From the NCBI RefSeq assembly GCF_003390915.1, contig NZ_QMEM01000003.1:124001-188000 (forward strand): a stretch of 64,000 nt of DNA, in the 5' to 3' direction. A program made the translations under genes and the position numbers. Within the stretch, counting starts at the first letter, position 1. Each line of letters begins with the position of its first letter. Shown here piece by piece: positions 1 to 64,000 of this stretch. The notes beneath the pieces were generated by a model that saw only the letters and a list, made by a program, of their open reading frames with translations, was not told where the DNA came from and did no database searches. The stretch comes from Lewinella sp. IMCC34183. GTDB lineage: Bacteria > Bacteroidota > Bacteroidia > Chitinophagales > Saprospiraceae.

Positions 1-577
1 GGGCGTACCGGTAATAAAGTTCGGCCACCTGCCGGTGAGCGGCCTGCAGCGAGTCGGCGGCTTCAGCAATCCTGGGGGAGTAGTCAATCAGTTCCGCCAG
101 GTGGCGATCCACGACCGGAGAATGGCGGTCGGCGGGAAGGTTCTCAAAGGCCAAACGGATGTCCTCGAACTTCCGGTATTCACAGCCCAGGTGCGCACGG
201 TGGACCAACGTCGATTCCCCGACCACCACGCGGCCCATGTCCAGTAGCCGCTGTAGGCGATCCGATTCCTGGATAGCGTAGGGGAAGAGAGCCTCCAGTT
301 CTTCCGTGGCCTTGTTGATTTGCTTCTTTCGCTTTTCGGTGGCGAGCCGGTACAGGGCATACACGGCTGCATCCTGGTAATCACCCGCCTTAGCGGCCCG
401 CCCCGCGTTGCGCTGGTAGTAGCCGTTCTTTTTGTCGGTGTCCGGCCGCTGGCACGGGTTGCCCGCGTCGTATTGTGCGGACAACGGGACAACCGCGGCG
501 ATGATCAGAAGGAGGAAGAAATGACGGAATAGGTGCGGACCCCGCATAGCGGTTCCGTAGCAGTTGATGCGTTTCAT
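1..577 (-). CDS. Exported protein of unknown function (C-terminus beyond window edge)
   Basis: An open frame on the minus strand runs without a stop from an ATG at 577 to the window edge (at least 192 residues). The first residues are basic, followed by a hydrophobic run (FFLLLIIAAVVPLSAQ) that looks like a signal peptide ending in the AQ cleavage style common in Bacteroidota. A second ATG at 547 would give a more compact signal peptide and may be the true start. The mature part is helical and charged, with YYQRNAGRAAKAGDYQDAA resembling a tetratricopeptide-like helix pair. No catalytic motif is visible and I do not recognise the family. The gene is transcribed away from the AT-rich gap at 578-977. 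Confidence 0.7.
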   Translation of the reverse strand, partial: MKRINCYGTAMRGPHLFRHFFLLLIIAAVVPLSAQYDAGNPCQRPDTDKKNGYYQRNAGRAAKAGDYQDAAVYALYRLATEKRKKQINKATEELEALFPYAIQESDRLQRLLDMGRVVVGESTLVHRAHLGCEYRKFEDIRLAFENLPADRHSPVVDRHLAELIDYSPRIAEAADSLQAAHRQVAELYYRYA

Positions 578-977
578 AGTGTTCAGTACTTGAAGTAATC
601 CCAAACCCGGTATGCACGATATCTCGCCCTTACCGGTACCTGACAAACTTACCTATTCACGATTGCAGTTCAATGCGACAGAATTTCTGTTTTGACAGCG
701 TGCTCATAAGGTTACTTATTAGCCTATAGCGCATTAAAAGAAGGTACACACCCCATAAAATCGACTCATATCTAGCTGAAAGTGAAGCATTGCGCGCCCA
801 TTTTCTATCCATTTCGAAATTTATCAAAGATTAGCTGCGACAGCATATTTATTCAAGCTCCGGTTCGGCATTTTGAATACAATAAATTCTATTGCGATAT
901 ATCACCCCCGCATATCCAGTACCCATTGACCATAGCATACCGCCCGCCCCACCGTATATAACCCCAATGTCAGTCAA
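578..977. other. AT-rich intergenic region without recognised gene
   Basis: About 400 bases separate two divergent genes. The stretch is clearly more AT-rich than its surroundings (for example around 660-900), as expected of a divergent promoter region. I see no tRNA, strong hairpin or convincing small ORF in it. Confidence 0.6.
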
Positions 978-2504
978 ATGCAGTGTATTGAATTCAGATA
1001 CCGGGACAAAATCATTTGGAGTAAGCAGGCGCTATTACTCCGGGACTGGCTGGACCTTATCCTGCCCGATAGGCTGGAAGCCTTCCGGCGCTACTTGGCT
1101 TCACCCTACCTCGTCAACCAGGCAAGTGGCCAAGCCGACCTGCTGGCGACAATCGTCGGGCACCGGAGACGGTCGGATGTGGCAGTGCTTGACGTGGCCG
1201 TGCTCCTGCGACACTCATTTGGCCGGGAAGATTTCAGACGCGACCGCCAGAAGCTGCTGAACGGTATCAAAGACCTTCTGGAGCACCTGGCCGCTTTTCA
1301 CGCCCACGAATGGTTGCGGACCCAACCCGTCGAGCGCTGCCGGCAGCGCGTGGAATCACTACGGCACGCCGTGCAGGGGCGGCTGCGGGCGCGGGCCATC
1401 GGGGAATACGAGTCGGCCGCGGCACGCATTTCCGGAGGCAAACACGGCGCCTTTCACCGCTGGGCCGCCGCCGATGCCGCATATCACCACACCCTGGCGC
1501 TGCCGGCGCAGCCCGAGCTGGTACGGCTTTCGGCCAGCGCCAGCCGTCGGAAAGCGATGCTCGGCAATATCGCGACCGCGACCTACCGCTGCGAAGGCAT
1601 CACCCGGCCTCCGGTCCGCAGAAAAGCTGAACCGATGACCCAGGCACCAAACACGGCGGAGGAACTCGACGCCCGACTGCTGCGACTGCACCAGATGATG
1701 CAGTCGCTCCGGCAGTCGAAGACCCACGACCCCATTACCTACCGTCGCCTCGTGCGCTCGTTCGTACGCCTCGCCCCCCGACTGGAACGTGACCAACGCG
1801 CACTGCTGTACCTGTCTCTACGGGATCATATGCTGCGCCGCTACCGGGACGGTACGCCGCTACCGGCAGCGGAAGTAGCGGCCTGGCCGGTCAGGTTACT
1901 CCGGCGGGACGCTTACGCCGAATATCGCCCCCTGCCACCGGGCTTCGTTACCGACGAGTTGCACCTCATGCTCACCGGTGGATTAGCAGCGGAGTCGGTG
2001 CCCGTCCGTAAGGCCCTCATCCGGCACCTGCACCCCGATCACCGGGAGCAGACTCGCCGGCTGGCGGTGATTGCGGAGTACTTCCACCTCGGTAAGCTGG
2101 AGCGGGCGCTGGACGAAATCATCTCCTTCACCCAGCTTGGCCTGCGGCTCACCGCCCAGGATGATCTCCGGCTGAAGTCGTACAGGCTCCGCATCGGACT
2201 GGAATTATTTAGACAAGACCGGCAGAACCAGCACCGCAAACAGGCCAGGGCCGCACTCCGAACCCTCGAGAAACACGTGGAGCGAAAGGCCGGAAAAGAA
2301 CGACGCGCAACCTCCCCGTCACTCAAACACTTCCTGCGCATCTCACGCCTCCTACTTACCCACATCGACCCCTATTCCCGCCGGCCGCGCCCCCTGGAGG
2401 AGATTCGCCGGCTCGTGCAGCAACCGCGGAAACTGTACGCCCGTCAGTGGCTGCAGGACTTCCTGGCTCGTATAGAGGAACGCGGCGCACCTTCGGATCG
2501 GTAG
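978..2504 (+). CDS. Helical protein of unknown function
   Basis: 508 residues starting at an ATG after the AT-rich gap. The N-terminus contains a segment LEAFRRYLASPY near residues 35-46, of the 'F..FLxSPYFN' style I associate with uncharacterised Bacteroidota proteins that carry two long helical domains. A second region from about residue 220 (EELDARLLRLHQMMQSL) to the end is Arg/Leu-rich and predicted all-helical, possibly repeat-like. There is no signal peptide, membrane segment or catalytic motif, so it is probably cytoplasmic. Function unknown. The gene stands alone, with its 3' end facing the phosphotransferase gene on the other strand. Confidence 0.75.
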   Translation: MQCIEFRYRDKIIWSKQALLLRDWLDLILPDRLEAFRRYLASPYLVNQASGQADLLATIVGHRRRSDVAVLDVAVLLRHSFGREDFRRDRQKLLNGIKDLLEHLAAFHAHEWLRTQPVERCRQRVESLRHAVQGRLRARAIGEYESAAARISGGKHGAFHRWAAADAAYHHTLALPAQPELVRLSASASRRKAMLGNIATATYRCEGITRPPVRRKAEPMTQAPNTAEELDARLLRLHQMMQSLRQSKTHDPITYRRLVRSFVRLAPRLERDQRALLYLSLRDHMLRRYRDGTPLPAAEVAAWPVRLLRRDAYAEYRPLPPGFVTDELHLMLTGGLAAESVPVRKALIRHLHPDHREQTRRLAVIAEYFHLGKLERALDEIISFTQLGLRLTAQDDLRLKSYRLRIGLELFRQDRQNQHRKQARAALRTLEKHVERKAGKERRATSPSLKHFLRISRLLLTHIDPYSRRPRPLEEIRRLVQQPRKLYARQWLQDFLARIEERGAPSDR

Positions 2505-2550
2505 TACGGCGTGATGCGGGTAGTACTTCCGGTATACTCGACCGCTTCCC

Positions 2551-3582
2551 CTATCGCCCTTGGCCCAGTTTCTGCACCCCCAGCGCGGCAAAGGCACGCG
2601 CCGCGTCGCCGAATTTGCCCATCCGCTCGTCCTGGGTGCCCCCGTCAACGTACCGCCGGTACAGCTGCTGCGCGATCACGGCCGTTTTGAGGCAGGCAAA
2701 GGCCTCGTACCAGGGCATGCGCCCCAGATCGTAGCCGGTGTATTCCGCGTAGCGCGCTTTGAGGTAGGCCTTGTCGGGCCAGTAGCCGCGCAGCAGGGGG
2801 ATCGGCATGGCCCCGGCGTCGATGGTGGGTTCCGGCCAGAAGCTGAGGGTCCCGGCCAGGTCGACCAGCGGGTCACCCAGGGTGGCCATGTCCCAGTCAA
2901 ATACCGAGGTGACCCGGTCCGGATTTTCCGGCTGGAACTGGCAATTATCGAACTTGAGGTCGCCGTGTACGATCGATACGGCCTGCGGCTCCGGGATATC
3001 GCGCGGAAGTTCCCGGACGAGCATGTCCATATCGGCGTTCGCTTCGGTCCTGGACAATTCCCAGCGCTTGGTCCAACCACGCAGTTGGCGTGCGGCGAAG
3101 CCCGTGGGTTTGCCCAGATCGGCCAACCCCACCGCGTCTACGTCTACTCGGTGCAGGTCGGCCGTCGCCCGCATCAGGGCGTCGGTCAGGCGGTATTGCA
3201 CATCGGATGTTCCTTGGAAGACCTCGGGCAGCGCGTAGCGGACCACCGTCCCGTACCGTCGTTCCATGACCACGAAGTCGGCACCGATCACCTGCGGGTC
3301 GGTACACAGCAGGAGGGCGCGGGGCGCGGGTGCGAAGGCTTCCGGCAGGCGCGAAAGAACTTGGTATTCCCGACGCATGTCGTGGGCGCCGGGCGCGATC
3401 GTACCGAAGGGCGGGCGGCGCAGTACAAAGGCGCGGTGACCGAAAGTAAGTTCGTAGGTCAGGTTGGCGTGACCACCGCGGAATTGCGTGACGGAGAGCG
3501 CACCTTCCGCCCCCGGTAGGTTTTGGCGCAGGTAGGGTTCGAGTGATTCGAGGGGCAGTTCTTCTCCGGGGCGGGTGTCCAT
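2551..3582 (-). CDS. Phosphotransferase family protein (APH/ACAD10-like kinase)
   Basis: 343 residues using the ATG at 3582. The longer frame to 3663 would overlap the upstream gene and adds a non-conserved leader. The protein has the aminoglycoside-phosphotransferase (PF01636) layout: an N-lobe with GGHANLTYEL, the catalytic loop VHGDLKFDNCQF and the metal-binding FDWDMATLGDPLVDLA. The spacing and the 'GDPLxDLA' block are most like the kinase domain found in eukaryotic ACAD10/11 and in bacterial phosphotransferases associated with fatty-acid metabolism, rather than drug-resistance enzymes. The substrate is unknown; a hydroxylated acyl-CoA or small alcohol is an inference from the family. Probably cytoplasmic. 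Confidence 0.85.
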   Translation of the reverse strand: MDTRPGEELPLESLEPYLRQNLPGAEGALSVTQFRGGHANLTYELTFGHRAFVLRRPPFGTIAPGAHDMRREYQVLSRLPEAFAPAPRALLLCTDPQVIGADFVVMERRYGTVVRYALPEVFQGTSDVQYRLTDALMRATADLHRVDVDAVGLADLGKPTGFAARQLRGWTKRWELSRTEANADMDMLVRELPRDIPEPQAVSIVHGDLKFDNCQFQPENPDRVTSVFDWDMATLGDPLVDLAGTLSFWPEPTIDAGAMPIPLLRGYWPDKAYLKARYAEYTGYDLGRMPWYEAFACLKTAVIAQQLYRRYVDGGTQDERMGKFGDAARAFAALGVQKLGQGR

Positions 3583-3596
3583 TTTGGAAAGGTCGG

Positions 3597-3622
3597 AAAA
3601 GCCCGCGGTTTTCGCCGTGGGC
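3597..3622 (-). terminator. Rho-independent-type terminator of the lipoprotein gene
   Basis: Read on the minus strand, an 8-bp GC-rich stem (3601-3608 with 3615-3622, one G-T pair) is followed directly by TTTT. It lies just past the stop of the 3633-4298 gene and before the start of the phosphotransferase. Confidence 0.55.
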
Positions 3623-3632
3623 CCCCGCGCCC

Positions 3633-4298
3633 CTATTCCGCGCCGTAGCGGTCGGATACCCATTCCGCCCCCGCCTGCCGCACCGCCCGTCGCAGGTCCA
3701 CCAGGTAGCCGCGGGTAAAGCGACGGGTAGACAGGCCCGGATTCAGTACCGGGTCCAGGCCGGTAGCGAACAGGGCCCGTCCTGCTCCATGGCTATCCGC
3801 CATTGTGTAGGAGAACTCTAGCGGCGCCTCGCCGGGTATGATTCCCTCCACCTCGCTCGTAGTGTAGGCAACCAGCAACACCAGCACCGCGCCGCGGTCC
3901 GTAAAGACGAATCTTGCGGGCAGCTGCTCGAAACGGACGGTCACCCCACCGTCCGGCCGGTCGCGAATGCCTAGGCTATCGGCCGCCGCGGTCGCCCCCT
4001 CGGCGAACCAGTCCGCCAACAGGGGGGCCGGCAGGGTACAGTCGAGGGTAGCGTTCCAGCCCCAGTACAGTACGGCGGGGATGAAGCGCGCGTGGATGAC
4101 TTTCACGTCTAGCTCTGAGGAGAGGCTATCGGGCAGGGATAGGGATAGCCAACTTCCTTCCGCCCGGCCTACGGGAACGGACAGGGCCGCCACTTCTTCC
4201 TCTAGAATTCGGGTATACTTCTTATGCCCTACACAACCGAACAGCAAGAGTGGCAGGTACAGGCAGATAACAGCGATAGGGGGGTAAAAACGGTCCAT
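3633..4298 (-). CDS. Putative lipoprotein of unknown function
   Basis: 221 residues from the ATG at 4298. The frame stays open further upstream, but that part lies antisense to the CIA30 gene. The N-terminus MDRFYPPIAVICLYLPLLLFGC ends in a lipobox-like LLFGC, so the product is probably a lipid-anchored envelope protein. The rest contains alternating beta-type segments (SWLSLSLPDSL, ARFVFTDRGAVLVLLVAYTT) with no recognisable catalytic motif. It is divergent from the CIA30 gene, with about 70 bases between the two starts. Confidence 0.7.
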   Translation of the reverse strand: MDRFYPPIAVICLYLPLLLFGCVGHKKYTRILEEEVAALSVPVGRAEGSWLSLSLPDSLSSELDVKVIHARFIPAVLYWGWNATLDCTLPAPLLADWFAEGATAAADSLGIRDRPDGGVTVRFEQLPARFVFTDRGAVLVLLVAYTTSEVEGIIPGEAPLEFSYTMADSHGAGRALFATGLDPVLNPGLSTRRFTRGYLVDLRRAVRQAGAEWVSDRYGAE

Positions 4299-4367
4299 GG
4301 GCGCACGAAGGTACTCCGTGCAGGTTACCGCGGACAAGGGGAACTTTAGCCGGTAACACGACCTTTT

Positions 4368-4886
4368 ATGCGGTACCAAAAACAGTACATCATGCAGCCA
4401 CCCGTCGAACTCTACGTATTCAATGCCTACTCCGTTGCCGCCCTTTGGAAGGTGGTAGACGACATCGTCATGGGCGGCCACTCCGAGGGTCACTTCGCGG
4501 TGACCGAAGAGCACCACGGGCGCTTTTACGGCGACGTATCTACGGACGGAGGTGGTTTCTCTTCCGTGCGGCACGCCCTGCGCGAGCCGGTGGATGCCAC
4601 GGGGCGCAAGCAGCTGTTCCTCCGCGTCAAGGGCGACGGTAGCGAGTACCAGTTCCGGATACGTGAGGACGTCAATGCCGAATTCTCCTATACCTATCCC
4701 TTTACGACCAGCGGCGACTGGCAAATCATCGAAATCCCCTTGGAAGAGATGTACCCCGTGCGGCGGGGCGACCGCCTGGACCGCCCCAATTTCGCGGATG
4801 GGAGGATCGCCGAGATCGGCTTTCTGATCGCCAACGGCCGCGATCAGGCGTTTAGCTTACTCGTCGACCGGATCGAAATTTTGTAG
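4368..4886 (+). CDS. CIA30 family protein
   Basis: 172 residues. The motifs LWKVVDDIVMGGHSEG, GGGFSSVR and the closing EIGFLIANGRDQAFSLLVDRIE match the CIA30 family (PF08547), a jelly-roll fold related to carbohydrate-binding modules and named after a complex I assembly factor. Bacterial members are short single-domain proteins like this one, with no established function. An alternative start is the second ATG at 4392, which lies closer to the conserved region. There is no signal peptide. The following membrane-protein gene begins 33 bases downstream. Confidence 0.85.
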   Translation: MRYQKQYIMQPPVELYVFNAYSVAALWKVVDDIVMGGHSEGHFAVTEEHHGRFYGDVSTDGGGFSSVRHALREPVDATGRKQLFLRVKGDGSEYQFRIREDVNAEFSYTYPFTTSGDWQIIEIPLEEMYPVRRGDRLDRPNFADGRIAEIGFLIANGRDQAFSLLVDRIEIL

Positions 4887-4919
4887 CGCATTTATCTCGG
4901 GGAACGTGTATATTCGGCT

Positions 4920-5417
4920 ATGCCCACCCGCCAGACCCTCCATTCATACCAGCCTTTCCCGCGCGCCTGCGTCCGGTTTTTGGTGGTGGGCTGCGTCGTA
5001 TATTTTATCAGTTTATTCGTCGACGGTGCGTTTACCCTGTACGACCTTCTCCGGGCCTCCACCGTGTTCGGGGTATCCGGGGTGATCGTCTATCACTGGC
5101 AGCACCTGCTCACGACGGGTATCGGGCTTACGACCGAGCATGTCTATCATCACACCTTCCTGCCGGGTAGCCTGTGCCTGCGGCTCGACCGGCTGCGGCT
5201 GGTAACCGTCCAAGAAGAATACACCGCCTTTAGCGATAGCAAGACAATCCTCACCCTCTATACGCCCGACGGTCCGGTGCGGCTGCGGATTTCTCATTTA
5301 GTCGACCCGGAGAATTTTCTCGACGTACTCGGCGAGCGGCTGAGCGCCTACCCGGTGGAACTCAGGTTTCTCGAGGGCGACACCGTATCCACGCGCAGTC
5401 TGCGTGAGGGGATCTGA
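4920..5417 (+). CDS. Small membrane protein of unknown function, PH-like
   Basis: 165 residues. Two hydrophobic segments lie at about residues 18-36 (VRFLVVGCVVYFISLFV) and 46-58, followed by a soluble C-terminal part rich in beta strands (LCLRLDRLRLVTVQEEY). This recalls bacterial PH-domain membrane proteins, but the match is only structural impression. The ATG lies three bases after a TATATTCG box (4909-4916), so the transcript may be almost leaderless. The next gene, 28 bases downstream, has the same architecture and probably arose by duplication. Confidence 0.7.
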   Translation: MPTRQTLHSYQPFPRACVRFLVVGCVVYFISLFVDGAFTLYDLLRASTVFGVSGVIVYHWQHLLTTGIGLTTEHVYHHTFLPGSLCLRLDRLRLVTVQEEYTAFSDSKTILTLYTPDGPVRLRISHLVDPENFLDVLGERLSAYPVELRFLEGDTVSTRSLREGI

Positions 5418-5444
5418 TATGCCGGGGCCAACCGCGCACGGGGT

Positions 5445-5912
5445 ATGAAGCGGTCCGTAGGTTGGATCCTCGGGGCACTATTCTTTGTGGCCCTCCTGTG
5501 GATCGACGGAGGCCTAGATGTACAGGACCTGCGCCGCATCCTGATTGTATTCACTCTCGTAGGCGTATGGTGGTACTTTGTAGGACGCCAACCGTCCGGC
5601 CCCATTCGCCTGGAAGCCCGGTCCATTGTGTGGAAAGAAGTTTCGGGCACTACCCGAAGAGTCCACCTGTCGACCATCCGCCGGGTGATCGTACAGCAGG
5701 AATTTGATGATTCCTCGGGGGCACACCGCCGCTTGTACCTCAAGCTCTTCACTCCGGAGCGGGTGTACAAGGTTCCTATTCACCACGTACAGAAGTTCAA
5801 CCGCTTCATCCACAAAGTAGAAATACAGCTGGCGGCGCGCGATATCAACGTCCTGTATCTCGACCCCGGCGGCAGGATCGCCAAGTCGGCACGGGAGGAC
5901 CGCAGCCAGTAG
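5445..5912 (+). CDS. Small membrane protein of unknown function, paralogue of the preceding gene
   Basis: 155 residues with two N-terminal membrane segments (about 5-20 and 32-46) and a basic cytoplasmic C-terminal domain. The segment RVHLSTIRRVIVQQEFDD aligns in position and style with LRLVTVQEEYTAF of the upstream neighbour, as does LYLKLFTPERVYKVPIHHV with LTLYTPDGPVRLRISHL. This suggests tandem duplication of one gene. Function unknown. The stop lies one base from the 3' end of the convergent ADP-ribosylglycohydrolase gene. Confidence 0.7.
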   Translation: MKRSVGWILGALFFVALLWIDGGLDVQDLRRILIVFTLVGVWWYFVGRQPSGPIRLEARSIVWKEVSGTTRRVHLSTIRRVIVQQEFDDSSGAHRRLYLKLFTPERVYKVPIHHVQKFNRFIHKVEIQLAARDINVLYLDPGGRIAKSAREDRSQ

Positions 5913-5913
5913 G

Positions 5914-7248
5914 CTAGCGCGGCGCGGGTACGATCCACCTTCCCCGGTCGCAGTCTACCTTGCCGCCCGCCGCAGAGGTGACCACCCGGTCGACGATCCC
6001 CACGCCCTCCGCGGCCATGCGGGGGAAGGTATCCAGGCCGCCGCGCGGAAAGCCCCGGCGGGTCCGGTGGATATTAAAGCGGTCGGAAAAGGTGCGACCG
6101 AAGGCCTGCTCCACGCCTCCCCGCCCCAACAGGAATCCGAGCAGGCCTCCCCAGGTGGCCGTGGGATTATCGGAGTCCCAACCGGCCAGCGTCCCGATTT
6201 TGATGGTTTCCACAATATCCCCCTCGCCATAGAACAGGCTCACCATTCCCGCCGCGAAGTTGATACCCGCCGCAAAGCAGCCGTTGCAGTAAAGTCCGCG
6301 AGAGGTAACGTCGTATCCGTCGGCCTGCCGTACCTGGTAGCGTTCGTACAGGGAGTCACGCGTCGCTTCCCACGGAGTGCCCGCCAGGTATTCATCCAGG
6401 ACGAAATCATACATGGCCGCGGCGTAGCCGGTATCGGGCAGGACGGGGCGGGCCGCGGCGGCCAGTTCAAGGACTTGGTCGCGCGGAGACAAGCTATCCG
6501 GCACCACGGCCGCCAGAGAATACATCGTTACGTAAAGCTCGGCAATGTGGGCAGCCTCGCCCGACGCTACGGTCCGGATAGGCAGGTACGCCATACTGCG
6601 CGCGATGTCCGGCCGGCCGGGGGCGAAGAAGCCGAACACCTCCGTGGTGAGTTGGGCGTCAATCATGTCGTAGTGCTCGTTGTTTACGGGTGACCCCGTG
6701 TCGGGGGGAAGCATGCCTTCCCCCAGCAGATCGAGGGCCCGCTGGTTGGCTACCCAGAGGTAGTTTTCCTCGTCCGGGCGGATGTGGGTCAGCCATCCTT
6801 CGCGGATCATTTCCGGCGTGAGAAAAGCAGTATCGTACCGCGCCAGCAGGTGCTGGTACATGTACTCGATATCGGTGTCATCGTCGGCTCCCCATACCTC
6901 ATCCGCCCCGCGGAAGACGAAGTCTATGGTCGGGGAAAGGTCGCTCGGCACTCCCTCCGCCCAGATACTCGGTTGGTCCGGTTGTCCCCAGTCGGCGCGG
7001 GTGTAGAACGCGCCGGTCTTCACCTCCCCCACGTTACCGATTTTGTCCATCTCGGTGACCAGACCGGTCCAGTTGGCAATACATTGTCCGAGCCAGAACC
7101 CGTACAGGCGGTCGGCGTAGCGGGTACGGTCAATGGTGACCCAGTCGGCTTGGGCCACGATCGTGCTGGTGGGTGGGCAGGGGGGCACGGAATCCATCGC
7201 GGGCGAACAGAACGGCAACAGAGATAGCAGGAAACATAACGACGACAT
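5914..7248 (-). CDS. Exported ADP-ribosylglycohydrolase family protein
   Basis: 444 residues from the ATG at 7248, which begins a clean signal peptide (MSSLCFLLSLLPFCSPA). The frame to 7296 only adds a charged leader. The domain contains YGFWLGQCIANWTG near the start, a DDDTDIEY acidic cluster, and GWDSDNPTATWGGLLGFLLG near the end. These are the metal-binding blocks of the ADP-ribosylglycohydrolase/crystallin-J1 family (PF03747). The family removes ADP-ribose from proteins or hydrolyses related glycosidic bonds; exported Bacteroidota members are uncharacterised and may act on other substrates. The 5' side faces the decayed repeat region. Confidence 0.85.
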   Translation of the reverse strand: MSSLCFLLSLLPFCSPAMDSVPPCPPTSTIVAQADWVTIDRTRYADRLYGFWLGQCIANWTGLVTEMDKIGNVGEVKTGAFYTRADWGQPDQPSIWAEGVPSDLSPTIDFVFRGADEVWGADDDTDIEYMYQHLLARYDTAFLTPEMIREGWLTHIRPDEENYLWVANQRALDLLGEGMLPPDTGSPVNNEHYDMIDAQLTTEVFGFFAPGRPDIARSMAYLPIRTVASGEAAHIAELYVTMYSLAAVVPDSLSPRDQVLELAAAARPVLPDTGYAAAMYDFVLDEYLAGTPWEATRDSLYERYQVRQADGYDVTSRGLYCNGCFAAGINFAAGMVSLFYGEGDIVETIKIGTLAGWDSDNPTATWGGLLGFLLGRGGVEQAFGRTFSDRFNIHRTRRGFPRGGLDTFPRMAAEGVGIVDRVVTSAAGGKVDCDRGRWIVPAPR

Positions 7249-7303
7249 AAACAACGGGCAATGATCAAGTACCCAAGGTAATTCCCGCCGGGCCAAGGGC
7301 GAA

Positions 7304-7333
7304 GTCGCCGGTGCAGGAGTCGCCGGTGCAGGA
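7304..7333. repeat. Tandem 15-bp repeat beside palindrome
   Basis: Two identical 15-bp units (GTCGCCGGTGCAGGA) occur in tandem and run straight into the 28-bp palindrome, whose arms are themselves close to 15 bp long and related in sequence (GTGGCCGGTCGACTA). Confidence 0.8.
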
Positions 7334-7790
7334 GTGGCCGGTCGACTAGTCGACCGGCCACTTAGCGTACGGACCAGTTTGGGATCCTTAACCTGCAGTT
7401 AACATCACTCTACGGATAATGGACCCGTAGGGCGTAAACCTGCCCCGATAATGGCGCGGCGAATTGTTCGTCCCGCGTCACGGGGAAGCGAGCAATGGCG
7501 TTGTTTGAGCCATCGCGGGTGTTACCTGCCCTCCGAAGTACCGGGCAATGGTAAATCCTCGCCGCCGGACACCTACTATCGGCACAGCCGAACTCCGTGA
7601 TCTACACCCAACAAATATCCCCCCGGCCAGTGCTTTAAAGTATGTCCCGGCTCCTTCGTGGGTCGGATATACTCCGTATGCGGCACGTGTACCTGCGCGT
7701 CCCCCCTGCCCTACCAGCGTAGCCGACGAGACAGTACAGCGAAACGATCAACCCCGGCGGCCGGGCCGAATCACCGCAACCGGGCTACCG
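7334..7790 (+). repeat. Left copy of a ~455-bp inverted repeat unit with a 28-bp perfect palindrome
   Basis: The unit starts with a perfect 28-bp palindrome (7334-7361, core GGTCGACTAGTCGACC) and is collinear with the reverse complement of 15435-15888. Matching blocks are TACGGACCAGTT, TTAACCTxCAGTTAACATCACT, CCTGCCCTCCGAAG, CTACACCxAACAAATA, CCCGGCTCCTTCGT, GGATATAC and GCACGTGTAC. The palindrome-to-ATG distance is 344 bases here and 343 in the right copy. The unit ends in a broken copy of the 5' end of the MetA-type gene. Confidence 0.85.
7678..7790 (+). pseudogene. 5' remnant of a MetA-type outer-membrane protein gene
   Basis: The codons from the ATG at 7678 align one-for-one with those of the intact gene at 15545 (MRHVY versus MQHVY; QYSETINPG versus QYSETINSG). 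Codon 15 is TAG where the intact gene has TTG, and an indel follows after about codon 27. Similarity then fades before the DUF1080 start at 7839, so the remaining ~200 codons are missing. It is a decayed paralogue fragment. Confidence 0.8.
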
Positions 7791-7838
7791 GCGGCCATCT
7801 CCTACCTTAGGGGGGGCACCGTACCCTCCGGCTCTCCT

Positions 7839-8620
7839 ATGCTCCGTCCTCTTGTCTTCCTGCTCCTGCTCTCCATCTCTGCCTGCTCCGCCGATTCGCC
7901 CTCCGGGTCATCGATCCCCGGCGGTGGCACAGAGATCTTCAACGGTACCGACCTGACGGGCTGGGAGGGCGACCCCACCTACTGGCGGGTTGAGGACAGC
8001 GTGTTGATCGGGGAAATCACCCCCGAAACGGTAGTCGACCGCAATACCTTCCTGATTTGACGCGGCGGCCGACCGGAGGATTTTGCATTGCAGGTAACCT
8101 ACAGGATCTCCCCGGGCGGAAACAGCGGGATCAACTACCGCAGCGAAGCGGTAGCCGGATTGGCGTACGCTCTGCGCGGCTACCAAGCGGATATCGACTA
8201 CGCCAACAAGTATACGGGTATGAACTACGAGGAACGGGGGCGTACCACCGTGGCACGTCGCGGCGAGCACGTAGTGCTGCCGCCGGTGGATACCTCCGCA
8301 CCTGCCAACGGGCCGGAAGATAACCGGTGGCCGGCCCGCCAGGTGGTAGCTTCCTTGGGTGACGATGGGGCACTCCGGGCGGCCATCCGCGACAACGACT
8401 GGAATACGTACCGGATCCTAGCCCGCGGCAACCGGCTCCAACACTACGTGAACGGCGTGCTGATGAGCGACATCACCGACAGGGACCCCGTCCACCGCCG
8501 CCGGGGGGGCTGATCGGGGTACAGGTACACGTAGGCCCGCCCACGAAGGTGGAGTTCCGGGACTGGCGGCTGTCGGTCGATACCCCTAGCCGGAGGCCTG
8601 CGCGCGTATCAGTTTCTTAA
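7839..8620 (+). pseudogene. Broken DUF1080 (3-keto-disaccharide hydrolase-like) lipoprotein gene
   Basis: The reading frame starts at 7839 with a lipoprotein signal (LVFLLLLSISACSAD) and continues with GTEIFNGTDLTGWEGDPTYWRVED, the N-terminal signature of DUF1080/3-keto-disaccharide hydrolases (PF06439). An in-frame TGA at 8058-8060 replaces the Trp usually found in 'NTFLIWRGG'. The same frame then continues with FALQVTYRISPGGNSGINYRSE to about 8500. There a run of seven Gs appears to have lost one base: adding one G restores GLIGVQVHVGPPTKVEFRDWRL. Two independent lesions, and a tail running into the convergent DinB gene, indicate a pseudogene unless both are sequencing errors. Confidence 0.85.
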
Positions 8621-9062
8621 GCAGGGATATCTGCCCCAGGTGGTAGTAACAGTGCTCGAGGATACCGTGAAAGTTGCGGTGGTAATCACCATACTTTTCC
8701 TCCGTAAATACTTCCGACAGCTTCTCCGGGGGATAGGCCGCCACCAGGTCCGCAAAGGTGGTAGCGTGCAAGTAGGTATCTCGTAGCAATTTCTGCCAGT
8801 CGTCTTCGTCGGAGATGATGGGATGATCGAAAGAAAATTTATCGCGAATCTCCAACTTCCCGCCGCGCAGCACGGGGATTACGCCGGCGAAGTAGTAGTC
8901 GACGTGGTACACTAAAGCCGCAATGGAATGGTGATCGCCAATGCGGGTAGTGGCCTCCCGCCAGGTGACGTCGGCGAGTTTTTCCTTGAAGGATACGGAG
9001 GTCCAGTTGCCGCCTTCGAAGGCTTCGCGGACTTTTTGGGCGAGGGTACGGGAGAGGTGCAT
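8586..9062 (-). CDS. DinB-superfamily protein
   Basis: 158 residues from the ATG at 9062; an upstream extension to 9146 is not conserved-looking. The helical four-bundle pattern with three spaced metal-ligand-type histidines is visible: IGDHHSIAALVYHVDYYF near residues 40-60 and HGILEHCYYHLGQISLLKKLI near the C-terminus. This fits DinB/YfiT-like proteins (PF12867/DUF1572 type). These are small cytoplasmic metal-binding proteins, some acting as thiol-dependent transferases; the substrate is not predictable. Its 3' end overlaps the tail of the broken DUF1080 gene. Confidence 0.75.
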   Translation of the reverse strand: MHLSRTLAQKVREAFEGGNWTSVSFKEKLADVTWREATTRIGDHHSIAALVYHVDYYFAGVIPVLRGGKLEIRDKFSFDHPIISDEDDWQKLLRDTYLHATTFADLVAAYPPEKLSEVFTEEKYGDYHRNFHGILEHCYYHLGQISLLKKLIRAQASG

Positions 9063-9264
9063 GAAGCGAAAAGTACCGCATTGTCCGGTAGCGGGCAAGA
9101 TGGATTGCGTCAGCTTTGCCGGCCGGGCGGTAGACGGGCCCGCCACCCCGTGAAGGTATACCGGTCGGGATCTAAAACGGGTATACCCCGGCTATCCTGC
9201 CCCAGACAGCGGTCGGGCGGGATTCCCGGCCCAGCAATGGCGTATTCGATATATTACGGAGGAT

Positions 9265-10716
9265 ATGCCCACCCCTACCGACCCGTTATTGGCCTGCTTG
9301 CTGCTTTTGTACTTGGCGTGCGGCTCGCCGGAAACCCCGGGGCCCACGGAAGACGCGCCCGCCAGACCGCCCAACGTCGTCTACATTCTGGTCGACGACC
9401 TTGGCTACGGCGACCTGAGCAGCTACGGCCAGCGGCGCTTCACCACGCCCAATATCGACCGGCTGGCGGAGCGCGGGATTCGTTTCACCCAGCACTATGC
9501 GGGCAGTACGGTCTGCGCGCCCTCCCGCGCTTCCCTGATGACGGGCCTCCACACGGGCCACACCCCTATCCGCGGCAATAAGGAAGTGCAGCCCGAGGGG
9601 CAGTGGCCGATCCCCGACAGTATCCGTACCCTGGCCGAGCTGATGGCGGAGGCGGGCTACGCCACCGGCGCATTCGGGAAATGGGGCCTCGGCTATCCCG
9701 GCTCCGAGGGGGCGCCCGGCCGACAGGGGTTCGGGGAGTTCTACGGCTACAATTGCCAGCGGCTGGCGCACAATTACTACCCCTACTACCTCCGGGAGGA
9801 TCAGCAGCGGGATTCGCTGCCCGGCAACGCGGGCACCGGTACCGCCACGTTCGCCCCTACCCGCATTCACGAGCGGGCGCTGGCCTTCATTGAGCGGCAC
9901 CGCGACCGGCCCTTCTTCCTGTTCTACCCCAACGTGATGCCCCATGCGGAACTGGCGGCCCCCGATTCGCTCGTTACCCACTTCGCGGAACAGTTCGGCC
10001 CGGAAGAAGCCTGGCAGGGTCGCGACAGCGGGCCCGGCTACAAGGACGGAGCCTACGGCTCGGTAGCACGGCCGCACGCCACCTTTGCCGCCATGGTCTC
10101 CCTCATCGATCAACAGGTCGGTGAGATTGTCGACAAACTGGACGATCTCGGGCTTACGGAGAACACCCTGGTCATCTTCACCAGCGACAACGGGCCGCAC
10201 GTGGAGGGCGGGGCCGATCCGGATTTCTTTCTTAGCAACGGTCCCTTCCGGGGCTACAAACGCGATCTCTACGAGGGCGGCATCCGCGTGCCGATGATTG
10301 CCTCCTGGCCGGGAACCGTTCCGCAGGGGCGGACCTCCGATCACATATCCGCGTTCTGGGACGTCTACCCCACCCTGGCGGAGCTAACGGGCCAACCCGT
10401 CGACAAAAACCTGGACGGCATCTCCTTTTTGCCCGTACTGGAAGGCCGGCCGGCCGAACAGCGGCAGCATGGCCACTTATACTGGGAGTTCCACGAACGC
10501 GGCGGTCGTGTCGCGGTACGGGAAGGACGGTGGAAGGGAGTTCGCTACGGGGTGCTGGAAGACCCTGCCGCCGCCCTGGAACTTTATGACCTGCAGACCG
10601 ACCCCGGCGAACAGCACGATCTGGCCGGCCAGCACCCCGCTGTGGTGGCGCGGCTGGATTCCCTCATCCGGGTAAGTCATTCGGAGTCGTCAGTCTTCCC
10701 CTTTGTCGCCAGGTAG
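9265..10716 (+). CDS. Sulfatase (arylsulfatase family S1) lipoprotein
   Basis: 483 residues with an N-terminal lipobox (LLLLYLACG). The sulfatase features are clear: metal-binding VYILVDDLGYGDLS, then VCAPSRASLMTG where Cys84 in C-x-P-S-R is the residue converted to formylglycine, a Lys/His pair in FGKWGLGY, and the late metal site FTSDNGPHVEGG. It should hydrolyse sulfate esters, typically on algal polysaccharides or aryl sulfates, at the cell surface or in the periplasm. Type-I maturation needs a formylglycine-generating enzyme; the SUMF1-like protein in this window (26868-27770) lacks obvious catalytic cysteines, so the maturase is probably elsewhere. Confidence 0.93.
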   Translation: MPTPTDPLLACLLLLYLACGSPETPGPTEDAPARPPNVVYILVDDLGYGDLSSYGQRRFTTPNIDRLAERGIRFTQHYAGSTVCAPSRASLMTGLHTGHTPIRGNKEVQPEGQWPIPDSIRTLAELMAEAGYATGAFGKWGLGYPGSEGAPGRQGFGEFYGYNCQRLAHNYYPYYLREDQQRDSLPGNAGTGTATFAPTRIHERALAFIERHRDRPFFLFYPNVMPHAELAAPDSLVTHFAEQFGPEEAWQGRDSGPGYKDGAYGSVARPHATFAAMVSLIDQQVGEIVDKLDDLGLTENTLVIFTSDNGPHVEGGADPDFFLSNGPFRGYKRDLYEGGIRVPMIASWPGTVPQGRTSDHISAFWDVYPTLAELTGQPVDKNLDGISFLPVLEGRPAEQRQHGHLYWEFHERGGRVAVREGRWKGVRYGVLEDPAAALELYDLQTDPGEQHDLAGQHPAVVARLDSLIRVSHSESSVFPFVAR

Positions 10717-10720
10717 TGGT

Positions 10721-11827
10721 CTACTCGATCACGTCTACCTCGAGGTAATTGTCCGCCCCCGCCAGGCGCCCTCCCTTCAGCTCGACCACGGATACGGGAA
10801 GCGTGAAAGTGATCCCGTCCTCCACGTCGATAAAGACGTGGTAGGTAGTCCAGTCCTTTCCGGAGACGGTCAGCAACCCCTTATCGAGGTCCAGCACGTA
10901 GCTGCCTTCCAGGATGATGTGGTCGTCGGACAGGAACATGACCGTACCGTCATCCAGGAAGCTGGCACTGATCAGCCCCAGGTCGCCCGGGTCAATGTAG
11001 CTGCGGTTGGGGATGCGCTTGGGTTCGTCGAGGATCCGCTCGGGCTCCGGCTCCAGCAGCAGCCGGCTCTGGGAATATCCGCTGTTGACCGCAGCTACAA
11101 AGGACTCCGCCGTATAGTCGCCCGGCAGCAGCGGCGCGGCACGGAACAACAGGGTATCCGGAAAATTACTGTCCGCTCCCTGGAACGTCCGCCCACCGAA
11201 AAAGTCGGTCCCGACCGTATCGATCAGCACCGCTACGGTGCGGCCGTAGGTCAGGCCGTTGCGTTCGCTGAGCATCAGGATGGGCTGTTCGTATCCGGTA
11301 TAGAGGGAGTACTCCGAAAATTCAAGTCCCGGTTCGGTACCGGCATAATCCTTGATGTGATTGACGAAATCGAGCGCCTTGTCTCGCTTGCGGAAATTGT
11401 CGCCGCTGTAGGATGGCTCGAAACTGGTCCAGTAGGTCCGCCCCTCCGCCGTGTACGTGAACGGGCGCGAGAGCAGTAAGGCGGTATCGAGCGGCTGGTT
11501 GGGGGGATCAAGGTGGAGCAGCTGCGAGGGATACTGTCCCAGCTGGCCGGTACGGAGCAGCAGGGTCTCGATGGGCAGCAGCAGCAGATTGTCTTCGATA
11601 TGATCCAGGTTGATGACGGAGTCCCGCCGCTGCACCAGATTATGCAGGACCAGCAGCTTGCCCTGCAGGCGGAGCAGGTCGCCGTGGACCAACTTGCCCT
11701 CGCCCATACCCGCCCCCATGTAGAGCCAGGTGCCGCGCTTGGCCGCCGTCCCGCCCCGGGGGCGGTCGCAGCTCGCAAGGGTAAGGGCGCAGAGGAAGAG
11801 GATATAACAAAGGAATCGGTAGGGCAT
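10721..11827 (-). CDS. Putative lipoprotein of unknown function
   Basis: 368 residues. The N-terminus MPYRFLCYILFLCALTLASC is a lipoprotein signal ending in LASC. The mature protein is rich in Leu and Asp with beta-type stretches (LVHGDLLRLQGKLLVLHNLVQ; SYVLDLDKGLLTVSGKDWTTYHVFIDV). The C-terminal part might form a lipocalin-like or repeat beta sheet, but no known motif was identified. It converges on the sulfatase gene with only four bases between the stops. Confidence 0.7.
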   Translation of the reverse strand: MPYRFLCYILFLCALTLASCDRPRGGTAAKRGTWLYMGAGMGEGKLVHGDLLRLQGKLLVLHNLVQRRDSVINLDHIEDNLLLLPIETLLLRTGQLGQYPSQLLHLDPPNQPLDTALLLSRPFTYTAEGRTYWTSFEPSYSGDNFRKRDKALDFVNHIKDYAGTEPGLEFSEYSLYTGYEQPILMLSERNGLTYGRTVAVLIDTVGTDFFGGRTFQGADSNFPDTLLFRAAPLLPGDYTAESFVAAVNSGYSQSRLLLEPEPERILDEPKRIPNRSYIDPGDLGLISASFLDDGTVMFLSDDHIILEGSYVLDLDKGLLTVSGKDWTTYHVFIDVEDGITFTLPVSVVELKGGRLAGADNYLEVDVIE

Positions 11828-11976
11828 ATGCGCGGTTTCGGGCCCGTACGGGTCGGGCCACCGGTCTGTAAGGCGCAGCGGGCGGCGGGGTTCAACCGTG
11901 GGACGTCAGATTCCCATCATAATCGCGCCCGCCGCCCGGTACCCCTATGCAACACCCGGCGGGCCGCTGGGTTAAC

Positions 11977-12004
11977 CCCCGACATCGGATGTGCGGTGTC
12001 GGGG
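11977..12004. terminator. Hairpin containing the 11-bp ACATCGGATGT palindrome
   Basis: An 8-bp stem CCCCGACA / TGTCGGGG (11977-11984 with 11997-12004) encloses part of an ACATCGGATGT element (11982-11992). It lies immediately after the stop of the minus-strand beta-barrel gene and could end its transcript. The element belongs to a dispersed family also seen at 55.4 and 58.7 kb. Confidence 0.5.
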
Positions 12005-12010
12005 TGGAGT

Positions 12011-12703
12011 TTACAGAGCGAAACTTACGCCGGCACCTACGTTCCAGCCCTGAAATCCGACCTTGTCCTTGATCACGGGCACGTCGTACGGCTGGCTGAG
12101 GCCGTGCTCGTAGCGGGCCTCCAGAAAGAGGCTGCTGAATTCGCCCAGCCGGGCCTTCAGGCCCGCCCCGCCGATCAGTCCCACGTTGAAGCGGTCGTAG
12201 CGGATCGCATCCAGGTCCACTGGGGTGGAATACAGGTTCAGTTCGATGATGGCCTTGGCCGACGTGGTCAGCTTACCGCCCGTGGCGTAGCCGACGGTTG
12301 GCCCGGCAATCAGGTAAGGACGTACGCCACGCTCCGTGGGCAGGGTATACTGGAGCAGCAGGGGTGCGTCAATGTAGTTGAAACGCGTCTTGGCGCGGGC
12401 ACCGATCGGTAGCTTCACGCCGAGGAGCTCGACGTCGTCGGTAAGCCCCACGCTCGTTCCGCGGCTGCTGTACTCCAATCCGGGCCGCAGGGTCAGGTCG
12501 GGGGTTAGGGGTACTTCCACAAAGGCCCCGAAGGAAGTGGTTCCAATGGCGTCCATCCGGTCCGTCAGCATGTCAAAGGTTTCTCCGGAGCGAATGTCGG
12601 TTTGACCGGCACCGACGCGAATGCCCCAGCTGGTCTGGGCCGCAACGGTTCCGGTGAGTAATAAAGCAAAGAGAGCAAGCAGTTGGGTTTTCATGGTAGT
12701 CAA
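12011..12703 (-). CDS. Outer-membrane beta-barrel protein (PorT-like)
   Basis: 230 residues with a clean signal peptide (LLALFALLLTGTVAAQ). The mature part alternates amphipathic strands, e.g. WGIRVGAGQTDIRSG, LRPGLEYSSRGTSVGL, PYLIAGPTVGYATGG, NVGLIGGAGLKARLG, and it ends WNVGAGVSFAL. A final aromatic/hydrophobic strand and the 'GxxxGxxL' style are typical of the outer-membrane beta-barrel/PorT family (PF13568). It is likely a small barrel in the outer membrane without known substrate. Upstream are three GGTTAA-type direct repeats. Confidence 0.85.
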   Translation of the reverse strand: MTTMKTQLLALFALLLTGTVAAQTSWGIRVGAGQTDIRSGETFDMLTDRMDAIGTTSFGAFVEVPLTPDLTLRPGLEYSSRGTSVGLTDDVELLGVKLPIGARAKTRFNYIDAPLLLQYTLPTERGVRPYLIAGPTVGYATGGKLTTSAKAIIELNLYSTPVDLDAIRYDRFNVGLIGGAGLKARLGEFSSLFLEARYEHGLSQPYDVPVIKDKVGFQGWNVGAGVSFAL

Positions 12704-12749
12704 TTTGCTTCCTCAAACGGACAGCGATGACGGACTGGCGCAAAGGATT

Positions 12750-12779
12750 GGTTAAAGCAGTGGTTAAGGTTAGTTAAGG
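12750..12779. promoter_or_regulatory. GGTTAA-type direct repeats in a divergent promoter region
   Basis: Three related words, GGTTAAAG (12750), GGTTAAGG (12762) and AGTTAAGG (12772), are spaced 12 and 10 bases apart. They lie between the divergent beta-barrel and nitrilase genes. The roughly one-turn spacing suggests a regulator binding direct repeats, of the sort used by LytTR-type factors; this is a suggestion only. Confidence 0.35.
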
Positions 12780-12883
12780 GGCCGGTGGCGCGCGGGTGCG
12801 GGGTCCGTCCCGTTCCGAAAGGTCCCTGGGTTCGTGACCCAAGGATTGCTGACCCGGTCTTACCTTGGTCAACAAAAGCAGGT

Positions 12884-13834
12884 ATGCCACCCAGGATGGT
12901 CAAAGTCGGCGTCGTACAGGCCACCCCCGAGTTGTTTGACCTCGCGGGGTCGGTCGCGCGCGTGTGCACCTGGATCGCCACGGGGGCGGCCGCGGGCTGC
13001 GAACTGTTGCTTTTCCCCGAATCCTTTATACCCTGTTACCCCCGCGGACTCACCTACGACGCCACCGTAGGTCAGCGAACCGCTTCCAGCCGGGAGCAGT
13101 GGCTGGACTACTGGACCAACAGCATCGAAGTACCCTCCCCGCACACCGACACGATCGGACGGGCGGTTCGGGCGGCGGGCATCTTCGTAGCGGTCGGCGT
13201 CACCGAACGCGAGCCCACCGGCGGTTCGCTCTACTGTACGCTGCTGTACTTCGCCCCCGACGGCCAACTGATCGGAAAGCACCGAAAACTGAAACCCACC
13301 GGACTGGAACGCTACCTCTGGGCGGAGGGCGACGGCAGCACGTTGACCACCTTCGCTACGCCGCTGGGCCGGGTGGGCGGACTGATCTGCTGGGAAAACT
13401 ACATGCCCCTGGCCCGGATGGCCATGTATCAGCGGGGGGTTCAAATTTACCTGGCGCCCACCGCCGACGCGCGGGAGTCGTGGCAGGCCACGATGCGGCA
13501 CATCGCCCTCGAAGGCCGGTGCTTCGTACTCGCCGCCAATCAGTACGTACGCCAATCCGACTACCCGGAACGGTACCGCACTGCACTCGCGGAAGCGCCC
13601 GATATAATGAGCGCCGGCGGCAGCGTGATCCTTTCCCCCCTGGGGGAGGTCCTGGCCGGTCCACTCTGGAACGCCGAAGGTTTGCTGACCGCCGACCTCG
13701 ACTTCGGCCTGCTCGCCAAGAGTAAACTGGATTTCGACGTAGTGGGCCACTACGCGCGCCACGACGTATTCGCCCTCACGGTGAACGGTCAGCCGCCGCT
13801 GCAGCACATAGAATTTCCACCGTGCAACGAGTGA
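12884..13834 (+). CDS. Nitrilase / carbon-nitrogen hydrolase
   Basis: 316 residues from the ATG at 12884, just before the conserved VKVGVVQATPELFD block; the longer frame adds a basic leader. The catalytic triad is visible: Glu46 in LLLFPESF, the Lys motif KHRKLKPT near 132-139, and Cys169 in GGLICWENYMP. The last motif is the signature of true nitrilases (R-CN to carboxylic acid plus ammonia) as opposed to amidases. The enzyme should be cytoplasmic and oligomeric. It overlaps the start of the following kinase gene by 13 bases, so the two are co-transcribed. Confidence 0.9.
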   Translation: MPPRMVKVGVVQATPELFDLAGSVARVCTWIATGAAAGCELLLFPESFIPCYPRGLTYDATVGQRTASSREQWLDYWTNSIEVPSPHTDTIGRAVRAAGIFVAVGVTEREPTGGSLYCTLLYFAPDGQLIGKHRKLKPTGLERYLWAEGDGSTLTTFATPLGRVGGLICWENYMPLARMAMYQRGVQIYLAPTADARESWQATMRHIALEGRCFVLAANQYVRQSDYPERYRTALAEAPDIMSAGGSVILSPLGEVLAGPLWNAEGLLTADLDFGLLAKSKLDFDVVGHYARHDVFALTVNGQPPLQHIEFPPCNE

Positions 13835-14328
13835 TGGTCATCGGCTGTTGCGGAGCGGGCAAGTCCACCTTCGCTCGCCGACTCGGCACCGCGACGGGCC
13901 TTCCCGTAGAACACCTCGACCGGCACTACTGGCTCCCGGAATGGACGGCCGCCGACCCCGACCGGTGGCGGAGCACCGTCACCGCGCTGGCCGCACGTGA
14001 GCGCTGGATCCTCGACGGCAACTACGGCGGCACTCTGGACCTTCGTCTCGCCCGTGCGGATACAGTCGTATACCTGGATTATTCCACCGCAACCTGCCTC
14101 TGGCGAATTACGAAACGAAGTCTCAGCTACTTCGGCCGCGCCCGCCCCGACGTGCCCCCCGGTTGCCGGGAACGCTTCGACCCGGACTTCTACCGCTACG
14201 TAGCTACCTTTAACCGCCGCCGCAGAGGCCCGCTGCTCGACAAGTTGGCCCGCCACCGGCCTGGCCAATCGGTCCGTATCTTCCAAAACGACGGGGAAGC
14301 GGAGCGTTATCTGGCCACTCTCCGGTAA
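13822..14328 (+). CDS. Small P-loop kinase (adenylate-kinase-like, FlaR type)
   Basis: 168 residues from a GTG at 13822, overlapping the nitrilase stop. The Walker A motif is GCCGAGKST near the N-terminus, followed by LPVEHLDRHYWLPEW. This is typical of the 'topology modulation protein'/FlaR-like AAA_18 kinases, which resemble adenylate or shikimate kinases but have no assigned substrate. The sequence RWILDGNYGGTLDLRLARADTVVYLD fits the Walker-B side of this group. Its translational coupling to a nitrilase has no obvious metabolic explanation. Confidence 0.8.
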   Translation: MQRVMVIGCCGAGKSTFARRLGTATGLPVEHLDRHYWLPEWTAADPDRWRSTVTALAARERWILDGNYGGTLDLRLARADTVVYLDYSTATCLWRITKRSLSYFGRARPDVPPGCRERFDPDFYRYVATFNRRRRGPLLDKLARHRPGQSVRIFQNDGEAERYLATLR

Positions 14329-14379
14329 GTCGGCCGCGGTCGGCGGCAACCCGGACCCGCGGCCGGGGGTTACGGATGC

Positions 14380-14748
14380 ATGCAACAACGCGACCTACTC
14401 AAGGAAGAAGCCGAACGGCTGGGCAAGGTGCTGGGTAAGCTGATGACGCTGCTTTTGCGCCACGCCGACGAAGCGGGCGGCGGGGCGGCGGTCGACGCGG
14501 CCGACGCCGAGGTAGCCACCGAAACGAACCTCGATATCCCGCATCTCCTGACGCTTGACAAGCCGGCTGTACAGGCTTACCTGGAGGACCGGGTCATTCC
14601 GGTCGCGGCCTACTCCCCACTGGCCGACTACCTGGAGGCGGCGGGAGTACGCGTGCCGGGAAAAAGCGATCGCTACTGCACGGCCGCGGAGTGGATCCGG
14701 CAGTTGCGGGATGAGGAGCTCGGAGAGATACCGTTGTATCGTATCTGA
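14380..14748 (+). CDS. Small acidic protein of unknown function
   Basis: 122 residues, starting with a helical EELAERLG-like segment (LLKEEAERLGKVLGKLMTLLL) and later IPHLLTLDKPAVQAYLEDR. No signal peptide or membrane helix. It lies 51 bases after the kinase gene on the same strand and may be the last gene of that operon. Function unknown. Confidence 0.6.
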   Translation: MQQRDLLKEEAERLGKVLGKLMTLLLRHADEAGGGAAVDAADAEVATETNLDIPHLLTLDKPAVQAYLEDRVIPVAAYSPLADYLEAAGVRVPGKSDRYCTAAEWIRQLRDEELGEIPLYRI

Positions 14749-14768
14749 ACGACAGGAGTGGGTAAGGT

Positions 14769-15545
14769 CTATTCCGGCAGCATCGACCTCCTGCCGTTGA
14801 TCCGAAAGGAAATGCCGAAATCGAGGAAGTAATCGTTGAGGCCGTCCTGACCCTGCCAGCCCGCGGATACGTCCGCGGCCACGTCGTCGGCGATCAGAAA
14901 GGCGAAGCCGCCGTCGTAGTTGGCGGTCACGGTTTCGCTGAGGGCCCCGTAGACTTCCATATAGGTGCTCCAGCGGTCGGATAGTTCCATCCCGAGGGTA
15001 GTCACGTACTCCGTGTTTTGAGTGCCATCTCCATTGTAGCTGCGCAGCAGATTGGCGGTTACGAGCAGGGCTTCGGAGAATTCCCAATCGGCGATCAGCG
15101 TAAAGCTGCTGCCGGTGCGGGGCCGACGGAAGTCCTCGTCCTGGGCGGTCAGCAGCAGGTGGCCCTGTACCGCCAGGGCGGGTCGCCACCCCCGTTGCTC
15201 GAAAACCTGGTAGCGGATGCCGATCTCGGTGTTATTGATGCCCCGGTCGCGGTGGTTCGGCCCATCCGCCGGAGCGAGTACGCTGGCCCCGGAGACGTCG
15301 ACGTTGACTTCCAGCCGCTCGAGGACGCCGACGCGGATGGTGGTGGTTTCCGCGTAGTCGGCGATCTGGTTGCCCCCCTCCCCTATCCAATTGATGCTAA
15401 GGCCCGTTTCGAGCTGGTAGATATCTCGCCCGACCGGAACCGCCCCGATCGACTGCCCCGGCCGGCCGGAGTTGATTGTTTCGCTGTACTGTCCTGCCAA
15501 CAACGCCGGCAGCGCAAGCAGACCGAACACGTACACGTGCTGCAT
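14769..15545 (-). CDS. Outer-membrane protein of the MetA-pathway/phenol-degradation transporter type
   Basis: 258 residues with a signal peptide (VFGLLALPALLAGQ). Conserved-looking segments are YSETINSGRPGQSIGAVPVG, YQLETGLSINWIG, TTIRVGVLERLEVNVDVS, INNTEIGIRYQVFEQRGWRPALAVQGHLLL and a terminal DYFLDFGISFRIN. These fit the 'putative MetA-pathway of phenol degradation' outer-membrane family (PF13557), a barrel annotated as transporter with little functional proof. The leader and first codons are duplicated in inverted orientation at 7334-7790, where the copy is decayed. Confidence 0.8.
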   Translation of the reverse strand: MQHVYVFGLLALPALLAGQYSETINSGRPGQSIGAVPVGRDIYQLETGLSINWIGEGGNQIADYAETTTIRVGVLERLEVNVDVSGASVLAPADGPNHRDRGINNTEIGIRYQVFEQRGWRPALAVQGHLLLTAQDEDFRRPRTGSSFTLIADWEFSEALLVTANLLRSYNGDGTQNTEYVTTLGMELSDRWSTYMEVYGALSETVTANYDGGFAFLIADDVAADVSAGWQGQDGLNDYFLDFGISFRINGRRSMLPE

Positions 15546-15888
15546 ACTAAGTATATCCGCCCGACGAAGGAGCCGGGGCTTTCCCTATAGCAGTGGCTAA
15601 AAGCTATTTGTTTGGTGTAGTTCATGGAGTATCGGTTTGCCATTGTGGGGTGGCCAACGGCATGGACATAACAGTGTCCAGTGCTTCGGAGGGCAGGTAT
15701 ACCCGGAATTCGCTAGGCTCCTGGTTACTCGCATCCGCTCAACGAGGCAGGGCGAATACACGGCGGCCAATCCTTGGATCGTAAAGACACCTTAGGAGTC
15801 TACTCTCTGGATAGTGATGTTAACTGTAGGTTAAGAATCGGCAACTGGTCCGTACGGTAAGTGGCCGGTCGACTAGTCGACCGGCCAC
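15435..15888 (-). repeat. Right copy of the ~455-bp inverted repeat unit with a 28-bp perfect palindrome
   Basis: Read on the minus strand it begins with the same perfect 28-bp palindrome (15861-15888) and continues collinearly with 7334-7790, through the leader and into the first ~30 codons of the intact gene at 15545. The first 75 bases (to about 15812) are the best conserved; the middle is diverged but keeps length and landmark blocks. Both copies keep a TTAACCTxCAGTTAA word about 30 bases after the palindrome, a possible regulator site. Confidence 0.85.
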
Positions 15889-15930
15889 TACTCCACCGGC
15901 CACTCCGGGCACGTCCTGCGGAACAGCCTC

Positions 15931-16017
15931 TTTAGATATTTTCTAAATAAAATATTCCCTCAGGCTGGCATAGTCAGGATGGCACTTCTACCTTTGACCT
16001 ATCTGTAATTAGTCTAA
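15931..16017 (+). promoter_or_regulatory. Candidate iron-regulator operators upstream of the siderophore receptor
   Basis: Two related AT-rich dyads precede the receptor start: TTTAGATATTTTCTAAA (15931-15947, TTTAGA-N5-TCTAAA) and TTAGTCTAA (16009-16017). Both run into the same word TCTAAATAAA. TTAG/CTAA dyads resemble DtxR/IdeR-type iron boxes (core TTAGGCTAA), which would fit iron repression of the receptor and PepSY genes. The second dyad overlaps the presumed transcription or translation start. The regulator is not in this window. Confidence 0.45.
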
Positions 16018-16028
16018 ATAAATCCAGC

Positions 16029-18407
16029 GTGACCCGTCGTTTACTTCTTGCCGTCCTCTCTCTTACCTCTGCGCTCCTCACCGGACAGACCCACACGGTT
16101 CGGGGAACGATTACTACCTCCGGGCAACAGACCATTCCGTACGCCAACGTCTGGCTGGAGCCCCTGGGCCGCGGCACCTCGGCCGACGTGGATGGCCGCT
16201 TCTCTCTGGCGGACGTCCCGGAGGGAAAGTACCTGCTGCGCGTTTCGGCGGTGGGTTACGCACCGACCCAGGACTCGTTGACGGTCGCCGCAAACGCCGC
16301 CCCGCTTACCCTGCACCTGCGCTCCGGCGCCAACCTGCAGGAAGTGGAAGTATTTGGTTCGCGCTATGGCCACCCCGATAAGATCGAGGCCCTCACCCGA
16401 CTGCCGCTGGAGACCTACGAGCAGATCCAGACCATCAGTGTGATCTCGGAAAAGGTGATCGAGCAGCAGGGCGCCCTGACCATCGCGGATGCGACGCGCA
16501 ACGTGCCCGGGGTGTACACCTTCGCGACCTACGGCGGCCGCACCGAGAGCATGTCGGCCCGCGGATTTCGCGGTATTCCGATGCTGAAGAACGGGGTGCG
16601 GGTCCACAGCGACTTTCGCGGGCAGGGCTTCCTGACCGATATGCAGGGCGTAGACAACATCCAGGTACTGAAGGGCGCCGCGGCGATCACCCAGGGAGTC
16701 GCTACCGACCTGGGCAGTCCGGGCGGGGTCATCAACATCGTGACGAAAACGCCGCAGTACGTCCCCGGCGGGCAGGTCAGCCTTCGCGCCGGCTCCTTCG
16801 GGCAGGCCCGGCTGACCTTCGATACCTACGGCCCCCTGAACGAGGACAAGACCCTCGCCTTCCGCGTCAACGGTGCCGTGGAACGGGCCGATGGCTACCG
16901 CACGGGTCTTTCTTCCCAGCGCTTTTACGTCAATCCCTCCGCGGAGTACAAGCTGGATGCCCGCTCCACCCTGACCCTCGAACTGGAGTACTTCGACGAC
17001 AGCCGCACCCCGGACCTGGGGACCGTCAACCTCGCGGAAAACGACATCAACGCGATCTACGATCTGCCCACCGACCGCTTCCTCGGCTACGCTAATGACC
17101 GCAACGTGCTACGTACGCTGAACTATTCCGCCCGCTTCCGCCGGGAGCTGAGCGATCAACTGAGCCTGCGGGCCGCCTGGTACCGGTCCAAATACAACTC
17201 CGACAACAAGGGCGCCAGCCTGGGCGACGCACTTGACGTAGCCGGTGAAGTGCGGTACAACCTGCGCGGACGCGGGTACTCCACCTCCACCCGCGACGAC
17301 CGCAACAGCGTCCTGCAACTCGACCTGATCGGCACCGAATTGCGCACCGGACGCTTGCTGCACACCTTCCAGATTGGTACCGACTACCGGACGGCCGACT
17401 TCAGTACCGCTTCGCGCAGCGCGTCGGGACTGGATACCATCGACGTATTCGGTGCGGTGAACAACCAGCTACCGGACGGTCTGGCCCTGGGGGGGCCCCG
17501 CACCGGCGGATCGGAGTCGCGCAGCATCGGCGTGGTGGCGCAGGACGTCATCACCATCAACGGCTGGCTGAAGACCTTCCTCGGGGCCCGCTACAGCGTG
17601 ACCGAATCGATCACGGAAGACGAAACCACCCACCGCGGCGCCCTCAATCCTCTGGCGGGCGTGATCGTAACACCCATCGAGCAGGTAAACCTCTTCGCTT
17701 CCTACACGAACAGTTCCTACCCGCGTACGGCCACCCGGCTCGACGCGGACGGCCGCGAACTCGGCAACGAGCGCTTCGACCAGCTGGAGGCCGGCGTAAA
17801 GACCCACTTCCGCGACGGTCGTTTCCGGGCCAACCTCACCCTGTACCGCATCAACAACCGGAACATCAACCTGCCGGTCTACGACGAAAACTGGGTAGCT
17901 ACCGGCTTCTACGCCAAGGGCGGCAACGACCAGCGGCAAGGGATTGAACTCGAACTTACCGGCCGCCTGACGCGGCAGCTGGAGGTCATCGCCGGCTACG
18001 CCTACCTGGACGCGCAGTACCTGGAGCACACCTCCTTCGTTTACGGCTCCGCTCCGCTGAACACGCCCAAGCACACCTTGAACGTGTACGCGAACTACGA
18101 TCTCGCCCCCCTCGTGGAGGGACTGACCGTGGGCGGTGGCATCTACTACACCGGGGCGCGGCCCATCAACGACTGGAGCGCGGGGCCCGTCACCCACGAG
18201 GGCATCGTACCCAACCAAGAGCCCTTCAACGTAGCCGCCTACACCACGGTTAACGCTCAAATTGGCTACCGCCTCAACGACCACTGGCAGGCCCGCGTGC
18301 TGCTCAACAACCTGACGAACACCATCGGCTACAACGCCTACCGTACCCGCTACATCAACCAGACGGACCCGCGCAACTTCGCAGCCGTCGTGAGCTACCG
18401 CTTTTAG
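16029..18407 (+). CDS. TonB-dependent siderophore receptor
   Basis: 792 residues from a GTG that directly precedes the signal peptide (TRRLLLAVLSLTSALLTGQ). Domains in order: a CarboxypepD_reg-like beta sandwich (about 22-105, VRGTITTSGQQTIPYANVW...), a plug (about 120-240, with SARGFRGIPMLKNGVR and SPGGVINIVTKTPQ), and a 22-strand barrel ending in AAVVSYRF. The order 'TIADATRNVPGVY' and the plug motifs are typical of the ferrichrome/ferrioxamine-type receptors (FhuA/FoxA/FecA class). It imports ferric siderophores across the outer membrane with TonB/ExbBD. The PepSY gene 77 bases downstream is its usual partner. Confidence 0.93.
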   Translation: MTRRLLLAVLSLTSALLTGQTHTVRGTITTSGQQTIPYANVWLEPLGRGTSADVDGRFSLADVPEGKYLLRVSAVGYAPTQDSLTVAANAAPLTLHLRSGANLQEVEVFGSRYGHPDKIEALTRLPLETYEQIQTISVISEKVIEQQGALTIADATRNVPGVYTFATYGGRTESMSARGFRGIPMLKNGVRVHSDFRGQGFLTDMQGVDNIQVLKGAAAITQGVATDLGSPGGVINIVTKTPQYVPGGQVSLRAGSFGQARLTFDTYGPLNEDKTLAFRVNGAVERADGYRTGLSSQRFYVNPSAEYKLDARSTLTLELEYFDDSRTPDLGTVNLAENDINAIYDLPTDRFLGYANDRNVLRTLNYSARFRRELSDQLSLRAAWYRSKYNSDNKGASLGDALDVAGEVRYNLRGRGYSTSTRDDRNSVLQLDLIGTELRTGRLLHTFQIGTDYRTADFSTASRSASGLDTIDVFGAVNNQLPDGLALGGPRTGGSESRSIGVVAQDVITINGWLKTFLGARYSVTESITEDETTHRGALNPLAGVIVTPIEQVNLFASYTNSSYPRTATRLDADGRELGNERFDQLEAGVKTHFRDGRFRANLTLYRINNRNINLPVYDENWVATGFYAKGGNDQRQGIELELTGRLTRQLEVIAGYAYLDAQYLEHTSFVYGSAPLNTPKHTLNVYANYDLAPLVEGLTVGGGIYYTGARPINDWSAGPVTHEGIVPNQEPFNVAAYTTVNAQIGYRLNDHWQARVLLNNLTNTIGYNAYRTRYINQTDPRNFAAVVSYRF

Positions 18408-18484
18408 ATCTACGTATCCGTTACCAGCGTGTCCCCTACCGGCCTACGGAGTCGGTCGGGGCACGCGTCTTTACCCTCCCTGCC

Positions 18485-19597
18485 ATGGCAAAGAAAAAAT
18501 CCTACACCTTCCGGTCGCTGATGAACGACCTCCACCTCTGGCTCGGCCTGGCCAGCGGCATAATTCTGTTTCTCGTCTGCCTGAGCGGCACGGTACTCAC
18601 CTTCGAGCACGAGATCAAGGCCGCCGGCGCGGAACCGGTAACCGTCACGCCTGAGGGGGAACCGCGCGCCGTGGCCAGCCTGATCGAGCTGCTGGAGACC
18701 GCGGACTACGGTACGGTCACGGGCGTGGCCCTGCCCGCGGAACCCACGGAGCCGTGGTCGTTCACGGTCAAGCAGGACCCCGGCGAGCGCCGCGGACGCA
18801 CCGTCCTGGTCGACCCCTACACCGGCGCCATCCACGAAGCGGGGGAGAGTGCCTACGCCGGGCTCTTCCGCAGCATGTTCTTCCTGCACCGGTGGCTGCT
18901 GCTGGACACGGAGGTCGGCCGGCCGATCGTGGGCGTAGCGACCGTCATCTTTCTCTTCCTGGCCCTATCGGGCCTCGTGCTGTGGTTCCCCCGCCGGCTG
19001 CGGTGGAAGAACCTGCGGCAGGGCCTGCGCGTCAAGACCGACGGCAGCCGCAAGCGGCTCAACCACGACCTCCACAATACCCTGGGTTTCTACGCCTGTG
19101 GCCTGCTGATCGTGATGTGCCTCACGGGCCTGTGCTGGTCGTTCGAAGGGTACCGGGAGGGACTGAGCCGCGTCATCGGTGCGAAGGTGTTCGACCGCGG
19201 CGGCCCTGAATTACCGACGCTGACCGGCGAAACGGCTGTGGGGCCCGCCGGCGCCATCGCCCTCGCGCAGGCGGCCTTCCCCTACCCCGGCGAGTTGAAT
19301 GTCAGTTTTCCGGGGGCAGCCGATGAGCCCTACCGCATCCGCAAATACGATGCTGCCTCCTGGTCGCCCGTCGTCTACGACCAGCTTTACCTCTCGGCGA
19401 GCGGGACCGAACTAGCGCGGGTGAACTACGCCGACAAGTCCCTGGGCGAGCGCATCGCCGGGGCCATCAAGCCGCTACACACCGGTGAGATCTTCGGCTG
19501 GTGGTCGAAGGTGCTGTATTTCCTAGCCTGTCTGATCGCAACCAGCCTGCCGGTCACCGGTACCCTGATCTGGTGGGGTAAGCTGCGGCGGCGGTAG
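18485..19597 (+). CDS. PepSY-associated TM protein (putative ferric-siderophore reductase)
   Basis: 370 residues with four membrane segments: LASGIILFLVCLSGTVLTF (near 22-40), a segment near 145-165 (VGVATVIFLFLALSGLVLWF), one near 200-218 and one at the C-terminus (VLYFLACLIATSLPVTGTLIWW). Paired histidines near the membrane faces (DLHLWLG, FLHRWLL, HDLHNTLG, LHTGEIFGWW) could bind haem. This is the PepSY_TM/PiuB family (PF03929), inner-membrane proteins next to siderophore receptors and thought to reduce ferric siderophores in the periplasm. It lies 77 bases after the receptor and is probably in one operon. Confidence 0.88.
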   Translation: MAKKKSYTFRSLMNDLHLWLGLASGIILFLVCLSGTVLTFEHEIKAAGAEPVTVTPEGEPRAVASLIELLETADYGTVTGVALPAEPTEPWSFTVKQDPGERRGRTVLVDPYTGAIHEAGESAYAGLFRSMFFLHRWLLLDTEVGRPIVGVATVIFLFLALSGLVLWFPRRLRWKNLRQGLRVKTDGSRKRLNHDLHNTLGFYACGLLIVMCLTGLCWSFEGYREGLSRVIGAKVFDRGGPELPTLTGETAVGPAGAIALAQAAFPYPGELNVSFPGAADEPYRIRKYDAASWSPVVYDQLYLSASGTELARVNYADKSLGERIAGAIKPLHTGEIFGWWSKVLYFLACLIATSLPVTGTLIWWGKLRRR

Positions 19598-19705
19598 CCC
19601 AGGTGCCGGTTGCGACAACGCGCTTAGCAGAAAAAGTAGCTGCGATAAACCGTACAGTCCCGCAGGTTTCAGCTATATTTAGCGCAACACTATCGATTGC
19701 GCAAA

Positions 19706-20650
19706 ATGAAATCTTCCCTCCTTATCCGCTCTGCGGTCCTCTTCTTCCTACTGGCCACGGCCGCCCCGGCTGCTGCCCAGGACGGCACCATCTACCCCCT
19801 CGACGCGCCGGACGAGCCCAACGCCATTCCGCTCAATACGGGCGGGGTCGACGACCAGCCCGCATCCGAAAGCTGGTTCCGGCAGTGGGGCGATCCCATG
19901 GCGCGCAACATTACCACCGCCACGCTTACTCCCTTCCTCCCGGACCCGGATAAGGCCAACGGCACGGCGGTCATCGTAGCGCCCGGCGGCGGCTTTATGT
20001 GGCTGTCGATGGGCAACGAGGGCTGGGAAGTTGCCGAAGCACTGGCCGAGCAGGGGATCGCCGCTTTCGTACTCAAGTACCGCCTCCACCCCACCCAGGA
20101 ATCGCTGGATGATTTCTCGGCCTGGATGAACCGCCCCCGTACTCCTGCCCCCTCCGATTCTTCGTCCACCGACGCGCCGCCGGCACGCCGGCCGCAGCGC
20201 GACCTCTCCGACCAGCTGGAGGATGCCGAGGCCGCTTACGCCATGATCGTGGACCGCGCGGACGAATGGGGCGTGGACGTGAACCGCATCGGCATGATCG
20301 GCTTCTCGGCGGGTGCCGGCCTGACCATGCACGCCACCCTGAATTCCGAGACGATGAAGCTGGCCTTCATCGGCCCGATCTACGGCGGTATGGGTCCGGT
20401 CGACGTGCCCGCGGATGCCCCCCCGATGTTCAGCGCGATCGCCTCCGACGATTTCCTCTTCGGCGGTCAGTTCGGGGTGATCGAGTCCTGGTACAACGCG
20501 AAGATCCCCGTAGAATTCCATCTCTACCAGAACGGCGGCCACGGCTTCGGCCTGGGCAACCCCGACCGGACCAGCAACCAGTGGTTCCCCGCCTTCACCC
20601 ACTGGCTGGACGTCAACAAGTTCCTCACGCCCGCCACCACCGGTAAATAG
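19706..20650 (+). CDS. Exported alpha/beta hydrolase (esterase/acetylxylan-esterase-like)
   Basis: 314 residues from the ATG at 19706; a TTG three codons earlier is less likely. The signal peptide is SAVLFFLLATAAPAAAQ. The fold markers are an oxyanion segment VIVAPGGGFMWLSM, the nucleophile elbow IGFSAGAGL (G-x-S-x-G), an acid in ASDDFLFGG and the catalytic His in NGGHGFGLG. These match BD-FAE/Axe-type esterases (PF20434/PF07859). It probably removes acyl groups from polysaccharides or small esters in the periplasm. A TATATTTAG box lies about 30 bases upstream of the start. Confidence 0.85.
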   Translation: MKSSLLIRSAVLFFLLATAAPAAAQDGTIYPLDAPDEPNAIPLNTGGVDDQPASESWFRQWGDPMARNITTATLTPFLPDPDKANGTAVIVAPGGGFMWLSMGNEGWEVAEALAEQGIAAFVLKYRLHPTQESLDDFSAWMNRPRTPAPSDSSSTDAPPARRPQRDLSDQLEDAEAAYAMIVDRADEWGVDVNRIGMIGFSAGAGLTMHATLNSETMKLAFIGPIYGGMGPVDVPADAPPMFSAIASDDFLFGGQFGVIESWYNAKIPVEFHLYQNGGHGFGLGNPDRTSNQWFPAFTHWLDVNKFLTPATTGK

Positions 20651-20674
20651 GTACCGGCCCGACCGGCCGACCCC

Positions 20675-21106
20675 GTGAAGAAGCCTACCAAAGCCAAGCT
20701 CCGGGCCCGCGCTACGGACCGTATCGCTTTCGCCCAAACTGTCCGCCAACAGTACCTGGACGGGGAAGTGGAACCTATCCGCACCCCTTCCGGGCTCGGC
20801 TACGTTATGCACGAATCGGGCGAGGGTCCGGCAACCAAGCGCGGACAGCGGGTGGAGGTCCACTACGTCGGACTGCTGGCAGATAAGCCGGTGGTCTTCG
20901 AGGAATCCTTCAGTACCCCCCGGGGCGTACGTTTCCTCCTGGGCAAAGGTGAGGTAATGGCGGGCTGGGAGGAGGCTATTGCACTTCTTCGCCGGGGCGA
21001 CGAAGCCTCCCTCTTCATACCCGCGACCCTAGGCTACGGTCCGAAGGGCCGGGGGCAGGGCATTCCCCCGAACAGCGACCTGATCTTCTACGTCGAGATC
21101 GAATAA
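20675..21106 (+). CDS. FKBP-type peptidyl-prolyl isomerase
   Basis: 143 residues from a GTG 24 bases after the esterase stop. The FKBP domain occupies the C-terminal two thirds: RGQRVEVHYVGLLADKPVVFEESF, FLLGKGEVMAGWEEAIALLRRGDEASLFIPATLGYG and IPPNSDLIFYVEI. The usual aromatic pocket is kept. The N-terminus is a basic helix without signal peptide, so the isomerase is likely cytoplasmic. It catalyses proline cis/trans isomerisation in protein folding. Confidence 0.92.
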   Translation: MKKPTKAKLRARATDRIAFAQTVRQQYLDGEVEPIRTPSGLGYVMHESGEGPATKRGQRVEVHYVGLLADKPVVFEESFSTPRGVRFLLGKGEVMAGWEEAIALLRRGDEASLFIPATLGYGPKGRGQGIPPNSDLIFYVEIE

Positions 21107-21262
21107 TCAGCATGGTGAGACTACCTCCGGCGGCGCGATTCCGTGCGCCAACCGGATTTTGGTCAGTTGCGGCGCGGCATCGGTCGAAGGAACTTGCGGC
21201 GGGGCGGTTCGCCGCTGACCTTCGTCCCCGATACCGATATTGACCTGTAACACTTCTCAATC

Positions 21263-22447
21263 GTGATTCGCTTACTTATCCTGCTAGCCCTGCCGATGAT
21301 CCTGGGTACACTTGCCTGTCAAAACAGCCGCGTCGAAGTCCCGCCCTCCCCCTACCCCCTTAGTGCGGACCGCTTCACGGTAGATACCCTTGCCGGGGGG
21401 TTCGTCATTCCCTACGGCGCGGCCGTCATCGGGGATGATGAGTACCTGATCACCGACCGGGTAGGTAAACTGTATCACTACACCAACGGAACCCTCCAGG
21501 AGATTCAGGGAATGCCGCAGGTCGGCAGCTTCGGTATCGACGGCATCCCGGCCATCCTCCACGGCGGGTTGATGGAGGTGAGCCTGCACCCCGATTACGC
21601 CAGTAATAAGCTGGTCTACCTCTCCTACCTCGATCCGGACGGGCTGGCCCGGGTGGTTCGCTTCACGTTCCGCAACGACACGGCCACGCGGTTCGACACG
21701 ATCTTCACGACGCGCAACCTCAGCTGGACGGGCAACGGTATGCGGATCGTGTGGCAGGACAGTAGTCACCTCTTCCTCGGGGTGGGCAACGCCGACTTTT
21801 CCACCGCCGATCAGCCCCTGCTGTACGCCCAGGACTTCGAAAACGACGCCGGAAAGATCCACCGGCTGCTGGCCGACGGCAGCGTCCCCCCCGACAATCC
21901 CCTGATCGGCAACAGTGCCGCGCCTACCACCATCTGGAGCTACGGCCACCGCGACGTGCAGGGGCTGGTGTACGATACCGTTACCCACACGCTGCTCGGC
22001 ATCGAGCACGGTCCGCAGGGTGGCGACGAATTCAACGTCATCGAAGCGGGAAAGAACTACGGATGGCCCCTCTTCAGCTACGGGATCAACTACGACGGAC
22101 GCCCCGTATCTACCATATCGGAGGATTCGGCGGCCACCTTTACCGTCCTGCCGGAACACTACTGGACCGTGCCTACCGACTACGGCGGACAGGCGGTCGC
22201 CCCCGCCTCTCTGCTAAAGGTGGAAGGCAGCAAAGTGGCGGACTGGAACGGCAATTACCTCTTTGGTTCCCTGGCTTACCGGCGGCTGATGAAGTTCAAC
22301 CGCGAAACGGGAGAAACCTTCGGAACGGAGATCGAAGGGCGGGTGCGGACCCTGCGGCAACTGCCGGGCGGCGACATCCTCGCGCTGGTCGAGCGCAACG
22401 ATCTCACGCAGGCCAACGGAATGCTCCTGCGGATCGGGCGCCAATAA
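21263..22447 (+). CDS. PQQ-dependent sugar dehydrogenase-like lipoprotein
   Basis: 394 residues from a GTG, with lipoprotein signal (LALPMILGTLAC). The six-bladed propeller of soluble glucose/sorbosone dehydrogenases (PF07995) is recognisable: GGLMEVSLHPDYASNKLVYLSY, WSYGHRDVQGLVYD with the His/Arg cofactor pair, EHGPQGGDEFNVIEAGKNYGWPL and NYLFGSLAYRRLM. The enzyme oxidises sugars in the periplasm, passing electrons to the respiratory chain, if PQQ is available; many family members have unknown substrates. There are 155 bases without features before it. Confidence 0.9.
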   Translation: MIRLLILLALPMILGTLACQNSRVEVPPSPYPLSADRFTVDTLAGGFVIPYGAAVIGDDEYLITDRVGKLYHYTNGTLQEIQGMPQVGSFGIDGIPAILHGGLMEVSLHPDYASNKLVYLSYLDPDGLARVVRFTFRNDTATRFDTIFTTRNLSWTGNGMRIVWQDSSHLFLGVGNADFSTADQPLLYAQDFENDAGKIHRLLADGSVPPDNPLIGNSAAPTTIWSYGHRDVQGLVYDTVTHTLLGIEHGPQGGDEFNVIEAGKNYGWPLFSYGINYDGRPVSTISEDSAATFTVLPEHYWTVPTDYGGQAVAPASLLKVEGSKVADWNGNYLFGSLAYRRLMKFNRETGETFGTEIEGRVRTLRQLPGGDILALVERNDLTQANGMLLRIGRQ

Positions 22448-22483
22448 GCCGTAGATTCGGCAGTGGGTCCACCGGCCCCGAAT

Positions 22484-23047
22484 ATGGTAAAGAAACTCCT
22501 ACTTACGGTCGCTTCTGTTTTTTTGCTCTGGCAATCGCTAAAGCTCACCGGTTCGTTGCTGCATTTGCGGCCCGACGGTGTTCTCGGCCTGCTGTTCCTG
22601 GCCTGGGTGATCAATATGTTCATCACGGGCGTGGTGGCCTTTGCGGGCTTCGCCTGGCCTACGCAACGCCTGCTGCCCGAGACCTACTACCATATACACC
22701 GCCCCGCACGGCTGATGCGCGTGTACCGTCTCCTGGGGGTAGGCCTCTTCCGGCGCATGCTATTGGCTACCCTCTGGAGCAGCGCGGCGCAGCGGGCGCG
22801 CTACTTCGACGGCCGGCGCGGGGGAATGAACAGGCTAGACGTGCAGTCGCGCAAGTCCGAATTCGGGCACCTGCTCCCCCTTATCGCCATTACCGGGGTC
22901 GCGGGCTATCTCCTTCTACACGGCAGGTACCGGCTGGCGATCCTGACGCTCATCGTCAACGTGGCGGGTAATTTTTATCCCATACTGCTGCAGCGCTATC
23001 ACCGCCTCCGGATCGCCCGGTTACGGGCGCGATTTCCGCGGGGTTGA
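22484..23047 (+). CDS. CrtO-type glycosyl-diaponeurosporenoate acyltransferase family membrane protein
   Basis: 187 residues from the ATG at 22484 (a GTG at 22463 is the alternative). Two N-terminal and two C-terminal hydrophobic segments are present. The pattern SEFGHLLPLIAITGVAGYLL followed by NVAGNFYPILLQRYHRLRIARL matches the staphyloxanthin acyltransferase CrtO family (x-E-x-GH ... NxYPIxxQRYxRxR). In Staphylococcus the enzyme esterifies a glycosylated C30 carotenoid. In this pigmented lineage it may acylate a carotenoid glycoside or another glycolipid. No other carotenoid gene lies in the window. Confidence 0.75.
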   Translation: MVKKLLLTVASVFLLWQSLKLTGSLLHLRPDGVLGLLFLAWVINMFITGVVAFAGFAWPTQRLLPETYYHIHRPARLMRVYRLLGVGLFRRMLLATLWSSAAQRARYFDGRRGGMNRLDVQSRKSEFGHLLPLIAITGVAGYLLLHGRYRLAILTLIVNVAGNFYPILLQRYHRLRIARLRARFPRG

Positions 23048-23220
23048 TCGGCGGCGGTGCGGAACTGTCCTGTGTTACGTACGCACTGGGTTGCGAAAAT
23101 CCCCCCGCGTCGCTCCGGACGCGATCCGGAGAATGTCCTTCCCCGGTCCAATCGCAACGGGTATAGGGTGGCTTCGGGGGACATCGGTAACTTACGCGGG
23201 CTCACAAAATTGTCTCTCTG

Positions 23221-24081
23221 GTGATCTACCTGCTCTCCCTGTTGCTGCTGGCCAGCCTATCGGCCTGTTCCCCCAAGGTCGTCGCGACCCCCCTAGCTCC
23301 GGAAGCCAGCAGCCGCGCGCACCTCGACTACGCGCCCTTTGCCCTCTTCGAACGGGACACCCTGGACCGCTCGCGGGTGACGGTGCTCGGGCGGGTGGAG
23401 ATCAAGGACGGCAGCCTGTCCCTCAACTGCGACTACGCTACCGCCCTGCAACTGGCCAAGGCGGAGGCCCTGCGGATGGGGGGAAATGGCCTGATCGTGA
23501 CCCGACACCAGCCACCGAACGCCTGGAGCACCTGCCACCGGATCACCGCCGACGTCATCTCCCTTCCCGACCCGGGACGGTACGAGGACGAGATCCTCTG
23601 GCACCCCGCCCGGCGGCTCGCCATTACGGACTTCAAGGGGGGCACCGAGAAGCGCCCGGCCACGGCGGCTACCTTCAGCACCTTCCGCTACCGGACAGAG
23701 GGGAGCCCCGTTTTTCCGAATCGCTATACGGTCGTGGCGGAAACTTACTTCGATACGCGTTCCTCCTACTTCAAACCGTCGGAACTCGACAGCTTCGTCC
23801 TGGCCCACGAGCAACTTCACTTCGACCTCTCGGAACTGTACGTGCGCAAATTTCTGGCGCGCGTAGACAGCAGCGGGGCCAACCTTCCGCAATTTGTGGC
23901 CCAGGCCGATGCGCTCTTTCAGGAGGTCAGTCGCGAACTCCAGCGCAAACAGGACGCGTACGACGCCGAGGTGTACGACGCGCCCGACCGGCAGGCAGAC
24001 TGGGCGGAGTGGGTGGCCACGCAGTTGAGGGCGTACAAAGCATACGCCGAGAAGGTGCTGCAGGTCGACCGCCGTCCCTGA
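23221..24081 (+). CDS. Putative lipoprotein with HExxH motif (DUF922-like)
   Basis: 286 residues from a GTG, with lipobox LLASLSAC. An N-terminal beta-type domain (RVTVLGRVEIKDGSLSLNCDYATALQLAKAEALRMGGNGLIV) is followed by a region containing VLAHEQLHFDLSELY. HEQLH is a zinc-protease type HExxH, and 'HEQLHFD' is typical of DUF922-like putative metalloproteases. The C-terminal helical part (QEVSRELQRKQDAYDAEV) completes the pattern. Peptidase activity is plausible but unproven. The next gene also encodes a lipoprotein with HExxH. Confidence 0.75.
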   Translation: MIYLLSLLLLASLSACSPKVVATPLAPEASSRAHLDYAPFALFERDTLDRSRVTVLGRVEIKDGSLSLNCDYATALQLAKAEALRMGGNGLIVTRHQPPNAWSTCHRITADVISLPDPGRYEDEILWHPARRLAITDFKGGTEKRPATAATFSTFRYRTEGSPVFPNRYTVVAETYFDTRSSYFKPSELDSFVLAHEQLHFDLSELYVRKFLARVDSSGANLPQFVAQADALFQEVSRELQRKQDAYDAEVYDAPDRQADWAEWVATQLRAYKAYAEKVLQVDRRP

Positions 24082-24130
24082 CACAACAAGCAGGCCCGTA
24101 ATCGTTGTTAGTCAGCATGCGTGCCCTTCC

Positions 24131-24901
24131 ATGTCTCACCCTAGCCGAATGCTCACCCCCTTTCTTCGCGCGTTGTCCGCCGCCGTCTCCCTCTTGGTGC
24201 TGAGTCACTGCGGCACACCCGCCGCCCTCTACGAGGAACCTTACGAAAGCCCCCTCGCGGAATACCGCTACAGCTGTCGCCCCATCGATTCCGCGATCGT
24301 GGCCGCCGTACTGCCGGAGCTTGAGGAACGCTTCGGGCGTAATCTGGAAGCCGACATGTACCGCGACAAGATTCTGGCCGCGCTCTCCTTCTACCCCAAA
24401 CTACGCACGCAAAAGATCCGCCTGGTCCGGAAGAGCTTGCGCACCTCCATGGCGGCCCGCCCCAAACTCCTCAGCGGAGGCCGGCGGCGGCGTACGTACA
24501 CCATCTTCACCGACGATGTGAGCGACAAACCGTCCGACTTCCGCAACGCGTCTTACGCCGCCCAGGTGGGGTGCTTCATTCACGAGCTGGGCCATATCTC
24601 CTATTATGCGGACCGCTCGGACCTCCAGCTGACGGGAGACGGCCTGGCCTACGTCACCAATCAGCGCTTCAAGAACCGCTACGAACGGGTAGCCGACAGC
24701 CTGGCCATCCGCAATGGCGGCGGGTACTATGTTTATCTATATCGAACGTTCACATTCGAGGAGGCGGATCTGCCGGACACCTACCTCGCCTTCAAACGGA
24801 GAAACTACACCGACAACCGGCGGCTGCTGGTGTTGCACCTACGCTACTTGCGGGAAAACAGCGTGGACAAGTGCCAGGACCTGAAGCCCTACACCCCGTA
24901 A
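24131..24901 (+). CDS. Putative lipoprotein with HExxH motif
   Basis: 256 residues; the signal ends at LLVLSHC. An alternative ATG at 24152 starts closer to the hydrophobic run. The core contains CFIHELGHISYYADRSD (HExxH) and, about 30 residues later, NRYERVADSLAIRNGGG. The second block offers an Asp/Glu at the position of a third zinc ligand as in gluzincins, so a metallopeptidase fold is likely. It lies 49 bases after the other HExxH lipoprotein, probably in the same operon. Confidence 0.7.
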   Translation: MSHPSRMLTPFLRALSAAVSLLVLSHCGTPAALYEEPYESPLAEYRYSCRPIDSAIVAAVLPELEERFGRNLEADMYRDKILAALSFYPKLRTQKIRLVRKSLRTSMAARPKLLSGGRRRRTYTIFTDDVSDKPSDFRNASYAAQVGCFIHELGHISYYADRSDLQLTGDGLAYVTNQRFKNRYERVADSLAIRNGGGYYVYLYRTFTFEEADLPDTYLAFKRRNYTDNRRLLVLHLRYLRENSVDKCQDLKPYTP

Positions 24902-24955
24902 CGATGGCCACAACCGGGCAGGGCGCGGACGCGGGTGCAAGGGTTTCCGGGGGGG

Positions 24956-25141
24956 CTACCCGGCTACTTCCTCCTTGCCGAAGAGCAAAAAGAAGGAAAA
25001 AGCGGCAAAGGTGCCCAGGAGGCCGCCCCCGAGAAGCAGATCGGTCCACACCGACTCCTGACCGGTCGTCGCATGCAGGGAGGCGCCGGAAATGATGAGC
25101 AGAACGGAAATCAGAAAAAGGAGTTGGTAAATTTTTTTCAT
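24956..25141 (-). CDS. Small two-helix membrane protein
   Basis: 61 residues with two clean membrane segments (YQLLFLISVLLIISGASLH and TDLLLGGGLLGTFAAFSFFLLF) and charged ends. No family recognised. It is divergent from the MarR gene and shares with it a promoter region holding two palindromes (25248-25262 and 25313-25324), so it may be under MarR control. Confidence 0.65.
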   Translation of the reverse strand: MKKIYQLLFLISVLLIISGASLHATTGQESVWTDLLLGGGLLGTFAAFSFFLLFGKEEVAG

Positions 25142-25247
25142 ACTAGTGGGATCGGGTCAGGTGGGAAGAATAATCACAATGACCAACAACGCTTCCCGCA
25201 AAAAAGGTCTGCTTCCGGCCCCCAAAACCAACTTTTTCTCGGCCAGC

Positions 25248-25324
25248 ACCGTGTTACACGGTACGGGCCCGGGCGAGTTGTCTGCGGTCTGTCCGGGGCT
25301 GCGTACATTCCCGTAACCAATTAC
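25248..25324. promoter_or_regulatory. Candidate MarR operators between divergent genes
   Basis: A 15-bp palindrome ACCGTGTTACACGGT occupies 25248-25262, and GTAACCAATTAC occupies 25313-25324, only nine bases before the MarR start. The second matches GTAACC-NN-TTAC sites found again at 26146-26157 and 26180-26191, upstream of the next small membrane gene. Repressor autoregulation is the simplest reading. Confidence 0.5.
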
Positions 25325-25332
25325 TTAATTTT

Positions 25333-25836
25333 ATGGACGAGGACTTTATGGCCGAGATGGGCTACAACGGGGTGACCGCCCGGCTGAAGCGGCTGAGCGA
25401 CGCCTTCCTGTACCAGACCAAGGACTTCTACAACGTCCGGGAAGCCGGCATCGAACCCAACTGGCATATGGTCTTCCTGTTGCTGGAAAAGCACGAACAG
25501 CTCACCGTTACCGAGATGGCCACCAGCCTAGGCCTCTCCCACCCCGCGCTGGTGAAACTCACCAAGAAGATGAAGCGCAAAGGCTACCTCACCTCCGTCG
25601 AGGATCCCGACGACGGCCGCAAGTATCAGTTGACGCTGTCCAAAAAGGCGCGGGCCGAACTTCCCCGCCTGCATGCGTACTGGGAAGCCAGCGAACGAGT
25701 ACTCGCGGAAATGATGGGCTATTCGACCCGATTGCTTGAAGAACTCAGTATCGTGGAAGGACAGATGCGCGACGCCGACTTCCACGAGCGGATGGTGGCG
25801 GAGTTATCCACCGGCGACTATCCCGATGCCGGCTAG
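25333..25836 (+). CDS. MarR-family transcriptional regulator
   Basis: 167 residues. The winged-helix region is clear: LTVTEMATSLGLSHPALVKLTKKMKRKGYLTSVEDPDDGRKYQLTLSKKARAEL, with the DDGRKxxLTLSxKG-type wing of the MarR family, flanked by dimerisation helices at both ends. The N-terminal helix-rich leader (AEMGYNGVTARLKRLSDAF) is usual. It should be a dimeric DNA-binding repressor relieved by a small ligand or oxidant. Palindromes GTAACC-NN-TTAC lie before its own start and before the neighbouring gene at 26084. Its stop overlaps that gene's stop by four bases. Confidence 0.9.
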   Translation: MDEDFMAEMGYNGVTARLKRLSDAFLYQTKDFYNVREAGIEPNWHMVFLLLEKHEQLTVTEMATSLGLSHPALVKLTKKMKRKGYLTSVEDPDDGRKYQLTLSKKARAELPRLHAYWEASERVLAEMMGYSTRLLEELSIVEGQMRDADFHERMVAELSTGDYPDAG

Positions 25837-26084
25837 GCGCCGCGGGGGCGTCGGGGCCGGCGAACCGTAAAGCAGCCGGCCCGCTGCAGGTGGTACCCGT
25901 GCACAAGTACGAAGATCACGCCGGAAATGATCAGTGGTCCCGAGGCAAGCAGGATGCCATAGAAGATGTAGAGGAAATTGGAGAGGAGGTGCCAGAGGCG
26001 AAAGCCGTTCATGGCTTTACGGGTGATGGCAAAAAATCCGGCGGCGATGGCCAGGTATCCCAGAAGCTCGGTCAGTTCGTGCAT
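25833..26084 (-). CDS. Small membrane protein (CBU_0592-like)
   Basis: 83 residues with three hydrophobic segments: ELLGYLAIAAGFFAIT, LWHLLSNFLYIFYGILLA and LIISGVIFVLVHGYHL, followed by an Arg/Pro-rich tail. The layout resembles the small CBU_0592-type membrane proteins. It is convergent with the MarR gene, and two operator-like palindromes lie 62-107 bases upstream of its start, which suggests MarR control. Function unknown. Confidence 0.7.
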   Translation of the reverse strand: MHELTELLGYLAIAAGFFAITRKAMNGFRLWHLLSNFLYIFYGILLASGPLIISGVIFVLVHGYHLQRAGCFTVRRPRRPRGA

Positions 26085-26145
26085 AGCGGATGCAGTTTAG
26101 GAACGGGGACTGCCGCAGACCCGGAGGCAACCTCCGCTGATCTAC

Positions 26146-26191
26146 GTAACCAGTTACACAAAGGTAAACCCACAACTACGTAACCCGTTAC
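26146..26191. promoter_or_regulatory. Pair of GTAACC-NN-TTAC operator-like palindromes
   Basis: GTAACCAGTTAC (26146-26157) and GTAACCCGTTAC (26180-26191) have centres 34 bases apart, about three helical turns, and a further half-site GGTTACC follows. They lie between the divergent small membrane gene and the DUF4262 gene and match the site before the MarR gene. Confidence 0.55.
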
Positions 26192-26288
26192 ATGGTTACC
26201 TGATTTTTTTTCGCTGCCCGATCCTTGTTGTTTAAACAAGTTACCTTGTAGGGTTCATTGACCAATAATCGCTCAGCCTATACCTCCC

Positions 26289-26795
26289 GTGGACGAAGCC
26301 CCTTACCGACACCATCGCGCCGCGGAGGCGCACATTCAGAATTACGTAGCGCGCTTCGGCTGGTTCATCGCGGTGCATCCACCGAATCATTCCTACCCAA
26401 CCCGGGCGTACACGATTGGTCTCTGGAATAATTCCCGACACCCCGAGTTCTTCGCCGCCGGCCTGTCGCCCGACGAACTGCACGGGCTGCTCTCGCAGCT
26501 GGCCGGGATGGTCCGCGCGGGCACGCCACCGCCCCGGAAGGAATTTATGCCGGGCTTGCTCAGGAATCGCCTGGTTGACCTGCGCGAGTTGACGTCCCCC
26601 AGCACCTGGGAACGCCTGCCCTATGCCGCCGGTTACCACGGCTACGTTGGGTTTACCGCCGTCGAAGTGGCGTGGTCGGATAGCGAAGACGGCCGCGGCC
26701 CGGATTTGTCCGGGACAAGCGTCGTAACTGAACAGCCGCAGTGGCCTGGCGACCCCCGAAGGTCGGGCAGGTATCAGGCATTTGGTATTAGGTAA
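26289..26795 (+). CDS. DUF4262 domain protein
   Basis: 168 residues from a GTG. The segment VARFGWFIAVHPPNHSYPTRAYTIGLWNNSRHPEFFAAGLSPDELHGLL is the conserved part of DUF4262 (PF14081), in which a Trp-containing strand and 'YTIGL...HPE' are invariant-looking. No function is established for the family and no signal peptide is present. It shares its upstream region, with two MarR-type palindromes, with the divergent membrane gene, so it may be part of the same regulon. Confidence 0.85.
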   Translation: MDEAPYRHHRAAEAHIQNYVARFGWFIAVHPPNHSYPTRAYTIGLWNNSRHPEFFAAGLSPDELHGLLSQLAGMVRAGTPPPRKEFMPGLLRNRLVDLRELTSPSTWERLPYAAGYHGYVGFTAVEVAWSDSEDGRGPDLSGTSVVTEQPQWPGDPRRSGRYQAFGIR

Positions 26796-26867
26796 ATCGA
26801 TTTAGAATTGGGACATTCTGCCCGGAAGTGGTATTTTGGCTGGCCGCGCTGAAACCCCGCCCCATTC

Positions 26868-27770
26868 ATGCATATCCTGACGTCCCTTACGTTCCTGCTT
26901 TTCCTTGCACCCGCGCTTGCCGCCCAGTCCGATCCGGAAACGGTGAACATTCCGGGTACCGAGATCTCCTTTACCCTGGTGCCGCTGCCGGGGGGTACCT
27001 TCTCCCCCAGTGGGGAGGAAGCGACCGTTACCCTTTCCCCCTTTGCCATTTCGGCCCACGAGGTGACCCACGACGCCTACCGAATCTTTCAGGAACGGGA
27101 AAACGACACGCCCCTGGCCGCCGCCGAGGGCTGGGACGCCGACGCTGTGAGCCGCCCGTCCCCACCCTATCTTGACTTCACCTACGGCATGGGCACCCGC
27201 GGGGGGTACCCCGAGGTCAACATCACGCAGCAGGCCGCCCTGCGGTACTGCGAGTGGCTCTACGAAAAGACCGGCCGCTTCTTCCGCCTGCCCACCGAGG
27301 CCGAGTGGGAATACGCCTGCCTGGCTGGTGAGGAACCCGACCCCGCCGACCTCCAAGACCTCGCCTGGCTCTACGAAAACGGCGAAGAGACCTACCATAA
27401 GACGGGGGAAAAAGCCCCGAATGCCTGGGGCCTCTACGACATGATCGGCAACGTCAGCGAGTGGACGCTTGACGAGTACTACGACGATTACACCGCCCGC
27501 CTCGGCGACGGACAGGACCCCTGGATGCGCCCCGACGGAAAACATTCCCGCACTGTCAAGGGCGGCTCCTTCGACACCTACACCGAGGAGGCCGGCTGTA
27601 CCACCCGGGAAAAATCCAGCCCCCGCTGGCAGGCCCGCGACCCGCAGATTCCCAAAAGCAAGTGGTGGAACGTGGACAGCCCCTTCCTGGGCTTCCGGCT
27701 CGTCTCGCCCGAAAAACAACCCTCGGAAGAGGAAGTCGAGGCCTTCTTCGCAGAAGCTATCGTTGATTAG
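26868..27770 (+). CDS. SUMF1/FGE-like (formylglycine-generating family) exported protein
   Basis: 300 residues with signal peptide (SLTFLLFLAPALAAQ). The FGE-sulfatase domain (PF03781) runs through the mature protein: FTLVPLPGGTFSPSG, PFAISAHEVTHDAYRIF, RYCEWLYEKTGRFFRLPTEAEWEYAC, WGLYDMIGNVSEWTLDEYYDDY, KGGSFD and FLGFRLVS. The paired cysteines required for copper-dependent formylglycine formation near the C-terminus are not apparent: only EEAGCTTREK has a Cys and 'GFRLV' replaces 'GFRC'. It is therefore more likely a non-catalytic member, of the kind that includes gliding proteins GldJ/GldK. A TATTTTG box is 29 bases upstream. Confidence 0.85.
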   Translation: MHILTSLTFLLFLAPALAAQSDPETVNIPGTEISFTLVPLPGGTFSPSGEEATVTLSPFAISAHEVTHDAYRIFQERENDTPLAAAEGWDADAVSRPSPPYLDFTYGMGTRGGYPEVNITQQAALRYCEWLYEKTGRFFRLPTEAEWEYACLAGEEPDPADLQDLAWLYENGEETYHKTGEKAPNAWGLYDMIGNVSEWTLDEYYDDYTARLGDGQDPWMRPDGKHSRTVKGGSFDTYTEEAGCTTREKSSPRWQARDPQIPKSKWWNVDSPFLGFRLVSPEKQPSEEEVEAFFAEAIVD

Positions 27771-27994
27771 TGACTAACCCGCACTGCATTCCCGCAACCG
27801 AGCGAAGCGAGCATCCCCCGCAGGACTACAGAACTACAGAACTACAGAACTACAGAACTACAGAACTAAAAGACTACCATTTCCCCCCCCCCACGAGCAC
27901 AGCGAGCAAAGCCGCCAATTTCAAATGGTAAATGGTAAATTGTAAATCGTACTTCCATCCACTTACCAAAACCCAAAAAAAATAACTCCCGATC
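27771..27994. repeat. Intergenic repeat: GAGCGAAGCGAG motif plus five tandem 8-bp units
   Basis: GAGCGAAGCGAG at 27800-27811 is followed by CCCGCAGGAC and then five exact copies of ACTACAGA (27825-27864) with decayed copies after them. Further on is an AT-rich stretch of AAATGGTAA-type words. The same GAGCGAAGCGAG plus CCTGCGGG combination occurs at 60999-61018, also next to octamer arrays. Confidence 0.85.
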
Positions 27995-29308
27995 ATGCCA
28001 TTAGATAGAAGATCCTTCCTGCAGAAGACCACTGCCCTCGCCGGCGGCTTGGCCATTTCCTCCCAGCTGCGCGCCAACGCGCACATCGACGGAGCCGACG
28101 TAATCCGCATCGGCCTCATCGGCTGCGGCGGGCGTGGTACGGGAGCCGCCACCCAGGCGCTTTCCACCGAACAGAACGTAAAGCTCGTCGCCATGGCCGA
28201 CGCCTTCCGCGACCGCCTCGACCAGGCCTACAACGGCATCAAGGGGCAGCTGGCCGATAACGAACTGGACGCGGACCGTCTCGACGTACCCGAAGAGCAT
28301 AAGTTCGTGGGCTTCGATGCCTACCAGCAGGTGATCCCACTGGTCGACGTGGTGCTTATCGCCACGCCCCCGGGCTTCCGGCCGATCCACTTCGAGGCGG
28401 CCGTGGATGCCAATAAGCAGGTCTTCATGGAAAAACCCGTGGCCGTAGATGGCCCGGGCGTGCGCCGCGTACTTAAGGCCGCCGAAAAAGCCAAGGAGAA
28501 AAAGCTCAACGTCGTGGTCGGCCTGCAGCGCCACTACGAGAAGCTCTACACCGACGGCTGGATCGACATGCTGCAGAACGGCGCGATCGGTGACATCACC
28601 ACCAGCTACGTCTACTGGAACAGCGGCGGCGTGTGGGTACGGCCGCGCGAAGAGCAACAGACCGAGATGGAGTACCAAATGCGCAACTGGTACTACTTCA
28701 ACTGGCTCTGCGGCGACCACATCAACGAACAGCACATCCATAACCTCGACGTAGGCAACTGGGTGAAGCAGGACTACCCCGCCACGGCCAGCGGCTTCGG
28801 CGGCCGCCACATGCGCAACGGCAAGGAGCACGGCGAGATCTTCGACCACCACGCCGTTGAGTATGTCTACGCCGACGGTAGCCGCATGATCAGCCAGTGC
28901 CGCCACTGGCCCGGATGCGCCAACAAGGTGACCGAGGAGTTCCAGGGTACCAACGGATCGGCCCCCGCCCCCGGCAAACTGATGACCAAGTCGGGCTACG
29001 TACTGCTCGACCACAACGCCCGCCGCGACCCCAACCCCTACCAGGCGGAGCACGACATGCTCTTCAAGGCTATTGCCGACGGCGAGTACAAGTTCGCCGA
29101 CGCGGAAAACGGCGCCAAAAGCACCCTCACCGCCCTCATGGGCCGCATGGCTACCTACTCCGGCCAGGTCGTGAGCTGGGAGGAGGCGATGAATTCCGAC
29201 CTCGACCTCTCCCCCGCCACCTACGCCTTCGACGCGCCGCCGCCGATCCTGCCCCTGCCCAGCGGCTACTACCCCGTACCGGTACCCGGTGAAACCAAGG
29301 TGATGTAG
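27995..29308 (+). CDS. Tat-exported Gfo/Idh/MocA family oxidoreductase
   Basis: 437 residues. The N-terminus carries a twin-arginine signal (LDRRSFLQKTTALAGGLAIS). The Rossmann core is IRIGLIGCGGRGTGAA, followed by VLIATPPGFRPIHFEAAVDANKQVFMEKPVAVD, the EKP motif holding the catalytic Lys. The C-terminal domain holds GDHINEQHIHNLD, with the His that takes part in catalysis in this family. Exported Bacteroidota members act on carbohydrates such as glycosaminoglycan or keto-sugar derivatives, but the substrate here is unknown. The gene is followed after 40 bases by apbE. Confidence 0.92.
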   Translation: MPLDRRSFLQKTTALAGGLAISSQLRANAHIDGADVIRIGLIGCGGRGTGAATQALSTEQNVKLVAMADAFRDRLDQAYNGIKGQLADNELDADRLDVPEEHKFVGFDAYQQVIPLVDVVLIATPPGFRPIHFEAAVDANKQVFMEKPVAVDGPGVRRVLKAAEKAKEKKLNVVVGLQRHYEKLYTDGWIDMLQNGAIGDITTSYVYWNSGGVWVRPREEQQTEMEYQMRNWYYFNWLCGDHINEQHIHNLDVGNWVKQDYPATASGFGGRHMRNGKEHGEIFDHHAVEYVYADGSRMISQCRHWPGCANKVTEEFQGTNGSAPAPGKLMTKSGYVLLDHNARRDPNPYQAEHDMLFKAIADGEYKFADAENGAKSTLTALMGRMATYSGQVVSWEEAMNSDLDLSPATYAFDAPPPILPLPSGYYPVPVPGETKVM

Positions 29309-29348
29309 GGCCCCGCACTTCGGGGACGAGTAAACCGACTACACAATC

Positions 29349-30263
29349 GTGAGAATTACGCTGGTGGCCCTGCTCCTGGTGTGCGCACCGTTCCTGGTCG
29401 CCCAGCACCGCGTCACGGTCGAGCGGGCGGCCATGGGTACGCCGTGGGCGATGACCGTCTACGCCCTCGATACGGCAGCCGCCCGGCGTGCGATCGATTC
29501 GGCCTACGCCCGCGTGGAGCAGATCGAGCAGTCGATGAGCGACTACCGGGCCGACAGCGAGATCAACCGCCTGGCGCGCCTGCCCCCCCGCCGCTTTTAT
29601 CCGGTGAGTGCCGACCTGTACCGGGTGCTGCGCTTCTCCCGCACCCTCGCGCGTCGCAGCCGGGGTGCCTTTGACCCTACGGTAGGGCCACTGACCAAAG
29701 TCTGGCGGCGCGCTTTCCGGCAGCAACGCTTCCCCGGAAAGGAAACCGTTCGGGCGGCACGGGCGCGGGTGCAATGGCAGTGCCTGCGGCTGGGCCGCGG
29801 TGACCGGGTTTGGCTGGGCCGGGATAGTATGCAACTCGACCTGGGAGGCGTAGCCAAGGGGTACGCCCTGGATGCTGCCGCGGCCGTCCTGGTGGAAGCC
29901 GGACTGCCCCGCTTCCTGATCGACGGCGGCGGTGACCTCCTGCTCGGGGATCCGCCCCCGCAACGGGCCGGCTGGCGGATCAGGGTACCCGCCGGCCCGG
30001 TGGATACTTCACGGGTAGCCGTAGCTACCTCCGGGTCGCGGTTCCGGTACCTGGAGCACGACGGCCAGCGGTACAGCCACCTCATCGATCCACGGACGGG
30101 CTACGGACTCACCGATCCGCGGGAAGTAACGGTCGTGGCCCCTACCGCGATGGTGGCCGATGCACTGGCGTCGGCGGCCAGCGTGATCGGGGAGGGGAAG
30201 AAGAGGCGCGTGGCGGCCCTTTTTCGATCCGCCAGGGTATATTGGTTTCTGCCCGAACGATAA
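29349..30263 (+). CDS. apbE: FAD:protein FMN transferase (ApbE)
   Basis: 304 residues from a GTG with a signal peptide (LVALLLVCAPFLVAQ). ApbE blocks are visible: MGTPWAMTVYA, EQSMSDYRADSEINRL, GAFDPTVGPL, LDLGGVAKGYALD with GGVAKG contacting FAD, LIDGGGDLLL, and the metal-binding HLIDPRTGYGL and PTAMVADALASAA. The enzyme attaches FMN covalently to Thr/Ser of exported flavoproteins, such as NqrB/C or RnfG, in the periplasm, with Mg2+. No substrate protein gene lies in the window. Confidence 0.92.
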   Translation: MRITLVALLLVCAPFLVAQHRVTVERAAMGTPWAMTVYALDTAAARRAIDSAYARVEQIEQSMSDYRADSEINRLARLPPRRFYPVSADLYRVLRFSRTLARRSRGAFDPTVGPLTKVWRRAFRQQRFPGKETVRAARARVQWQCLRLGRGDRVWLGRDSMQLDLGGVAKGYALDAAAAVLVEAGLPRFLIDGGGDLLLGDPPPQRAGWRIRVPAGPVDTSRVAVATSGSRFRYLEHDGQRYSHLIDPRTGYGLTDPREVTVVAPTAMVADALASAASVIGEGKKRRVAALFRSARVYWFLPER

Positions 30264-30357
30264 TTTCGGGTAACCCGCCCCACCTAACCGTCTGCCTATT
30301 GAATTCAACGCGGCCCAGCGCGACATAAATGACGCCTTTCTCGGGGGCGCGCCCGGT

Positions 30358-30828
30358 GTGCTGGCTTCCGGGATCGTTTGGCTGGTGGCGGGCCTGCTGG
30401 CGTACTGGACCATCCCCACTACCAGCCTGCTTGCTTTCTTTTTCGGGGGCATGCTGATCCATCCTGCCGGAGTTGCTCTCTGCCGCCTCGGTGGGCGCAG
30501 CGGGAAGGCGGATGCCGAAAATCCCCTGACGGGCCTGGCGATAGAATCGACGGTCCTGCTCTTCGTGGGACTCTTTCTGGCCTGGCTCGTCTTTCAGCTC
30601 CGGGAACCGTGGTTCTACCCCACCATGCTGCTCGTCATCGGAACGCGCTACCTCCTTTTCCGGAGTATGTACGGAAACCGCACGTATTGGGCGCTCGGCG
30701 GTGTACTGATCGCCCTAGGAGTCGTGTGCCTAGTGACCGGCGTGCCGCTGTACGTATCCGCGCTGCTGGGTGGGGGTACGGAAGTACTATTTGCGGGCTA
30801 CCTCTACCGGAGGCAGTCCAGCCGGTAA
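30358..30828 (+). CDS. DUF7010-like membrane protein (N-terminus probably starts further upstream)
   Basis: 156 residues as annotated from the GTG at 30358, with about five membrane segments (IVWLVAGLLAYWTI, LLAFFFGGMLIHPAGV, STVLLFVGLFLAWLVF, YWALGGVLIALGVVCLVTG, LLGGGTEVLFAGYL). In the same frame, upstream codons 30301-30357 read EFNAAQRDINDAFLGGAPG, a plausible conserved cytoplasmic start. No ATG, GTG or TTG precedes them; only ATT (30298) or CTG (30292) is available. The gene may therefore use a non-standard start codon. Function unknown. Confidence 0.65.
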   Translation: MLASGIVWLVAGLLAYWTIPTTSLLAFFFGGMLIHPAGVALCRLGGRSGKADAENPLTGLAIESTVLLFVGLFLAWLVFQLREPWFYPTMLLVIGTRYLLFRSMYGNRTYWALGGVLIALGVVCLVTGVPLYVSALLGGGTEVLFAGYLYRRQSSR

Positions 30829-30871
30829 CGGTTCCCGACGGTATCGCGGTGCTTCCCGAGTAGCGCTGGAA

Positions 30872-30948
30872 AGCGAAAATTCGCTAAAAAGGCAACTCCG
30901 CCTTTCTTCCCTCGTTATTAGGGAGTAACTTCACAGCGAATTTTCGCT
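30872..30948 (+). promoter_or_regulatory. Two matched operator palindromes upstream of the acyl-CoA dehydrogenase
   Basis: AGCGAAAATTCGCT (30872-30885) and AGCGAATTTTCGCT (30935-30948) are perfect AGCGAA-NN-TTCGCT dyads with centres 63 bases apart, close to six helical turns. The second lies 23 bases before the ATG. A repressor dimer, such as a TetR-type fatty-acid regulator, that binds both sites could control the gene. A weaker relative occurs at 33463-33476 before fadD. Confidence 0.6.
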
Positions 30949-30971
30949 AACCATATTCAATCCCACCGCTT

Positions 30972-32771
30972 ATGTCCGCCACGCTCACCCGTGAGAACGT
31001 CCTGAAAGGAGGAGAATTCCTCATTGCCGACGCCGATTACCAGACCACCTTCGTTCCCGAGGAGTTCAACGAGGAGCAGCAGATGGTACGGCAGATGGTG
31101 CAGGACTTCATCGATCAGGAGATCAAGCCCAATCTGGACAAGATCGAGAAGCAGGAAGACAACATCGCCCCCCGCCTGCTCGAGAAGATGGCCGAATTGG
31201 GCTTGCTCGGCAGTCACATGCCGGAGCAGTTCGGCGGCATGGAAATGGATACCAACTCCAACACCCTGATCTGTGAGGTCATGGGGGGCAGTTCGGGATC
31301 CTTCACCGTATCCTATGCGGCACACACGGGCATCGGCATGTTGCCGATCCTGTACTTCGGCACGGAGGAGCAGAAAGAGAAATACCTGCCCCGCCTGATC
31401 AACGGCGAGCTCAAGGCCGCCTACTGCCTGACCGAACCGGGCTCCGGGTCGGACGCCATGGGTGCCAAAACGACCGCAAGGCTGGACGGTGACGCCTACG
31501 TCCTGAACGGTCAGAAGATGTGGATCTCCAACGCCGGCTTTGCGGACGTATTCATCGTATTCGCGCAGGTAGACGGCGACAAGTTTACGGGCTTCATCGT
31601 GCCCCGCAACCTGGAGGGGCTTACCCTCGGCGCGGAAGAGGACAAGCTCGGCATAAAGGGCAGCTCTACCCGACAGGTGTTCTTCGAGAACGTACGCGTA
31701 CCGAAGGGCAACAGCCTCGGAGAGATTGGCAAGGGCCACCTGATCGCCTTCAACGTCCTGAACGTCGGTCGCTTCAAACTGCATGCCCTCAGCGTGGGCG
31801 GCGCCAAGCGCGCCTTGGAAGTGGGCATCCGGTACGCCAACGAGCGCGTACAGTTCGGACAGCCCATTGCCAACTTCGGGGCCATGAAGTACAAGATCGG
31901 CGAAGCGGCCATCCGCATCTTCGCCGGCGAGAGCGCCCTGTACCGGGTCAGTCAGCAGATCCAGGACATGAACAAGCAGCTCATGGCGGAGGGCAAGACC
32001 TTCAGCCAGGCCAAGCTGCTGAGCGCGGAGGAGTACGCGATCGAGTGTGCCCTGCTCAAGTTCCTTGGCTCCGAAACGCTCGACTATACCGTAGACGAGG
32101 TCGTGCAGATCCACGGCGGCATGGGGTACAGTGAAGAAACCCTGGCACCGCGCATGTACCGCGACAGCCGCATCAACCGCATCTACGAGGGTACCAACGA
32201 AATCAACCGGCTACTGAGCGTCGACATGCTGCTGCGCCGCGCCATGAAGGGTGCCCTGGACATCGTGGGTCCCGCCTGGAACGTGCAGAAGGAACTGAGC
32301 GGCATGCCCAGCCTGGAACGGCCGACGGGAGACTACGGCGAGGAGATCAAGGCCGTAGCTGACTTCAAGAAACTCATCCTCATGGTCGCCGGTGCCGCCG
32401 CTAAGCAGCAGATGGAGGGCAAGCTCAACCTGAAGAGCGAGCAGGAGATCGTGATGAACGTCGCCGACATGCTTGGTGAGTTGCTCCAGGCCGAAAGCAC
32501 GCTGCTGCGCGTGCGCAAGCTGCGGGAAGCCGGCACCGGCCAGCACCCGCAGGACATCTACGACGCCATCCTGCGCACCTACCTGCACGACGTCACGGCC
32601 CGCATGGCCAAAAACGCGACCGATGCCGTGGCCAGCTTCGTAGAGGGCGACCTGCTGCGGACCTTCACCATGGGCATCAAGCGCTTTACGAAGTATCCCC
32701 CGCAGAACGTGAAGAAGCTGCGCCGGATGGTGGCGGACTTGCTGATCGACGGTGACGCTTACAATCTTTAG
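30972..32771 (+). CDS. Acyl-CoA dehydrogenase (long form, ~600 aa)
   Basis: 599 residues. The ACAD core runs to about residue 440 with AAYCLTEPGSGSDAMGAKTTA and WISNAGFADVFIVFAQVDG (FAD and substrate side), VQFGQPIANFGAMKYKIGE, and QIHGGMGYSEETLAPRMYRDSRINRIYEGTNEINR, where the Glu of YEGTNE is the usual catalytic base position. The extra C-terminal ~150 residues form a second helical domain, as in VLCAD/FadE-type dehydrogenases of Bacteroidota. The enzyme performs the first oxidation of beta-oxidation, passing electrons to ETF. Together with the acyl-CoA ligase downstream it suggests growth on fatty acids. It is preceded by two operator dyads. Confidence 0.95.
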   Translation: MSATLTRENVLKGGEFLIADADYQTTFVPEEFNEEQQMVRQMVQDFIDQEIKPNLDKIEKQEDNIAPRLLEKMAELGLLGSHMPEQFGGMEMDTNSNTLICEVMGGSSGSFTVSYAAHTGIGMLPILYFGTEEQKEKYLPRLINGELKAAYCLTEPGSGSDAMGAKTTARLDGDAYVLNGQKMWISNAGFADVFIVFAQVDGDKFTGFIVPRNLEGLTLGAEEDKLGIKGSSTRQVFFENVRVPKGNSLGEIGKGHLIAFNVLNVGRFKLHALSVGGAKRALEVGIRYANERVQFGQPIANFGAMKYKIGEAAIRIFAGESALYRVSQQIQDMNKQLMAEGKTFSQAKLLSAEEYAIECALLKFLGSETLDYTVDEVVQIHGGMGYSEETLAPRMYRDSRINRIYEGTNEINRLLSVDMLLRRAMKGALDIVGPAWNVQKELSGMPSLERPTGDYGEEIKAVADFKKLILMVAGAAAKQQMEGKLNLKSEQEIVMNVADMLGELLQAESTLLRVRKLREAGTGQHPQDIYDAILRTYLHDVTARMAKNATDAVASFVEGDLLRTFTMGIKRFTKYPPQNVKKLRRMVADLLIDGDAYNL

Positions 32772-33038
32772 AGACACAAGCTTGCTGCGCTCGCTATGCG
32801 GTAGACGCGCTGCGCGCTGTGTTAGTGAAAAACTCGCTCCGCTCGTTTTTTGGTAGAGCGCTTCGTTCGCGGGAGACACGCCCAAACAACGAGACCCGAT
32901 TTGCTTCTGCAAATCGGGTCTCCTTGTTTGGGCTCTACTGGCCGCGAGCGAAGCGAGCAGCTCTCTACCGCGCGAAGCGCTCTATTCCAGGTCAAAGGCC
33001 GTCTACCGCACAGGAACGTAGCGACCGTGCCTCTAATC
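32772..33038. repeat. Intergenic region rich in GCGAAGCGAG-type inverted words
   Basis: Between two convergent genes the sequence repeats short self-complementary words in both orientations: CTGCGCTCGCTATGCGG, CGCTCCGCTCG, GCGCTTCGTTCGCG, GCGAGCGAAGCGAGC and GCGCGAAGCGCTC. These flank the long hairpin at 32880-32933, giving a nested, mirror-like arrangement. No coding potential is convincing. The GAGCGAAGCGAG word also occurs at 27800 and 60999. Confidence 0.7.
32880..32933. terminator. Long hairpin (two stems of 10 and 14 bp)
   Basis: GCCCAAACAA and GAGACCCGATTTGC (32880-32889 and 32891-32904) pair perfectly with 32909-32922 and 32924-32933, with one C-C mismatch and a TTCT loop. This 54-base hairpin lies between the convergent acyl-CoA dehydrogenase and the gene at 33039, so it may end transcription in both directions. 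It is longer than an ordinary terminator. Confidence 0.65.
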
Positions 33039-33428
33039 CTAGATCTTAACCACTTCCGCCTGGATCGGGTAATCGGCCAAAATGCGGTTCGTGAAAGCCA
33101 TGTGCCCCCGGGGGACGGCCAGGTACAGCTTACCGTGCTTATAGGCGGCCAGGCTGCTGAGGAGGCGCCACTTGGTGACGAGTTCGCGTTCGTCGTCGGT
33201 CTTGAGGCCGAGTTCGAAATAGCTTTTGCGGCCGTTGACCTCACCGGTGACATCGGGAATGAAGTATTCTTCGGTGTCTTTGCTGCGTCGGATCTTGGCG
33301 GGGGTTTCGTAGCCTTCCGCGTTGGCCTTGATGTTGTCAAAGCCCTTTTTGGTGACGATCTTATCGAGCAGGGTCTGGATCAACTCAGCGTCTTTCTGCT
33401 GAGCGTCGGTGAGGATTCCATTTTCCAT
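33039..33428 (-). CDS. Conserved-looking protein of unknown function
   Basis: 129 residues from an ATG at 33428. It begins with helices (DAQQKDAELIQTLLDKIV) and continues with IRRSKDTEEYFIPDVTGEVNGRKSYFELGLKTDDERELVTKWRLLSSLAAYKHGKLYLAVPRG. The spacing of Asp, Glu and Lys (PDVTG...YFELGLK) is reminiscent of a PD-(D/E)xK nuclease-like core, but this is only an impression and no activity is claimed. No signal peptide. It lies between the two fatty-acid genes and is divergent from fadD. Confidence 0.7.
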   Translation of the reverse strand: MENGILTDAQQKDAELIQTLLDKIVTKKGFDNIKANAEGYETPAKIRRSKDTEEYFIPDVTGEVNGRKSYFELGLKTDDERELVTKWRLLSSLAAYKHGKLYLAVPRGHMAFTNRILADYPIQAEVVKI

Positions 33429-33635
33429 TGTAGGTAGGGAAGTTTAACTAGATTGTGTGGATAGCGAATATGCGCAAAAATCGCGAGAGCTACGGTTACG
33501 TACCACCGTTTCGGGGCGACCGCCGTTTCTCGGATGCTTTATGTAGAACGCTTTGAGCGGTCCCGGGGTTGTCCCTACACATAATTCAGCCATCCGCGTT
33601 ACTTTACCACTCACCTAGCTTAAAATCGAATTTCC

Positions 33636-35306
33636 ATGACTACCGACCAGCGCCCGTGGCTCGCCCATTATCCCGCCGGCATCCCCGCGAACGTCGATAC
33701 CGACGCCTACCCCACCCTCGTAGCGATGCTGCGAGCCAAGATGAAGGAGTTCGGGAAAAAACCTGCCTTCTCCTCCATGGGCCGTGATATGAGCTTCCGC
33801 GAACTGGACGAACTCGGCGACGCCTTCGGCGCCTATCTCCACTACCGCGGGTTACAACCCGGAGACAAGGTGGCCGTCATGATGCCCAACCTGCTGCAGT
33901 ACCCGGTGGCCCTGCACGGCATCCTCAAGGCGGGGCTCGTCATCGTAAACACCAACCCGCTCTATACCCCGCCGGAAATGAAGCACCAGTTCAACGACAG
34001 TGGGGCCAAGGCCGTCGTGATCGCGGAGAACTTCGCCAGCAACCTGCAGCAGATCATCAAGGAAACCCAGATTACCACCGTGATCACCACCAGTATCGGC
34101 GAAATGCTGGGCTGGATGAAGGGCGGGCTCACCAACTTCGTAGTACGCAACGTCAAGAACATGGTGCCGAAGTACGACCTGCCCGGCGCCGTCACTTTCC
34201 AGACCGCCCTCGACGAAGGTAAAAAGCACCAGCTCCCCACCTTCAACGGCCAGCCCGACGACACCATCGCCCTGCAGTACACCGGCGGCACCACCGGCGT
34301 ATCGAAGGGGGCCATGCTCACCAATGCCAACCTGGTCGCCAACGCCCAGCAGATGTACGCCTGGCTCACCCAGAAACTGGAAGTCGGCAGCGACGGCCGC
34401 ATGCTGTGCCCCCTGCCCCTCTACCACATCTTCGCCTTTACGGTTAATGCCGTAGCGGGCTTCGGCCTCGGTATGTGCAACGTGCTCATCACGAACCCCC
34501 GCGACCTGAGCACCGTAGTTAAGGCATTCAAGGACAACCGCATCGAAGCCATGACGGGGGTCAACACCCTCTTCAACGCCCTGCTCAACGACGCGGACTT
34601 TCAAAAACTTGACTTCCGCCACATGAAGCTCACCGGCGGCGGCGGTATGGCCGTCCAGCGCGTGGTAGCCGAGAAGTGGCAAAAGATCACCGGCACCCCC
34701 CTGAGCGAGGGCTACGGACTGACGGAAACGAGCCCCGTCGCCACCATGAATCCCTTTAACGACAAGATGCGGATCGGCACGATCGGATTACCCATACCCA
34801 ATACGGCGGTCCGCATCTGGCACGAGGAGGAAAACCGGGTGGCTACCTCCGAAGAGCGGGGAGAGATCCAGATCAAGGGGCCTCAGGTGATGAAGGGCTA
34901 CTACAACCGGCCGGCCGACACCGCCGCGGTCCTTGCCGACGGCTGGCTGAGTACCGGCGACATCGGCATGATGTCGGAGGATGGCTTCTTCCGCATCGTG
35001 GACCGGAAGAAAGACATGATCCTGGTCTCCGGTTTCAACGTCTACCCCAACGAGGTAGAAGACGTAGCGGCCGCCCACCCCAAGGTACTCGAGTGCGCCG
35101 CCGTGGGCATCCCCAGCGAACGCTCCGGCGAGGTAGTAAAACTGTACGTCGTCAAACGGGACAAATCGCTGACCAAGGACGAGCTGGTCGCCTACTGCCG
35201 CGAACACCTTACCGGCTACAAGATCCCCAAGGAGGTAGAATTCCGCGACGATCTGCCCAAAAGCAACGTGGGCAAGATCCTGCGGCGGGAACTGCGGGAA
35301 GCCTGA
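33636..35306 (+). CDS. fadD: Long-chain fatty-acid-CoA ligase
   Basis: 556 residues. The AMP-binding domain shows the P-loop-like LQYTGGTTGVSKGAMLTNANL, LCPLPLYHIFAFTV, the A5-type SEGYGLTETSPVAT, GWLSTGDIGMMSEDGFFRIVDRKKDMI and the C-terminal lysine motif LPKSNVGKILRREL. It activates fatty acids to acyl-CoA with ATP, in the cytosol or at the inner membrane. The length and motif set match bacterial FadD. It follows the acyl-CoA dehydrogenase at about 860 bases and supports a beta-oxidation role for the locus. Confidence 0.93.
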   Translation: MTTDQRPWLAHYPAGIPANVDTDAYPTLVAMLRAKMKEFGKKPAFSSMGRDMSFRELDELGDAFGAYLHYRGLQPGDKVAVMMPNLLQYPVALHGILKAGLVIVNTNPLYTPPEMKHQFNDSGAKAVVIAENFASNLQQIIKETQITTVITTSIGEMLGWMKGGLTNFVVRNVKNMVPKYDLPGAVTFQTALDEGKKHQLPTFNGQPDDTIALQYTGGTTGVSKGAMLTNANLVANAQQMYAWLTQKLEVGSDGRMLCPLPLYHIFAFTVNAVAGFGLGMCNVLITNPRDLSTVVKAFKDNRIEAMTGVNTLFNALLNDADFQKLDFRHMKLTGGGGMAVQRVVAEKWQKITGTPLSEGYGLTETSPVATMNPFNDKMRIGTIGLPIPNTAVRIWHEEENRVATSEERGEIQIKGPQVMKGYYNRPADTAAVLADGWLSTGDIGMMSEDGFFRIVDRKKDMILVSGFNVYPNEVEDVAAAHPKVLECAAVGIPSERSGEVVKLYVVKRDKSLTKDELVAYCREHLTGYKIPKEVEFRDDLPKSNVGKILRRELREA

Positions 35307-35337
35307 TCGCCACGTCCTACCCAGACAAAGCACCGCA

Positions 35338-35715
35338 GTGGATTGGAAAAGTACCCTGCTTTACCTTGCCGCCGCCGCGCTGCTTGTCGAAACCGTTAGC
35401 CTGATCGCGCCCCTAACGGAGCGCTCCCTGGAGCGGGAGTGGGAATCGTACACCTGGATTACGACGGCCGACTCGCTCAACACGACAGTTGAGTCGCTCC
35501 GGTTTCAGAACGGCGTGGGCCTGGTCAACGGATACCTGGCCTTCCCGCTGTGTAGGGTCTGCGTCGACCACCGGGAATGCTACAGCCGCTGCATAGACGA
35601 CGTGATCGCCGTGGGAAACCGACTAGTCAAGCGGGGAGATACCATCTTGCTGTACGCATCTCCGGCCGTCCCCCGCGCCGATACCTTTTTCGCCCAACCC
35701 TACTTTTCGCGGTGA
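35338..35715 (+). CDS. Small membrane-anchored protein of unknown function
   Basis: 125 residues from a GTG, with one N-terminal hydrophobic segment (LLYLAAAALLVETVSLIA) and a soluble domain containing LCRVCVDHRECYSRC, a cluster of four cysteines that could bind a metal or form disulfides. Function unknown. It is 31 bases after fadD and 39 before the DNA glycosylase gene, so it is probably co-transcribed. Confidence 0.65.
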   Translation: MDWKSTLLYLAAAALLVETVSLIAPLTERSLEREWESYTWITTADSLNTTVESLRFQNGVGLVNGYLAFPLCRVCVDHRECYSRCIDDVIAVGNRLVKRGDTILLYASPAVPRADTFFAQPYFSR

Positions 35716-35754
35716 GCCGCCGCCCACCGTCCCGTATTTTCTCACTCCCCCACG

Positions 35755-36378
35755 ATGGACCCGTCCAACTTCAGAAAATTCCTGCGCGGAGCCGATCCGG
35801 TGGCGATCGCCCGTGGCCTGCTCGGTGCGGAGATCGTGACCCAGATCGACGGCACGGAAACCGGCGGCCGCATCACCGAGACCGAAGCCTACTGGGCGCC
35901 CGACGACCGTGCCAGCCACGCCTACGGGCACCGCCGCACGCCGCGAACGGAGCCCTTCTACGCCGACGCCGGTACCAGCTACGTATACCTGTGCTACGGG
36001 ATCCACGAACTGTTCAACGTGATCACCGGACCCCGGGAGACGCCCCACGCCGTCCTGATCCGGGCGGTCGAGCCCACGCGGGGCCTCCCCGCCATGCTGG
36101 CCCGCCGTCATATGGAAATCTTAAGGCCGAAACTAAGCGCGGGACCCGGCGTTGTGACCAAAGCCCTGGGGATATCGCGGGCCCACAATGCCCTTGACCT
36201 GCTCGATCCGACCGGGGAGGTGTGCCTGCTGCCACCGAACGAACGCGTGCCGGAGGCGGAAATCGCGGCCACTCCCCGCATCGGGATCGACGGAGCCGGA
36301 CCCGACTGGGCCGCCCGCCCGTGGCGCTTCTACCGACGGGGCACCCGCTTCGTGAGTCGACTTAACGCTTTTTCATGA
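35755..36378 (+). CDS. DNA-3-methyladenine glycosylase (AAG/MPG family)
   Basis: 207 residues. The AAG-family markers GRITETEAYWAPDDRASHAYGHRRTPR (with the catalytic Glu of ETEAY), YVYLCYGIHELFNVIT, AVLIRAVEP, GPGVVTKALGI and PRIGIDGAG are present, and the length is typical of bacterial MPG homologues (PF02245). The enzyme removes alkylated purines such as 3-methyladenine and hypoxanthine from DNA, starting base-excision repair. Its stop overlaps the start of the T9SS plug gene by four bases (ATGA), so both are translated from one message. Confidence 0.93.
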   Translation: MDPSNFRKFLRGADPVAIARGLLGAEIVTQIDGTETGGRITETEAYWAPDDRASHAYGHRRTPRTEPFYADAGTSYVYLCYGIHELFNVITGPRETPHAVLIRAVEPTRGLPAMLARRHMEILRPKLSAGPGVVTKALGISRAHNALDLLDPTGEVCLLPPNERVPEAEIAATPRIGIDGAGPDWAARPWRFYRRGTRFVSRLNAFS

Positions 36379-37757
36379 ACCAACGGATTGCCAACTTTCC
36401 CCTGCACCTGCGCACCGCCGCCCTGCTGCTCTTCCTGGCGCTGGCGGGCGGGCTGACCGCCCAGCCGAGCGAGTACTTCTTCTACGATAATACCTACGTA
36501 GACAACATCAAGACCGTACGGCTGCACATTGCCGGCTTCCCCCACTCCTACCCCGTCATCGACCTCAACGGCGGGGCCCGGCTCCAGCTTACCTTCGACG
36601 ACCTGGCCCCGGAAGTGCACCGCTACGCCTATATGTTCATTCACTGTAACCGCGACTGGCGGCCGTCCAACCTCGGCCAGCTGGAGTACAACAGCGGCTA
36701 CGCCAACGACTACCTGGAAGACTACGACTTCAGCCTGCGGACGCTGATGCAGTACACCCACTATAATCTCACCTTCCCCAACCGCAACATGCGCCTGGAG
36801 AAGAGCGGGAACTACCTCCTCGTGGTGTACGACACCCAGGACAACGACCGCCCCATCATTACCCGGCGCTTTTTGGTGTCCGAAAACCTGGTAGGAGTGA
36901 CTGCCCAGGTGACCCGCCCCTCGGTGGTCGACAAGATCCAAACCCACCAGGAGGTCAGGCTCACCGCCAATACCAAGCAGCTGCAGCCGCGCTCGCCGCT
37001 GCAGGAGCTGTCGGCCACGGTCCTCCAGAACGGCCGCTGGGACAACGCCGTCACCGACGTGCCCCCGAATCTGCTGGGCCGTGAGAACGTGCAGTTCACT
37101 TACCAGGACCGCATCATCTTCCGCGGCGGAAACGAATTCCGCAACCTGGACGTGCGCTCCGTCCAGGCGCCCCGCACGCAGGTGAGCAGCATCACCAACG
37201 AAGGAACCTTCTACGCCATGCTGCTCGCCCCGGAGGAATCGCGGGCCAACAGCGTCTACCTGCAGTACTTCGACCTGAACGGGGACTTCGTCAACTTCCG
37301 TACGGACCGGCCGGTGGTCAACCTGGCGGACGAATTTCTCCAGGAGAACTACGAGCGTTTCGGGCTGGACTATACGGGCGAGTATATCGAGGTGACCTTC
37401 ATCTTTAAAACCCGCAACGGACTGCCCATTGACCGCGATCTCTATCTCTTCGGTTCCTTCTCCGAGTGGCAGACGAAATACGATTACCGCATGGTCTGGA
37501 ATCCGAGCATCAACGCCTACGTCGGGCGGGTGCTCCTAAAGCAGGGCTTCTACAACTACTACTACGTGACCGACCTAGCCAAGGAGGCTCCGGCCGGCCG
37601 TCAATTCGCGCGCCCCGGCGACCGGGTAGGCTACGACGAAACCGAGGACAGTTTCGACGTTACCGAAAACGATTACCTGGGCCTGATTTACTACCGTCCG
37701 TTGGGCGGACGCTACGATCGGTTGGTCGGCTCCACGGTGACCAACAGCAACCTGTAG
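36375..37757 (+). CDS. Type IX secretion system plug protein (DUF5103)
   Basis: 460 residues with signal peptide (LLLFLALAGGLTAQ). The sequence YDNTYVDNIKTVRLHIAG near the N-terminus, FDDLAPEVHRYAYMFIHCNRDWRPS and the C-terminal E-set-like part (LYLFGSFSEWQTKYDYRMVWNPSINAYVGRVLLKQGFYNYYYV) match DUF5103 (PF17116). This family was identified as the 'Plug' that closes the SprA translocon of the type IX secretion system in Flavobacterium. It should be periplasmic or outer-membrane associated. It shows that the organism has a T9SS, although no other core gene is in the window. Confidence 0.9.
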   Translation: MNQRIANFPLHLRTAALLLFLALAGGLTAQPSEYFFYDNTYVDNIKTVRLHIAGFPHSYPVIDLNGGARLQLTFDDLAPEVHRYAYMFIHCNRDWRPSNLGQLEYNSGYANDYLEDYDFSLRTLMQYTHYNLTFPNRNMRLEKSGNYLLVVYDTQDNDRPIITRRFLVSENLVGVTAQVTRPSVVDKIQTHQEVRLTANTKQLQPRSPLQELSATVLQNGRWDNAVTDVPPNLLGRENVQFTYQDRIIFRGGNEFRNLDVRSVQAPRTQVSSITNEGTFYAMLLAPEESRANSVYLQYFDLNGDFVNFRTDRPVVNLADEFLQENYERFGLDYTGEYIEVTFIFKTRNGLPIDRDLYLFGSFSEWQTKYDYRMVWNPSINAYVGRVLLKQGFYNYYYVTDLAKEAPAGRQFARPGDRVGYDETEDSFDVTENDYLGLIYYRPLGGRYDRLVGSTVTNSNL

Positions 37758-37797
37758 CGGCGGCCGGTCTAGGAGTTTCGGCCGTTGATAGATTAAA

Positions 37798-37828
37798 TTT
37801 GGCTCCCCTGCCCGAAACCGTAGTTTTG
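37798..37828 (+). promoter_or_regulatory. Bacteroidota-type promoter for the TolC/HlyD operon
   Basis: TTTG (37798-37801), a 19-base spacer and TAGTTTTG (37821-37828) match the Bacteroidota -33/-7 consensus TTTG-N19-21-TAnnTTTG exactly. A start point about seven bases downstream would give a leader of roughly 15 bases before the ATG at 37850. Confidence 0.7.
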
Positions 37829-37849
37829 CTGACCGATAAAATCAGTAGC

Positions 37850-39298
37850 ATGCGGTTCAAAGCTCACCTCTGGATAGTACTCTTTTTCCCTCTTGGCCTG
37901 GCGGCCCAGTCGACGGATACCTGGACCCTGGAGCGGGCGGTTACCTACGCCTGGGAGAATAACCTTCAGGTCCGCCGGTTGGACAATGCCACTTCCCTGG
38001 CGCGGCTCAACCTGCGGCAAAGCCGGCTGAGCCGCCTGCCGACGCTTAGCGGCGGTACGGGCTTCAACCTCCAGCTCGGCCGGACCATCGACCCCACCAC
38101 GAACACCTTCGAGGCCCAGAACATCCTGAGCCAGGGGTACCAGCTGCAGGGGGCCGTGACCCTGTACAACGGCGGGCTCATCCGCAACAACCTGCGGCAG
38201 GCCGAACTGGACGTTCAGGCCGCCGAGACCGACGCCGAAGTGACCGCCAACGACATCGGCCTGATGGTCGCCAACAGCTACCTGACCATCCTGCTCACCC
38301 GCGAGCAGCTCGCCAATGCGCGGGCCCAGCTGCAGCTCACCACCGACCAGCTCAACAACACCGAGGCACTGATTGAGGCCGGCAGCGTACCCGCCGGGCA
38401 GCGCTACGACATCGTAGCCCAGGAAGCCGCTAACCGCCGCACCGTAGTTGAACTGGAAAATCAGGTGCGCCTGGCGTTGCTGGACCTTCAGCTCATGCTG
38501 GAGCTGGAGCCCGATTCTTCCTTTACCGTCGCTACGCCCAGCCTGGACCTCGAGGAGGAGGTGCTCTTCAGCGACTACAACCTGCAGGAAGTACTGGCCG
38601 CGGCCCGGCAGACGCAACCCACCATCCGCGCCGCCGAGCTGCGCCGGTCCGCCGCGGAAGTGGGGATCGACATCGCCCGGGCGGGAATGCGGCCTTCCCT
38701 CCAGCTGTACGCCAACGTCAGTACGAATTACTCCAACCTGGCGCGGGACTTCAACAATCCGGATGCTTCCCAGGTCGAAATCGTCCAGGCCCCTCCGGTT
38801 CCGGTGATCATCAACGGCGAGGAGTCAACCCTGTCGACCTTTTCCCAGACGGGGCTGGTGTTTCCGAAGCTGTCCTACTTCGAGCAGCTCGACCAGAACT
38901 TCGGCCAGTCGATCGGCCTCAACCTTTCGGTGCCCATCTTCAGCCAGGGCCGCAACCGCATCAACGTGCAGCGGGCCGAGCTGCAACGGATCAACGCGGG
39001 CCTCGACATCGCCCAGGCCCAGAACCAACTGCGCTCCGACGTAGAGCGCGCGCTCGGCGACCTGCGGGCCGCCCGCGAAACCTACCGCGCCGCCCAGGTG
39101 AGCCTCGAAGCGGCGCAGAACGCCTATGACGTGACCCAGCGGCGCTACGGCGCCGGCGCGGCCAACAGCCTCGACCTGATCACGGCCACCAACCGGCTGG
39201 AACAGGCCCGCGTGGAATTCACCCGGACCAAGTACCAGCTCATCTTCAACCGGGAGGTGATTCAGTTTTACCTCGGTGAAGGCCTCTCCCTCCAGTAA
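37850..39298 (+). CDS. TolC-family outer-membrane efflux protein
   Basis: 482 residues from the ATG at 37850; the same frame is open far upstream but there it is antisense-type shadow within the plug gene. A signal peptide (HLWIVLFFPLGLAAQ) is followed by two OEP repeats (PF02321): LERAVTYAWENNLQVRRLDN, LRQSRLSRLPTLSGGTGFNLQLG and, in the second half, VGIDIARAGMRPSLQLYAN and YDVTQRRYGAGAANSLDLITATNRLEQARVEF. The barrel/tunnel trimer exports small molecules or peptides across the outer membrane with the adaptor encoded 25 bases downstream. Confidence 0.92.
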   Translation: MRFKAHLWIVLFFPLGLAAQSTDTWTLERAVTYAWENNLQVRRLDNATSLARLNLRQSRLSRLPTLSGGTGFNLQLGRTIDPTTNTFEAQNILSQGYQLQGAVTLYNGGLIRNNLRQAELDVQAAETDAEVTANDIGLMVANSYLTILLTREQLANARAQLQLTTDQLNNTEALIEAGSVPAGQRYDIVAQEAANRRTVVELENQVRLALLDLQLMLELEPDSSFTVATPSLDLEEEVLFSDYNLQEVLAAARQTQPTIRAAELRRSAAEVGIDIARAGMRPSLQLYANVSTNYSNLARDFNNPDASQVEIVQAPPVPVIINGEESTLSTFSQTGLVFPKLSYFEQLDQNFGQSIGLNLSVPIFSQGRNRINVQRAELQRINAGLDIAQAQNQLRSDVERALGDLRAARETYRAAQVSLEAAQNAYDVTQRRYGAGAANSLDLITATNRLEQARVEFTRTKYQLIFNREVIQFYLGEGLSLQ

Positions 39299-39322
39299 TT
39301 TAACCCCGCAAAACGTTTTTCC

Positions 39323-40669
39323 ATGTCTCGCAAAGCGATACTCTTACTCGTAGCCCTGGTCGCCCTCGTCGTGGTACTTATCATCGTCTTCTCCGGAAGA
39401 GAAGAGGAAGGTACCCGGGTATTCGTCCAAGAAGTAACCTCCCGTGATATCCAGGAAATGGTCAGTGCCAGCGGCAAGATCTTCCCGCAAACGGAGGTTA
39501 AGATCAGTTCCGACGTTTCGGGCGAGGTCGTGGAGCTCTTCGTCGAAGAGGGCGACAGCGTGGTACCCAACCAGCTCCTCGCCCGGATCGACGCCGACGC
39601 CTACCAGTCGCAGGTGGCCCGGGGCGTGGCCGGCGTGAACAGCAGTCGCGCCCAGCTGGCCAACGCCCGCGCTCAGGTCAATACCCAGCAGGCCCAGAAG
39701 GAGCAGATCGTGGCCCAGTTGGAGAACGCCCGCGACATCCTGAAGCGCAACCAGCAGCTCTTCGAGGACGAGGTGGTGAGCCAGGCCGAACTGGAGACCA
39801 GCCAGTCCAACGTCCGGGCCCTGGAGGCCAACCTCTCCGCCGCCGAAAGCAATATCCGGGCCGCCGAGGAAAGCGCCCGGGCCGCCCAGTACGGCATCGA
39901 ATCCAGCGAAGCTACCCTCAACGAGCTGCGCACCAGCCTGCGGCGCACGACCATCTACGCGCCCATGGGTGGGGTCGTATCGCTGCTGAACGTCGAGCAG
40001 GGCGAGCGGGTGGTAGGTACCATCCAGATGACGGGTACCGAACTGATGCGGATCGCCAACCTCAACGCGATGGAAGTGCGGGTGGAAGTAAGCGAAAACG
40101 ACGTGCCGACCGTCAACCTCGGCGACAAGGCCGAGATCGAGGTCGACGCCTACCTCAACCGGACCTTCATCGGCACCGTCACCCAGATCGCCAACAGCAG
40201 TACAACGGCCGGCTTGGCCGACAACGTCCTCAACAGCGATCAGGTGACCAACTTCGAGGTGCGCATCAGCATCAACCCCGAAAGCTACGCCGACCTGGTC
40301 TCCAGCGGCAACGCCTACCCTTTCCGTCCCGGCATGTCGGCCAGCGTCGACATCCTCACCGAGCTGGCCCGCAACGCGGTGACCGTTCCCATCGAATCGG
40401 TAGCCACCCGCGAGCCCGAAACGGACAGCACCGCCACCGGTACCGCCGAGTTGCAGGAGGTAGTATTCGTAGTTACCGGCGACAGCGTGCACCAGGTTTC
40501 CGTCCGCACGGGATTACAGGACGCACGCTTCATCCAGGTGATCTCGGGCGTGAAGGCCGGGGAACAGGTAGTAGCGGGACCCTACGGCGCCCTGTCGCGC
40601 ACCCTCTCCTCCGGCGAGAAGGTAACGGTGGTCGAGAAGGATGCTTTCTACCAGGGCGAAGCGGAATAA
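39323..40669 (+). CDS. Efflux periplasmic adaptor (HlyD/MacA-like)
   Basis: 448 residues with an N-terminal membrane anchor (ILLLVALVALVVVLIIVFSG). The lipoyl/barrel-sandwich halves are VSASGKIFPQTEVKISSDVSGEVVELFVEEGDSV and TTIYAPMGGVVSLLNVEQGERV, separated by a long coiled-coil hairpin (about residues 100-210, SRAQLANARAQVNTQQAQKEQ...). A beta-barrel and membrane-proximal domain follow. This is the MacA-type membrane fusion protein that links an inner-membrane pump to TolC. No pump gene follows: a strong hairpin closes the operon, so the ABC or RND partner is elsewhere. Confidence 0.92.
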   Translation: MSRKAILLLVALVALVVVLIIVFSGREEEGTRVFVQEVTSRDIQEMVSASGKIFPQTEVKISSDVSGEVVELFVEEGDSVVPNQLLARIDADAYQSQVARGVAGVNSSRAQLANARAQVNTQQAQKEQIVAQLENARDILKRNQQLFEDEVVSQAELETSQSNVRALEANLSAAESNIRAAEESARAAQYGIESSEATLNELRTSLRRTTIYAPMGGVVSLLNVEQGERVVGTIQMTGTELMRIANLNAMEVRVEVSENDVPTVNLGDKAEIEVDAYLNRTFIGTVTQIANSSTTAGLADNVLNSDQVTNFEVRISINPESYADLVSSGNAYPFRPGMSASVDILTELARNAVTVPIESVATREPETDSTATGTAELQEVVFVVTGDSVHQVSVRTGLQDARFIQVISGVKAGEQVVAGPYGALSRTLSSGEKVTVVEKDAFYQGEAE

Positions 40670-40674
40670 AAAAA

Positions 40675-40700
40675 TACCCCGCCGCATAGGCGGCGGGGTA
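40675..40700 (+). terminator. Strong hairpin terminator after the TolC/HlyD operon
   Basis: TACCCCGCCGC (40675-40685) pairs perfectly with 40690-40700 across an ATAG loop. It starts six bases after the adaptor stop and is flanked by A-rich sequence on both sides. Confidence 0.75.
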
Positions 40701-40994
40701 CCTTAAAATAGAGTCAAAACGAATTACGAACGTGGATCGCAAGCCGATCCGAGCTAATTGTGGTTGTGTAGTAAGTCTCTTTAGATTGAAATGATAGGGG
40801 GTCTTATCCTAAGTTAGGCTTTTAGGTGATAACATGCAACCGCCGGGTGATAAAATCCACACCCGCAGAAACTGAGTTGCCGCATGCGGTGCACCGAGGG
40901 TGTCTCTTCCCGGTATTCGTAAGCACACCTGTCCCGTGATCGCCGCGAAAGCGAATTCAATCGAAAGCTGGAAGAGGGGGGGGCAGCCGGTGGG
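40701..40994. other. Intergenic region without recognised gene
   Basis: About 300 bases between the terminator and the convergent HAD gene. I see no tRNA-like arms or convincing small ORF on either strand. Confidence 0.5.
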
Positions 40995-41426
40995 CTAGTC
41001 GTTGAAGACCTCTACGTCGCGGTTCTTTACAATGAGGTCGGTGAACTTGCCCTTGAAGCGGGTAGCCTTCACGATGTGGTTATCGATCCAGTGGTAGTTG
41101 CCGCCGCGGGGCTTGCCCATGAGCATGCCGTGGTACTTGAAGTTGTGGCGGTTGAGCCATTCTTCGGTGATCTCGCGGTGCTCTTCGGTGCGTGACGTGA
41201 AGAACGTGATGATGTGCCCGTCCTCGTACCACTTGTTGACGATGCGGAGGGCATCGGGGTACGGCAGGCAGGTGGACATGCGCTCTGGCTCCTCATTCGG
41301 GATGTCGTCGCAGACGGTTCCATCGATGTCGATGAGGAAATTCTTAACGCCGGCGGGAAGCACGGGGCTGATGAGTTCGCCTTTTTCGTTGAAGGTAGTT
41401 TCCAGGTCTTTTTCGGGGGTAGCCAT
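40995..41426 (-). CDS. HAD-superfamily phosphatase-like protein
   Basis: 143 residues from the ATG at 41426. The longer frame begins with a TTG inside a promoter-like TACCTTTG box (41463-41470), so the shorter start is preferred. The HAD motif I is FLIDIDGTVCDD (D-x-D-G-T), motif II is in FFTSRTEEHREITEEWLNRH, and the late GGNYHWIDNHI may hold the acidic residues. The short cap-less layout fits small HAD phosphatases sometimes annotated as phosphoheptose or LNS2-like. Substrate unknown. It is divergent from the SDR gene. Confidence 0.8.
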   Translation of the reverse strand: MATPEKDLETTFNEKGELISPVLPAGVKNFLIDIDGTVCDDIPNEEPERMSTCLPYPDALRIVNKWYEDGHIITFFTSRTEEHREITEEWLNRHNFKYHGMLMGKPRGGNYHWIDNHIVKATRFKGKFTDLIVKNRDVEVFND

Positions 41427-41542
41427 ACGGTTATATTGGAATTCCGGGTCAGTATTGTTAGACAAAGGTACGTTTCCTTAACGCATGGGGTCGGTCGTTT
41501 GCTTCATTTGTCCCGTAATTTGGCCCCACCAAATCCAGTTTC

Positions 41543-42343
41543 ATGCCCAACGTCGCACTCGTGACCGGCGCTTCTTCCGGCGTCGGCGAAGCCCTGGCCC
41601 CCCTGCTTGCCACCCGCGGGTGGATGGTCTTCGGCCTCAGTCGCCGCGCCGTTTCCCTGCCGGGGGTTACCTCCCTGCAGGCCGACATCGGCGACGCCGC
41701 GGCGCTCGACAGGGCCATGACCGAATTACTCGGGATTTCCGACGGCCGACTCGATGCCGTACTCCACTGTGCGGGCGTCGGGGGCGCGGGTGCGGTGGAA
41801 AGTATGCCCGCGGAGCGGGCGCGGCGAATCATGGATACCAATTTCTGGGGCAGCTGGAACCTCTGCCAGGCCACCCTGCCCGCCCTGCGCCGCAGCCCGC
41901 GCGGTCGCCTGCTGCTGGTGAGCAGCATCGCAGGCCACATGGGCATCCCCTTCCGCTCGGCCTACTGCGCCAGCAAGGCCGCCGTGATCGCCCTGTCGGA
42001 CAGCCTCCGCCTGGAACTGCGGGGCTCAACGACCCAGGTGGCCTGCGTCAGCCCGGGAGACATTGCCACCAACTCCATCGCCACCCAGTACCGGCAGCCC
42101 GCCGCGGAACTCGATGAGCTGTACCGGGAACGGTACCGCCGGGCCGACGACGCCATGGCCGGTAACGTCGAACACGGCATGTCGGCCGCATTTGTAGCGG
42201 GAGAGATGGTAAAGATCCTGGACAAAGACGACCTTGGCCCTCACTACGTTATTGGTGCACCGGTGCAGAAGATCAGCACCCTCGCGCAGCGGCTTCTTCC
42301 CGGCCGGGCCTGGGAGTGGGTTTTGAGCCGTTACTATGGCTGA
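41543..42343 (+). CDS. Short-chain dehydrogenase/reductase
   Basis: 266 residues. The N-terminal cofactor motif is VALVTGASSGVGEALA (TGxxxGxG), followed by VLHCAGVGGAG (NNAG-like), a catalytic Ser in LLVSSIAG and the YxxxK pair in SAYCASKAAV. The first strand-loop ends with a Ser/Arg (GLSRRA), which favours NADP(H). Classical SDR length. Substrate unknown. A TAATTTG box lies 20 bases upstream of the ATG. The gene is 45 bases upstream of sucA and probably co-transcribed with it. Confidence 0.9.
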   Translation: MPNVALVTGASSGVGEALAPLLATRGWMVFGLSRRAVSLPGVTSLQADIGDAAALDRAMTELLGISDGRLDAVLHCAGVGGAGAVESMPAERARRIMDTNFWGSWNLCQATLPALRRSPRGRLLLVSSIAGHMGIPFRSAYCASKAAVIALSDSLRLELRGSTTQVACVSPGDIATNSIATQYRQPAAELDELYRERYRRADDAMAGNVEHGMSAAFVAGEMVKILDKDDLGPHYVIGAPVQKISTLAQRLLPGRAWEWVLSRYYG

Positions 42344-42388
42344 TCGGGGTTGAACAACCCCTTTACGCAGGCGTTGAAAAAAACTATT

Positions 42389-45169
42389 ATGAGCAATTAT
42401 TCCCACCTAGCGAATGCCCATCCGGGTTATATCGAACAGCTGTACCGGCAGTACGCCGAATCGCCCGACTCCGTAGACGAGAGCTGGCGGGATTTCTTTT
42501 CCGGCTTTGACTATGCCACCGAGACGTCCCCCGAAGGGGGCCTTCCCGCCACCGCCGGCGGTGAGATCGACTGGGATCACGTGCGGAAGGAACTCGGCGT
42601 ATTCGCGCTCATCAAGGCGTACCGCATGCGCGGGCACGTCGCCTCCAATATCGACCCCATCCAGGAGTTCGAGGATCCCGACGCGGGGCTCGCCCTGGCG
42701 GATTTCGAACTGGGCGAGGAGGACCTGGACAAGGTGTTCAAGGCCGCCCACCAGTTCTTCATGCCCGAAGGCAGCACTCTACGGCAGATCGTCGCCAACC
42801 TTAACCGGATCTACCTCGGCAGCATCGGCTTCGAAACCGACCACATTTTCCATCGCGAAAAGCGGCGGTGGCTGCGCGAGCGCATCGAAAAGCACCACCC
42901 CGAAGAGGCCTACGGCCTGCAACTGGAGGATAAGCGCCACATCCTGGATACGCTTAACGACGCGGTTGGCTTCGAAGACTTCCTGAAGACCAAATACCCC
43001 GCCCAGAAACGGTTTGGCCTCGAAGGCGGCGAGGCGGCCATCGTTGCGCTCGATACCATCATCGACGAGGCGGCCCGCGACGGCGTTGACGAGGTCGTCA
43101 TCGGTATGGCCCACCGCGGGCGGCTGAACGTGCTGGCCAACATCATGGGTAAGAGTTACGAAAGCATCTTCCAGGAGTTCGAGGGCGTCATTCCCGACGA
43201 CATCAAGGGCGACGGCGACGTCAAGTACCACATGGGCTATAGCTCCCTGATCGACACCCGCCCGGGCAAGCCCGTGAACGTAAAGCTGGCCCCCAACCCC
43301 AGCCACCTCGAGGCCGTAGGCCCCGTCGTGGAAGGGTTTGCGCGTGCCAAGGCCGACGTGCTTTACGGCAACGACTACGACAAAATCGTCCCCATTCTGG
43401 TACACGGCGACGCCGCTATCGCCGGTCAGGGAGTAGTCTTCGAAACCGCCCAGATGAGCGGCCTGGACGCCTACACCACCGGGGGCACCATCCACCTCAT
43501 CATCAACAACCAGATCGGCTTTACCACCGATTACGAGGACGCCCGCACGAGCATCTACGCCAGTGGTGTTGCCACCGTGATCGAGGCGCCCGTCTTCCAC
43601 GTCAACGGCGACGACCCCGAGGCGGTGTATTACGTGGCCAAGCTGGCTATGGAGTACCGCAATCACTTCAATTCGGACGTCTTCATCGACATGCTCTGCT
43701 ACCGGAAGAACGGTCACAACGAAGGCGACGACCCCGGCTACACCCAGCCCGGTATGTATGAGCGGGTAAAGCGCCACCCGGACGTGCGTCAGGTATACAC
43801 CGACCGCCTGGTCAAGCGCAAGGACGTGCAGGCCAAGATGGCGAAGGAGCTGGCCAAAAAGTTTAAGTCGCAGTTGCAGGATCTCCACGCCAAGGTGAAG
43901 AACAGCGACCTGCCCTACACCCACCAGCCCCCCGAAAAGGCCTGGAGCGCGCTTAATCGCGATCACTGGAAGTACGATTTCTTCTCCGAGTCACCGGAAA
44001 CCGGCGTACCGCTCGAGCAGATGCAGGCGATCCTCAACCACGTCACCACCCTGCCGGAAGGCTTCGACCCCGTCAACAAGGTCAACCGGCTATACAATAA
44101 CTACGAACAATCGGTCAGCAGCGACCAGCTGGACTGGGCACTTGGCGAACTCAGCGCCTACGCCACCCTCCTTATGGAAGGCCACGACGTACGTATGTCC
44201 GGCCAGGACGTACGCCGCGGCACCTTCAGCCACCGGCACGCGGTCCTCAAGAGCCAGGACGGCGAAAGCGTGTACAATCGCCTGGATGGTCTCAGTGAAG
44301 ACCAGGGCAAGATGCGGATCTACAACTCGCTCCTCTCGGAATACGCGGTGCTCGGCTTCGAATACGGCTACAGCACGGCCAGCCCCGAGAACCTGGTGAT
44401 CTGGGAAGCCCAGTTCGGCGACTTCGCCAATGGTGCGATGACCGTTTTCGACCAGTTCATCAGCAGCGGAGAGAGCAAGTGGGGCCGGATGTCCGGCCTG
44501 ACGGTCTTCCTGCCCCACGGCTACGAGGGCCAGGGACCCGAGCACAGCAGTGCCCGACTGGAAAGGTTCCTGCAGCTCTGCGCCGAGTTCAACATGGTCG
44601 TCGCGAACGTCACCCTGCCCGCCAACCTCTTCCACCTGCTGCGTCGCCAGCTTACTTGGAACTTCCGCAAGCCCCTTATTCTGATGTCGCCCAAATCGGG
44701 ACTGCGTCACGAGATGGCCGTTAGCTCGATCAACGATTTCGGACCGGGAACGCGCTTCCAGGAAGTAATCGACGACCCCACCGTGGAAGATGCCAAGAAG
44801 GTGAAGCGCCTGCTCCTCTGTTCGGGTAAGGTCTACTTCGACCTCGCCAAGCACAAGAGCACGGAAGAGCGGGAGGATGTCGCCGTCGTACGGCTAGAGC
44901 AGCTGTTCCCGCTTCCCCTTCGCCAGTTGAAGGATCTCGCGCAGAAGTATCCGGAGGCCGAATGGATCTGGGTTCAGGAAGAAAGCCGCAACGCCGGTGG
45001 ATGGTCGTACATCTGCGACCAGTTCCTGTACAACACCGCGCTTGGCTTCGATACCCGCCTGCGCTACGTGGGCCGGCCGGCCACGGCTTCCCCGGCAACC
45101 GGTTACAAACCGGTGCACGTGCGGGAGCAGAAGCGCCTGGTCGAGGAAGCCTTCGGCACTAAGTCCTGA
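42389..45169 (+). CDS. sucA: 2-oxoglutarate dehydrogenase E1 component
   Basis: 926 residues from the ATG at 42389 (SNYSHLANAHPGYIEQLYRQY); the TTG-initiated extension is unlikely. Domains: the short N-terminal 2-oxogl_dehyd_N, then thiamine-diphosphate-binding E1 with VVIGMAHRGRLNVLANIMGK, LVHGDAAIAGQGVV and NNQIGFTT, then the pyrimidine-binding domain with GQDVRRGTFSHRHAVL, YEGQGPEHSSARLERFLQLC and the C-terminal domain (EAEWIWVQEESRNAGGW). It decarboxylates 2-oxoglutarate and passes the succinyl group to E2 (SucB), which is not in the window. Central TCA-cycle enzyme. Confidence 0.97.
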   Translation: MSNYSHLANAHPGYIEQLYRQYAESPDSVDESWRDFFSGFDYATETSPEGGLPATAGGEIDWDHVRKELGVFALIKAYRMRGHVASNIDPIQEFEDPDAGLALADFELGEEDLDKVFKAAHQFFMPEGSTLRQIVANLNRIYLGSIGFETDHIFHREKRRWLRERIEKHHPEEAYGLQLEDKRHILDTLNDAVGFEDFLKTKYPAQKRFGLEGGEAAIVALDTIIDEAARDGVDEVVIGMAHRGRLNVLANIMGKSYESIFQEFEGVIPDDIKGDGDVKYHMGYSSLIDTRPGKPVNVKLAPNPSHLEAVGPVVEGFARAKADVLYGNDYDKIVPILVHGDAAIAGQGVVFETAQMSGLDAYTTGGTIHLIINNQIGFTTDYEDARTSIYASGVATVIEAPVFHVNGDDPEAVYYVAKLAMEYRNHFNSDVFIDMLCYRKNGHNEGDDPGYTQPGMYERVKRHPDVRQVYTDRLVKRKDVQAKMAKELAKKFKSQLQDLHAKVKNSDLPYTHQPPEKAWSALNRDHWKYDFFSESPETGVPLEQMQAILNHVTTLPEGFDPVNKVNRLYNNYEQSVSSDQLDWALGELSAYATLLMEGHDVRMSGQDVRRGTFSHRHAVLKSQDGESVYNRLDGLSEDQGKMRIYNSLLSEYAVLGFEYGYSTASPENLVIWEAQFGDFANGAMTVFDQFISSGESKWGRMSGLTVFLPHGYEGQGPEHSSARLERFLQLCAEFNMVVANVTLPANLFHLLRRQLTWNFRKPLILMSPKSGLRHEMAVSSINDFGPGTRFQEVIDDPTVEDAKKVKRLLLCSGKVYFDLAKHKSTEEREDVAVVRLEQLFPLPLRQLKDLAQKYPEAEWIWVQEESRNAGGWSYICDQFLYNTALGFDTRLRYVGRPATASPATGYKPVHVREQKRLVEEAFGTKS

Positions 45170-45187
45170 TAGAAGCGCGGGCGGGGG

Positions 45188-46315
45188 TCAGTTTCCTTCC
45201 GCCCCCACTTCGTCGGTTTCGGTTTCGGGTTCCCGGCAGATGAGGGGCAGGATCGCGTCGTACCAGTCGATGAGGGCGATTTCTTTGGCCAGGCTCAGGT
45301 CCTCACAGGCTCCGGCGAGCAGGTTGTTATCGAGGCGGGTCTGTCCCCGAAGTATGCGGAACCGCCCGTCCCGGGGGAAAAGGTCCACGGCTTCGTCCAT
45401 CTTGCCCAACCCCGCTTCCAGGCTCGTACTGTCGGCCGTAAGTAGTTGGGCCTCCTGCATCAGCGCCAGGGCCCGGTTGTAGTCTTCGATGAGGTAGGCG
45501 CACCCCGGGTCGGTCGGAGCAAAGGTGACGCTCACGTCGTACGCGCTGGCTACCTTGCGGCCCTGGTACTCCGCGGCCACCCATTTGCCGTAGGATCCGG
45601 TGGCCACGTCAATCGCCTTCGAAGTAAAGTCCAGACCGAGGTCGTTGTAGTCGGTGATATCGTTTACCTCCACCAGTCCGTTAGGCTTGATGATGAGCTG
45701 CATGTCGAGCTGCCCGGTAGCACAGCTGTCCTGCGGAATATTGGGATAGGTGAGGTGCTGATCGAAATAGGTCGAAACGTCGCCGTCCGCCCCCACGAAG
45801 GACACTCCCTTGGTGAGCTCCGTATAAACGGTATCCCGACCGATCAGGACATAGGGCTTGGGCTCCTCCAGGCGGAACCGCAGCGGCAGTACCACACGGT
45901 AGCGGACGGGCTTCCCGTCCTTGATTGCCGGCCGCCAAAGCACTTCCCGGGCCATGCCGACCACGCTACGCAGTGCGGAGAGGCCTATTCCCCCGCCGGG
46001 GTCACGCAGGACCTCGGGCCGGTTAATCATCCCGTTTCGCTCCACAATGAAGGCGACAACGGCCGTACCGCTGATTCCCTGCTCCCGCGCCTCGGCCGGG
46101 TACAGCGCCCGTTGGTAGACGTATTCCAGCAGGTACTGTTGCGCGCACTGTGATTTGGCCGCCGCGGTCGTATCGTACCGTTCGCAGGGACTCGGAAAGC
46201 GCGCCGCCTCGTCGGCGAAGGTATAAATGGTCGTGTCTCCGAGGGCAACGGCGGTCGTGTCCTGTCCGCAGACCACCAGGGGGAGGAAAAAGAGCAGGGC
46301 GAATAAAGACTTCAT
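45188..46315 (-). CDS. Exported TonB C-terminal-domain protein
   Basis: 375 residues with a signal peptide (MKSLFALLFFLPLVVCGQ) rather than the usual membrane anchor. The segment YPAEAREQGISGTAVVAFIVERNGMINRPEVLRDPGGGIG...ALRSVVGMAREVLWRPAIKDGKPV matches the TonB C-terminal fold (PF03544). A second similar stretch follows, with LTYPNIPQDSCATGQLDMQLIIKPNGLVEVNDITDYNDLG. The C-terminal part is TPR-like and acidic. Without a transmembrane anchor it is probably not a classical energy transducer. It converges with sucA. Confidence 0.8.
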   Translation of the reverse strand: MKSLFALLFFLPLVVCGQDTTAVALGDTTIYTFADEAARFPSPCERYDTTAAAKSQCAQQYLLEYVYQRALYPAEAREQGISGTAVVAFIVERNGMINRPEVLRDPGGGIGLSALRSVVGMAREVLWRPAIKDGKPVRYRVVLPLRFRLEEPKPYVLIGRDTVYTELTKGVSFVGADGDVSTYFDQHLTYPNIPQDSCATGQLDMQLIIKPNGLVEVNDITDYNDLGLDFTSKAIDVATGSYGKWVAAEYQGRKVASAYDVSVTFAPTDPGCAYLIEDYNRALALMQEAQLLTADSTSLEAGLGKMDEAVDLFPRDGRFRILRGQTRLDNNLLAGACEDLSLAKEIALIDWYDAILPLICREPETETDEVGAEGN

Positions 46316-46323
46316 GGCAAAGG

Positions 46324-48090
46324 TTAGAGCGTAGGCGGGCCGTCCGACGGGACGACGGCCAGGGCGTTGAAGTTGAGGTTGGGAGCCAGCGAGCTCACCT
46401 GGTACTGCAAACGCTTCGAAACCACCAGCCGGTCGTAGGGTGAATACAGGAAGATCATCGGCTGGTTGTCGTAAACGATTTCTTGGAAGCGCCGGTACAG
46501 CGGCACGCGCTCGGCGCCATCGGTGGTCAGAGCGATACGATCGATCAGGCTGTCCGCTTCGAAATTCTGGAAGTTGCCCCGGTTGCTGCCGGCCGGTGGA
46601 ATGGAAGTGGACGACCAGAGCTGGGAAAAATCGTCCGGGGTCGGCTCGAAACCCTGCCCGTAGAACGACGCCACGTATTCGCCCCCGTTCAACCGGTTCA
46701 TGACCTTGTGAGGGTCCTGCAGGACCACACGAATGTCGAAACCGACCTTTTTAGCTCCCTGGGCGGTTACGATAGAGACCGCTTCACTCGTGGGCGTCGG
46801 AAAAGAGAGCAGGTCAAACCGCAGGTCACGTCGTTCACCATCGATGACCTTCTCCAGCACGTTGTCGCCGTCCGTGTCCTCCCATCCGGCCTTGCGCAGC
46901 AGTTCGCGGGCCTTGGCAAGATCATAGGGAATTGGCGGCAACTCCCGGTTGTAGTACTCCTTGGTGGGTAAGACGGGGCCGATCACGCGTTCGGCTAGGT
47001 TGGGAAGCAGGTTCGAGAGAATTTTGTCGACGTTTACGCTGTGGGCTAACGCGCGACGGGTCAGGCTATCGGCCAGGAGCGGGTCGTCCTGGTTGAGCAA
47101 AATATTGAAGTACTTGAAACTGGGTACGGTGATGAAGTCATACCGTTGCTGTAGGAATTCCTCCTTCCGAAGATCCTTAAACTGCTCGACGGGCATGTCC
47201 ACCACCACGTCCGCGAGGTTGCTGCGCAGGGCATTTGCCGTAGCCGTATTGTCGGTTATGATGAGGAAAGTCAGGACCTCGGGGATTGCCATCAACCAGG
47301 GCTCGGATCTGCCGGAAGCCCAGTAATCGGGCCGGCGTTCCAGGCGGACCTTACTGCCCGACTCCCATCCCGTAAGCCGGTAGGGGCCGCTACCTACGAT
47401 GCGGTCGGGATCCGTACTCGTGCGGCGATCGTTGAACCGATCGGCAAAGCGCAGCAGGGGTTTGCTCTCTTTCTCCAGACGCTTGGCCGTAGCGGAATCG
47501 GTCAGTTCGCTCAGGGACACCGACCGGAGGTCTCCCGCAGGATCATACGCGTATTCCGGATAAATGTACAAGTCACCGATCGCCTCTGCGGCAAGCAGGT
47601 AGGGCTCCTTGGTGAGTACCCGAAAGCACCCGCTTTCCTCCTCGGGCACGATGTCGCTGATCATACTGTAGTAGGAACGGTAGGGCCCGGCATTCACCCG
47701 CAGGTTCAGCATCGCCTTCAGACTGAAGATTACGTCCGAGACGCGCACCGGTTCGTTGTTCGGCCAGCGGGCAGCGGTGTCCAGGTGGTAGCGGTAGGAC
47801 AAGCCCCCGGTCGGTAAGGTATCCACTTCCGGCAGGGAGGCCAGGCAGGGGCGGAGCTCGAAAGTTTCCGGATCCTTTGCGTTCAGTGTCTGAAAAATCT
47901 GCTGCGACACGTACCGCGACAGGCTGTGCGTCGACAGGATAGGATTCAGCCCCGGCGGATCGGCCTTCAGCACGATACGAATCTCATTCTCGGAGGGAAG
48001 CCGCTCACCGTCGTTTTCCTGAGAATCGGACCTGGTACAACCAAGCATAGCGCTTAGCACGGCTGTCCATATCAGGTAACTAAATCTCAT
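46324..48090 (-). CDS. ABC-transporter substrate-binding lipoprotein (SBP_bac_5, peptide type)
   Basis: 588 residues with lipoprotein signal (ILTAVLSAMLGC-like run, ending LSAMLGC). It is a family 5 extracellular solute-binding protein (PF00496): ADPPGLNPILSTHSLSRYVSQQIFQTL, VGSGPYRLTGWESGSKVRLERRPDYW, AFTVNVDKIL-like ALAHSVNVDKILSNLLPNLAERVIGPVLP and a C-terminal NQPMIFLYSPYDRLV. It binds peptides or similar ligands outside the inner membrane. No permease or ATPase gene is adjacent, so it may serve a pump encoded elsewhere. It starts nine bases after the TonB-C gene's start side. Confidence 0.9.
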   Translation of the reverse strand: MRFSYLIWTAVLSAMLGCTRSDSQENDGERLPSENEIRIVLKADPPGLNPILSTHSLSRYVSQQIFQTLNAKDPETFELRPCLASLPEVDTLPTGGLSYRYHLDTAARWPNNEPVRVSDVIFSLKAMLNLRVNAGPYRSYYSMISDIVPEEESGCFRVLTKEPYLLAAEAIGDLYIYPEYAYDPAGDLRSVSLSELTDSATAKRLEKESKPLLRFADRFNDRRTSTDPDRIVGSGPYRLTGWESGSKVRLERRPDYWASGRSEPWLMAIPEVLTFLIITDNTATANALRSNLADVVVDMPVEQFKDLRKEEFLQQRYDFITVPSFKYFNILLNQDDPLLADSLTRRALAHSVNVDKILSNLLPNLAERVIGPVLPTKEYYNRELPPIPYDLAKARELLRKAGWEDTDGDNVLEKVIDGERRDLRFDLLSFPTPTSEAVSIVTAQGAKKVGFDIRVVLQDPHKVMNRLNGGEYVASFYGQGFEPTPDDFSQLWSSTSIPPAGSNRGNFQNFEADSLIDRIALTTDGAERVPLYRRFQEIVYDNQPMIFLYSPYDRLVVSKRLQYQVSSLAPNLNFNALAVVPSDGPPTL

Positions 48091-48396
48091 ACAGAAGGTG
48101 ACTGTCGCGAGGCGATATATTTAATGCGAAGGTACCCAATTTACGGCGTACCCCCACCGGATGCCCAGAGAATCAATAAATTAATGTGGTAACGTAGATG
48201 GCAGACAAATTGGGGGACGTAAGCAACTATGTCTCCCGCAACGCTTCAACCGGGAGCGGTCAATACGCAAATACGATTACTTTGCTTGTCCCGGGCGGCT
48301 GCAGCGATCGTACGGTAGGTCCGGTGAATTCCAGGACGGTTATCGTGTACCGGAATCCTACCCAGCGGGGCGTAATCGCACGTCGCATCAGGTATC
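48091..48396. other. Intergenic region without recognised gene
   Basis: About 300 bases upstream of the peptide-binding lipoprotein. An open frame of 74 codons on the plus strand is Ser/Arg-rich and has no family features, so I do not call it. No tRNA arms or strong hairpin was found. Confidence 0.5.
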
Positions 48397-48480
48397 CTAG
48401 CCGTAGGCGAGGAACAGGATGACCCCGAGCATAAACAGAATGGCAGCGGGGGGGTATGAGTTAGTGGTGTGGTTGTGCAT
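48397..48480 (-). CDS. 27-residue single-pass membrane microprotein
   Basis: An ATG at 48480 opens a frame of 27 codons to TAG at 48397-48399. The product has a polar head (MHNHTTNSYPP) and one continuous hydrophobic segment (AAILFMLGVILFLAYG), the pattern of bacterial membrane microproteins such as CydX- or KdpF-like subunits, though no match to those is claimed. Codon use and the sharp polar/hydrophobic boundary argue for selection. It is isolated between the SBP gene and the RlpA gene. Confidence 0.5.
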   Translation of the reverse strand: MHNHTTNSYPPAAILFMLGVILFLAYG

Positions 48481-48608
48481 GAGACGGAAGACTTACTGGG
48501 CTAACGTGCCGCAACTGGCTGAAATTGTGAAGGTGAGGTTCTGACCGTACGCACCCGGGCCCGCACATGGTCCGGCGGGTACATCGTCGACCAATACTAA
48601 CAAAATAC

Positions 48609-48630
48609 GCGCGAGCTACCTAGCTCACGC
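48609..48630 (-). terminator. Hairpin terminator of the RlpA-SPOR gene
   Basis: A 10-bp stem GCGCGAGCTA / TAGCTCACGC (one G-T pair on the minus strand) with a two-base loop lies just beyond the stop of the gene at 48661. AAAATAC and TGTTTTT on its two sides make it usable in both directions. Confidence 0.65.
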
Positions 48631-48660
48631 CTGTTTTTATAACCACTTTTGCTCTCCCGA

Positions 48661-49632
48661 TCACTTTTTGGCAACGATTCCGGCAATATTGTAGCTCGAG
48701 CGCAGCGCCTCGGCGGCCTGCTGGGCCTCGGTGACGGTACCGTAATTTCCACTGTACACCCGATTGATGACCTGCCCGTCCTCCCGGGTTACGCTACGGT
48801 AATAGACGTCCGTGAGGCCTTGCTCCTTGAGCTCTCCTACGCGGCGCAGGGCATATGACTCGTTGGTGTAGGCAGCAAGTTGAATGGCGTAGGCACCCTG
48901 TTCGGCGGGGGCCGCGGCGGTCGTTACTTCTTCAACGCCCCGTGCCTGCTGGGCACCCGAAACGGTAGGGGCCGGAGGAGTGACGGCGTACCGGTTGTAG
49001 GTTTCCGGAGCGGGCGCGTTGGTCTTTTCGGCGGGCACTACCTCGCGGGTGATCACCGCGGGACGCGGCGAGGCGGCGGTGGAAGTACCGGCAGTCGGCT
49101 TGGGCGGGGCTATGACCCCCTTTGGCTCAGCGGGCTCGGGAAAGTTACCGGCGTAGGTGGCGGGGGCGGGTACGGCATCTCCTTCAGGGGGAAGGGGATT
49201 CCAGTTGCTGAAGCCGGTGCGTTCCAGGCTTACGGAGGACCGGTCGGAAATACCCAGCTTTTCGGCCGCTACCTGGCTGAGCGTAATCAGGCAGTCCGTG
49301 CATTCCTTGCCTTTATCGGTGACGCGTACCACCACGCTGCGGCCGTTTTCGGTGTTGGTTACCCGCAGTAGGGTTCCCAGAGGAAGACCGGAATGACTGC
49401 TCGTCATCGCGTCGGCACTGTAGGTTTCCCCGTAGGCGGTGGTGGAACCGTCGGCCTCCGGAGCATACACGCCAGCCAGCCCGTCCTGCTTGTCCTGGTC
49501 GGCGGGGGCATCGAGCTGGACCTCTTTCGGGTGGGCCGTGGGCCGCGGAGCCTTGTTCCACTCGAAGCTTTGGGCCTGAAGACCGGCGACGGAGAACGGC
49601 AAAAGAAAACTGATGGAGAGTAGGCGTTTCAT
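48661..49632 (-). CDS. rlpA: RlpA-like double-psi beta-barrel protein with C-terminal SPOR domain
   Basis: 323 residues from the ATG at 49632, which opens a signal peptide (RLLSISFLLPFSVAGLQAQ). The DPBB domain is seen as YAPEADGSTTAYGETYSADAMTSSHSGLPLGTLLRVTNTENGRSVVVRVTDKG, the conserved 'AS.HxxLPxGTxLxVTN' block. A long Pro/Ala linker follows, and the last ~75 residues (EQGAYAIQLAAYTNESYALRRVGELKEQGLTDVYYRS) are a SPOR domain that binds denuded glycan strands. RlpA proteins are lytic transglycosylases or septal wall proteins. The catalytic Asp of true lytic RlpA has not been verified here. Confidence 0.9.
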   Translation of the reverse strand: MKRLLSISFLLPFSVAGLQAQSFEWNKAPRPTAHPKEVQLDAPADQDKQDGLAGVYAPEADGSTTAYGETYSADAMTSSHSGLPLGTLLRVTNTENGRSVVVRVTDKGKECTDCLITLSQVAAEKLGISDRSSVSLERTGFSNWNPLPPEGDAVPAPATYAGNFPEPAEPKGVIAPPKPTAGTSTAASPRPAVITREVVPAEKTNAPAPETYNRYAVTPPAPTVSGAQQARGVEEVTTAAAPAEQGAYAIQLAAYTNESYALRRVGELKEQGLTDVYYRSVTREDGQVINRVYSGNYGTVTEAQQAAEALRSSYNIAGIVAKK

Positions 49633-49834
49633 GATAAGCGGCAAGATTACGGTTTGTGGACTGGTGTATATAGAACGCGCAAACCTGTTAAAAAGCTGTG
49701 GGACGGGGTAACGTCCGCTGCTAGCGATTCATTACGGCCTGGTGAAAATTATCCCCTCCAGGCACACGAGTATAACGGATAAGCCGCTAAAATGCTCACG
49801 CGGGCGCAGTTTCCCGGCAACTTTAACGGTTCCT

Positions 49835-50467
49835 TTAGTCGCCTTGCGTCTGCCATTTACGTACCTCCCGCCAGGCGTAGCCTTCATCTTCCCACCGCAA
49901 TAATTCGGTAACCCCCGCCCCCTTGTAGTTCAGGAACCACGTCTCCACGATCCGTTTGGCGGCGTCGTTGCCCAGGGAGAAATCGAGGAAATTCTCTACC
50001 TGCAGTGTCCGGGCCGCCGGATCCGCCGGTACGGCAATGATCTTGGTGTCGATCTCGCCGCGGTCGCGCAGCATGAGGGTGGCGATGGGCAGGGCCCGCA
50101 GCGTGGTACCGGTGGGCAGGGCTTCCCCGATAACGAGTACGTCCAGGGGGTCCCCGTCCCCGCCCCTACCCTCGTCCATCAGGGTGGAGGGCACGAAACC
50201 GTAGTTGCCGGGATAGGGAAGAAAATTGACGATCCGGGTGGCACCGTCCGCCAGCGTATCGTTCAGGTAGCCGGCTCCCGGGTGGTACTCGATTTTGTGG
50301 TTGGTGCCCGCGGGTATTTCGACGACCACGTTCAGGGCGTCGCCGTCCGTACTGGGCAGCAGGTAGGGATCGGCCGTGGCGGAGGCGGCGGCCGGCGAGG
50401 CGGCTTCCGGTCCGTCGGGGGCACAGGCGAAAAGCAGCATCACGATAAAAACGGGCAGCGGGCGCAT
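49835..50467 (-). CDS. Exported inorganic pyrophosphatase (lipoprotein)
   Basis: 210 residues with a lipoprotein signal (VFIVMLLFAC). The family I pyrophosphatase core is clear: VVVEIPAGTNHKIEYHPGAG, NFLPYPGNYGFVPSTL, GDGDPLDVLVIGE with the D-x(DP)D metal cluster, LRALPIATLMLRDRGEIDTKIIAV, and a terminal Lys-rich helix. Family I PPases are usually cytoplasmic (PPi to 2 Pi with Mg2+). A lipid-anchored version would act outside the cytoplasm, presumably scavenging phosphate from PPi. Assignment of the domain is firm, of the localisation moderately so. Confidence 0.9.
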   Translation of the reverse strand: MRPLPVFIVMLLFACAPDGPEAASPAAASATADPYLLPSTDGDALNVVVEIPAGTNHKIEYHPGAGYLNDTLADGATRIVNFLPYPGNYGFVPSTLMDEGRGGDGDPLDVLVIGEALPTGTTLRALPIATLMLRDRGEIDTKIIAVPADPAARTLQVENFLDFSLGNDAAKRIVETWFLNYKGAGVTELLRWEDEGYAWREVRKWQTQGD

Positions 50468-50516
50468 GCGGGCTTAGTTAAGTCCGGGGAACTTCGGAGG
50501 TGCAAAAGTAACGAGC

Positions 50517-51707
50517 CTAGGGCTCAAAGTACCCCAGCGTGCCGCCCACCCACGTTTTTCCCTTGTTGTAGCGCACGCCGATCATTTCCCCCTTGGAAAG
50601 CCGCACAAGATTATTGACCAGTACCGGCCGCTCCCGGTCCGGGGGCCAGAGGTACATCATCCGCAGTTCCACCCGCGCGGGCTCGTCGGGGGTCTCCACG
50701 ATCGGCACGTATTCCACCTTTCGTTGCAGGATGAAGTGCTCCGGCCGCTCGATCGCGTCCAGCGTCGCGGGGGTGGGGTGCAGGTCCACGCCCTGCCCCG
50801 CGAAGCTGTACAGCGGCTTCAGCACGTAGGCCGATAGGTCGGCGGGGTACGCTTCCAGGTCGGACAGAAAGTGGGTCTTGGGTACGTAGGGGCTGTCGAT
50901 GAAGGGCAGGCTGTACTTACTAATGAGGAAGAACCAGTTGGGGTGACCGGCCCACTCCACGTCCACCTGCTCGATCAGGTTGAACTTGCGCTGAAGATCG
51001 GTGCGCGCCTTCAGTTCGTCAAAGATGACCCGATTGAAGATGCGCTTCACCGGCGTGCGCTCTCCGTCGCGGTCGTAGTAGAGTTTGTCCCCCTCCAGGT
51101 CCACTTCACTGATGCATACCTCCCGGATACCCAGCTCGGCGCAGGCGACCACGAAGTCGATGCGGGTGGTCTGCCCCTTGGGGTCCACCTCCAGCAGAAT
51201 GACGTGTTCCGGTGCGTGCCCCGCCAGGATCGTCTCCCGCAGCAGCTGCATGTACTCCTCGTAGGTCGACCCGTCGAAGCGGGCCGAAAAGCCCTCCGGA
51301 ATAGTAAAGAACTTGCGAAAGCTACGGTCCAGCAGCCCCTGGAAGTAGTACAATGAGGGAAAGCCCTGTACCTCCACCAGCTGGGGTACGATCTCCCCGG
51401 ATTCCACGCGGCACACGCCGAAGTCGAGCTGCATGAACAGCGGGCGCTCGTCCTGCCCGGGGACCCGCTCCCCCGGGGGGATGGCCGCCGCCGCACGTTC
51501 GGCGTAGCCCGGGTCGGTCACCACGTCCAGCACGTCCTTGCACGCGCGGAAGACGTGCTCGCGGAACGCGCGCGGGAAAAAGACGGGGGTCTCCCCGACG
51601 TGGAATTTGGGGTCGTGTCCGTACTGCCCCCCGAGCCACGCGAGCATGGCTTGGTAGGTCTCGTTGGTAAAGGTGTCGTTGTAGCGGCGGCGTATGGCAG
51701 GTATCAT
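50517..51707 (-). CDS. ATP-grasp-like protein of unknown function
   Basis: 396 residues from the ATG at 51707 (a preceding ATG at 51737 adds ten basic residues). Late in the sequence are blocks resembling the ATP-grasp fold: YVLKPLYSFAGQGVDLHPT (glycine-rich nucleotide loop with a Lys), FILQRKVEYVPIV and VELRMMYLWPPDRERPVLVNNLVRLSKG. The first half (MQLDFGVCRVESGEIVPQLVEVQGFPSLYYFQ) may be the substrate side; the order resembles glutathionylspermidine-synthase-like or circularly permuted ATP-grasp enzymes. The substrate is not known. It is followed on the same strand by nothing for 50 bases. Confidence 0.7.
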   Translation of the reverse strand: MIPAIRRRYNDTFTNETYQAMLAWLGGQYGHDPKFHVGETPVFFPRAFREHVFRACKDVLDVVTDPGYAERAAAAIPPGERVPGQDERPLFMQLDFGVCRVESGEIVPQLVEVQGFPSLYYFQGLLDRSFRKFFTIPEGFSARFDGSTYEEYMQLLRETILAGHAPEHVILLEVDPKGQTTRIDFVVACAELGIREVCISEVDLEGDKLYYDRDGERTPVKRIFNRVIFDELKARTDLQRKFNLIEQVDVEWAGHPNWFFLISKYSLPFIDSPYVPKTHFLSDLEAYPADLSAYVLKPLYSFAGQGVDLHPTPATLDAIERPEHFILQRKVEYVPIVETPDEPARVELRMMYLWPPDRERPVLVNNLVRLSKGEMIGVRYNKGKTWVGGTLGYFEP

Positions 51708-51746
51708 CGGTAAGCGTAACCGTACGCCGCGGCACATGTTTGTCCG

Positions 51747-52595
51747 CTATTCCTTCGGGGCGACGACCGCCACCGGATCGGCGTGGTCGACGGTTCCTAC
51801 CCCACCGTCGTGGTCCAGGTCCTGGTGAAAGATCCGCTCCATCAGGGCGAAAAGCTCGGGGTGCTTGCTGGCGAAAGCGCCGGGGCGGTTGAAGAAGTAT
51901 TCGGCGGTGACGGCCAGGAACTCGGCCTTATTCGTGAGGGCGTAGTCGTCGATGTCCGAGTTGCCCTGCTGGATGGCCGCCATCTCGGAGCGGATCATTT
52001 CCATCCAGGGAATGAGGTACTGCTTATCGAGGAAGTAATCCGGAATGCCGTCGGTATTGCCGTCGGCCTTGTCCAGCAGGTGGGTGAACTCGTGGATGCC
52101 GGTATTGTTGCGGCCGTGGTTCTCGAAGCCGGTGCGCAGGGCGTGCTGCGAGAGCAGCAACTTGCCGTTCATGTAGCCCCCGCCGACCATCCCGGCGATC
52201 GTGCGGTCGCCGCCCTCGGTAGCGAAGGTTTCTTTATTGAAGGTGTTGGGGTAAAGCAGTACCTCCCGGAGCTTGGGGTACTGGTTCCAGTCGTCAAACC
52301 CGAAGGTGGGGATGATACCGCTGGCCGCGACCAGCACGCGGTCGAGCTCGGTTACCTCGGTGTCTATGCCGGTGATCTCCACCCGCTGGAAGAAGTAGCG
52401 CATCCGGTCCTGAAACCGCTTCTTCTCCTTGCGGTCGAGGGTCTTGTAGTAGGTCACTTTCTTGCGCAGGATTCGCCGCCACGTCTTGCGGAACTCGGGC
52501 AGGGCCCCCAACGGCTCATCGCGGAAGATGTAGTACAGCAGACCGCCGGCTAGGGCTAACACGAGCAGGGCGACGATGACAGCGGATTGATCCAT
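51747..52595 (-). CDS. MtfA-like zinc-dependent peptidase
   Basis: 282 residues from the ATG at 52595, which begins an N-terminal membrane anchor (SAVIVALLVLALAGGLLYYIF). The frame stays open to 53870, but that part is antisense to the peptidase T gene. Conserved parts are FFQRVEITGIDTEVTELDRVLVAASGIIPTFGFDDW, the zinc motif NTGIHEFTHLLDKADGNTDGIP (HExxH), and later NKAEFLAVTAEYFFNRP, which supplies the third ligand. This is the MtfA/DUF980-type family (PF06167); the E. coli homologue is a peptidase that affects the glucose PTS regulator Mlc. The anchor suggests action at the membrane face. Confidence 0.87.
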   Translation of the reverse strand: MDQSAVIVALLVLALAGGLLYYIFRDEPLGALPEFRKTWRRILRKKVTYYKTLDRKEKKRFQDRMRYFFQRVEITGIDTEVTELDRVLVAASGIIPTFGFDDWNQYPKLREVLLYPNTFNKETFATEGGDRTIAGMVGGGYMNGKLLLSQHALRTGFENHGRNNTGIHEFTHLLDKADGNTDGIPDYFLDKQYLIPWMEMIRSEMAAIQQGNSDIDDYALTNKAEFLAVTAEYFFNRPGAFASKHPELFALMERIFHQDLDHDGGVGTVDHADPVAVVAPKE

Positions 52596-52727
52596 ATATA
52601 CAGGTGACTTTTGGGGCGGGAACGCGGGTGCGATGTAACTGACTACATGTTGTGTGTTCCGGCAAATGTTCGACCCGGCAAACTCCGCGGACGCGCACCG
52701 GACGGAACCCGTACCGTACTTTGCGGC

Positions 52728-53960
52728 ATGAAGGTACTCGACCGTTTTCTTCGCTACGTACGGGTGGATACCCAGTCCGACCCCCACTCCCCTACCCAAC
52801 CCAGCACGAGCAAGCAACTGGACCTCGGCCGGATGCTCGCCGAAGAATTGCGTGAGCTTGGCCTGCCGGACGCCGCCCTCGACGCGCAAGGTTACGTCTA
52901 CGCCACCGTGCCCGCCACCCCCGGCCAGGAGGACCTTCCGGTCATTTGCTTCTGCGCGCACATGGATACCAGCCCCGACGCCAGCGGCACCGGCGTCAAG
53001 CCCATCGTACACGAAAATTACCAGGGCCAGGACCTCGTGCTGCCGGACGACCCCAAGGTGGTCCTGCGCGCCGCCGATCTGCCGGGACTGCGCGGCAACA
53101 TCGGTCACGCCATCGTGACCGCCAGCGGCACTACCCTGCTCGGCGCCGACAACAAGTGCGGCCTCGCCGCCATCGTAGCCGCGGTGGAGCACCTGCTGGC
53201 CCACCCCGAGATTCCCCACGGGCGGCTGCGTATCCTCTTTACGCCCGACGAGGAGATCGGCCGCGGCGTCAACGCCGTCGATATGAAAAAGCTGGCCGCC
53301 GATTTCGGCTACACCATCGACGGGGAGGCGCGCGGCAGCCTGGAAGACGAGACCTTTAGCGCCGACGGCGCCACCGTGACCATCGCGGGCGTCAGTGCCC
53401 ACCCGGGCTTCGCGAAGGGCAAGCTGGAGAACGCCGTGAAGATCGCCGCCGAGATCGTGGCCGCCCTGCCCCGCGGGGGCCTCAGCCCGGAGACGACCGA
53501 GGACCGCGAGGGCTTCCTCCACCCCGTTGAGATCACCGGAAAGGCCGAGAGCGCCCGCATCGACTTCATCGTTCGAGACTTCGATACCGCCCAACTCGCC
53601 GACCACGTCGGAATACTGGACGCGATCCTGGACGAGGTCCGCCAGCGGTACCCCAACAGCTTCATCCACCTGGAAACGAACGAGCAGTACCGCAACATGA
53701 AGGAGGTGCTGGACGACCATCCTCGCGTCACCCGACTGGCCGAGGAGGCCATCCGTTCCGTCGGGTTGGAATTGCGCCGCGCCCACATCCGCGGGGGTAC
53801 CGACGGCTCCCGCCTCAGTTTCATGGGGCTGCCCTGCCCGAACCTGTTCGCCGGGGAGCACAACTTCCATTCCCGCTACGAGTGGGCCAGCGTATACGAG
53901 ATGCAGAAGGCCGCCGAAGTGATCGTGGCCATCAGCCGGCTTAACACCGAGCTGTCGTGA
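52728..53960 (+). CDS. pepT: Peptidase T (tripeptidase)
   Basis: 410 residues from the ATG at 52728; a longer frame starts in the divergent promoter region and is not conserved. M20 metal-binding motifs are in the expected positions: CAHMDTSPD (His78, Asp80), LLGADNKCGLAA, the catalytic Glu pair in LFTPDEEIGRG, and later RGGTDGSRLSFMGLPCPNLFAGEHNFHSRYE. It removes the N-terminal residue of tripeptides. A TACTTTG box sits only four bases before the ATG. Its stop overlaps the next gene's GTG by four bases. Confidence 0.94.
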   Translation: MKVLDRFLRYVRVDTQSDPHSPTQPSTSKQLDLGRMLAEELRELGLPDAALDAQGYVYATVPATPGQEDLPVICFCAHMDTSPDASGTGVKPIVHENYQGQDLVLPDDPKVVLRAADLPGLRGNIGHAIVTASGTTLLGADNKCGLAAIVAAVEHLLAHPEIPHGRLRILFTPDEEIGRGVNAVDMKKLAADFGYTIDGEARGSLEDETFSADGATVTIAGVSAHPGFAKGKLENAVKIAAEIVAALPRGGLSPETTEDREGFLHPVEITGKAESARIDFIVRDFDTAQLADHVGILDAILDEVRQRYPNSFIHLETNEQYRNMKEVLDDHPRVTRLAEEAIRSVGLELRRAHIRGGTDGSRLSFMGLPCPNLFAGEHNFHSRYEWASVYEMQKAAEVIVAISRLNTELS

Positions 53961-54391
53961 GCGCGATCTGGCACACCACCCCCACCCTGGAAGTCATGAA
54001 CGCGATGGGGGAAGGCACCCTGGGCGAGGCCCTCGGCATGCGGTTCGTGGACTTCGGCGACGACTACCTGGTAGCGGAGATGCCGGTAGACCACCGGACG
54101 GTACAGCCGTTCCGCCTGCTCCACGGCGGAGCCTCCGTTGCCCTGGCCGAAACCCTGGGCAGCGTAGCCGGCTTCCTGGCACTCGCTGAACCCGAAGACT
54201 ACCTCGTCGTAGGCGTGGACATCAACGCCACCCACCTCCGCAGCGCCCGGGAAGGAGATACCGTGCGGGGTACCGTGCGGCCGGTGCGCATCGGGCGTAC
54301 GGTACAAACCTGGCAGATCGACATTGCCGACGGGCGCGGTCGCGCGGTGTGCAGCTCGCGTCTAACCTGTCAGGTGATAAAAAGACGGTAA
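53957..54391 (+). CDS. Hotdog-fold thioesterase (PaaI-like)
   Basis: 144 residues from a GTG that overlaps the pepT stop (GTGA). The hotdog signature is DYLVAEMPVDHRTVQPFRLLHGGASVALAETLGSVAGFLALAE with the catalytic Asp/Glu in 'HGGASVALAET', followed by VVGVDINATHLRSAREGDTVRGTVRPVRIGRTVQTWQIDI. This matches the 4HBT/PaaI group (PF03061), hydrolysing acyl-CoA or hydroxybenzoyl-CoA esters. It is a cytoplasmic tetramer in characterised homologues. The link with peptidase T is only operonic. Confidence 0.9.
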   Translation: MSAIWHTTPTLEVMNAMGEGTLGEALGMRFVDFGDDYLVAEMPVDHRTVQPFRLLHGGASVALAETLGSVAGFLALAEPEDYLVVGVDINATHLRSAREGDTVRGTVRPVRIGRTVQTWQIDIADGRGRAVCSSRLTCQVIKRR

Positions 54392-54559
54392 AAAAACCGA
54401 AAAAGATTAGCCCCGGGTAAATGCGTAGATAATTGGGTTTACGCAGGCTTTCGCGTGGGAAGTGCCGCAAGACACTAAATCTGCCAGCACATATTAGGAT
54501 TGTAAACCTGAGCCCGGTGTGTACGTTGCATCCATAGCACCTGCGTGCCCGCCCAACGC

Positions 54560-54591
54560 TTTGACGGTCAGGCAGTATGACTATAATTTCG
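54560..54591 (+). promoter_or_regulatory. Bacteroidota-type promoter for the CBM48-H1-like gene
   Basis: TTTG (54560-54563), a 20-base spacer and TAATTTCG (54584-54591) match the TTTG-N19-21-TAnnTTTG promoter with one mismatch. The ATG lies 20 bases downstream of the -7 box. Confidence 0.55.
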
Positions 54592-54611
54592 CAGCACAAA
54601 GACACCTTCTT

Positions 54612-55385
54612 ATGATTACCTCCAACTACGTCAAATCGAAAAAGCAGTATAAGGTCTCCTTCGAGCTGTCCCCGGAGCGGGTCGGCAAGGATCGCGACGT
54701 CCGCGTACTAGGTTCCTTCAACGACTGGAGCTGGGAAGACGGCCTTAAACTCAAGTCCGGCAAGCAGGGCTACACCGGCGCTACCCAACTGCCCGCCGGG
54801 CACTACCAGTTCCGCTACCTGGTCGACAAGCAGGAGTGGCACAACGACGATCACGCCGAAGCCTACACCGACAGCGGTCACGGTACCACCAACTGCTGCT
54901 TCTCCCTGGAGCAAGTAGAGGAAAAGGCCGCGCCCAAGAAAGCCGCCGCCAAGAAGCCCGCCGCTAAAAAATCCGTTGCCAAGGCAACGGCGGACACCAT
55001 CGAGTCCGCTACCTCCGCTCCCGCCACCAAGCCGGTCGTGACCCCGGAGAAAAAGGCCGCGGCCAAGAAGCCCGCCACCAAAAAGCCGGCTGCCAAGAAA
55101 ACCGCCACCCGCAAGGCCGCCGCCAAGAGCAAGGGTGACGACCTGAAGAAGATCGAAGGCATCGGCCCGAAGATCGCCGGCCTGCTCAACGAGGCCGGCA
55201 TCAATACCTACTCCGACCTCGCGAAGGCCAAGGAAAAGCAACTCGCCGACGTGCTGCAGAAAGCCGGGGCCCGCTTCCGCCTCGCCAAGCACGACACCTG
55301 GCAGGAGCAAGCCAAACTGGCCGCCGACGGCAAGGTAGACGAGCTCAAAAAACTGCAGGACCAGCTCAAGGGCGGCCGCAAGTAA
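54612..55385 (+). CDS. CBM48 / histone-H1-like linker / helix-hairpin-helix fusion protein
   Basis: 257 residues from the ATG at 54612. Residues 1-95 form a CBM48/AMPK-type glycogen-binding domain: YKVSFELSPERVGKDRDVRVLGSFNDWSWEDGLKLKSG...LPAGHYQFRYLVDKQEWHNDDHAE, with the Trp pairs expected for binding glucan. About residues 100-175 are a Lys/Ala/Pro-rich tract with AAKKPAAKK-type repeats, like histone H1 or bacterial HC1/AlgP tails. The last ~80 residues (DLKKIEGIGPKIAGLLNEAGI...KLAADGKVDELKKLQDQLKGG) are a HhH/DUF4332-like domain, as on many Bacteroidota proteins including extended ribosomal L21. The neighbour is glgB. Function is unknown; a link between glycogen and nucleic acid or another polyanion is inference. 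Confidence 0.85.
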   Translation: MITSNYVKSKKQYKVSFELSPERVGKDRDVRVLGSFNDWSWEDGLKLKSGKQGYTGATQLPAGHYQFRYLVDKQEWHNDDHAEAYTDSGHGTTNCCFSLEQVEEKAAPKKAAAKKPAAKKSVAKATADTIESATSAPATKPVVTPEKKAAAKKPATKKPAAKKTATRKAAAKSKGDDLKKIEGIGPKIAGLLNEAGINTYSDLAKAKEKQLADVLQKAGARFRLAKHDTWQEQAKLAADGKVDELKKLQDQLKGGRK

Positions 55386-55420
55386 GCCCGGACCTCCACA
55401 TCCGACGTACATCAACCCTG

Positions 55421-55455
55421 AATCCGGGTCGCCTGTGGGTGGCCCGGATTTTTGT
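55421..55455 (+). terminator. Rho-independent terminator of the CBM48-H1-like gene
   Basis: AATCCGGGTCGCC (55421-55433) pairs with GGTGGCCCGGATT (55438-55450), with two G-T pairs, and is followed by TTTTG. It comes 36 bases after the stop. Confidence 0.75.
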
Positions 55456-55458
55456 ATT

Positions 55459-55497
55459 GGCCCCACATCGGATGTCCCCGACATCCGATGTGGGGCC
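55459..55497. repeat. Perfect 18-bp inverted repeat built on ACATCGGATGT
   Basis: 55459-55476 is the exact reverse complement of 55480-55497, with a CCC loop. Each arm contains the 11-bp element (55465-55475 and 55481-55491). A near copy (ACATCCGACGT) lies at 55398-55408. The hairpin stands between the terminator and glgB. Confidence 0.85.
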
Positions 55498-55591
55498 CGG
55501 GTCGGAAGTTGGCGGGTAGCAAGAACTACGGTATGGAATTAACATCCCATGCCTTTTCCCGTTACCACAACTCATTCCAACCTTAAAATCC

Positions 55592-57583
55592 ATGCCGTCC
55601 GTGCCATCATCCGTTACTGCCTATTCCCGTTTCACCGACTACGACATCAATCTTTTTCGCGCCGGCAAGAACTTCCGCATCTACGATAAGCTGGGAAGCC
55701 ACGTCATCGAGGTGGACGGCAAGAAGGGGACCTACTTCGCCGTCTGGGCCCCGAGCGCCAAGGCGGTCAGCGTGATCGGTGATTTCAATTCCTGGGACCG
55801 CACCCAGCACCCGCTTAATCCCCGCTGGGACAGCAGCGGTATCTACGAGGGCTTCATCGAGGGCGTCGAAAGCGGTGCCATCTATAAGTACGCCATCGAA
55901 GCACAGAGCGGTGACTGGCTGGAAAAGGGCGACCCCTACGCCCGCCTGTGGGAGACCCCCCCGAAGACCGCCAGCATCGTATGGGATACCTTCTACGAGT
56001 GGGAGGATGAGGACTGGATGAAAAACCGCTACCAGCATAACGCCATCGACCGCCCCTACTCGGTCTACGAGGTGCACCTCGGCAGCTGGAAGAAGAACGA
56101 AAAGAACGAAAGCCTCAGCTACCGCGAGCTGGCCACCGACCTCGTGGAGTACCTGCAGAAGATGAACTACACCCACGTGGAGTTCCTGCCGGTGATGGAG
56201 CACCCCTACTTCCCCAGCTGGGGCTACCAGATCACAGGCTACTTCGCCCCCTCCAGCCGCTTCGGCGGTCCGCAGGACTTCATGTACCTCGTGGATAAGC
56301 TGCACGCGGCCGGCATCGGCATCATCCTCGACTGGGTTCCCAGCCACTTCCCCAACGACGCCCACGGCCTGGCACAGTTCGACGGCACCCACCTCTACGA
56401 CCACGCCGACCCACGCAAGGGCTTCCACCCCGACTGGAAGAGTGCCATCTTCAACTACGGACGCAATGAGGTACGCTCCTTCCTGATCTCGAACGCGCTC
56501 TTCTGGCTCGACCGCTACCACATCGACGGACTGCGCGTAGACGCCGTAGCCTCGATGCTGTACCTCGACTACAGCCGCAAACAGGGCGAATGGATCCCCA
56601 ACCAGTACGGCGGCAACGAGAACCTCGAGGCCATCGACTTCATCCGGGAATTCAACGAGATGGTCTACCGGGAATACCCCGACACCATGACCATCGCCGA
56701 GGAAAGCACCGCCTTCAGCGGCGTGAGCCGCCCCACCTACGTAGGGGGCCTCGGTTTCGGCCAGAAGTGGATGATGGGCTGGATGCACGATACCCTGGGC
56801 TACTTCAAGAACGACCCCGTGCACCGGAGCTACCACCACGGCGAGCTTACCTTCTCGCTGGTGTACGCCTTCAGCGAAAACTTCATGCTGCCGCTGAGCC
56901 ACGATGAGGTGGTACACGGCAAGGGACCCATCATCGACCGGATGCCCGGCGACGAGTGGCAGCGCTTCGCCAATATGCGCCTGCTTTACGGATACATGAT
57001 GACCCACCCGGGCAGCAAGCTCAACTTCATGGGCGGCGAATTCGGACAGAGTACCGAATGGAGCATCGAACGGGGCATCGACTGGAGCCTGACCCAGTAC
57101 AAGCCGCACGCCACGCTGCAGGAGTACGTCGCGAAACTGAACGATATTTACCGAAACACCACCGCCCTCTACGAGTATGCCTACGATTCGCAGGGATTCG
57201 AGTGGATCGACATCGGCGATCACCAGAACAGCGTACTCAGCTACCTGCGCCGGGGCAAAGACGAGCAGGACGTAATGGTAGTGGTCCACAACTTCACCCC
57301 TGCCGTCCGCACGAAATACCGCGTAGGCGTACCCTTCGAAGGCACGTACGAAACGGTGATCAATAGCGACGACGAGAAATTCGGCGGCACCGGCAACTAT
57401 ACCCAGGAGACCGTTGCCTCGGCTCCCCAGGAGTGGAACGGCCGGGCCAATCACATCGAACTTACCCTGCCGCCCCTGGCCACCATGGTATTCCGCCTAC
57501 GCCAGGAGGGCAAAAAGCAGGAAAAGAAAGCGACCAAGGCATCGGCCGCCAAGCCGAAGGCCAAAGCCGCCAAGAAGAAGTAG
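55592..57583 (+). CDS. glgB: 1,4-alpha-glucan branching enzyme with H1-like C-terminal tail
   Basis: 663 residues. An N-terminal CBM48 (GTYFAVWAPSAKAVSVIGDFNSWDRTQHPL) is followed by the GH13 barrel with HVEFLPVMEHPYFPSWGYQITGYFAPSSRFGGPQDFMYLVDKLH, nucleophile Asp317 (LRVDAVASM), acid/base Glu370 (TIAEEST) and Asp438 (LSHDEVVHGKG). The spacing 53 and 68 equals that of E. coli GlgB. The enzyme makes alpha-1,6 branches in glycogen. The last 24 residues are a polycation (KKQEKKATKASAAKPKAKAA...), not usual for GlgB and similar in style to the linker of the preceding CBM48 protein. Confidence 0.96.
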   Translation: MPSVPSSVTAYSRFTDYDINLFRAGKNFRIYDKLGSHVIEVDGKKGTYFAVWAPSAKAVSVIGDFNSWDRTQHPLNPRWDSSGIYEGFIEGVESGAIYKYAIEAQSGDWLEKGDPYARLWETPPKTASIVWDTFYEWEDEDWMKNRYQHNAIDRPYSVYEVHLGSWKKNEKNESLSYRELATDLVEYLQKMNYTHVEFLPVMEHPYFPSWGYQITGYFAPSSRFGGPQDFMYLVDKLHAAGIGIILDWVPSHFPNDAHGLAQFDGTHLYDHADPRKGFHPDWKSAIFNYGRNEVRSFLISNALFWLDRYHIDGLRVDAVASMLYLDYSRKQGEWIPNQYGGNENLEAIDFIREFNEMVYREYPDTMTIAEESTAFSGVSRPTYVGGLGFGQKWMMGWMHDTLGYFKNDPVHRSYHHGELTFSLVYAFSENFMLPLSHDEVVHGKGPIIDRMPGDEWQRFANMRLLYGYMMTHPGSKLNFMGGEFGQSTEWSIERGIDWSLTQYKPHATLQEYVAKLNDIYRNTTALYEYAYDSQGFEWIDIGDHQNSVLSYLRRGKDEQDVMVVVHNFTPAVRTKYRVGVPFEGTYETVINSDDEKFGGTGNYTQETVASAPQEWNGRANHIELTLPPLATMVFRLRQEGKKQEKKATKASAAKPKAKAAKKK

Positions 57584-57593
57584 GGGTACCGAC

Positions 57594-58688
57594 CTAGAAA
57601 AGGATGCAGACCGGGATGGGGGCCGTCGTACTCGTTACGAAGTCCAACATCCCGGTCTTTGTATTTCTACGCAGTGTGGTGATGTTTTTCGACCGCTGGT
57701 TGGCCACCAGCAGGAACTGCTCGTCGGGCGAGAGTGCGAAATTGCGGGGCCAGTCGCCGGCAACTGGCTCGTACTCCAAAGGCGTAAGGGCCCCGGAAGC
57801 GGCCGAGATGGCGTAGACCACGATGGAGTTGTGGCCGCGGTTGGAGCCGTAGAGGAACTTCCCGTCGCGGCTCACGTGAATATCGGCGCAGAAACTCTCC
57901 CCGGTGAAGTCTTCGGGCAGGGTCGACCAGCTATCGACGACGGACAGTTCGCTGCCGGAGCGGCTCACCTGGGTGACCGTGCTGTTAAGCTCGTTGATGA
58001 CGTAGAGCCACTTGCCGTTGGGGTGAATGCTGAGGTGGCGGGGACCGGCGCCGGGTTCCATGCGCAGGCTGGGCGGGGTGTGGGGGACCAGTTTGCCGTC
58101 TTCCTTATCCAGGTTATAGTGCCATACCTCATCGGTGCCGAGGTCAACTGAGAGCATCTCGGTGCCCCCGTTCAGGAAGTAAGAACTGTGGGCATGGGGC
58201 GTCTCGCCGCCGCGCGAACGGTGATTGCTGACGTCGAGAGGGGCGGAAAGACTTCCGTCGGCGGTAAGGCGCAGGAGTTCCGCGGTGCCACCGCCGTAGT
58301 TGGCGACGCCCACGTAGCCGTCCTGGCTGACGTTGACGTGGCAGGGTCCGCCGCCACCGCTGGGCTGACTGTTGAGGTACTCCAGGGAATCGCCCTCTAC
58401 GCTAAATGCCGCTACACTACCGGTCTCCGTTTCCTCGACGGCGACCAGTACGCTGCGGTCGGGATTGTAGGCCAGAAAGCTGGGGCTGTTGATCTCGGCC
58501 ACGCGGCCACGGCTGTCGAGGGTGCCGTCGGACCGCAGGGCGTAGCGATAGATACCGGGCGCGTGAACGCCGTCGTCATTGTAGGTGCCCAGCAGAAAGG
58601 TGGTCTCATCGGCCCCCTGCTGGGCCGTGGTACTTGGCGTGGAGCAGGCAAGGAACAGGATGGACAGGAGAGCAAGGTAGTAGCGCAT
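57594..58688 (-). CDS. Lactonase-type beta-propeller lipoprotein
   Basis: 364 residues from the ATG at 58688, with lipobox SILFLACS. The sequence is made of propeller blades (PSFLAYNPDRSVLVAVEETETG, GGPCHVNVSQDGYVGVANYGGGTAELLRL, GPRHLSIHPNGKWLYVINELNSTVTQV, DIHVSRDGKFLYGSNRGHNSIVVYAI, PRNFALSPDEQFLLVANQRSKNITTL). This is the 'lactonase, 7-bladed propeller' family (PF10282), including cytoplasmic 6-phosphogluconolactonase; a lipid-anchored member would act on another lactone or bind sugars in the periplasm. Convergent with glgB. Confidence 0.88.
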   Translation of the reverse strand: MRYYLALLSILFLACSTPSTTAQQGADETTFLLGTYNDDGVHAPGIYRYALRSDGTLDSRGRVAEINSPSFLAYNPDRSVLVAVEETETGSVAAFSVEGDSLEYLNSQPSGGGGPCHVNVSQDGYVGVANYGGGTAELLRLTADGSLSAPLDVSNHRSRGGETPHAHSSYFLNGGTEMLSVDLGTDEVWHYNLDKEDGKLVPHTPPSLRMEPGAGPRHLSIHPNGKWLYVINELNSTVTQVSRSGSELSVVDSWSTLPEDFTGESFCADIHVSRDGKFLYGSNRGHNSIVVYAISAASGALTPLEYEPVAGDWPRNFALSPDEQFLLVANQRSKNITTLRRNTKTGMLDFVTSTTAPIPVCILF

Positions 58689-58696
58689 GCAGGAAA

Positions 58697-58745
58697 GGTA
58701 CATCGGATGTGGGGGACATCGGATGTGCTCTACATCCGATGTACC
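58697..58745. repeat. Triple ACATCSGATGT array forming a perfect hairpin
   Basis: Three copies of the 11-bp element lie at 58700-58710, 58716-58726 and 58732-58742. The outer arms (58697-58710 and 58732-58745) are exact reverse complements of 14 bp. The array fills the gap between the lactonase start and the TonB-receptor stop. Confidence 0.9.
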
Positions 58746-60731
58746 TTACCCGCCGACCCGCACGCCGAAGAAGCCCGTCCGCCCCGGCGCCGGCTGGTAG
58801 TAGCGGCCGCCGAACTGCGGATTGAGGTCGTTGCCGAAACTCATCGTCTCATCCAGCAGGTTGCTGCCGCCAACGAAGAGGTCGACGGTCGTACGCCCCC
58901 ACGCACCCCGCCACCCGGCCCGGGCCCGTACTAGGTGATAGGCCTCGCCGTAGACGGTATTAGGGTCGTTGAGGGGGATGGCGTCGGTATAATTCTCGGT
59001 GACGGTGGCGTACCAGCCCGCGCCCGACCGCAGGGTCGCCTCCAGGTTCACGACGTGGGGGGCGGTACCCGGCAGCCGGTTGCCGGAGTAGTCCTCTCCG
59101 TCGCGATCGTACCGGTCGTACGCGAAGTCGTGCCAGGTATAACTACCGTAAACTTCCAGCCAGGAGGCCGGCTGGTAGGTGACCGCCAGTTCCGCGCCCC
59201 GCTGGTCGGTACTGCCGGCGTTGCGGAAAAGTTGGGTACCGCGGGCGTCGGAGTAGGTGCTGATGGCGTTGTTGAGCCGCAGGTAGAACAGGGCCAGCTC
59301 GTAGCTGAGCGCGCCGCGGCTGCCCTTCGTGCCCACCTCGTAGTTGACGCCGCGCTCCGGGGCCAGGCCCGTATTTAGGCTGCCCTCGTTGGTGCGGAAT
59401 TCGTCGAGCGTAGGCGGACTGAAGCCGCTGCTCACGCTCGCGTACACGCTGTAGCCGCCGAAGTCGCGCAGGATAGAGGCCCGTGGAGCCAGTACCGTGG
59501 CGATATTGCTGCGGGTGGTGGCCGGGGCGGCAGCCGCGTCGTAGGTCCGGTCCACGTAGTAGCTCAGCCCGCTCAGGCTGGCGCCGGCCGCGAACCGCCA
59601 CGCCCCCAGATCCCACGTGGCTTGTCCGAAGAGCAATTGTTGCCGGCTGGTGATCTCGTCGCTGAAATTCAGCTCGCCGGGCGCCCCGTCTGCGTTACCG
59701 AAGTTATTGGCCATGCGGTACTGCAGCTGGGCCTCGGCCCCCACCGACACCTTCAGAACGGATCCGGCCAGGGGCACCGTGTAGTCGAAGGCGGTGCGGC
59801 CGCCCGTTCCCAGGTTGGCCTCCCGCTTGTAGTCGAAGTTGAAGGGGTGGTCGAAGTAGAAGCCGGTACCGTACACCGTTGTCTGGTTGCTCCAGCGGCC
59901 GCGCGCCCAGTCCTGGGTGATGCCCAGCAGCAGGTTGTCGTAATTGATGCTCGCGTTCGTTGCCACGCTACCGGGCCGCGCCTGCCGCCGGTCGGTCGCG
60001 TACTGCTCGGCGTTAAGGCCGCCGGGCAGGTCGTAGCCGAGGCGGCTATAGAGGGCGTGCAGGCTCAGGGTCCGCTCGTGGCCGGCCTTCCAGCGGGTAG
60101 ACACCTGGGCCGTCTGCCGGCGCAGGGCACTGTGCTCGCGGTAGCCGTCGGTCTGCTGGTGGGCCAGCCGGACCTGGTAGCTGCCGTTGCCGGCCCGCCC
60201 CTGCACCTGCGTCCCCGCCCGGAAGAAGCCGTAGGAGCCCCCCTCGGCGTAGCCCTCCCCCACCCCCGCCAGTGTATCGGTCGACAGCAGCAGGGTGCCC
60301 GCCGTGCCCGCCCCGTACACGCTGCCCGCCGGACCGCGGATCAGCTCCACCCGGTCGACGTTGGTGACATCGAGGAAATTGAGGTTGGTATCTCCGCCCG
60401 GCTCCGTAAAGGGAATACCGTTCCAGTAGATCTTGATGTTGCGTACGCCGAAGGGGCTGCGCAGCGTACTGCCCCGTACGCTGATCCGGTAGCTGCCCGG
60501 CGCCCGCTGCTCGAAACGCACTCCCGGCAGGCGGTTCATGGCGGGCAGCAGGTCGCCCGTCGGGATCAGCTCCAAATCGCGGGTACCGAGGGTGCTCACG
60601 CTGGCGCCCACCCGGTAGCTCGGTGCCTCGTCGCGGAAGCCGGTCACGGTGGCACCCGGCAGGTTGTAGAGGGTATCGGTCTGGGCCGACAGCGAGGCGG
60701 TCAGTAAACAGAAAAGAAGGGTACGGTACAT
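58746..60731 (-). CDS. TonB-dependent outer-membrane receptor
   Basis: 661 residues with signal peptide (TLLFCLLTASLSAQ). The plug starts at once with DTLYNLPGATVTGFRDEAPSYRVGASVSTLGTRDLELIPTGDLLPAMNRLPGV and RVELIRGPAGSVYGAGTAGTLLL (the 'RGPxGxxYG' TonB plug motif). The barrel ends in FGVRVGG. There is no carboxypeptidase-regulatory domain, unlike the receptor at 16029. It resembles the iron-complex/cobalamin receptor type (BtuB/FecA-like), but the ligand is unknown. No partner transporter gene is adjacent. Confidence 0.9.
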   Translation of the reverse strand: MYRTLLFCLLTASLSAQTDTLYNLPGATVTGFRDEAPSYRVGASVSTLGTRDLELIPTGDLLPAMNRLPGVRFEQRAPGSYRISVRGSTLRSPFGVRNIKIYWNGIPFTEPGGDTNLNFLDVTNVDRVELIRGPAGSVYGAGTAGTLLLSTDTLAGVGEGYAEGGSYGFFRAGTQVQGRAGNGSYQVRLAHQQTDGYREHSALRRQTAQVSTRWKAGHERTLSLHALYSRLGYDLPGGLNAEQYATDRRQARPGSVATNASINYDNLLLGITQDWARGRWSNQTTVYGTGFYFDHPFNFDYKREANLGTGGRTAFDYTVPLAGSVLKVSVGAEAQLQYRMANNFGNADGAPGELNFSDEITSRQQLLFGQATWDLGAWRFAAGASLSGLSYYVDRTYDAAAAPATTRSNIATVLAPRASILRDFGGYSVYASVSSGFSPPTLDEFRTNEGSLNTGLAPERGVNYEVGTKGSRGALSYELALFYLRLNNAISTYSDARGTQLFRNAGSTDQRGAELAVTYQPASWLEVYGSYTWHDFAYDRYDRDGEDYSGNRLPGTAPHVVNLEATLRSGAGWYATVTENYTDAIPLNDPNTVYGEAYHLVRARAGWRGAWGRTTVDLFVGGSNLLDETMSFGNDLNPQFGGRYYQPAPGRTGFFGVRVGG

Positions 60732-61064
60732 GCGGCAGGGTTACCCAACGGAAATGATCTAACGGGGGAAGTTGTTCCCCAGTCATCCACTCATCCACTC
60801 ATCCACTCATCCACTCATCCACCCATTCAGTCATCCACTACCCATACAGTCAGCAGCTCGCGCTCCGCGCTCAGGGTTTCTCACAGATGTACACAGATCG
60901 CTGCGCTAGCCACAGATTCACACGGATTTTGCCCGCAGGACATTTGGATTTCATATATTATCGATGCACGCTGCGCTTAACTCCATGAAGAATCACCCGA
61001 GCGAAGCGAGTGTCCTGCGGGCCCCTTCACTCCTTCACTCCTTCACTCCTTAACCCAATCACTC
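60732..61064. repeat. Repeat-rich intergenic region with two octamer arrays
   Basis: Five exact copies of the octamer TCATCCAC (60783-60822) are followed by a CCATTCAG variant and a further copy. Then come CACAGAT-type words (CACAGATGTACACAGAT, CACAGATTCACACGGAT), GAGCGAAGCGAG plus CCTGCGGG (60999-61019), and three copies of TTCACTCC (61026-61049) with degenerate copies after it. No gene is seen. Confidence 0.85.
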
Positions 61065-62321
61065 CTACCCCCGCTCCACCGGGCACGTCATACAGTGGCT
61101 GCCGCCGCGCCCCCGGCTAAGCTCGGCGCTGGGCAGGGTGATGATGGTTTTGCGCAGGTCTGCGGGCTTCCAGTCGCCGGCGACCGTTTCGTCGAGCAGC
61201 TGCTGGGCGGCCACGATCCGGTAGCCGTGGGCGGCCAGGGCCTCGGCGGTCACCGGATTGCGGTCGTAGGTGAGGGCTACGCCGGGGGCCAGGGCGACGA
61301 GGTTGCAGCCGTCGGTCCACTGCTCGCGCTCCTGGAAGGGGCTGCGGCCGTTGCCGGCGGCGATAAACTGGGCCTCCGGGTCGATTTCGGCCAGGATGCA
61401 TTCCTGCAGGCTGGCGTAGGTGGTGGTATCGCCCTCGGCGCGCCACACTTCCACGCCGGCCTGCCGGCCGCCCTCGGCGATGATGGGCTGGTAGCACACG
61501 TAGTCGTGGACGTCGATCTGGGTAAAGATGGTATCCAGGTGCATGAAACTGCGCTCGGCCGGCACGCTCACCCGCACCACGTTCTTCACCACCCGGTCGG
61601 CGAAGAGCCGGTCGGCCAGTTTGCGGATGCTGTAGGTATTGGAGCGCTCGCTGTCGCCGATGAGCAGGTAGTCGCGGTTGAGCAGCATCACGTCGCCGCC
61701 CTCCATGTACACCTTCTCCCCGAGGCGGCTGGGCGGGAAGGCGTCCACGTCGTTGAGGTTGATTACCCGGTCGCTCTGCCACAGGTCGGCGAACATGGGG
61801 TGGGCCACGATGAGCAGGCGGGTGAGGTAGTTTTCGCGGCTCCGCGCCTGTTTGGCGGCCTTGGTGACGAGCACGTGGTCGTTGATCGTCACGGCGATGT
61901 CGCGCGTGAAGATGAAATTGGGGATCGGGTCGAAGAGCACGTGCCCATCGTTGGGGTCGAAGCCCGTCACCAGTACGCTGCTCAGGGTATCGGGCGGCAG
62001 TGCCGCCAGCTCGGCGGCGTAGCCGGCGGGCAGCTCTTCCCAGTTGACGATCAGCTCGAGCATCTTCCGCGTCACGTCGGGGGCGGCCCCGATGGCCTCG
62101 GTCAGTAGGGTACGGATCTCGAGTACGCCGCCGTCGCCCAGTACGGCCCGCAGTACGGCGGTGAAGACATCGTGCTCCTCCTGGAGCCGCGGCAGGTAGA
62201 CGATATCGTCGAACAGCAGTTCTTCCGCCCGGCGGGGCGTGATGGTCGCGGTGCCGGCGTCGGGGCGGTGGACGATCACGCGGCGGAGGGGGGCAATTTC
62301 GGAATGGACTTGGATGGGCAT
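61065..62321 (-). CDS. arcA: Arginine deiminase
   Basis: 418 residues from the ATG at 62321. The family markers are HSEIAPLRRVIVHRPDAG, LFDPIPNFIFTRDIAV (FTRD), the metal/substrate block MEGGDVMLLN, SFMHLDTIFTQID with the catalytic His (MHLD), EGGDVM-type residues and C-terminal GRGGSHCMTCP with the nucleophilic Cys of the ADI active site. The enzyme hydrolyses arginine to citrulline and ammonia. No ornithine transcarbamylase or carbamate kinase gene lies beside it, so the rest of the pathway, or an arginine-catabolic or pH role, lies elsewhere. Confidence 0.94.
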   Translation of the reverse strand: MPIQVHSEIAPLRRVIVHRPDAGTATITPRRAEELLFDDIVYLPRLQEEHDVFTAVLRAVLGDGGVLEIRTLLTEAIGAAPDVTRKMLELIVNWEELPAGYAAELAALPPDTLSSVLVTGFDPNDGHVLFDPIPNFIFTRDIAVTINDHVLVTKAAKQARSRENYLTRLLIVAHPMFADLWQSDRVINLNDVDAFPPSRLGEKVYMEGGDVMLLNRDYLLIGDSERSNTYSIRKLADRLFADRVVKNVVRVSVPAERSFMHLDTIFTQIDVHDYVCYQPIIAEGGRQAGVEVWRAEGDTTTYASLQECILAEIDPEAQFIAAGNGRSPFQEREQWTDGCNLVALAPGVALTYDRNPVTAEALAAHGYRIVAAQQLLDETVAGDWKPADLRKTIITLPSAELSRGRGGSHCMTCPVERG

Positions 62322-62459
62322 GGGGGCAAAGGTAGGGCGGGGACGCAGGTGCGGGGTAAATCCAAAAAAAAGCTAAAATTCTTGGCTTCTATCTACCAAC
62401 CACCTGATTTTAGCCGTTAGCGAGGTAACGCCCCCTGACCCCCCGACATAGACTGCATT

Positions 62460-63818
62460 ATGAAACCAATCCTTTTTGGCCTACTCTGCCTGTTGCACCA
62501 TTCCGCGCTGATGGCCGCGGCCCCCGCCGACCTGCCCTTCACCTGGACCGCCGAGGAAATCACAGACCAGGAGGTCTACATCGAGCGCTACCGGACCATC
62601 GCCATGCAGGAAATGGAGCGCACCGGCGTGCCCGCCAGCATCAAGCTGGCGCAGGGCATTCTGGAGAGCGACTCCGGCCGCAGCTACCTGGCCCGCACCG
62701 CCAAGAACCACTTCGGGATCAAGTGCGGCAGCAACTGGAACGGCGACAAGGTCTACCGCGAAGACGACGATTACGACGAGCGCGGCCGGCTCACCAAGAG
62801 CTGCTTCCGCCAGTACCGCAACGCCGACGCCAGCTACGTGGCCCACTCCGAGTTTCTGCGCGACCCCAAGAAGGCCTTCCGTTACGGGTTCCTCTTCCGC
62901 CTCGAGCCCACCGACTACAAGTCCTGGGCCCGCGGCCTCCGCAAGGCCGGCTACGCCACCAACCCCCGCTACCCCGAACTGCTCATGACGCTCATCGAGC
63001 GCCACAACCTGCACCAGTACGACGTGCCCGGCGTAATCGACCCCGTCGACATCGAAGTACCCGTCGAGGAGGCGATCACCGGCATCCTCAATACCAACGA
63101 CGTCAACTACTTCGTCAGCGAGGCGCCCGTCAGCCTGCAGCAGGTGGCCCGCGAAGTGGACCTCAGCGTCCGCCGCCTGCTCAACTACAACGAAGCCCTG
63201 GTCAGCGAGAATCAGACCGTGCCCGCCAACGAGCGCATCTACCTCCAGAAGAAGCGCCGCGCCTACCGCGGCGGCGACAAGTACCATACGGTGGCGCCCG
63301 GGGAAGACCTCTACGACATCGCCCAGCGCTACGGCGTACGGCTCAGTTCCCTCGCCCGCCGCAACCGGCTCGGGGAGCAGGCCGACCCGGCCACCGGTGA
63401 GCAGATCAAGCTGCGCGGCTGGTTCAAGGTGAAGACCCCGCCCCGCCTCGAGCGCGACGGTGGCGGCGATCCCACCGCCCCCTTCACACCGTCTCCTACG
63501 CCCTCGCCCACGGGCGACCCCGCCCGCGAGACCGATGACGGCTACCTCGACATGGGTGAGCCCATCTCCCCGAATACCCCGACCCCGCGCCCCGATCCCC
63601 GCCCGGTGACCCGCCCCGAGCAGCCGGTGGTCCCGACTCCGCCCGCGGTGCCCGCGACCGACCCCAACCGCCCCGCGGCGGTCTACCACGCGGTAACCGC
63701 GGGCGAGACCCTCTACGGCATCAGCCGGCGCTACGGGGTCACGGTCGACGACCTCAAGCGTCTCAATGCACTGAACGGCAATACGATTTCGGTTGGCCAG
63801 CAACTGCGGATCCGCTAA
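62460..63818 (+). CDS. Glucosaminidase (GH73) with two LysM domains
   Basis: 452 residues with a signal peptide (FGLLCLLHHSALMAAA). The catalytic domain (about 35-180) has TGVPASIKLAQGILESDSGRSYLARTAKNHFGIKC, with the Glu of ILESDSG as likely acid, and RQYRNADASYVAHSEFLRD. Two LysM domains follow: KYHTVAPGEDLYDIAQRYGVRLSSLARRN at about 275-330 and YHAVTAGETLYGISRRYGVTVDDLKRLN at the C-terminus, with a Pro/Thr-rich linker between them. It should cleave the glycan strands of peptidoglycan and bind them through LysM. The neighbour downstream starts ten bases later. Confidence 0.92.
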   Translation: MKPILFGLLCLLHHSALMAAAPADLPFTWTAEEITDQEVYIERYRTIAMQEMERTGVPASIKLAQGILESDSGRSYLARTAKNHFGIKCGSNWNGDKVYREDDDYDERGRLTKSCFRQYRNADASYVAHSEFLRDPKKAFRYGFLFRLEPTDYKSWARGLRKAGYATNPRYPELLMTLIERHNLHQYDVPGVIDPVDIEVPVEEAITGILNTNDVNYFVSEAPVSLQQVAREVDLSVRRLLNYNEALVSENQTVPANERIYLQKKRRAYRGGDKYHTVAPGEDLYDIAQRYGVRLSSLARRNRLGEQADPATGEQIKLRGWFKVKTPPRLERDGGGDPTAPFTPSPTPSPTGDPARETDDGYLDMGEPISPNTPTPRPDPRPVTRPEQPVVPTPPAVPATDPNRPAAVYHAVTAGETLYGISRRYGVTVDDLKRLNALNGNTISVGQQLRIR

Positions 63819-63827
63819 TTTGGCGGT

Positions 63828-64000
63828 ATGTCACGACCGGTCGTTCTGCTCTTCCTGTGTTTCGTCTGCCTGCCCACCCTCGGCTTCGCCCAGCTTCTCG
63901 ATGAGGAGGGCGAATACGGCGAGGACTGGGGCGGCTACTTCTTTGGTACACGCGGCGGACTGAGCCTGGGCAGCCAGGATTGGTCGAACATCGAGACGGA
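63828..64000 (+). CDS. Exported protein, possibly outer-membrane barrel (truncated by window edge)
   Basis: An open frame of at least 57 residues begins with a signal peptide (VVLLFLCFVCLPTLGFAQ), and the mature part starts LLDEEGEYGEDWGGYFFGTRGGLSLGSQ. The GTRGGLSLG pattern is typical of small Bacteroidota outer-membrane barrels (PorT-like), which is an inference. The ATG follows a TAATTTG box (63817-63823) by only four bases. Its coding end lies beyond the window. Confidence 0.65.
   Translation, partial: MSRPVVLLFLCFVCLPTLGFAQLLDEEGEYGEDWGGYFFGTRGGLSLGSQDWSNIET

Follow-up and report, generated by a model that had tools for sequence, protein, structure and literature searches.

A candidate glycogen tether in Lewinella sp. 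IMCC34183: fusion of an AMPK-type glucan-binding domain, a Lys/Ala/Pro polycation and a PhaH-related helix-hairpin-helix module beside GlgB

The gene upstream of the branching enzyme GlgB in Lewinella sp. IMCC34183 encodes a protein (P0001, 257 aa) in which an AMPK-beta-type glycogen-binding domain, a Lys/Ala/Pro polycation and a basic helix-hairpin-helix (HhH) module homologous to that of the phasin PhaH are joined in a single chain. Of the possible readings of this protein, the one with most support is that it tethers a glucan to a polyanion. As judged from sequence, the chances are about even that it is a PhaH-like two-headed tether which would link alpha-glucan (glycogen) particles to DNA and which would have come about by domain swapping. 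All coordinates below are positions within the window, i.e., the whole 64,000-nt stretch of DNA that was analysed (NZ_QMEM01000003.1, 124,001-188,000, forward strand).

The reading frame of P0001 (54612..55385, plus strand) extends from an ATG at 54612 to a stop codon ending at 55385, and single-ORF orthologs were present in all 20 same-genus genomes searched. In profile searches, PF16561 (AMPK1_CBM) matched residues 28-94 with 39.7 bits (cut-off 26.8) and PF14520 (HHH_5) matched residues 176-214 with 33.4 bits (cut-off 27). Three parts were delimited on the plus strand: the glycogen-binding domain (residues 1-101; 54612..54914), the polycation (residues 102-173, net charge +15, predicted to be disordered; 54915..55130) and the basic HhH module (residues 174-257, net charge +5; 55131..55382). 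The fusion of a carbohydrate-binding module (CBM), a Lys/Ala tract and an HhH domain given in the preliminary description is thus borne out, the CBM being of the AMPK1_CBM type and the tract 72 residues long. AMPK1_CBM (PF16561) is a glycogen-binding domain and a relative of CBM48. An antisense ORF of 258 aa over the same gene (54708-55484) was put down to GC-rich codons, because the forward frame has two scored domains and orthologs.

The predicted N-terminal fold is close to that of the glycogen-binding domain of AMPK beta1 (1z0m_B; TM 0.86 by target length, rmsd 1.7). Four residues (W39, R68, W76 and N94) were invariant in 17/17 and 33/33 aligned sequences, which are overlapping sets; the structure-based conservation alignment contained 32 of the 33 CBM+HhH proteins, L126 with its unclear start being omitted. 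These residues share alignment columns with W100, K126, W133 and N150 of AMPK beta1, which contact glycogen there, with R68 in place of K126, and the position of AMPK L146 is not conserved (H in P0001; alignment read by eye). P0001 therefore shares both the fold and the aligned glycogen-site residues with AMPK beta and probably binds glycogen. AMPK beta itself is a eukaryotic kinase subunit with neither a polycation nor an HhH match. In Bacteroidota the same N-terminal domain also occurs unfused, in short AMPK-type CBM proteins that differ from P0001 in being only about 100 aa long and in lacking both the polycation and the HhH module; in several relatives, such a protein is encoded in tandem with the fused form.

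The Lys/Ala/Pro tract showed block-mean pLDDT values of 48-73 in the structure prediction. It has two copies each of AAKKP and PAAKK among 72 irregular residues and is not a long tandem KPAA-type repeat domain like the H1-like tails of PhaF and AlgP, and the HC2 profile gave 16.9 bits for P0001, under the cut-off of 40. Such polycations are rare in the own genome: in an unfiltered set of 717 ORFs of 90 aa or more from 464 kb (a non-random sample, as 6 of the 20 stretches of one sampling round had been chosen for their HhH or CBM genes), a 40-mer with at least nine Lys and at least eight Ala occurred in only three, namely P0001, GlgB and one other HhH-module protein. All 21 genus members have the polycation, with a length of 38-92 aa and a net charge of +12 to +28, and its composition is kept while mean within-genus identity falls to 36%, compared with 67% in the CBM and 80% in HhH. 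Outside the genus it is short or poor in some proteins (15 aa and net +3 in G027; 26% Lys+Ala in G028).

The second polycation of the locus belongs to GlgB (1,4-alpha-glucan branching enzyme, P0002, 663 aa; 55592..57583, plus strand), whose frame runs from an ATG at 55592 to a stop codon ending at 57583. The GlgB equivalog model NF008967 scored 963 bits (cut-off 577) over residues 12-639, and the GH13 catalytic triad is complete, with D317, E370 and D438 located in GLRVD, IAEE and SHDE, respectively. The 24 residues beyond the aligned domain (640-663; 57509..57580, plus strand) form the Lys/Ala tail, so that both the catalytic residues and the tail are as the preliminary description had them. 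Across the genus, a Lys-rich tail was found in 10/21 genomes, nine of the ten tailed members forming one starred clade, and the remaining 11 enzymes end 1-4 residues past the domain (41 genomes had a match, and the tail was read in 30 of these; that of L058, cut by the contig end, is a minimum). The tail is thus a lineage-specific extra of uncertain meaning. It is somewhat favoured that it stands outside any tethering system, as a drifting C-terminal extension with a solubility effect at most: it is missing in 11 of the 21 genomes, nine of its ten carriers in the genus belong to one clade, and all 11 tail-less genomes retain the CBM-HhH neighbour. On the other hand, a terminal 24-residue segment with at least eight Lys and at least five Ala occurred in 1/717 sampled ORFs, that of GlgB, yet it adjoins the other polycation, and basic tails recur in 5/9 GlgB loci examined outside the genus.

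In 21/21 genus genomes, the CBM-HhH gene has GlgB downstream of it on the same strand, whereas a GlgB-like ORF was found in the examined flanks of only 3/29 CBM-HhH loci outside the genus, where some contigs are short; synteny, which the preliminary description proposed to test, is thus genus-wide and rare beyond the genus. The fusion also occurs in a flavobacterium, Croceitalea dokdonensis (L137). A terminator-like hairpin of 14 pairs (55420..55451, plus strand; consensus scan only) separates the two genes in the window, the five terminator-like sites of the region being near the shuffled mean of 4.7. Such hairpins were present in 13/21 CBM-HhH/GlgB gaps (raw counts without a shuffled control) and reached 14 or more pairs in 12 of these, and 9/21 gaps contained an ORF of 100 aa or more on the opposite strand. 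Given these hairpins and ORFs, an operon is not supported and the two genes look separately transcribed. The shared purpose that had been suggested for the two polycations has little support, because 11 of the 21 GlgB proteins lack the tail and, in many genomes, terminator-like hairpins or other genes intervene. Absence of the tract or of the tail in close relatives had been set beforehand as a refuting outcome: the tract was kept in 21/21 genomes, but the tail was not.

The HhH part connects P0001 with a characterised granule protein. Residues 171-257 alone matched positions 168-231 of the 234-position NCBIfam PhaH model (37.8 bits, E 2.2e-9); Lys/Ala composition therefore does not account for the match. 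The whole protein scored 47.8 bits, far under the model's cut-off of 250 (NF045508), covering only positions 115-231 of 234; this match takes in the Lys/Ala tract too, from residue 115. P0001 is the better of two matches in the own genome. Among 14 control genomes, two had matches (Caulobacter vibrioides and Methanocaldococcus jannaschii), one of them over the cut-off, and among 296 genomes of the phylum there were partial matches in 33 and none over the cut-off. The models of L21 and NuoE fit the HhH stretch of P0001 better than the PhaH model does.

According to a review (PMC13052382), the Caulobacter crescentus phasin PhaH (Salinas et al. 2023, pmid 37487601) has an HhH domain and is said to bind DNA nonspecifically and to organise and position PHB granules, with an N-terminus reported to bind PHB. 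It thus combines a granule-binding N-terminus with a C-terminal HhH homologous to that of P0001, whose own N-terminus is instead a glucan-binding domain of AMPK type; no match is seen to the N-terminal part of the model. PhaM, PhaF and PhaH are described as tethers of PHB granules to the nucleoid, and AlgP, with 25 perfect KPAA repeats as opposed to the shorter irregular tract of P0001, has been associated with polyphosphate granules. As proposed for P0001, PhaF, PhaM and AlgP each join, in one protein, a part associated with the granule to a DNA-binding part of histone-like or Lys/Ala/Pro type, but the cargo differs and the descriptions consulted mention no HhH. The initial view that no system of this kind had been described has therefore to be given up: tethers of this kind are already known, and the glucan cargo is the new part. 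The 2025 review (PMC13052382) does not use the word 'glycogen' in its main text, and the matches listed by an open-access literature search included neither a glycogen-nucleoid tether nor a glycogen-binding HhH protein.

The HhH half is a mobile module that sits on many other proteins, and its presence alone is thus no proof of granule tethering. Among the best 80 of at least 541 relatives by similarity to P0001, which is not an unbiased census, 29 of the 53 CBM-less members were ribosomal proteins, and others had NrfD, ActD or COX1 domains. NuoE-like proteins also bear the module; the L21, S2 and NuoE fusions (NF008915, NF008966 and NF009040) have a C-terminal HhH homologous to that of P0001 behind different N-terminal partners, and so does protein-O of Dinoroseobacter; the matching domain of this photosynthetic reaction-centre subunit is termed obscure (PMC12079452). 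A GH57 fusion with the basic form occurs in one uncultured member of the Chlorobi, and a plasmid search returned 5/72,556 records, four from Riemerella (three annotated as L21) and one from Shinella. No L27 or L21 with an HhH was found in the open-access literature search.

These partners bear on a rather unlikely alternative, in which the ligand of the basic arm and HhH would be RNA, the ribosome or polyphosphate instead of DNA, so that glycogen would be linked with translation or with a mixed granule. The ribosomal share of the relatives speaks for it, as do an own-genome protein carrying the same HhH module behind a bL27-like N-terminal sequence (recognised by eye) and the ability of Lys-rich tails to bind any polyanion, AlgP being associated with polyphosphate granules. 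However, HhH net charge was +2 to +11 in 33/33 CBM fusions and -10 to +1 in 29/29 ribosomal fusions, whose acidic or near-neutral HhH is unlike that of the glucan-binding proteins (ribosomal fusions were recognised by their N-terminal signatures, and their totals agree with the Pfam tally; the truncated L172 of the 53 was dropped, and rank-test p values are set aside because rows within each class share ancestry). A 45-residue linker with a net charge of at least 8 preceded the module in 23/33 CBM fusions, the other 10/33 being below 8, and in 3/29 ribosomal fusions; the five L21 fusions have basic linkers (net +5 to +15), so a polycation before HhH is not peculiar to glucan proteins. In addition, the characterised homologue PhaH is reported to bind DNA.

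It is distinctly unlikely that HhH serves as a protein-protein or self-association tag, possibly through basic-acidic pairing, by which glycogen would be cross-linked or its enzymes gathered without nucleic acid. Many large assemblies have components that carry the module (ribosomal proteins, NrfD/ActD/COX1 proteins, NuoE-like proteins and the reaction-centre subunit), and both basic and acidic versions occur. Against this stand the PhaH precedent and the glycine hairpin (I181, E182, G183, G185 and K187), invariant in 33/33 aligned sequences, together with weak matches, under cut-off, to the DNA-binding HhH families RadA and DNA polymerase IV. Chance or a compositional artefact was rejected on the strength of the HhH-only PhaH match and the own-genome ORF counts.

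Tethering, as first proposed, is consistent with the invariant glucan-site residues, the polycation in 21/21 genomes and the HhH homology to PhaH, although the module by itself does not establish it. In the proposed mechanism, the AMPK-beta-type domain would hold branched alpha-1,4-glucan, while the disordered arm would extend outward and, with the basic HhH, grip DNA irrespective of its sequence. This would distribute glycogen particles over the length of the nucleoid and divide them between the daughter cells instead of leaving them gathered at a pole, for which the reported action of PhaH on PHB granules in Caulobacter provides a model; in one clade, the Lys/Ala tail of GlgB might also recruit the branching enzyme to that scaffold, though this is a faint possibility. 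In an E. coli csrA mutant, glycogen collects at old poles and was inferred to exclude the chromosome (PMC4836754), and heavy glycogen storers may therefore need to position it. Nucleoid-binding spacing proteins are described for PHB and polyphosphate granules. P0001 offers a testable candidate gene for glycogen and points to domain swapping as a way in which one tether may be turned to another storage polymer. More tentatively, the linker and HhH may be a portable anchoring tag on large assemblies in several phyla (storage granules, ribosomes, and respiratory and photosynthetic complexes), whose basic form on glucan-binding proteins would serve glycogen positioning and partition and whose charge variants would pick scaffolds. 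P0001 also ties the question of glycogen positioning to an HhH domain whose role on other machines is termed obscure (PMC12079452).

As for the supply of the polymer, synthesis by the known synthases was considered, and neither GlgC, a full GlgA nor a GT3 synthase was found over cut-off in the own genome; glycogen production is therefore presumed from GlgE (176 bits), which was found together with GlgB, GlgP (857 bits), GlgX and a pullulanase.

The 257-residue protein encoded at window 54612-55385 (+) is built of three parts: an AMPK-beta-type glycogen-binding domain (CBM; residues 1-101, PF16561, 39.7 bits against a cut-off of 26.8), a Lys/Ala/Pro tract (residues 102-173, net charge +15) and a helix-hairpin-helix (HhH) domain (residues 174-257, net charge +5; HHH_5, 33.4 bits against a cut-off of 27). 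Reading frames and translations confirmed that this gene and the neighbouring GlgB gene (55592-57583, +), together with the features ascribed to both in the preliminary description, are real. An AlphaFold2 prediction based on an alignment of 33 sequences placed the CBM with high confidence (block means 93-98) and the larger share of the HhH domain at 80-93, and the middle was mostly disordered (block means 48-73). The predicted CBM was matched by Foldseek to the AMPK beta1 glycogen-binding domain (1z0m_B; TM 0.86 by target length, rmsd 1.7, 26% identity). W39, R68, W76 and N94, invariant in 33/33 aligned sequences, fall in the alignment columns of the AMPK residues that contact glycogen. A 258-residue open frame antisense to the gene (54708-55484, -) is probably spurious; when genes are called by longest ORF, it can supplant the true one.

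The NCBIfam model (NF045508) of PhaH, the HhH phasin of Caulobacter crescentus that is reported in a review to bind DNA and organise PHB granules (PMC13052382), matches residues 115-237 with 47.8 bits. Since the HhH stretch matches this model by itself (E 2.2e-9), the similarity reflects homology and not Lys/Ala composition. Slightly better scores on this stretch came from the models of NuoE and L21 fusions. In a control set of 14 genomes, matches to the PhaH model came from Caulobacter vibrioides and Methanocaldococcus jannaschii alone, and one genome, presumably that of Caulobacter, exceeded its cut-off. The best explanation of the protein, at even odds, is a PhaH-like tether with glycogen as cargo in place of PHB. 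It would act like PhaH but is not itself a PhaH, because the N-terminal feature of PhaH, when tested for, was not found. The preliminary description knew of no such system, which stands only in part: the kind is known for other polymers, and AlgP is reported to be needed for polyphosphate granules to be evenly spaced (PMC9239181). No glycogen version of a granule tether was found in the open-access literature among the matches listed, and the word "glycogen" is absent from the main text of both PMC13052382 and PMC9239181; as far as the literature was surveyed, glycogen is a new cargo.

With regard to glucan supply, GlgE, GlgB, GlgP, GlgX and pullulanase were over cut-off in the organism's own genome, and profile searches of that genome returned no GlgC, full-length GlgA or GT3 synthase over cut-off. 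The GlgE-type route yields branched alpha-glucan and, given this established biochemistry, is the likely source here. A 332-residue frame in the same genome (C34:896858) aligns with starch synthase (GT5) models over their N-terminal region alone and is apparently a short form.

The HhH half is mobile, a module that recurs on other proteins. Among the best 80 of at least 541 relatives of the CBM-HhH alignment in genome contigs, 33 loci carry CBM and HhH on one frame; the records of these 33 bear the labels Saprospiraceae, Chitinophagaceae, Niabella, Maribacter, Croceitalea, Arcicella and others. The remaining 47 loci yielded 53 CBM-less module proteins, of which 29 have ribosomal partners (15 S1, 5 L21, 4 L27, 3 L17, 1 S2, 1 S16); other partners include NrfD (2), COX1 (1), ActD (1), GH57 (1) and P-domain (2). 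In a phylum-wide draw, the CBM-HhH profile matched somewhere in 226 of 395 genomes; among the matches listed, only five genomes, the own one included, had a match spanning both domains, and unfused CBM proteins of about 100 residues were common. The own genome encodes four module proteins: the CBM-HhH protein and, named by eye, a protein resembling bL27, a membrane protein that has a coiled coil and two HhH copies, and a further coiled-coil protein that contains a Lys/Ala tract.

Several individual loci were also recorded. Ribosomal proteins L27, L21, L17, S1, S2 and S16 bear the module at L077 (C56 of the own genome), L033 and the loci tallied above, their HhH domain often being acidic; the bL27-like protein of L033 has three copies. 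NrfD, ActD and COX1 domain proteins of respiratory complexes (L152, L162 and L148, assigned by eye) carry the module, as does a NuoE-like protein (by eye) of Shinella sp. PSBB067 (L208), after which comes another small protein that has a Lys/Ala linker and HhH. In L028, L154 and L159, adjoining genes all end in the module, one with a proprotein-convertase P-domain and the others coiled-coil or Lys-rich by eye. Unfused CBM proteins stand in tandem with the fusion in L065, L023, L106, L111 and L112. A Bacteroidetes HyVt-532 protein (L133:2226-3014) has a helical N-terminal domain, phasin-like by eye and free of Pfam matches, then a Lys/Ala linker and a basic HhH, and is possibly a Bacteroidota PHB-type counterpart.

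If the module were inert decoration, its charge should not track the partner, but it does. HhH net charge was +2 to +11 in 33/33 CBM fusions, against -10 to +1 in 29/29 ribosomal fusions, with no overlap. Because sequences within each class share ancestry, this is a difference between classes and not 62 independent events. The contrast is consistent with the glucan-binding class binding nucleic acid, and points to another role for the ribosomal class. The 22 other partners ranged from -5 to +7. Linkers split the classes less cleanly (net charge of at least 8 in 23/33 CBM versus 3/29 ribosomal fusions), and the linkers of all five L21 fusions are likewise basic (+5 to +15). A second glucan-related fusion, a GH57 glycoside hydrolase on an uncultured Chlorobi contig (L164:2693-4438), has a Lys-rich linker (+18 in 45 residues) and the same basic HhH (+5).

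The fusion is a single open frame in 20/20 same-genus genomes searched. Its Lys/Ala tract is kept in all 21 genus members including the own one (38-92 residues, net +12 to +28). Mean identity within the genus is 36% for the linker, 67% for the CBM and 80% for the HhH; the linker thus changes fast in sequence while its composition is kept, and both domains are held. GlgB lies downstream on the same strand in 21/21 genus genomes. Outside the genus, at least 7 of 16 same-family genomes have the fusion, with GlgB closely downstream in two of them (G027 and G033); in G035 it lies about 4 kb away. In fetched flanks, some on short contigs, a GlgB-like ORF accompanied 7/33 CBM-HhH loci (four of the genus and 3/29 others). 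The GlgB neighbourhood thus characterises this lineage rather than the CBM-HhH fusion in general.

The adjoining polycations are unusual, as the preliminary description had said. The sample was 464 kb from the organism's genome, made up of the window and 20 further stretches, six of which were taken at HhH or CBM genes. Among its 717 unfiltered ORFs (≥90 residues), only three contain a 40-mer with ≥9 Lys and ≥8 Ala: the CBM-HhH protein, the adjoining GlgB and another HhH-module protein. The 24-residue GlgB tail shows a different pattern. Counted from the position aligned with residue 636 of the window GlgB, a Lys-rich tail of 14-32 residues occurs in 10/21 genus genomes (nine Lys/Ala, one Lys/Ser) and is absent (1-4 residues) in 11/21; nine of the ten tailed members form one well-supported clade, the tenth standing apart. 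Basic tails were also found in 5/9 GlgB loci examined outside the genus (30 of 41 matching loci were fetched for tail reading). The tail thus recurs but can be dispensed with, and it may be a later addition of uncertain meaning. In addition, terminator-like hairpins in 13/21 and opposite-strand ORFs in 9/21 of the fusion-GlgB gaps of the genus argue against a shared transcript.
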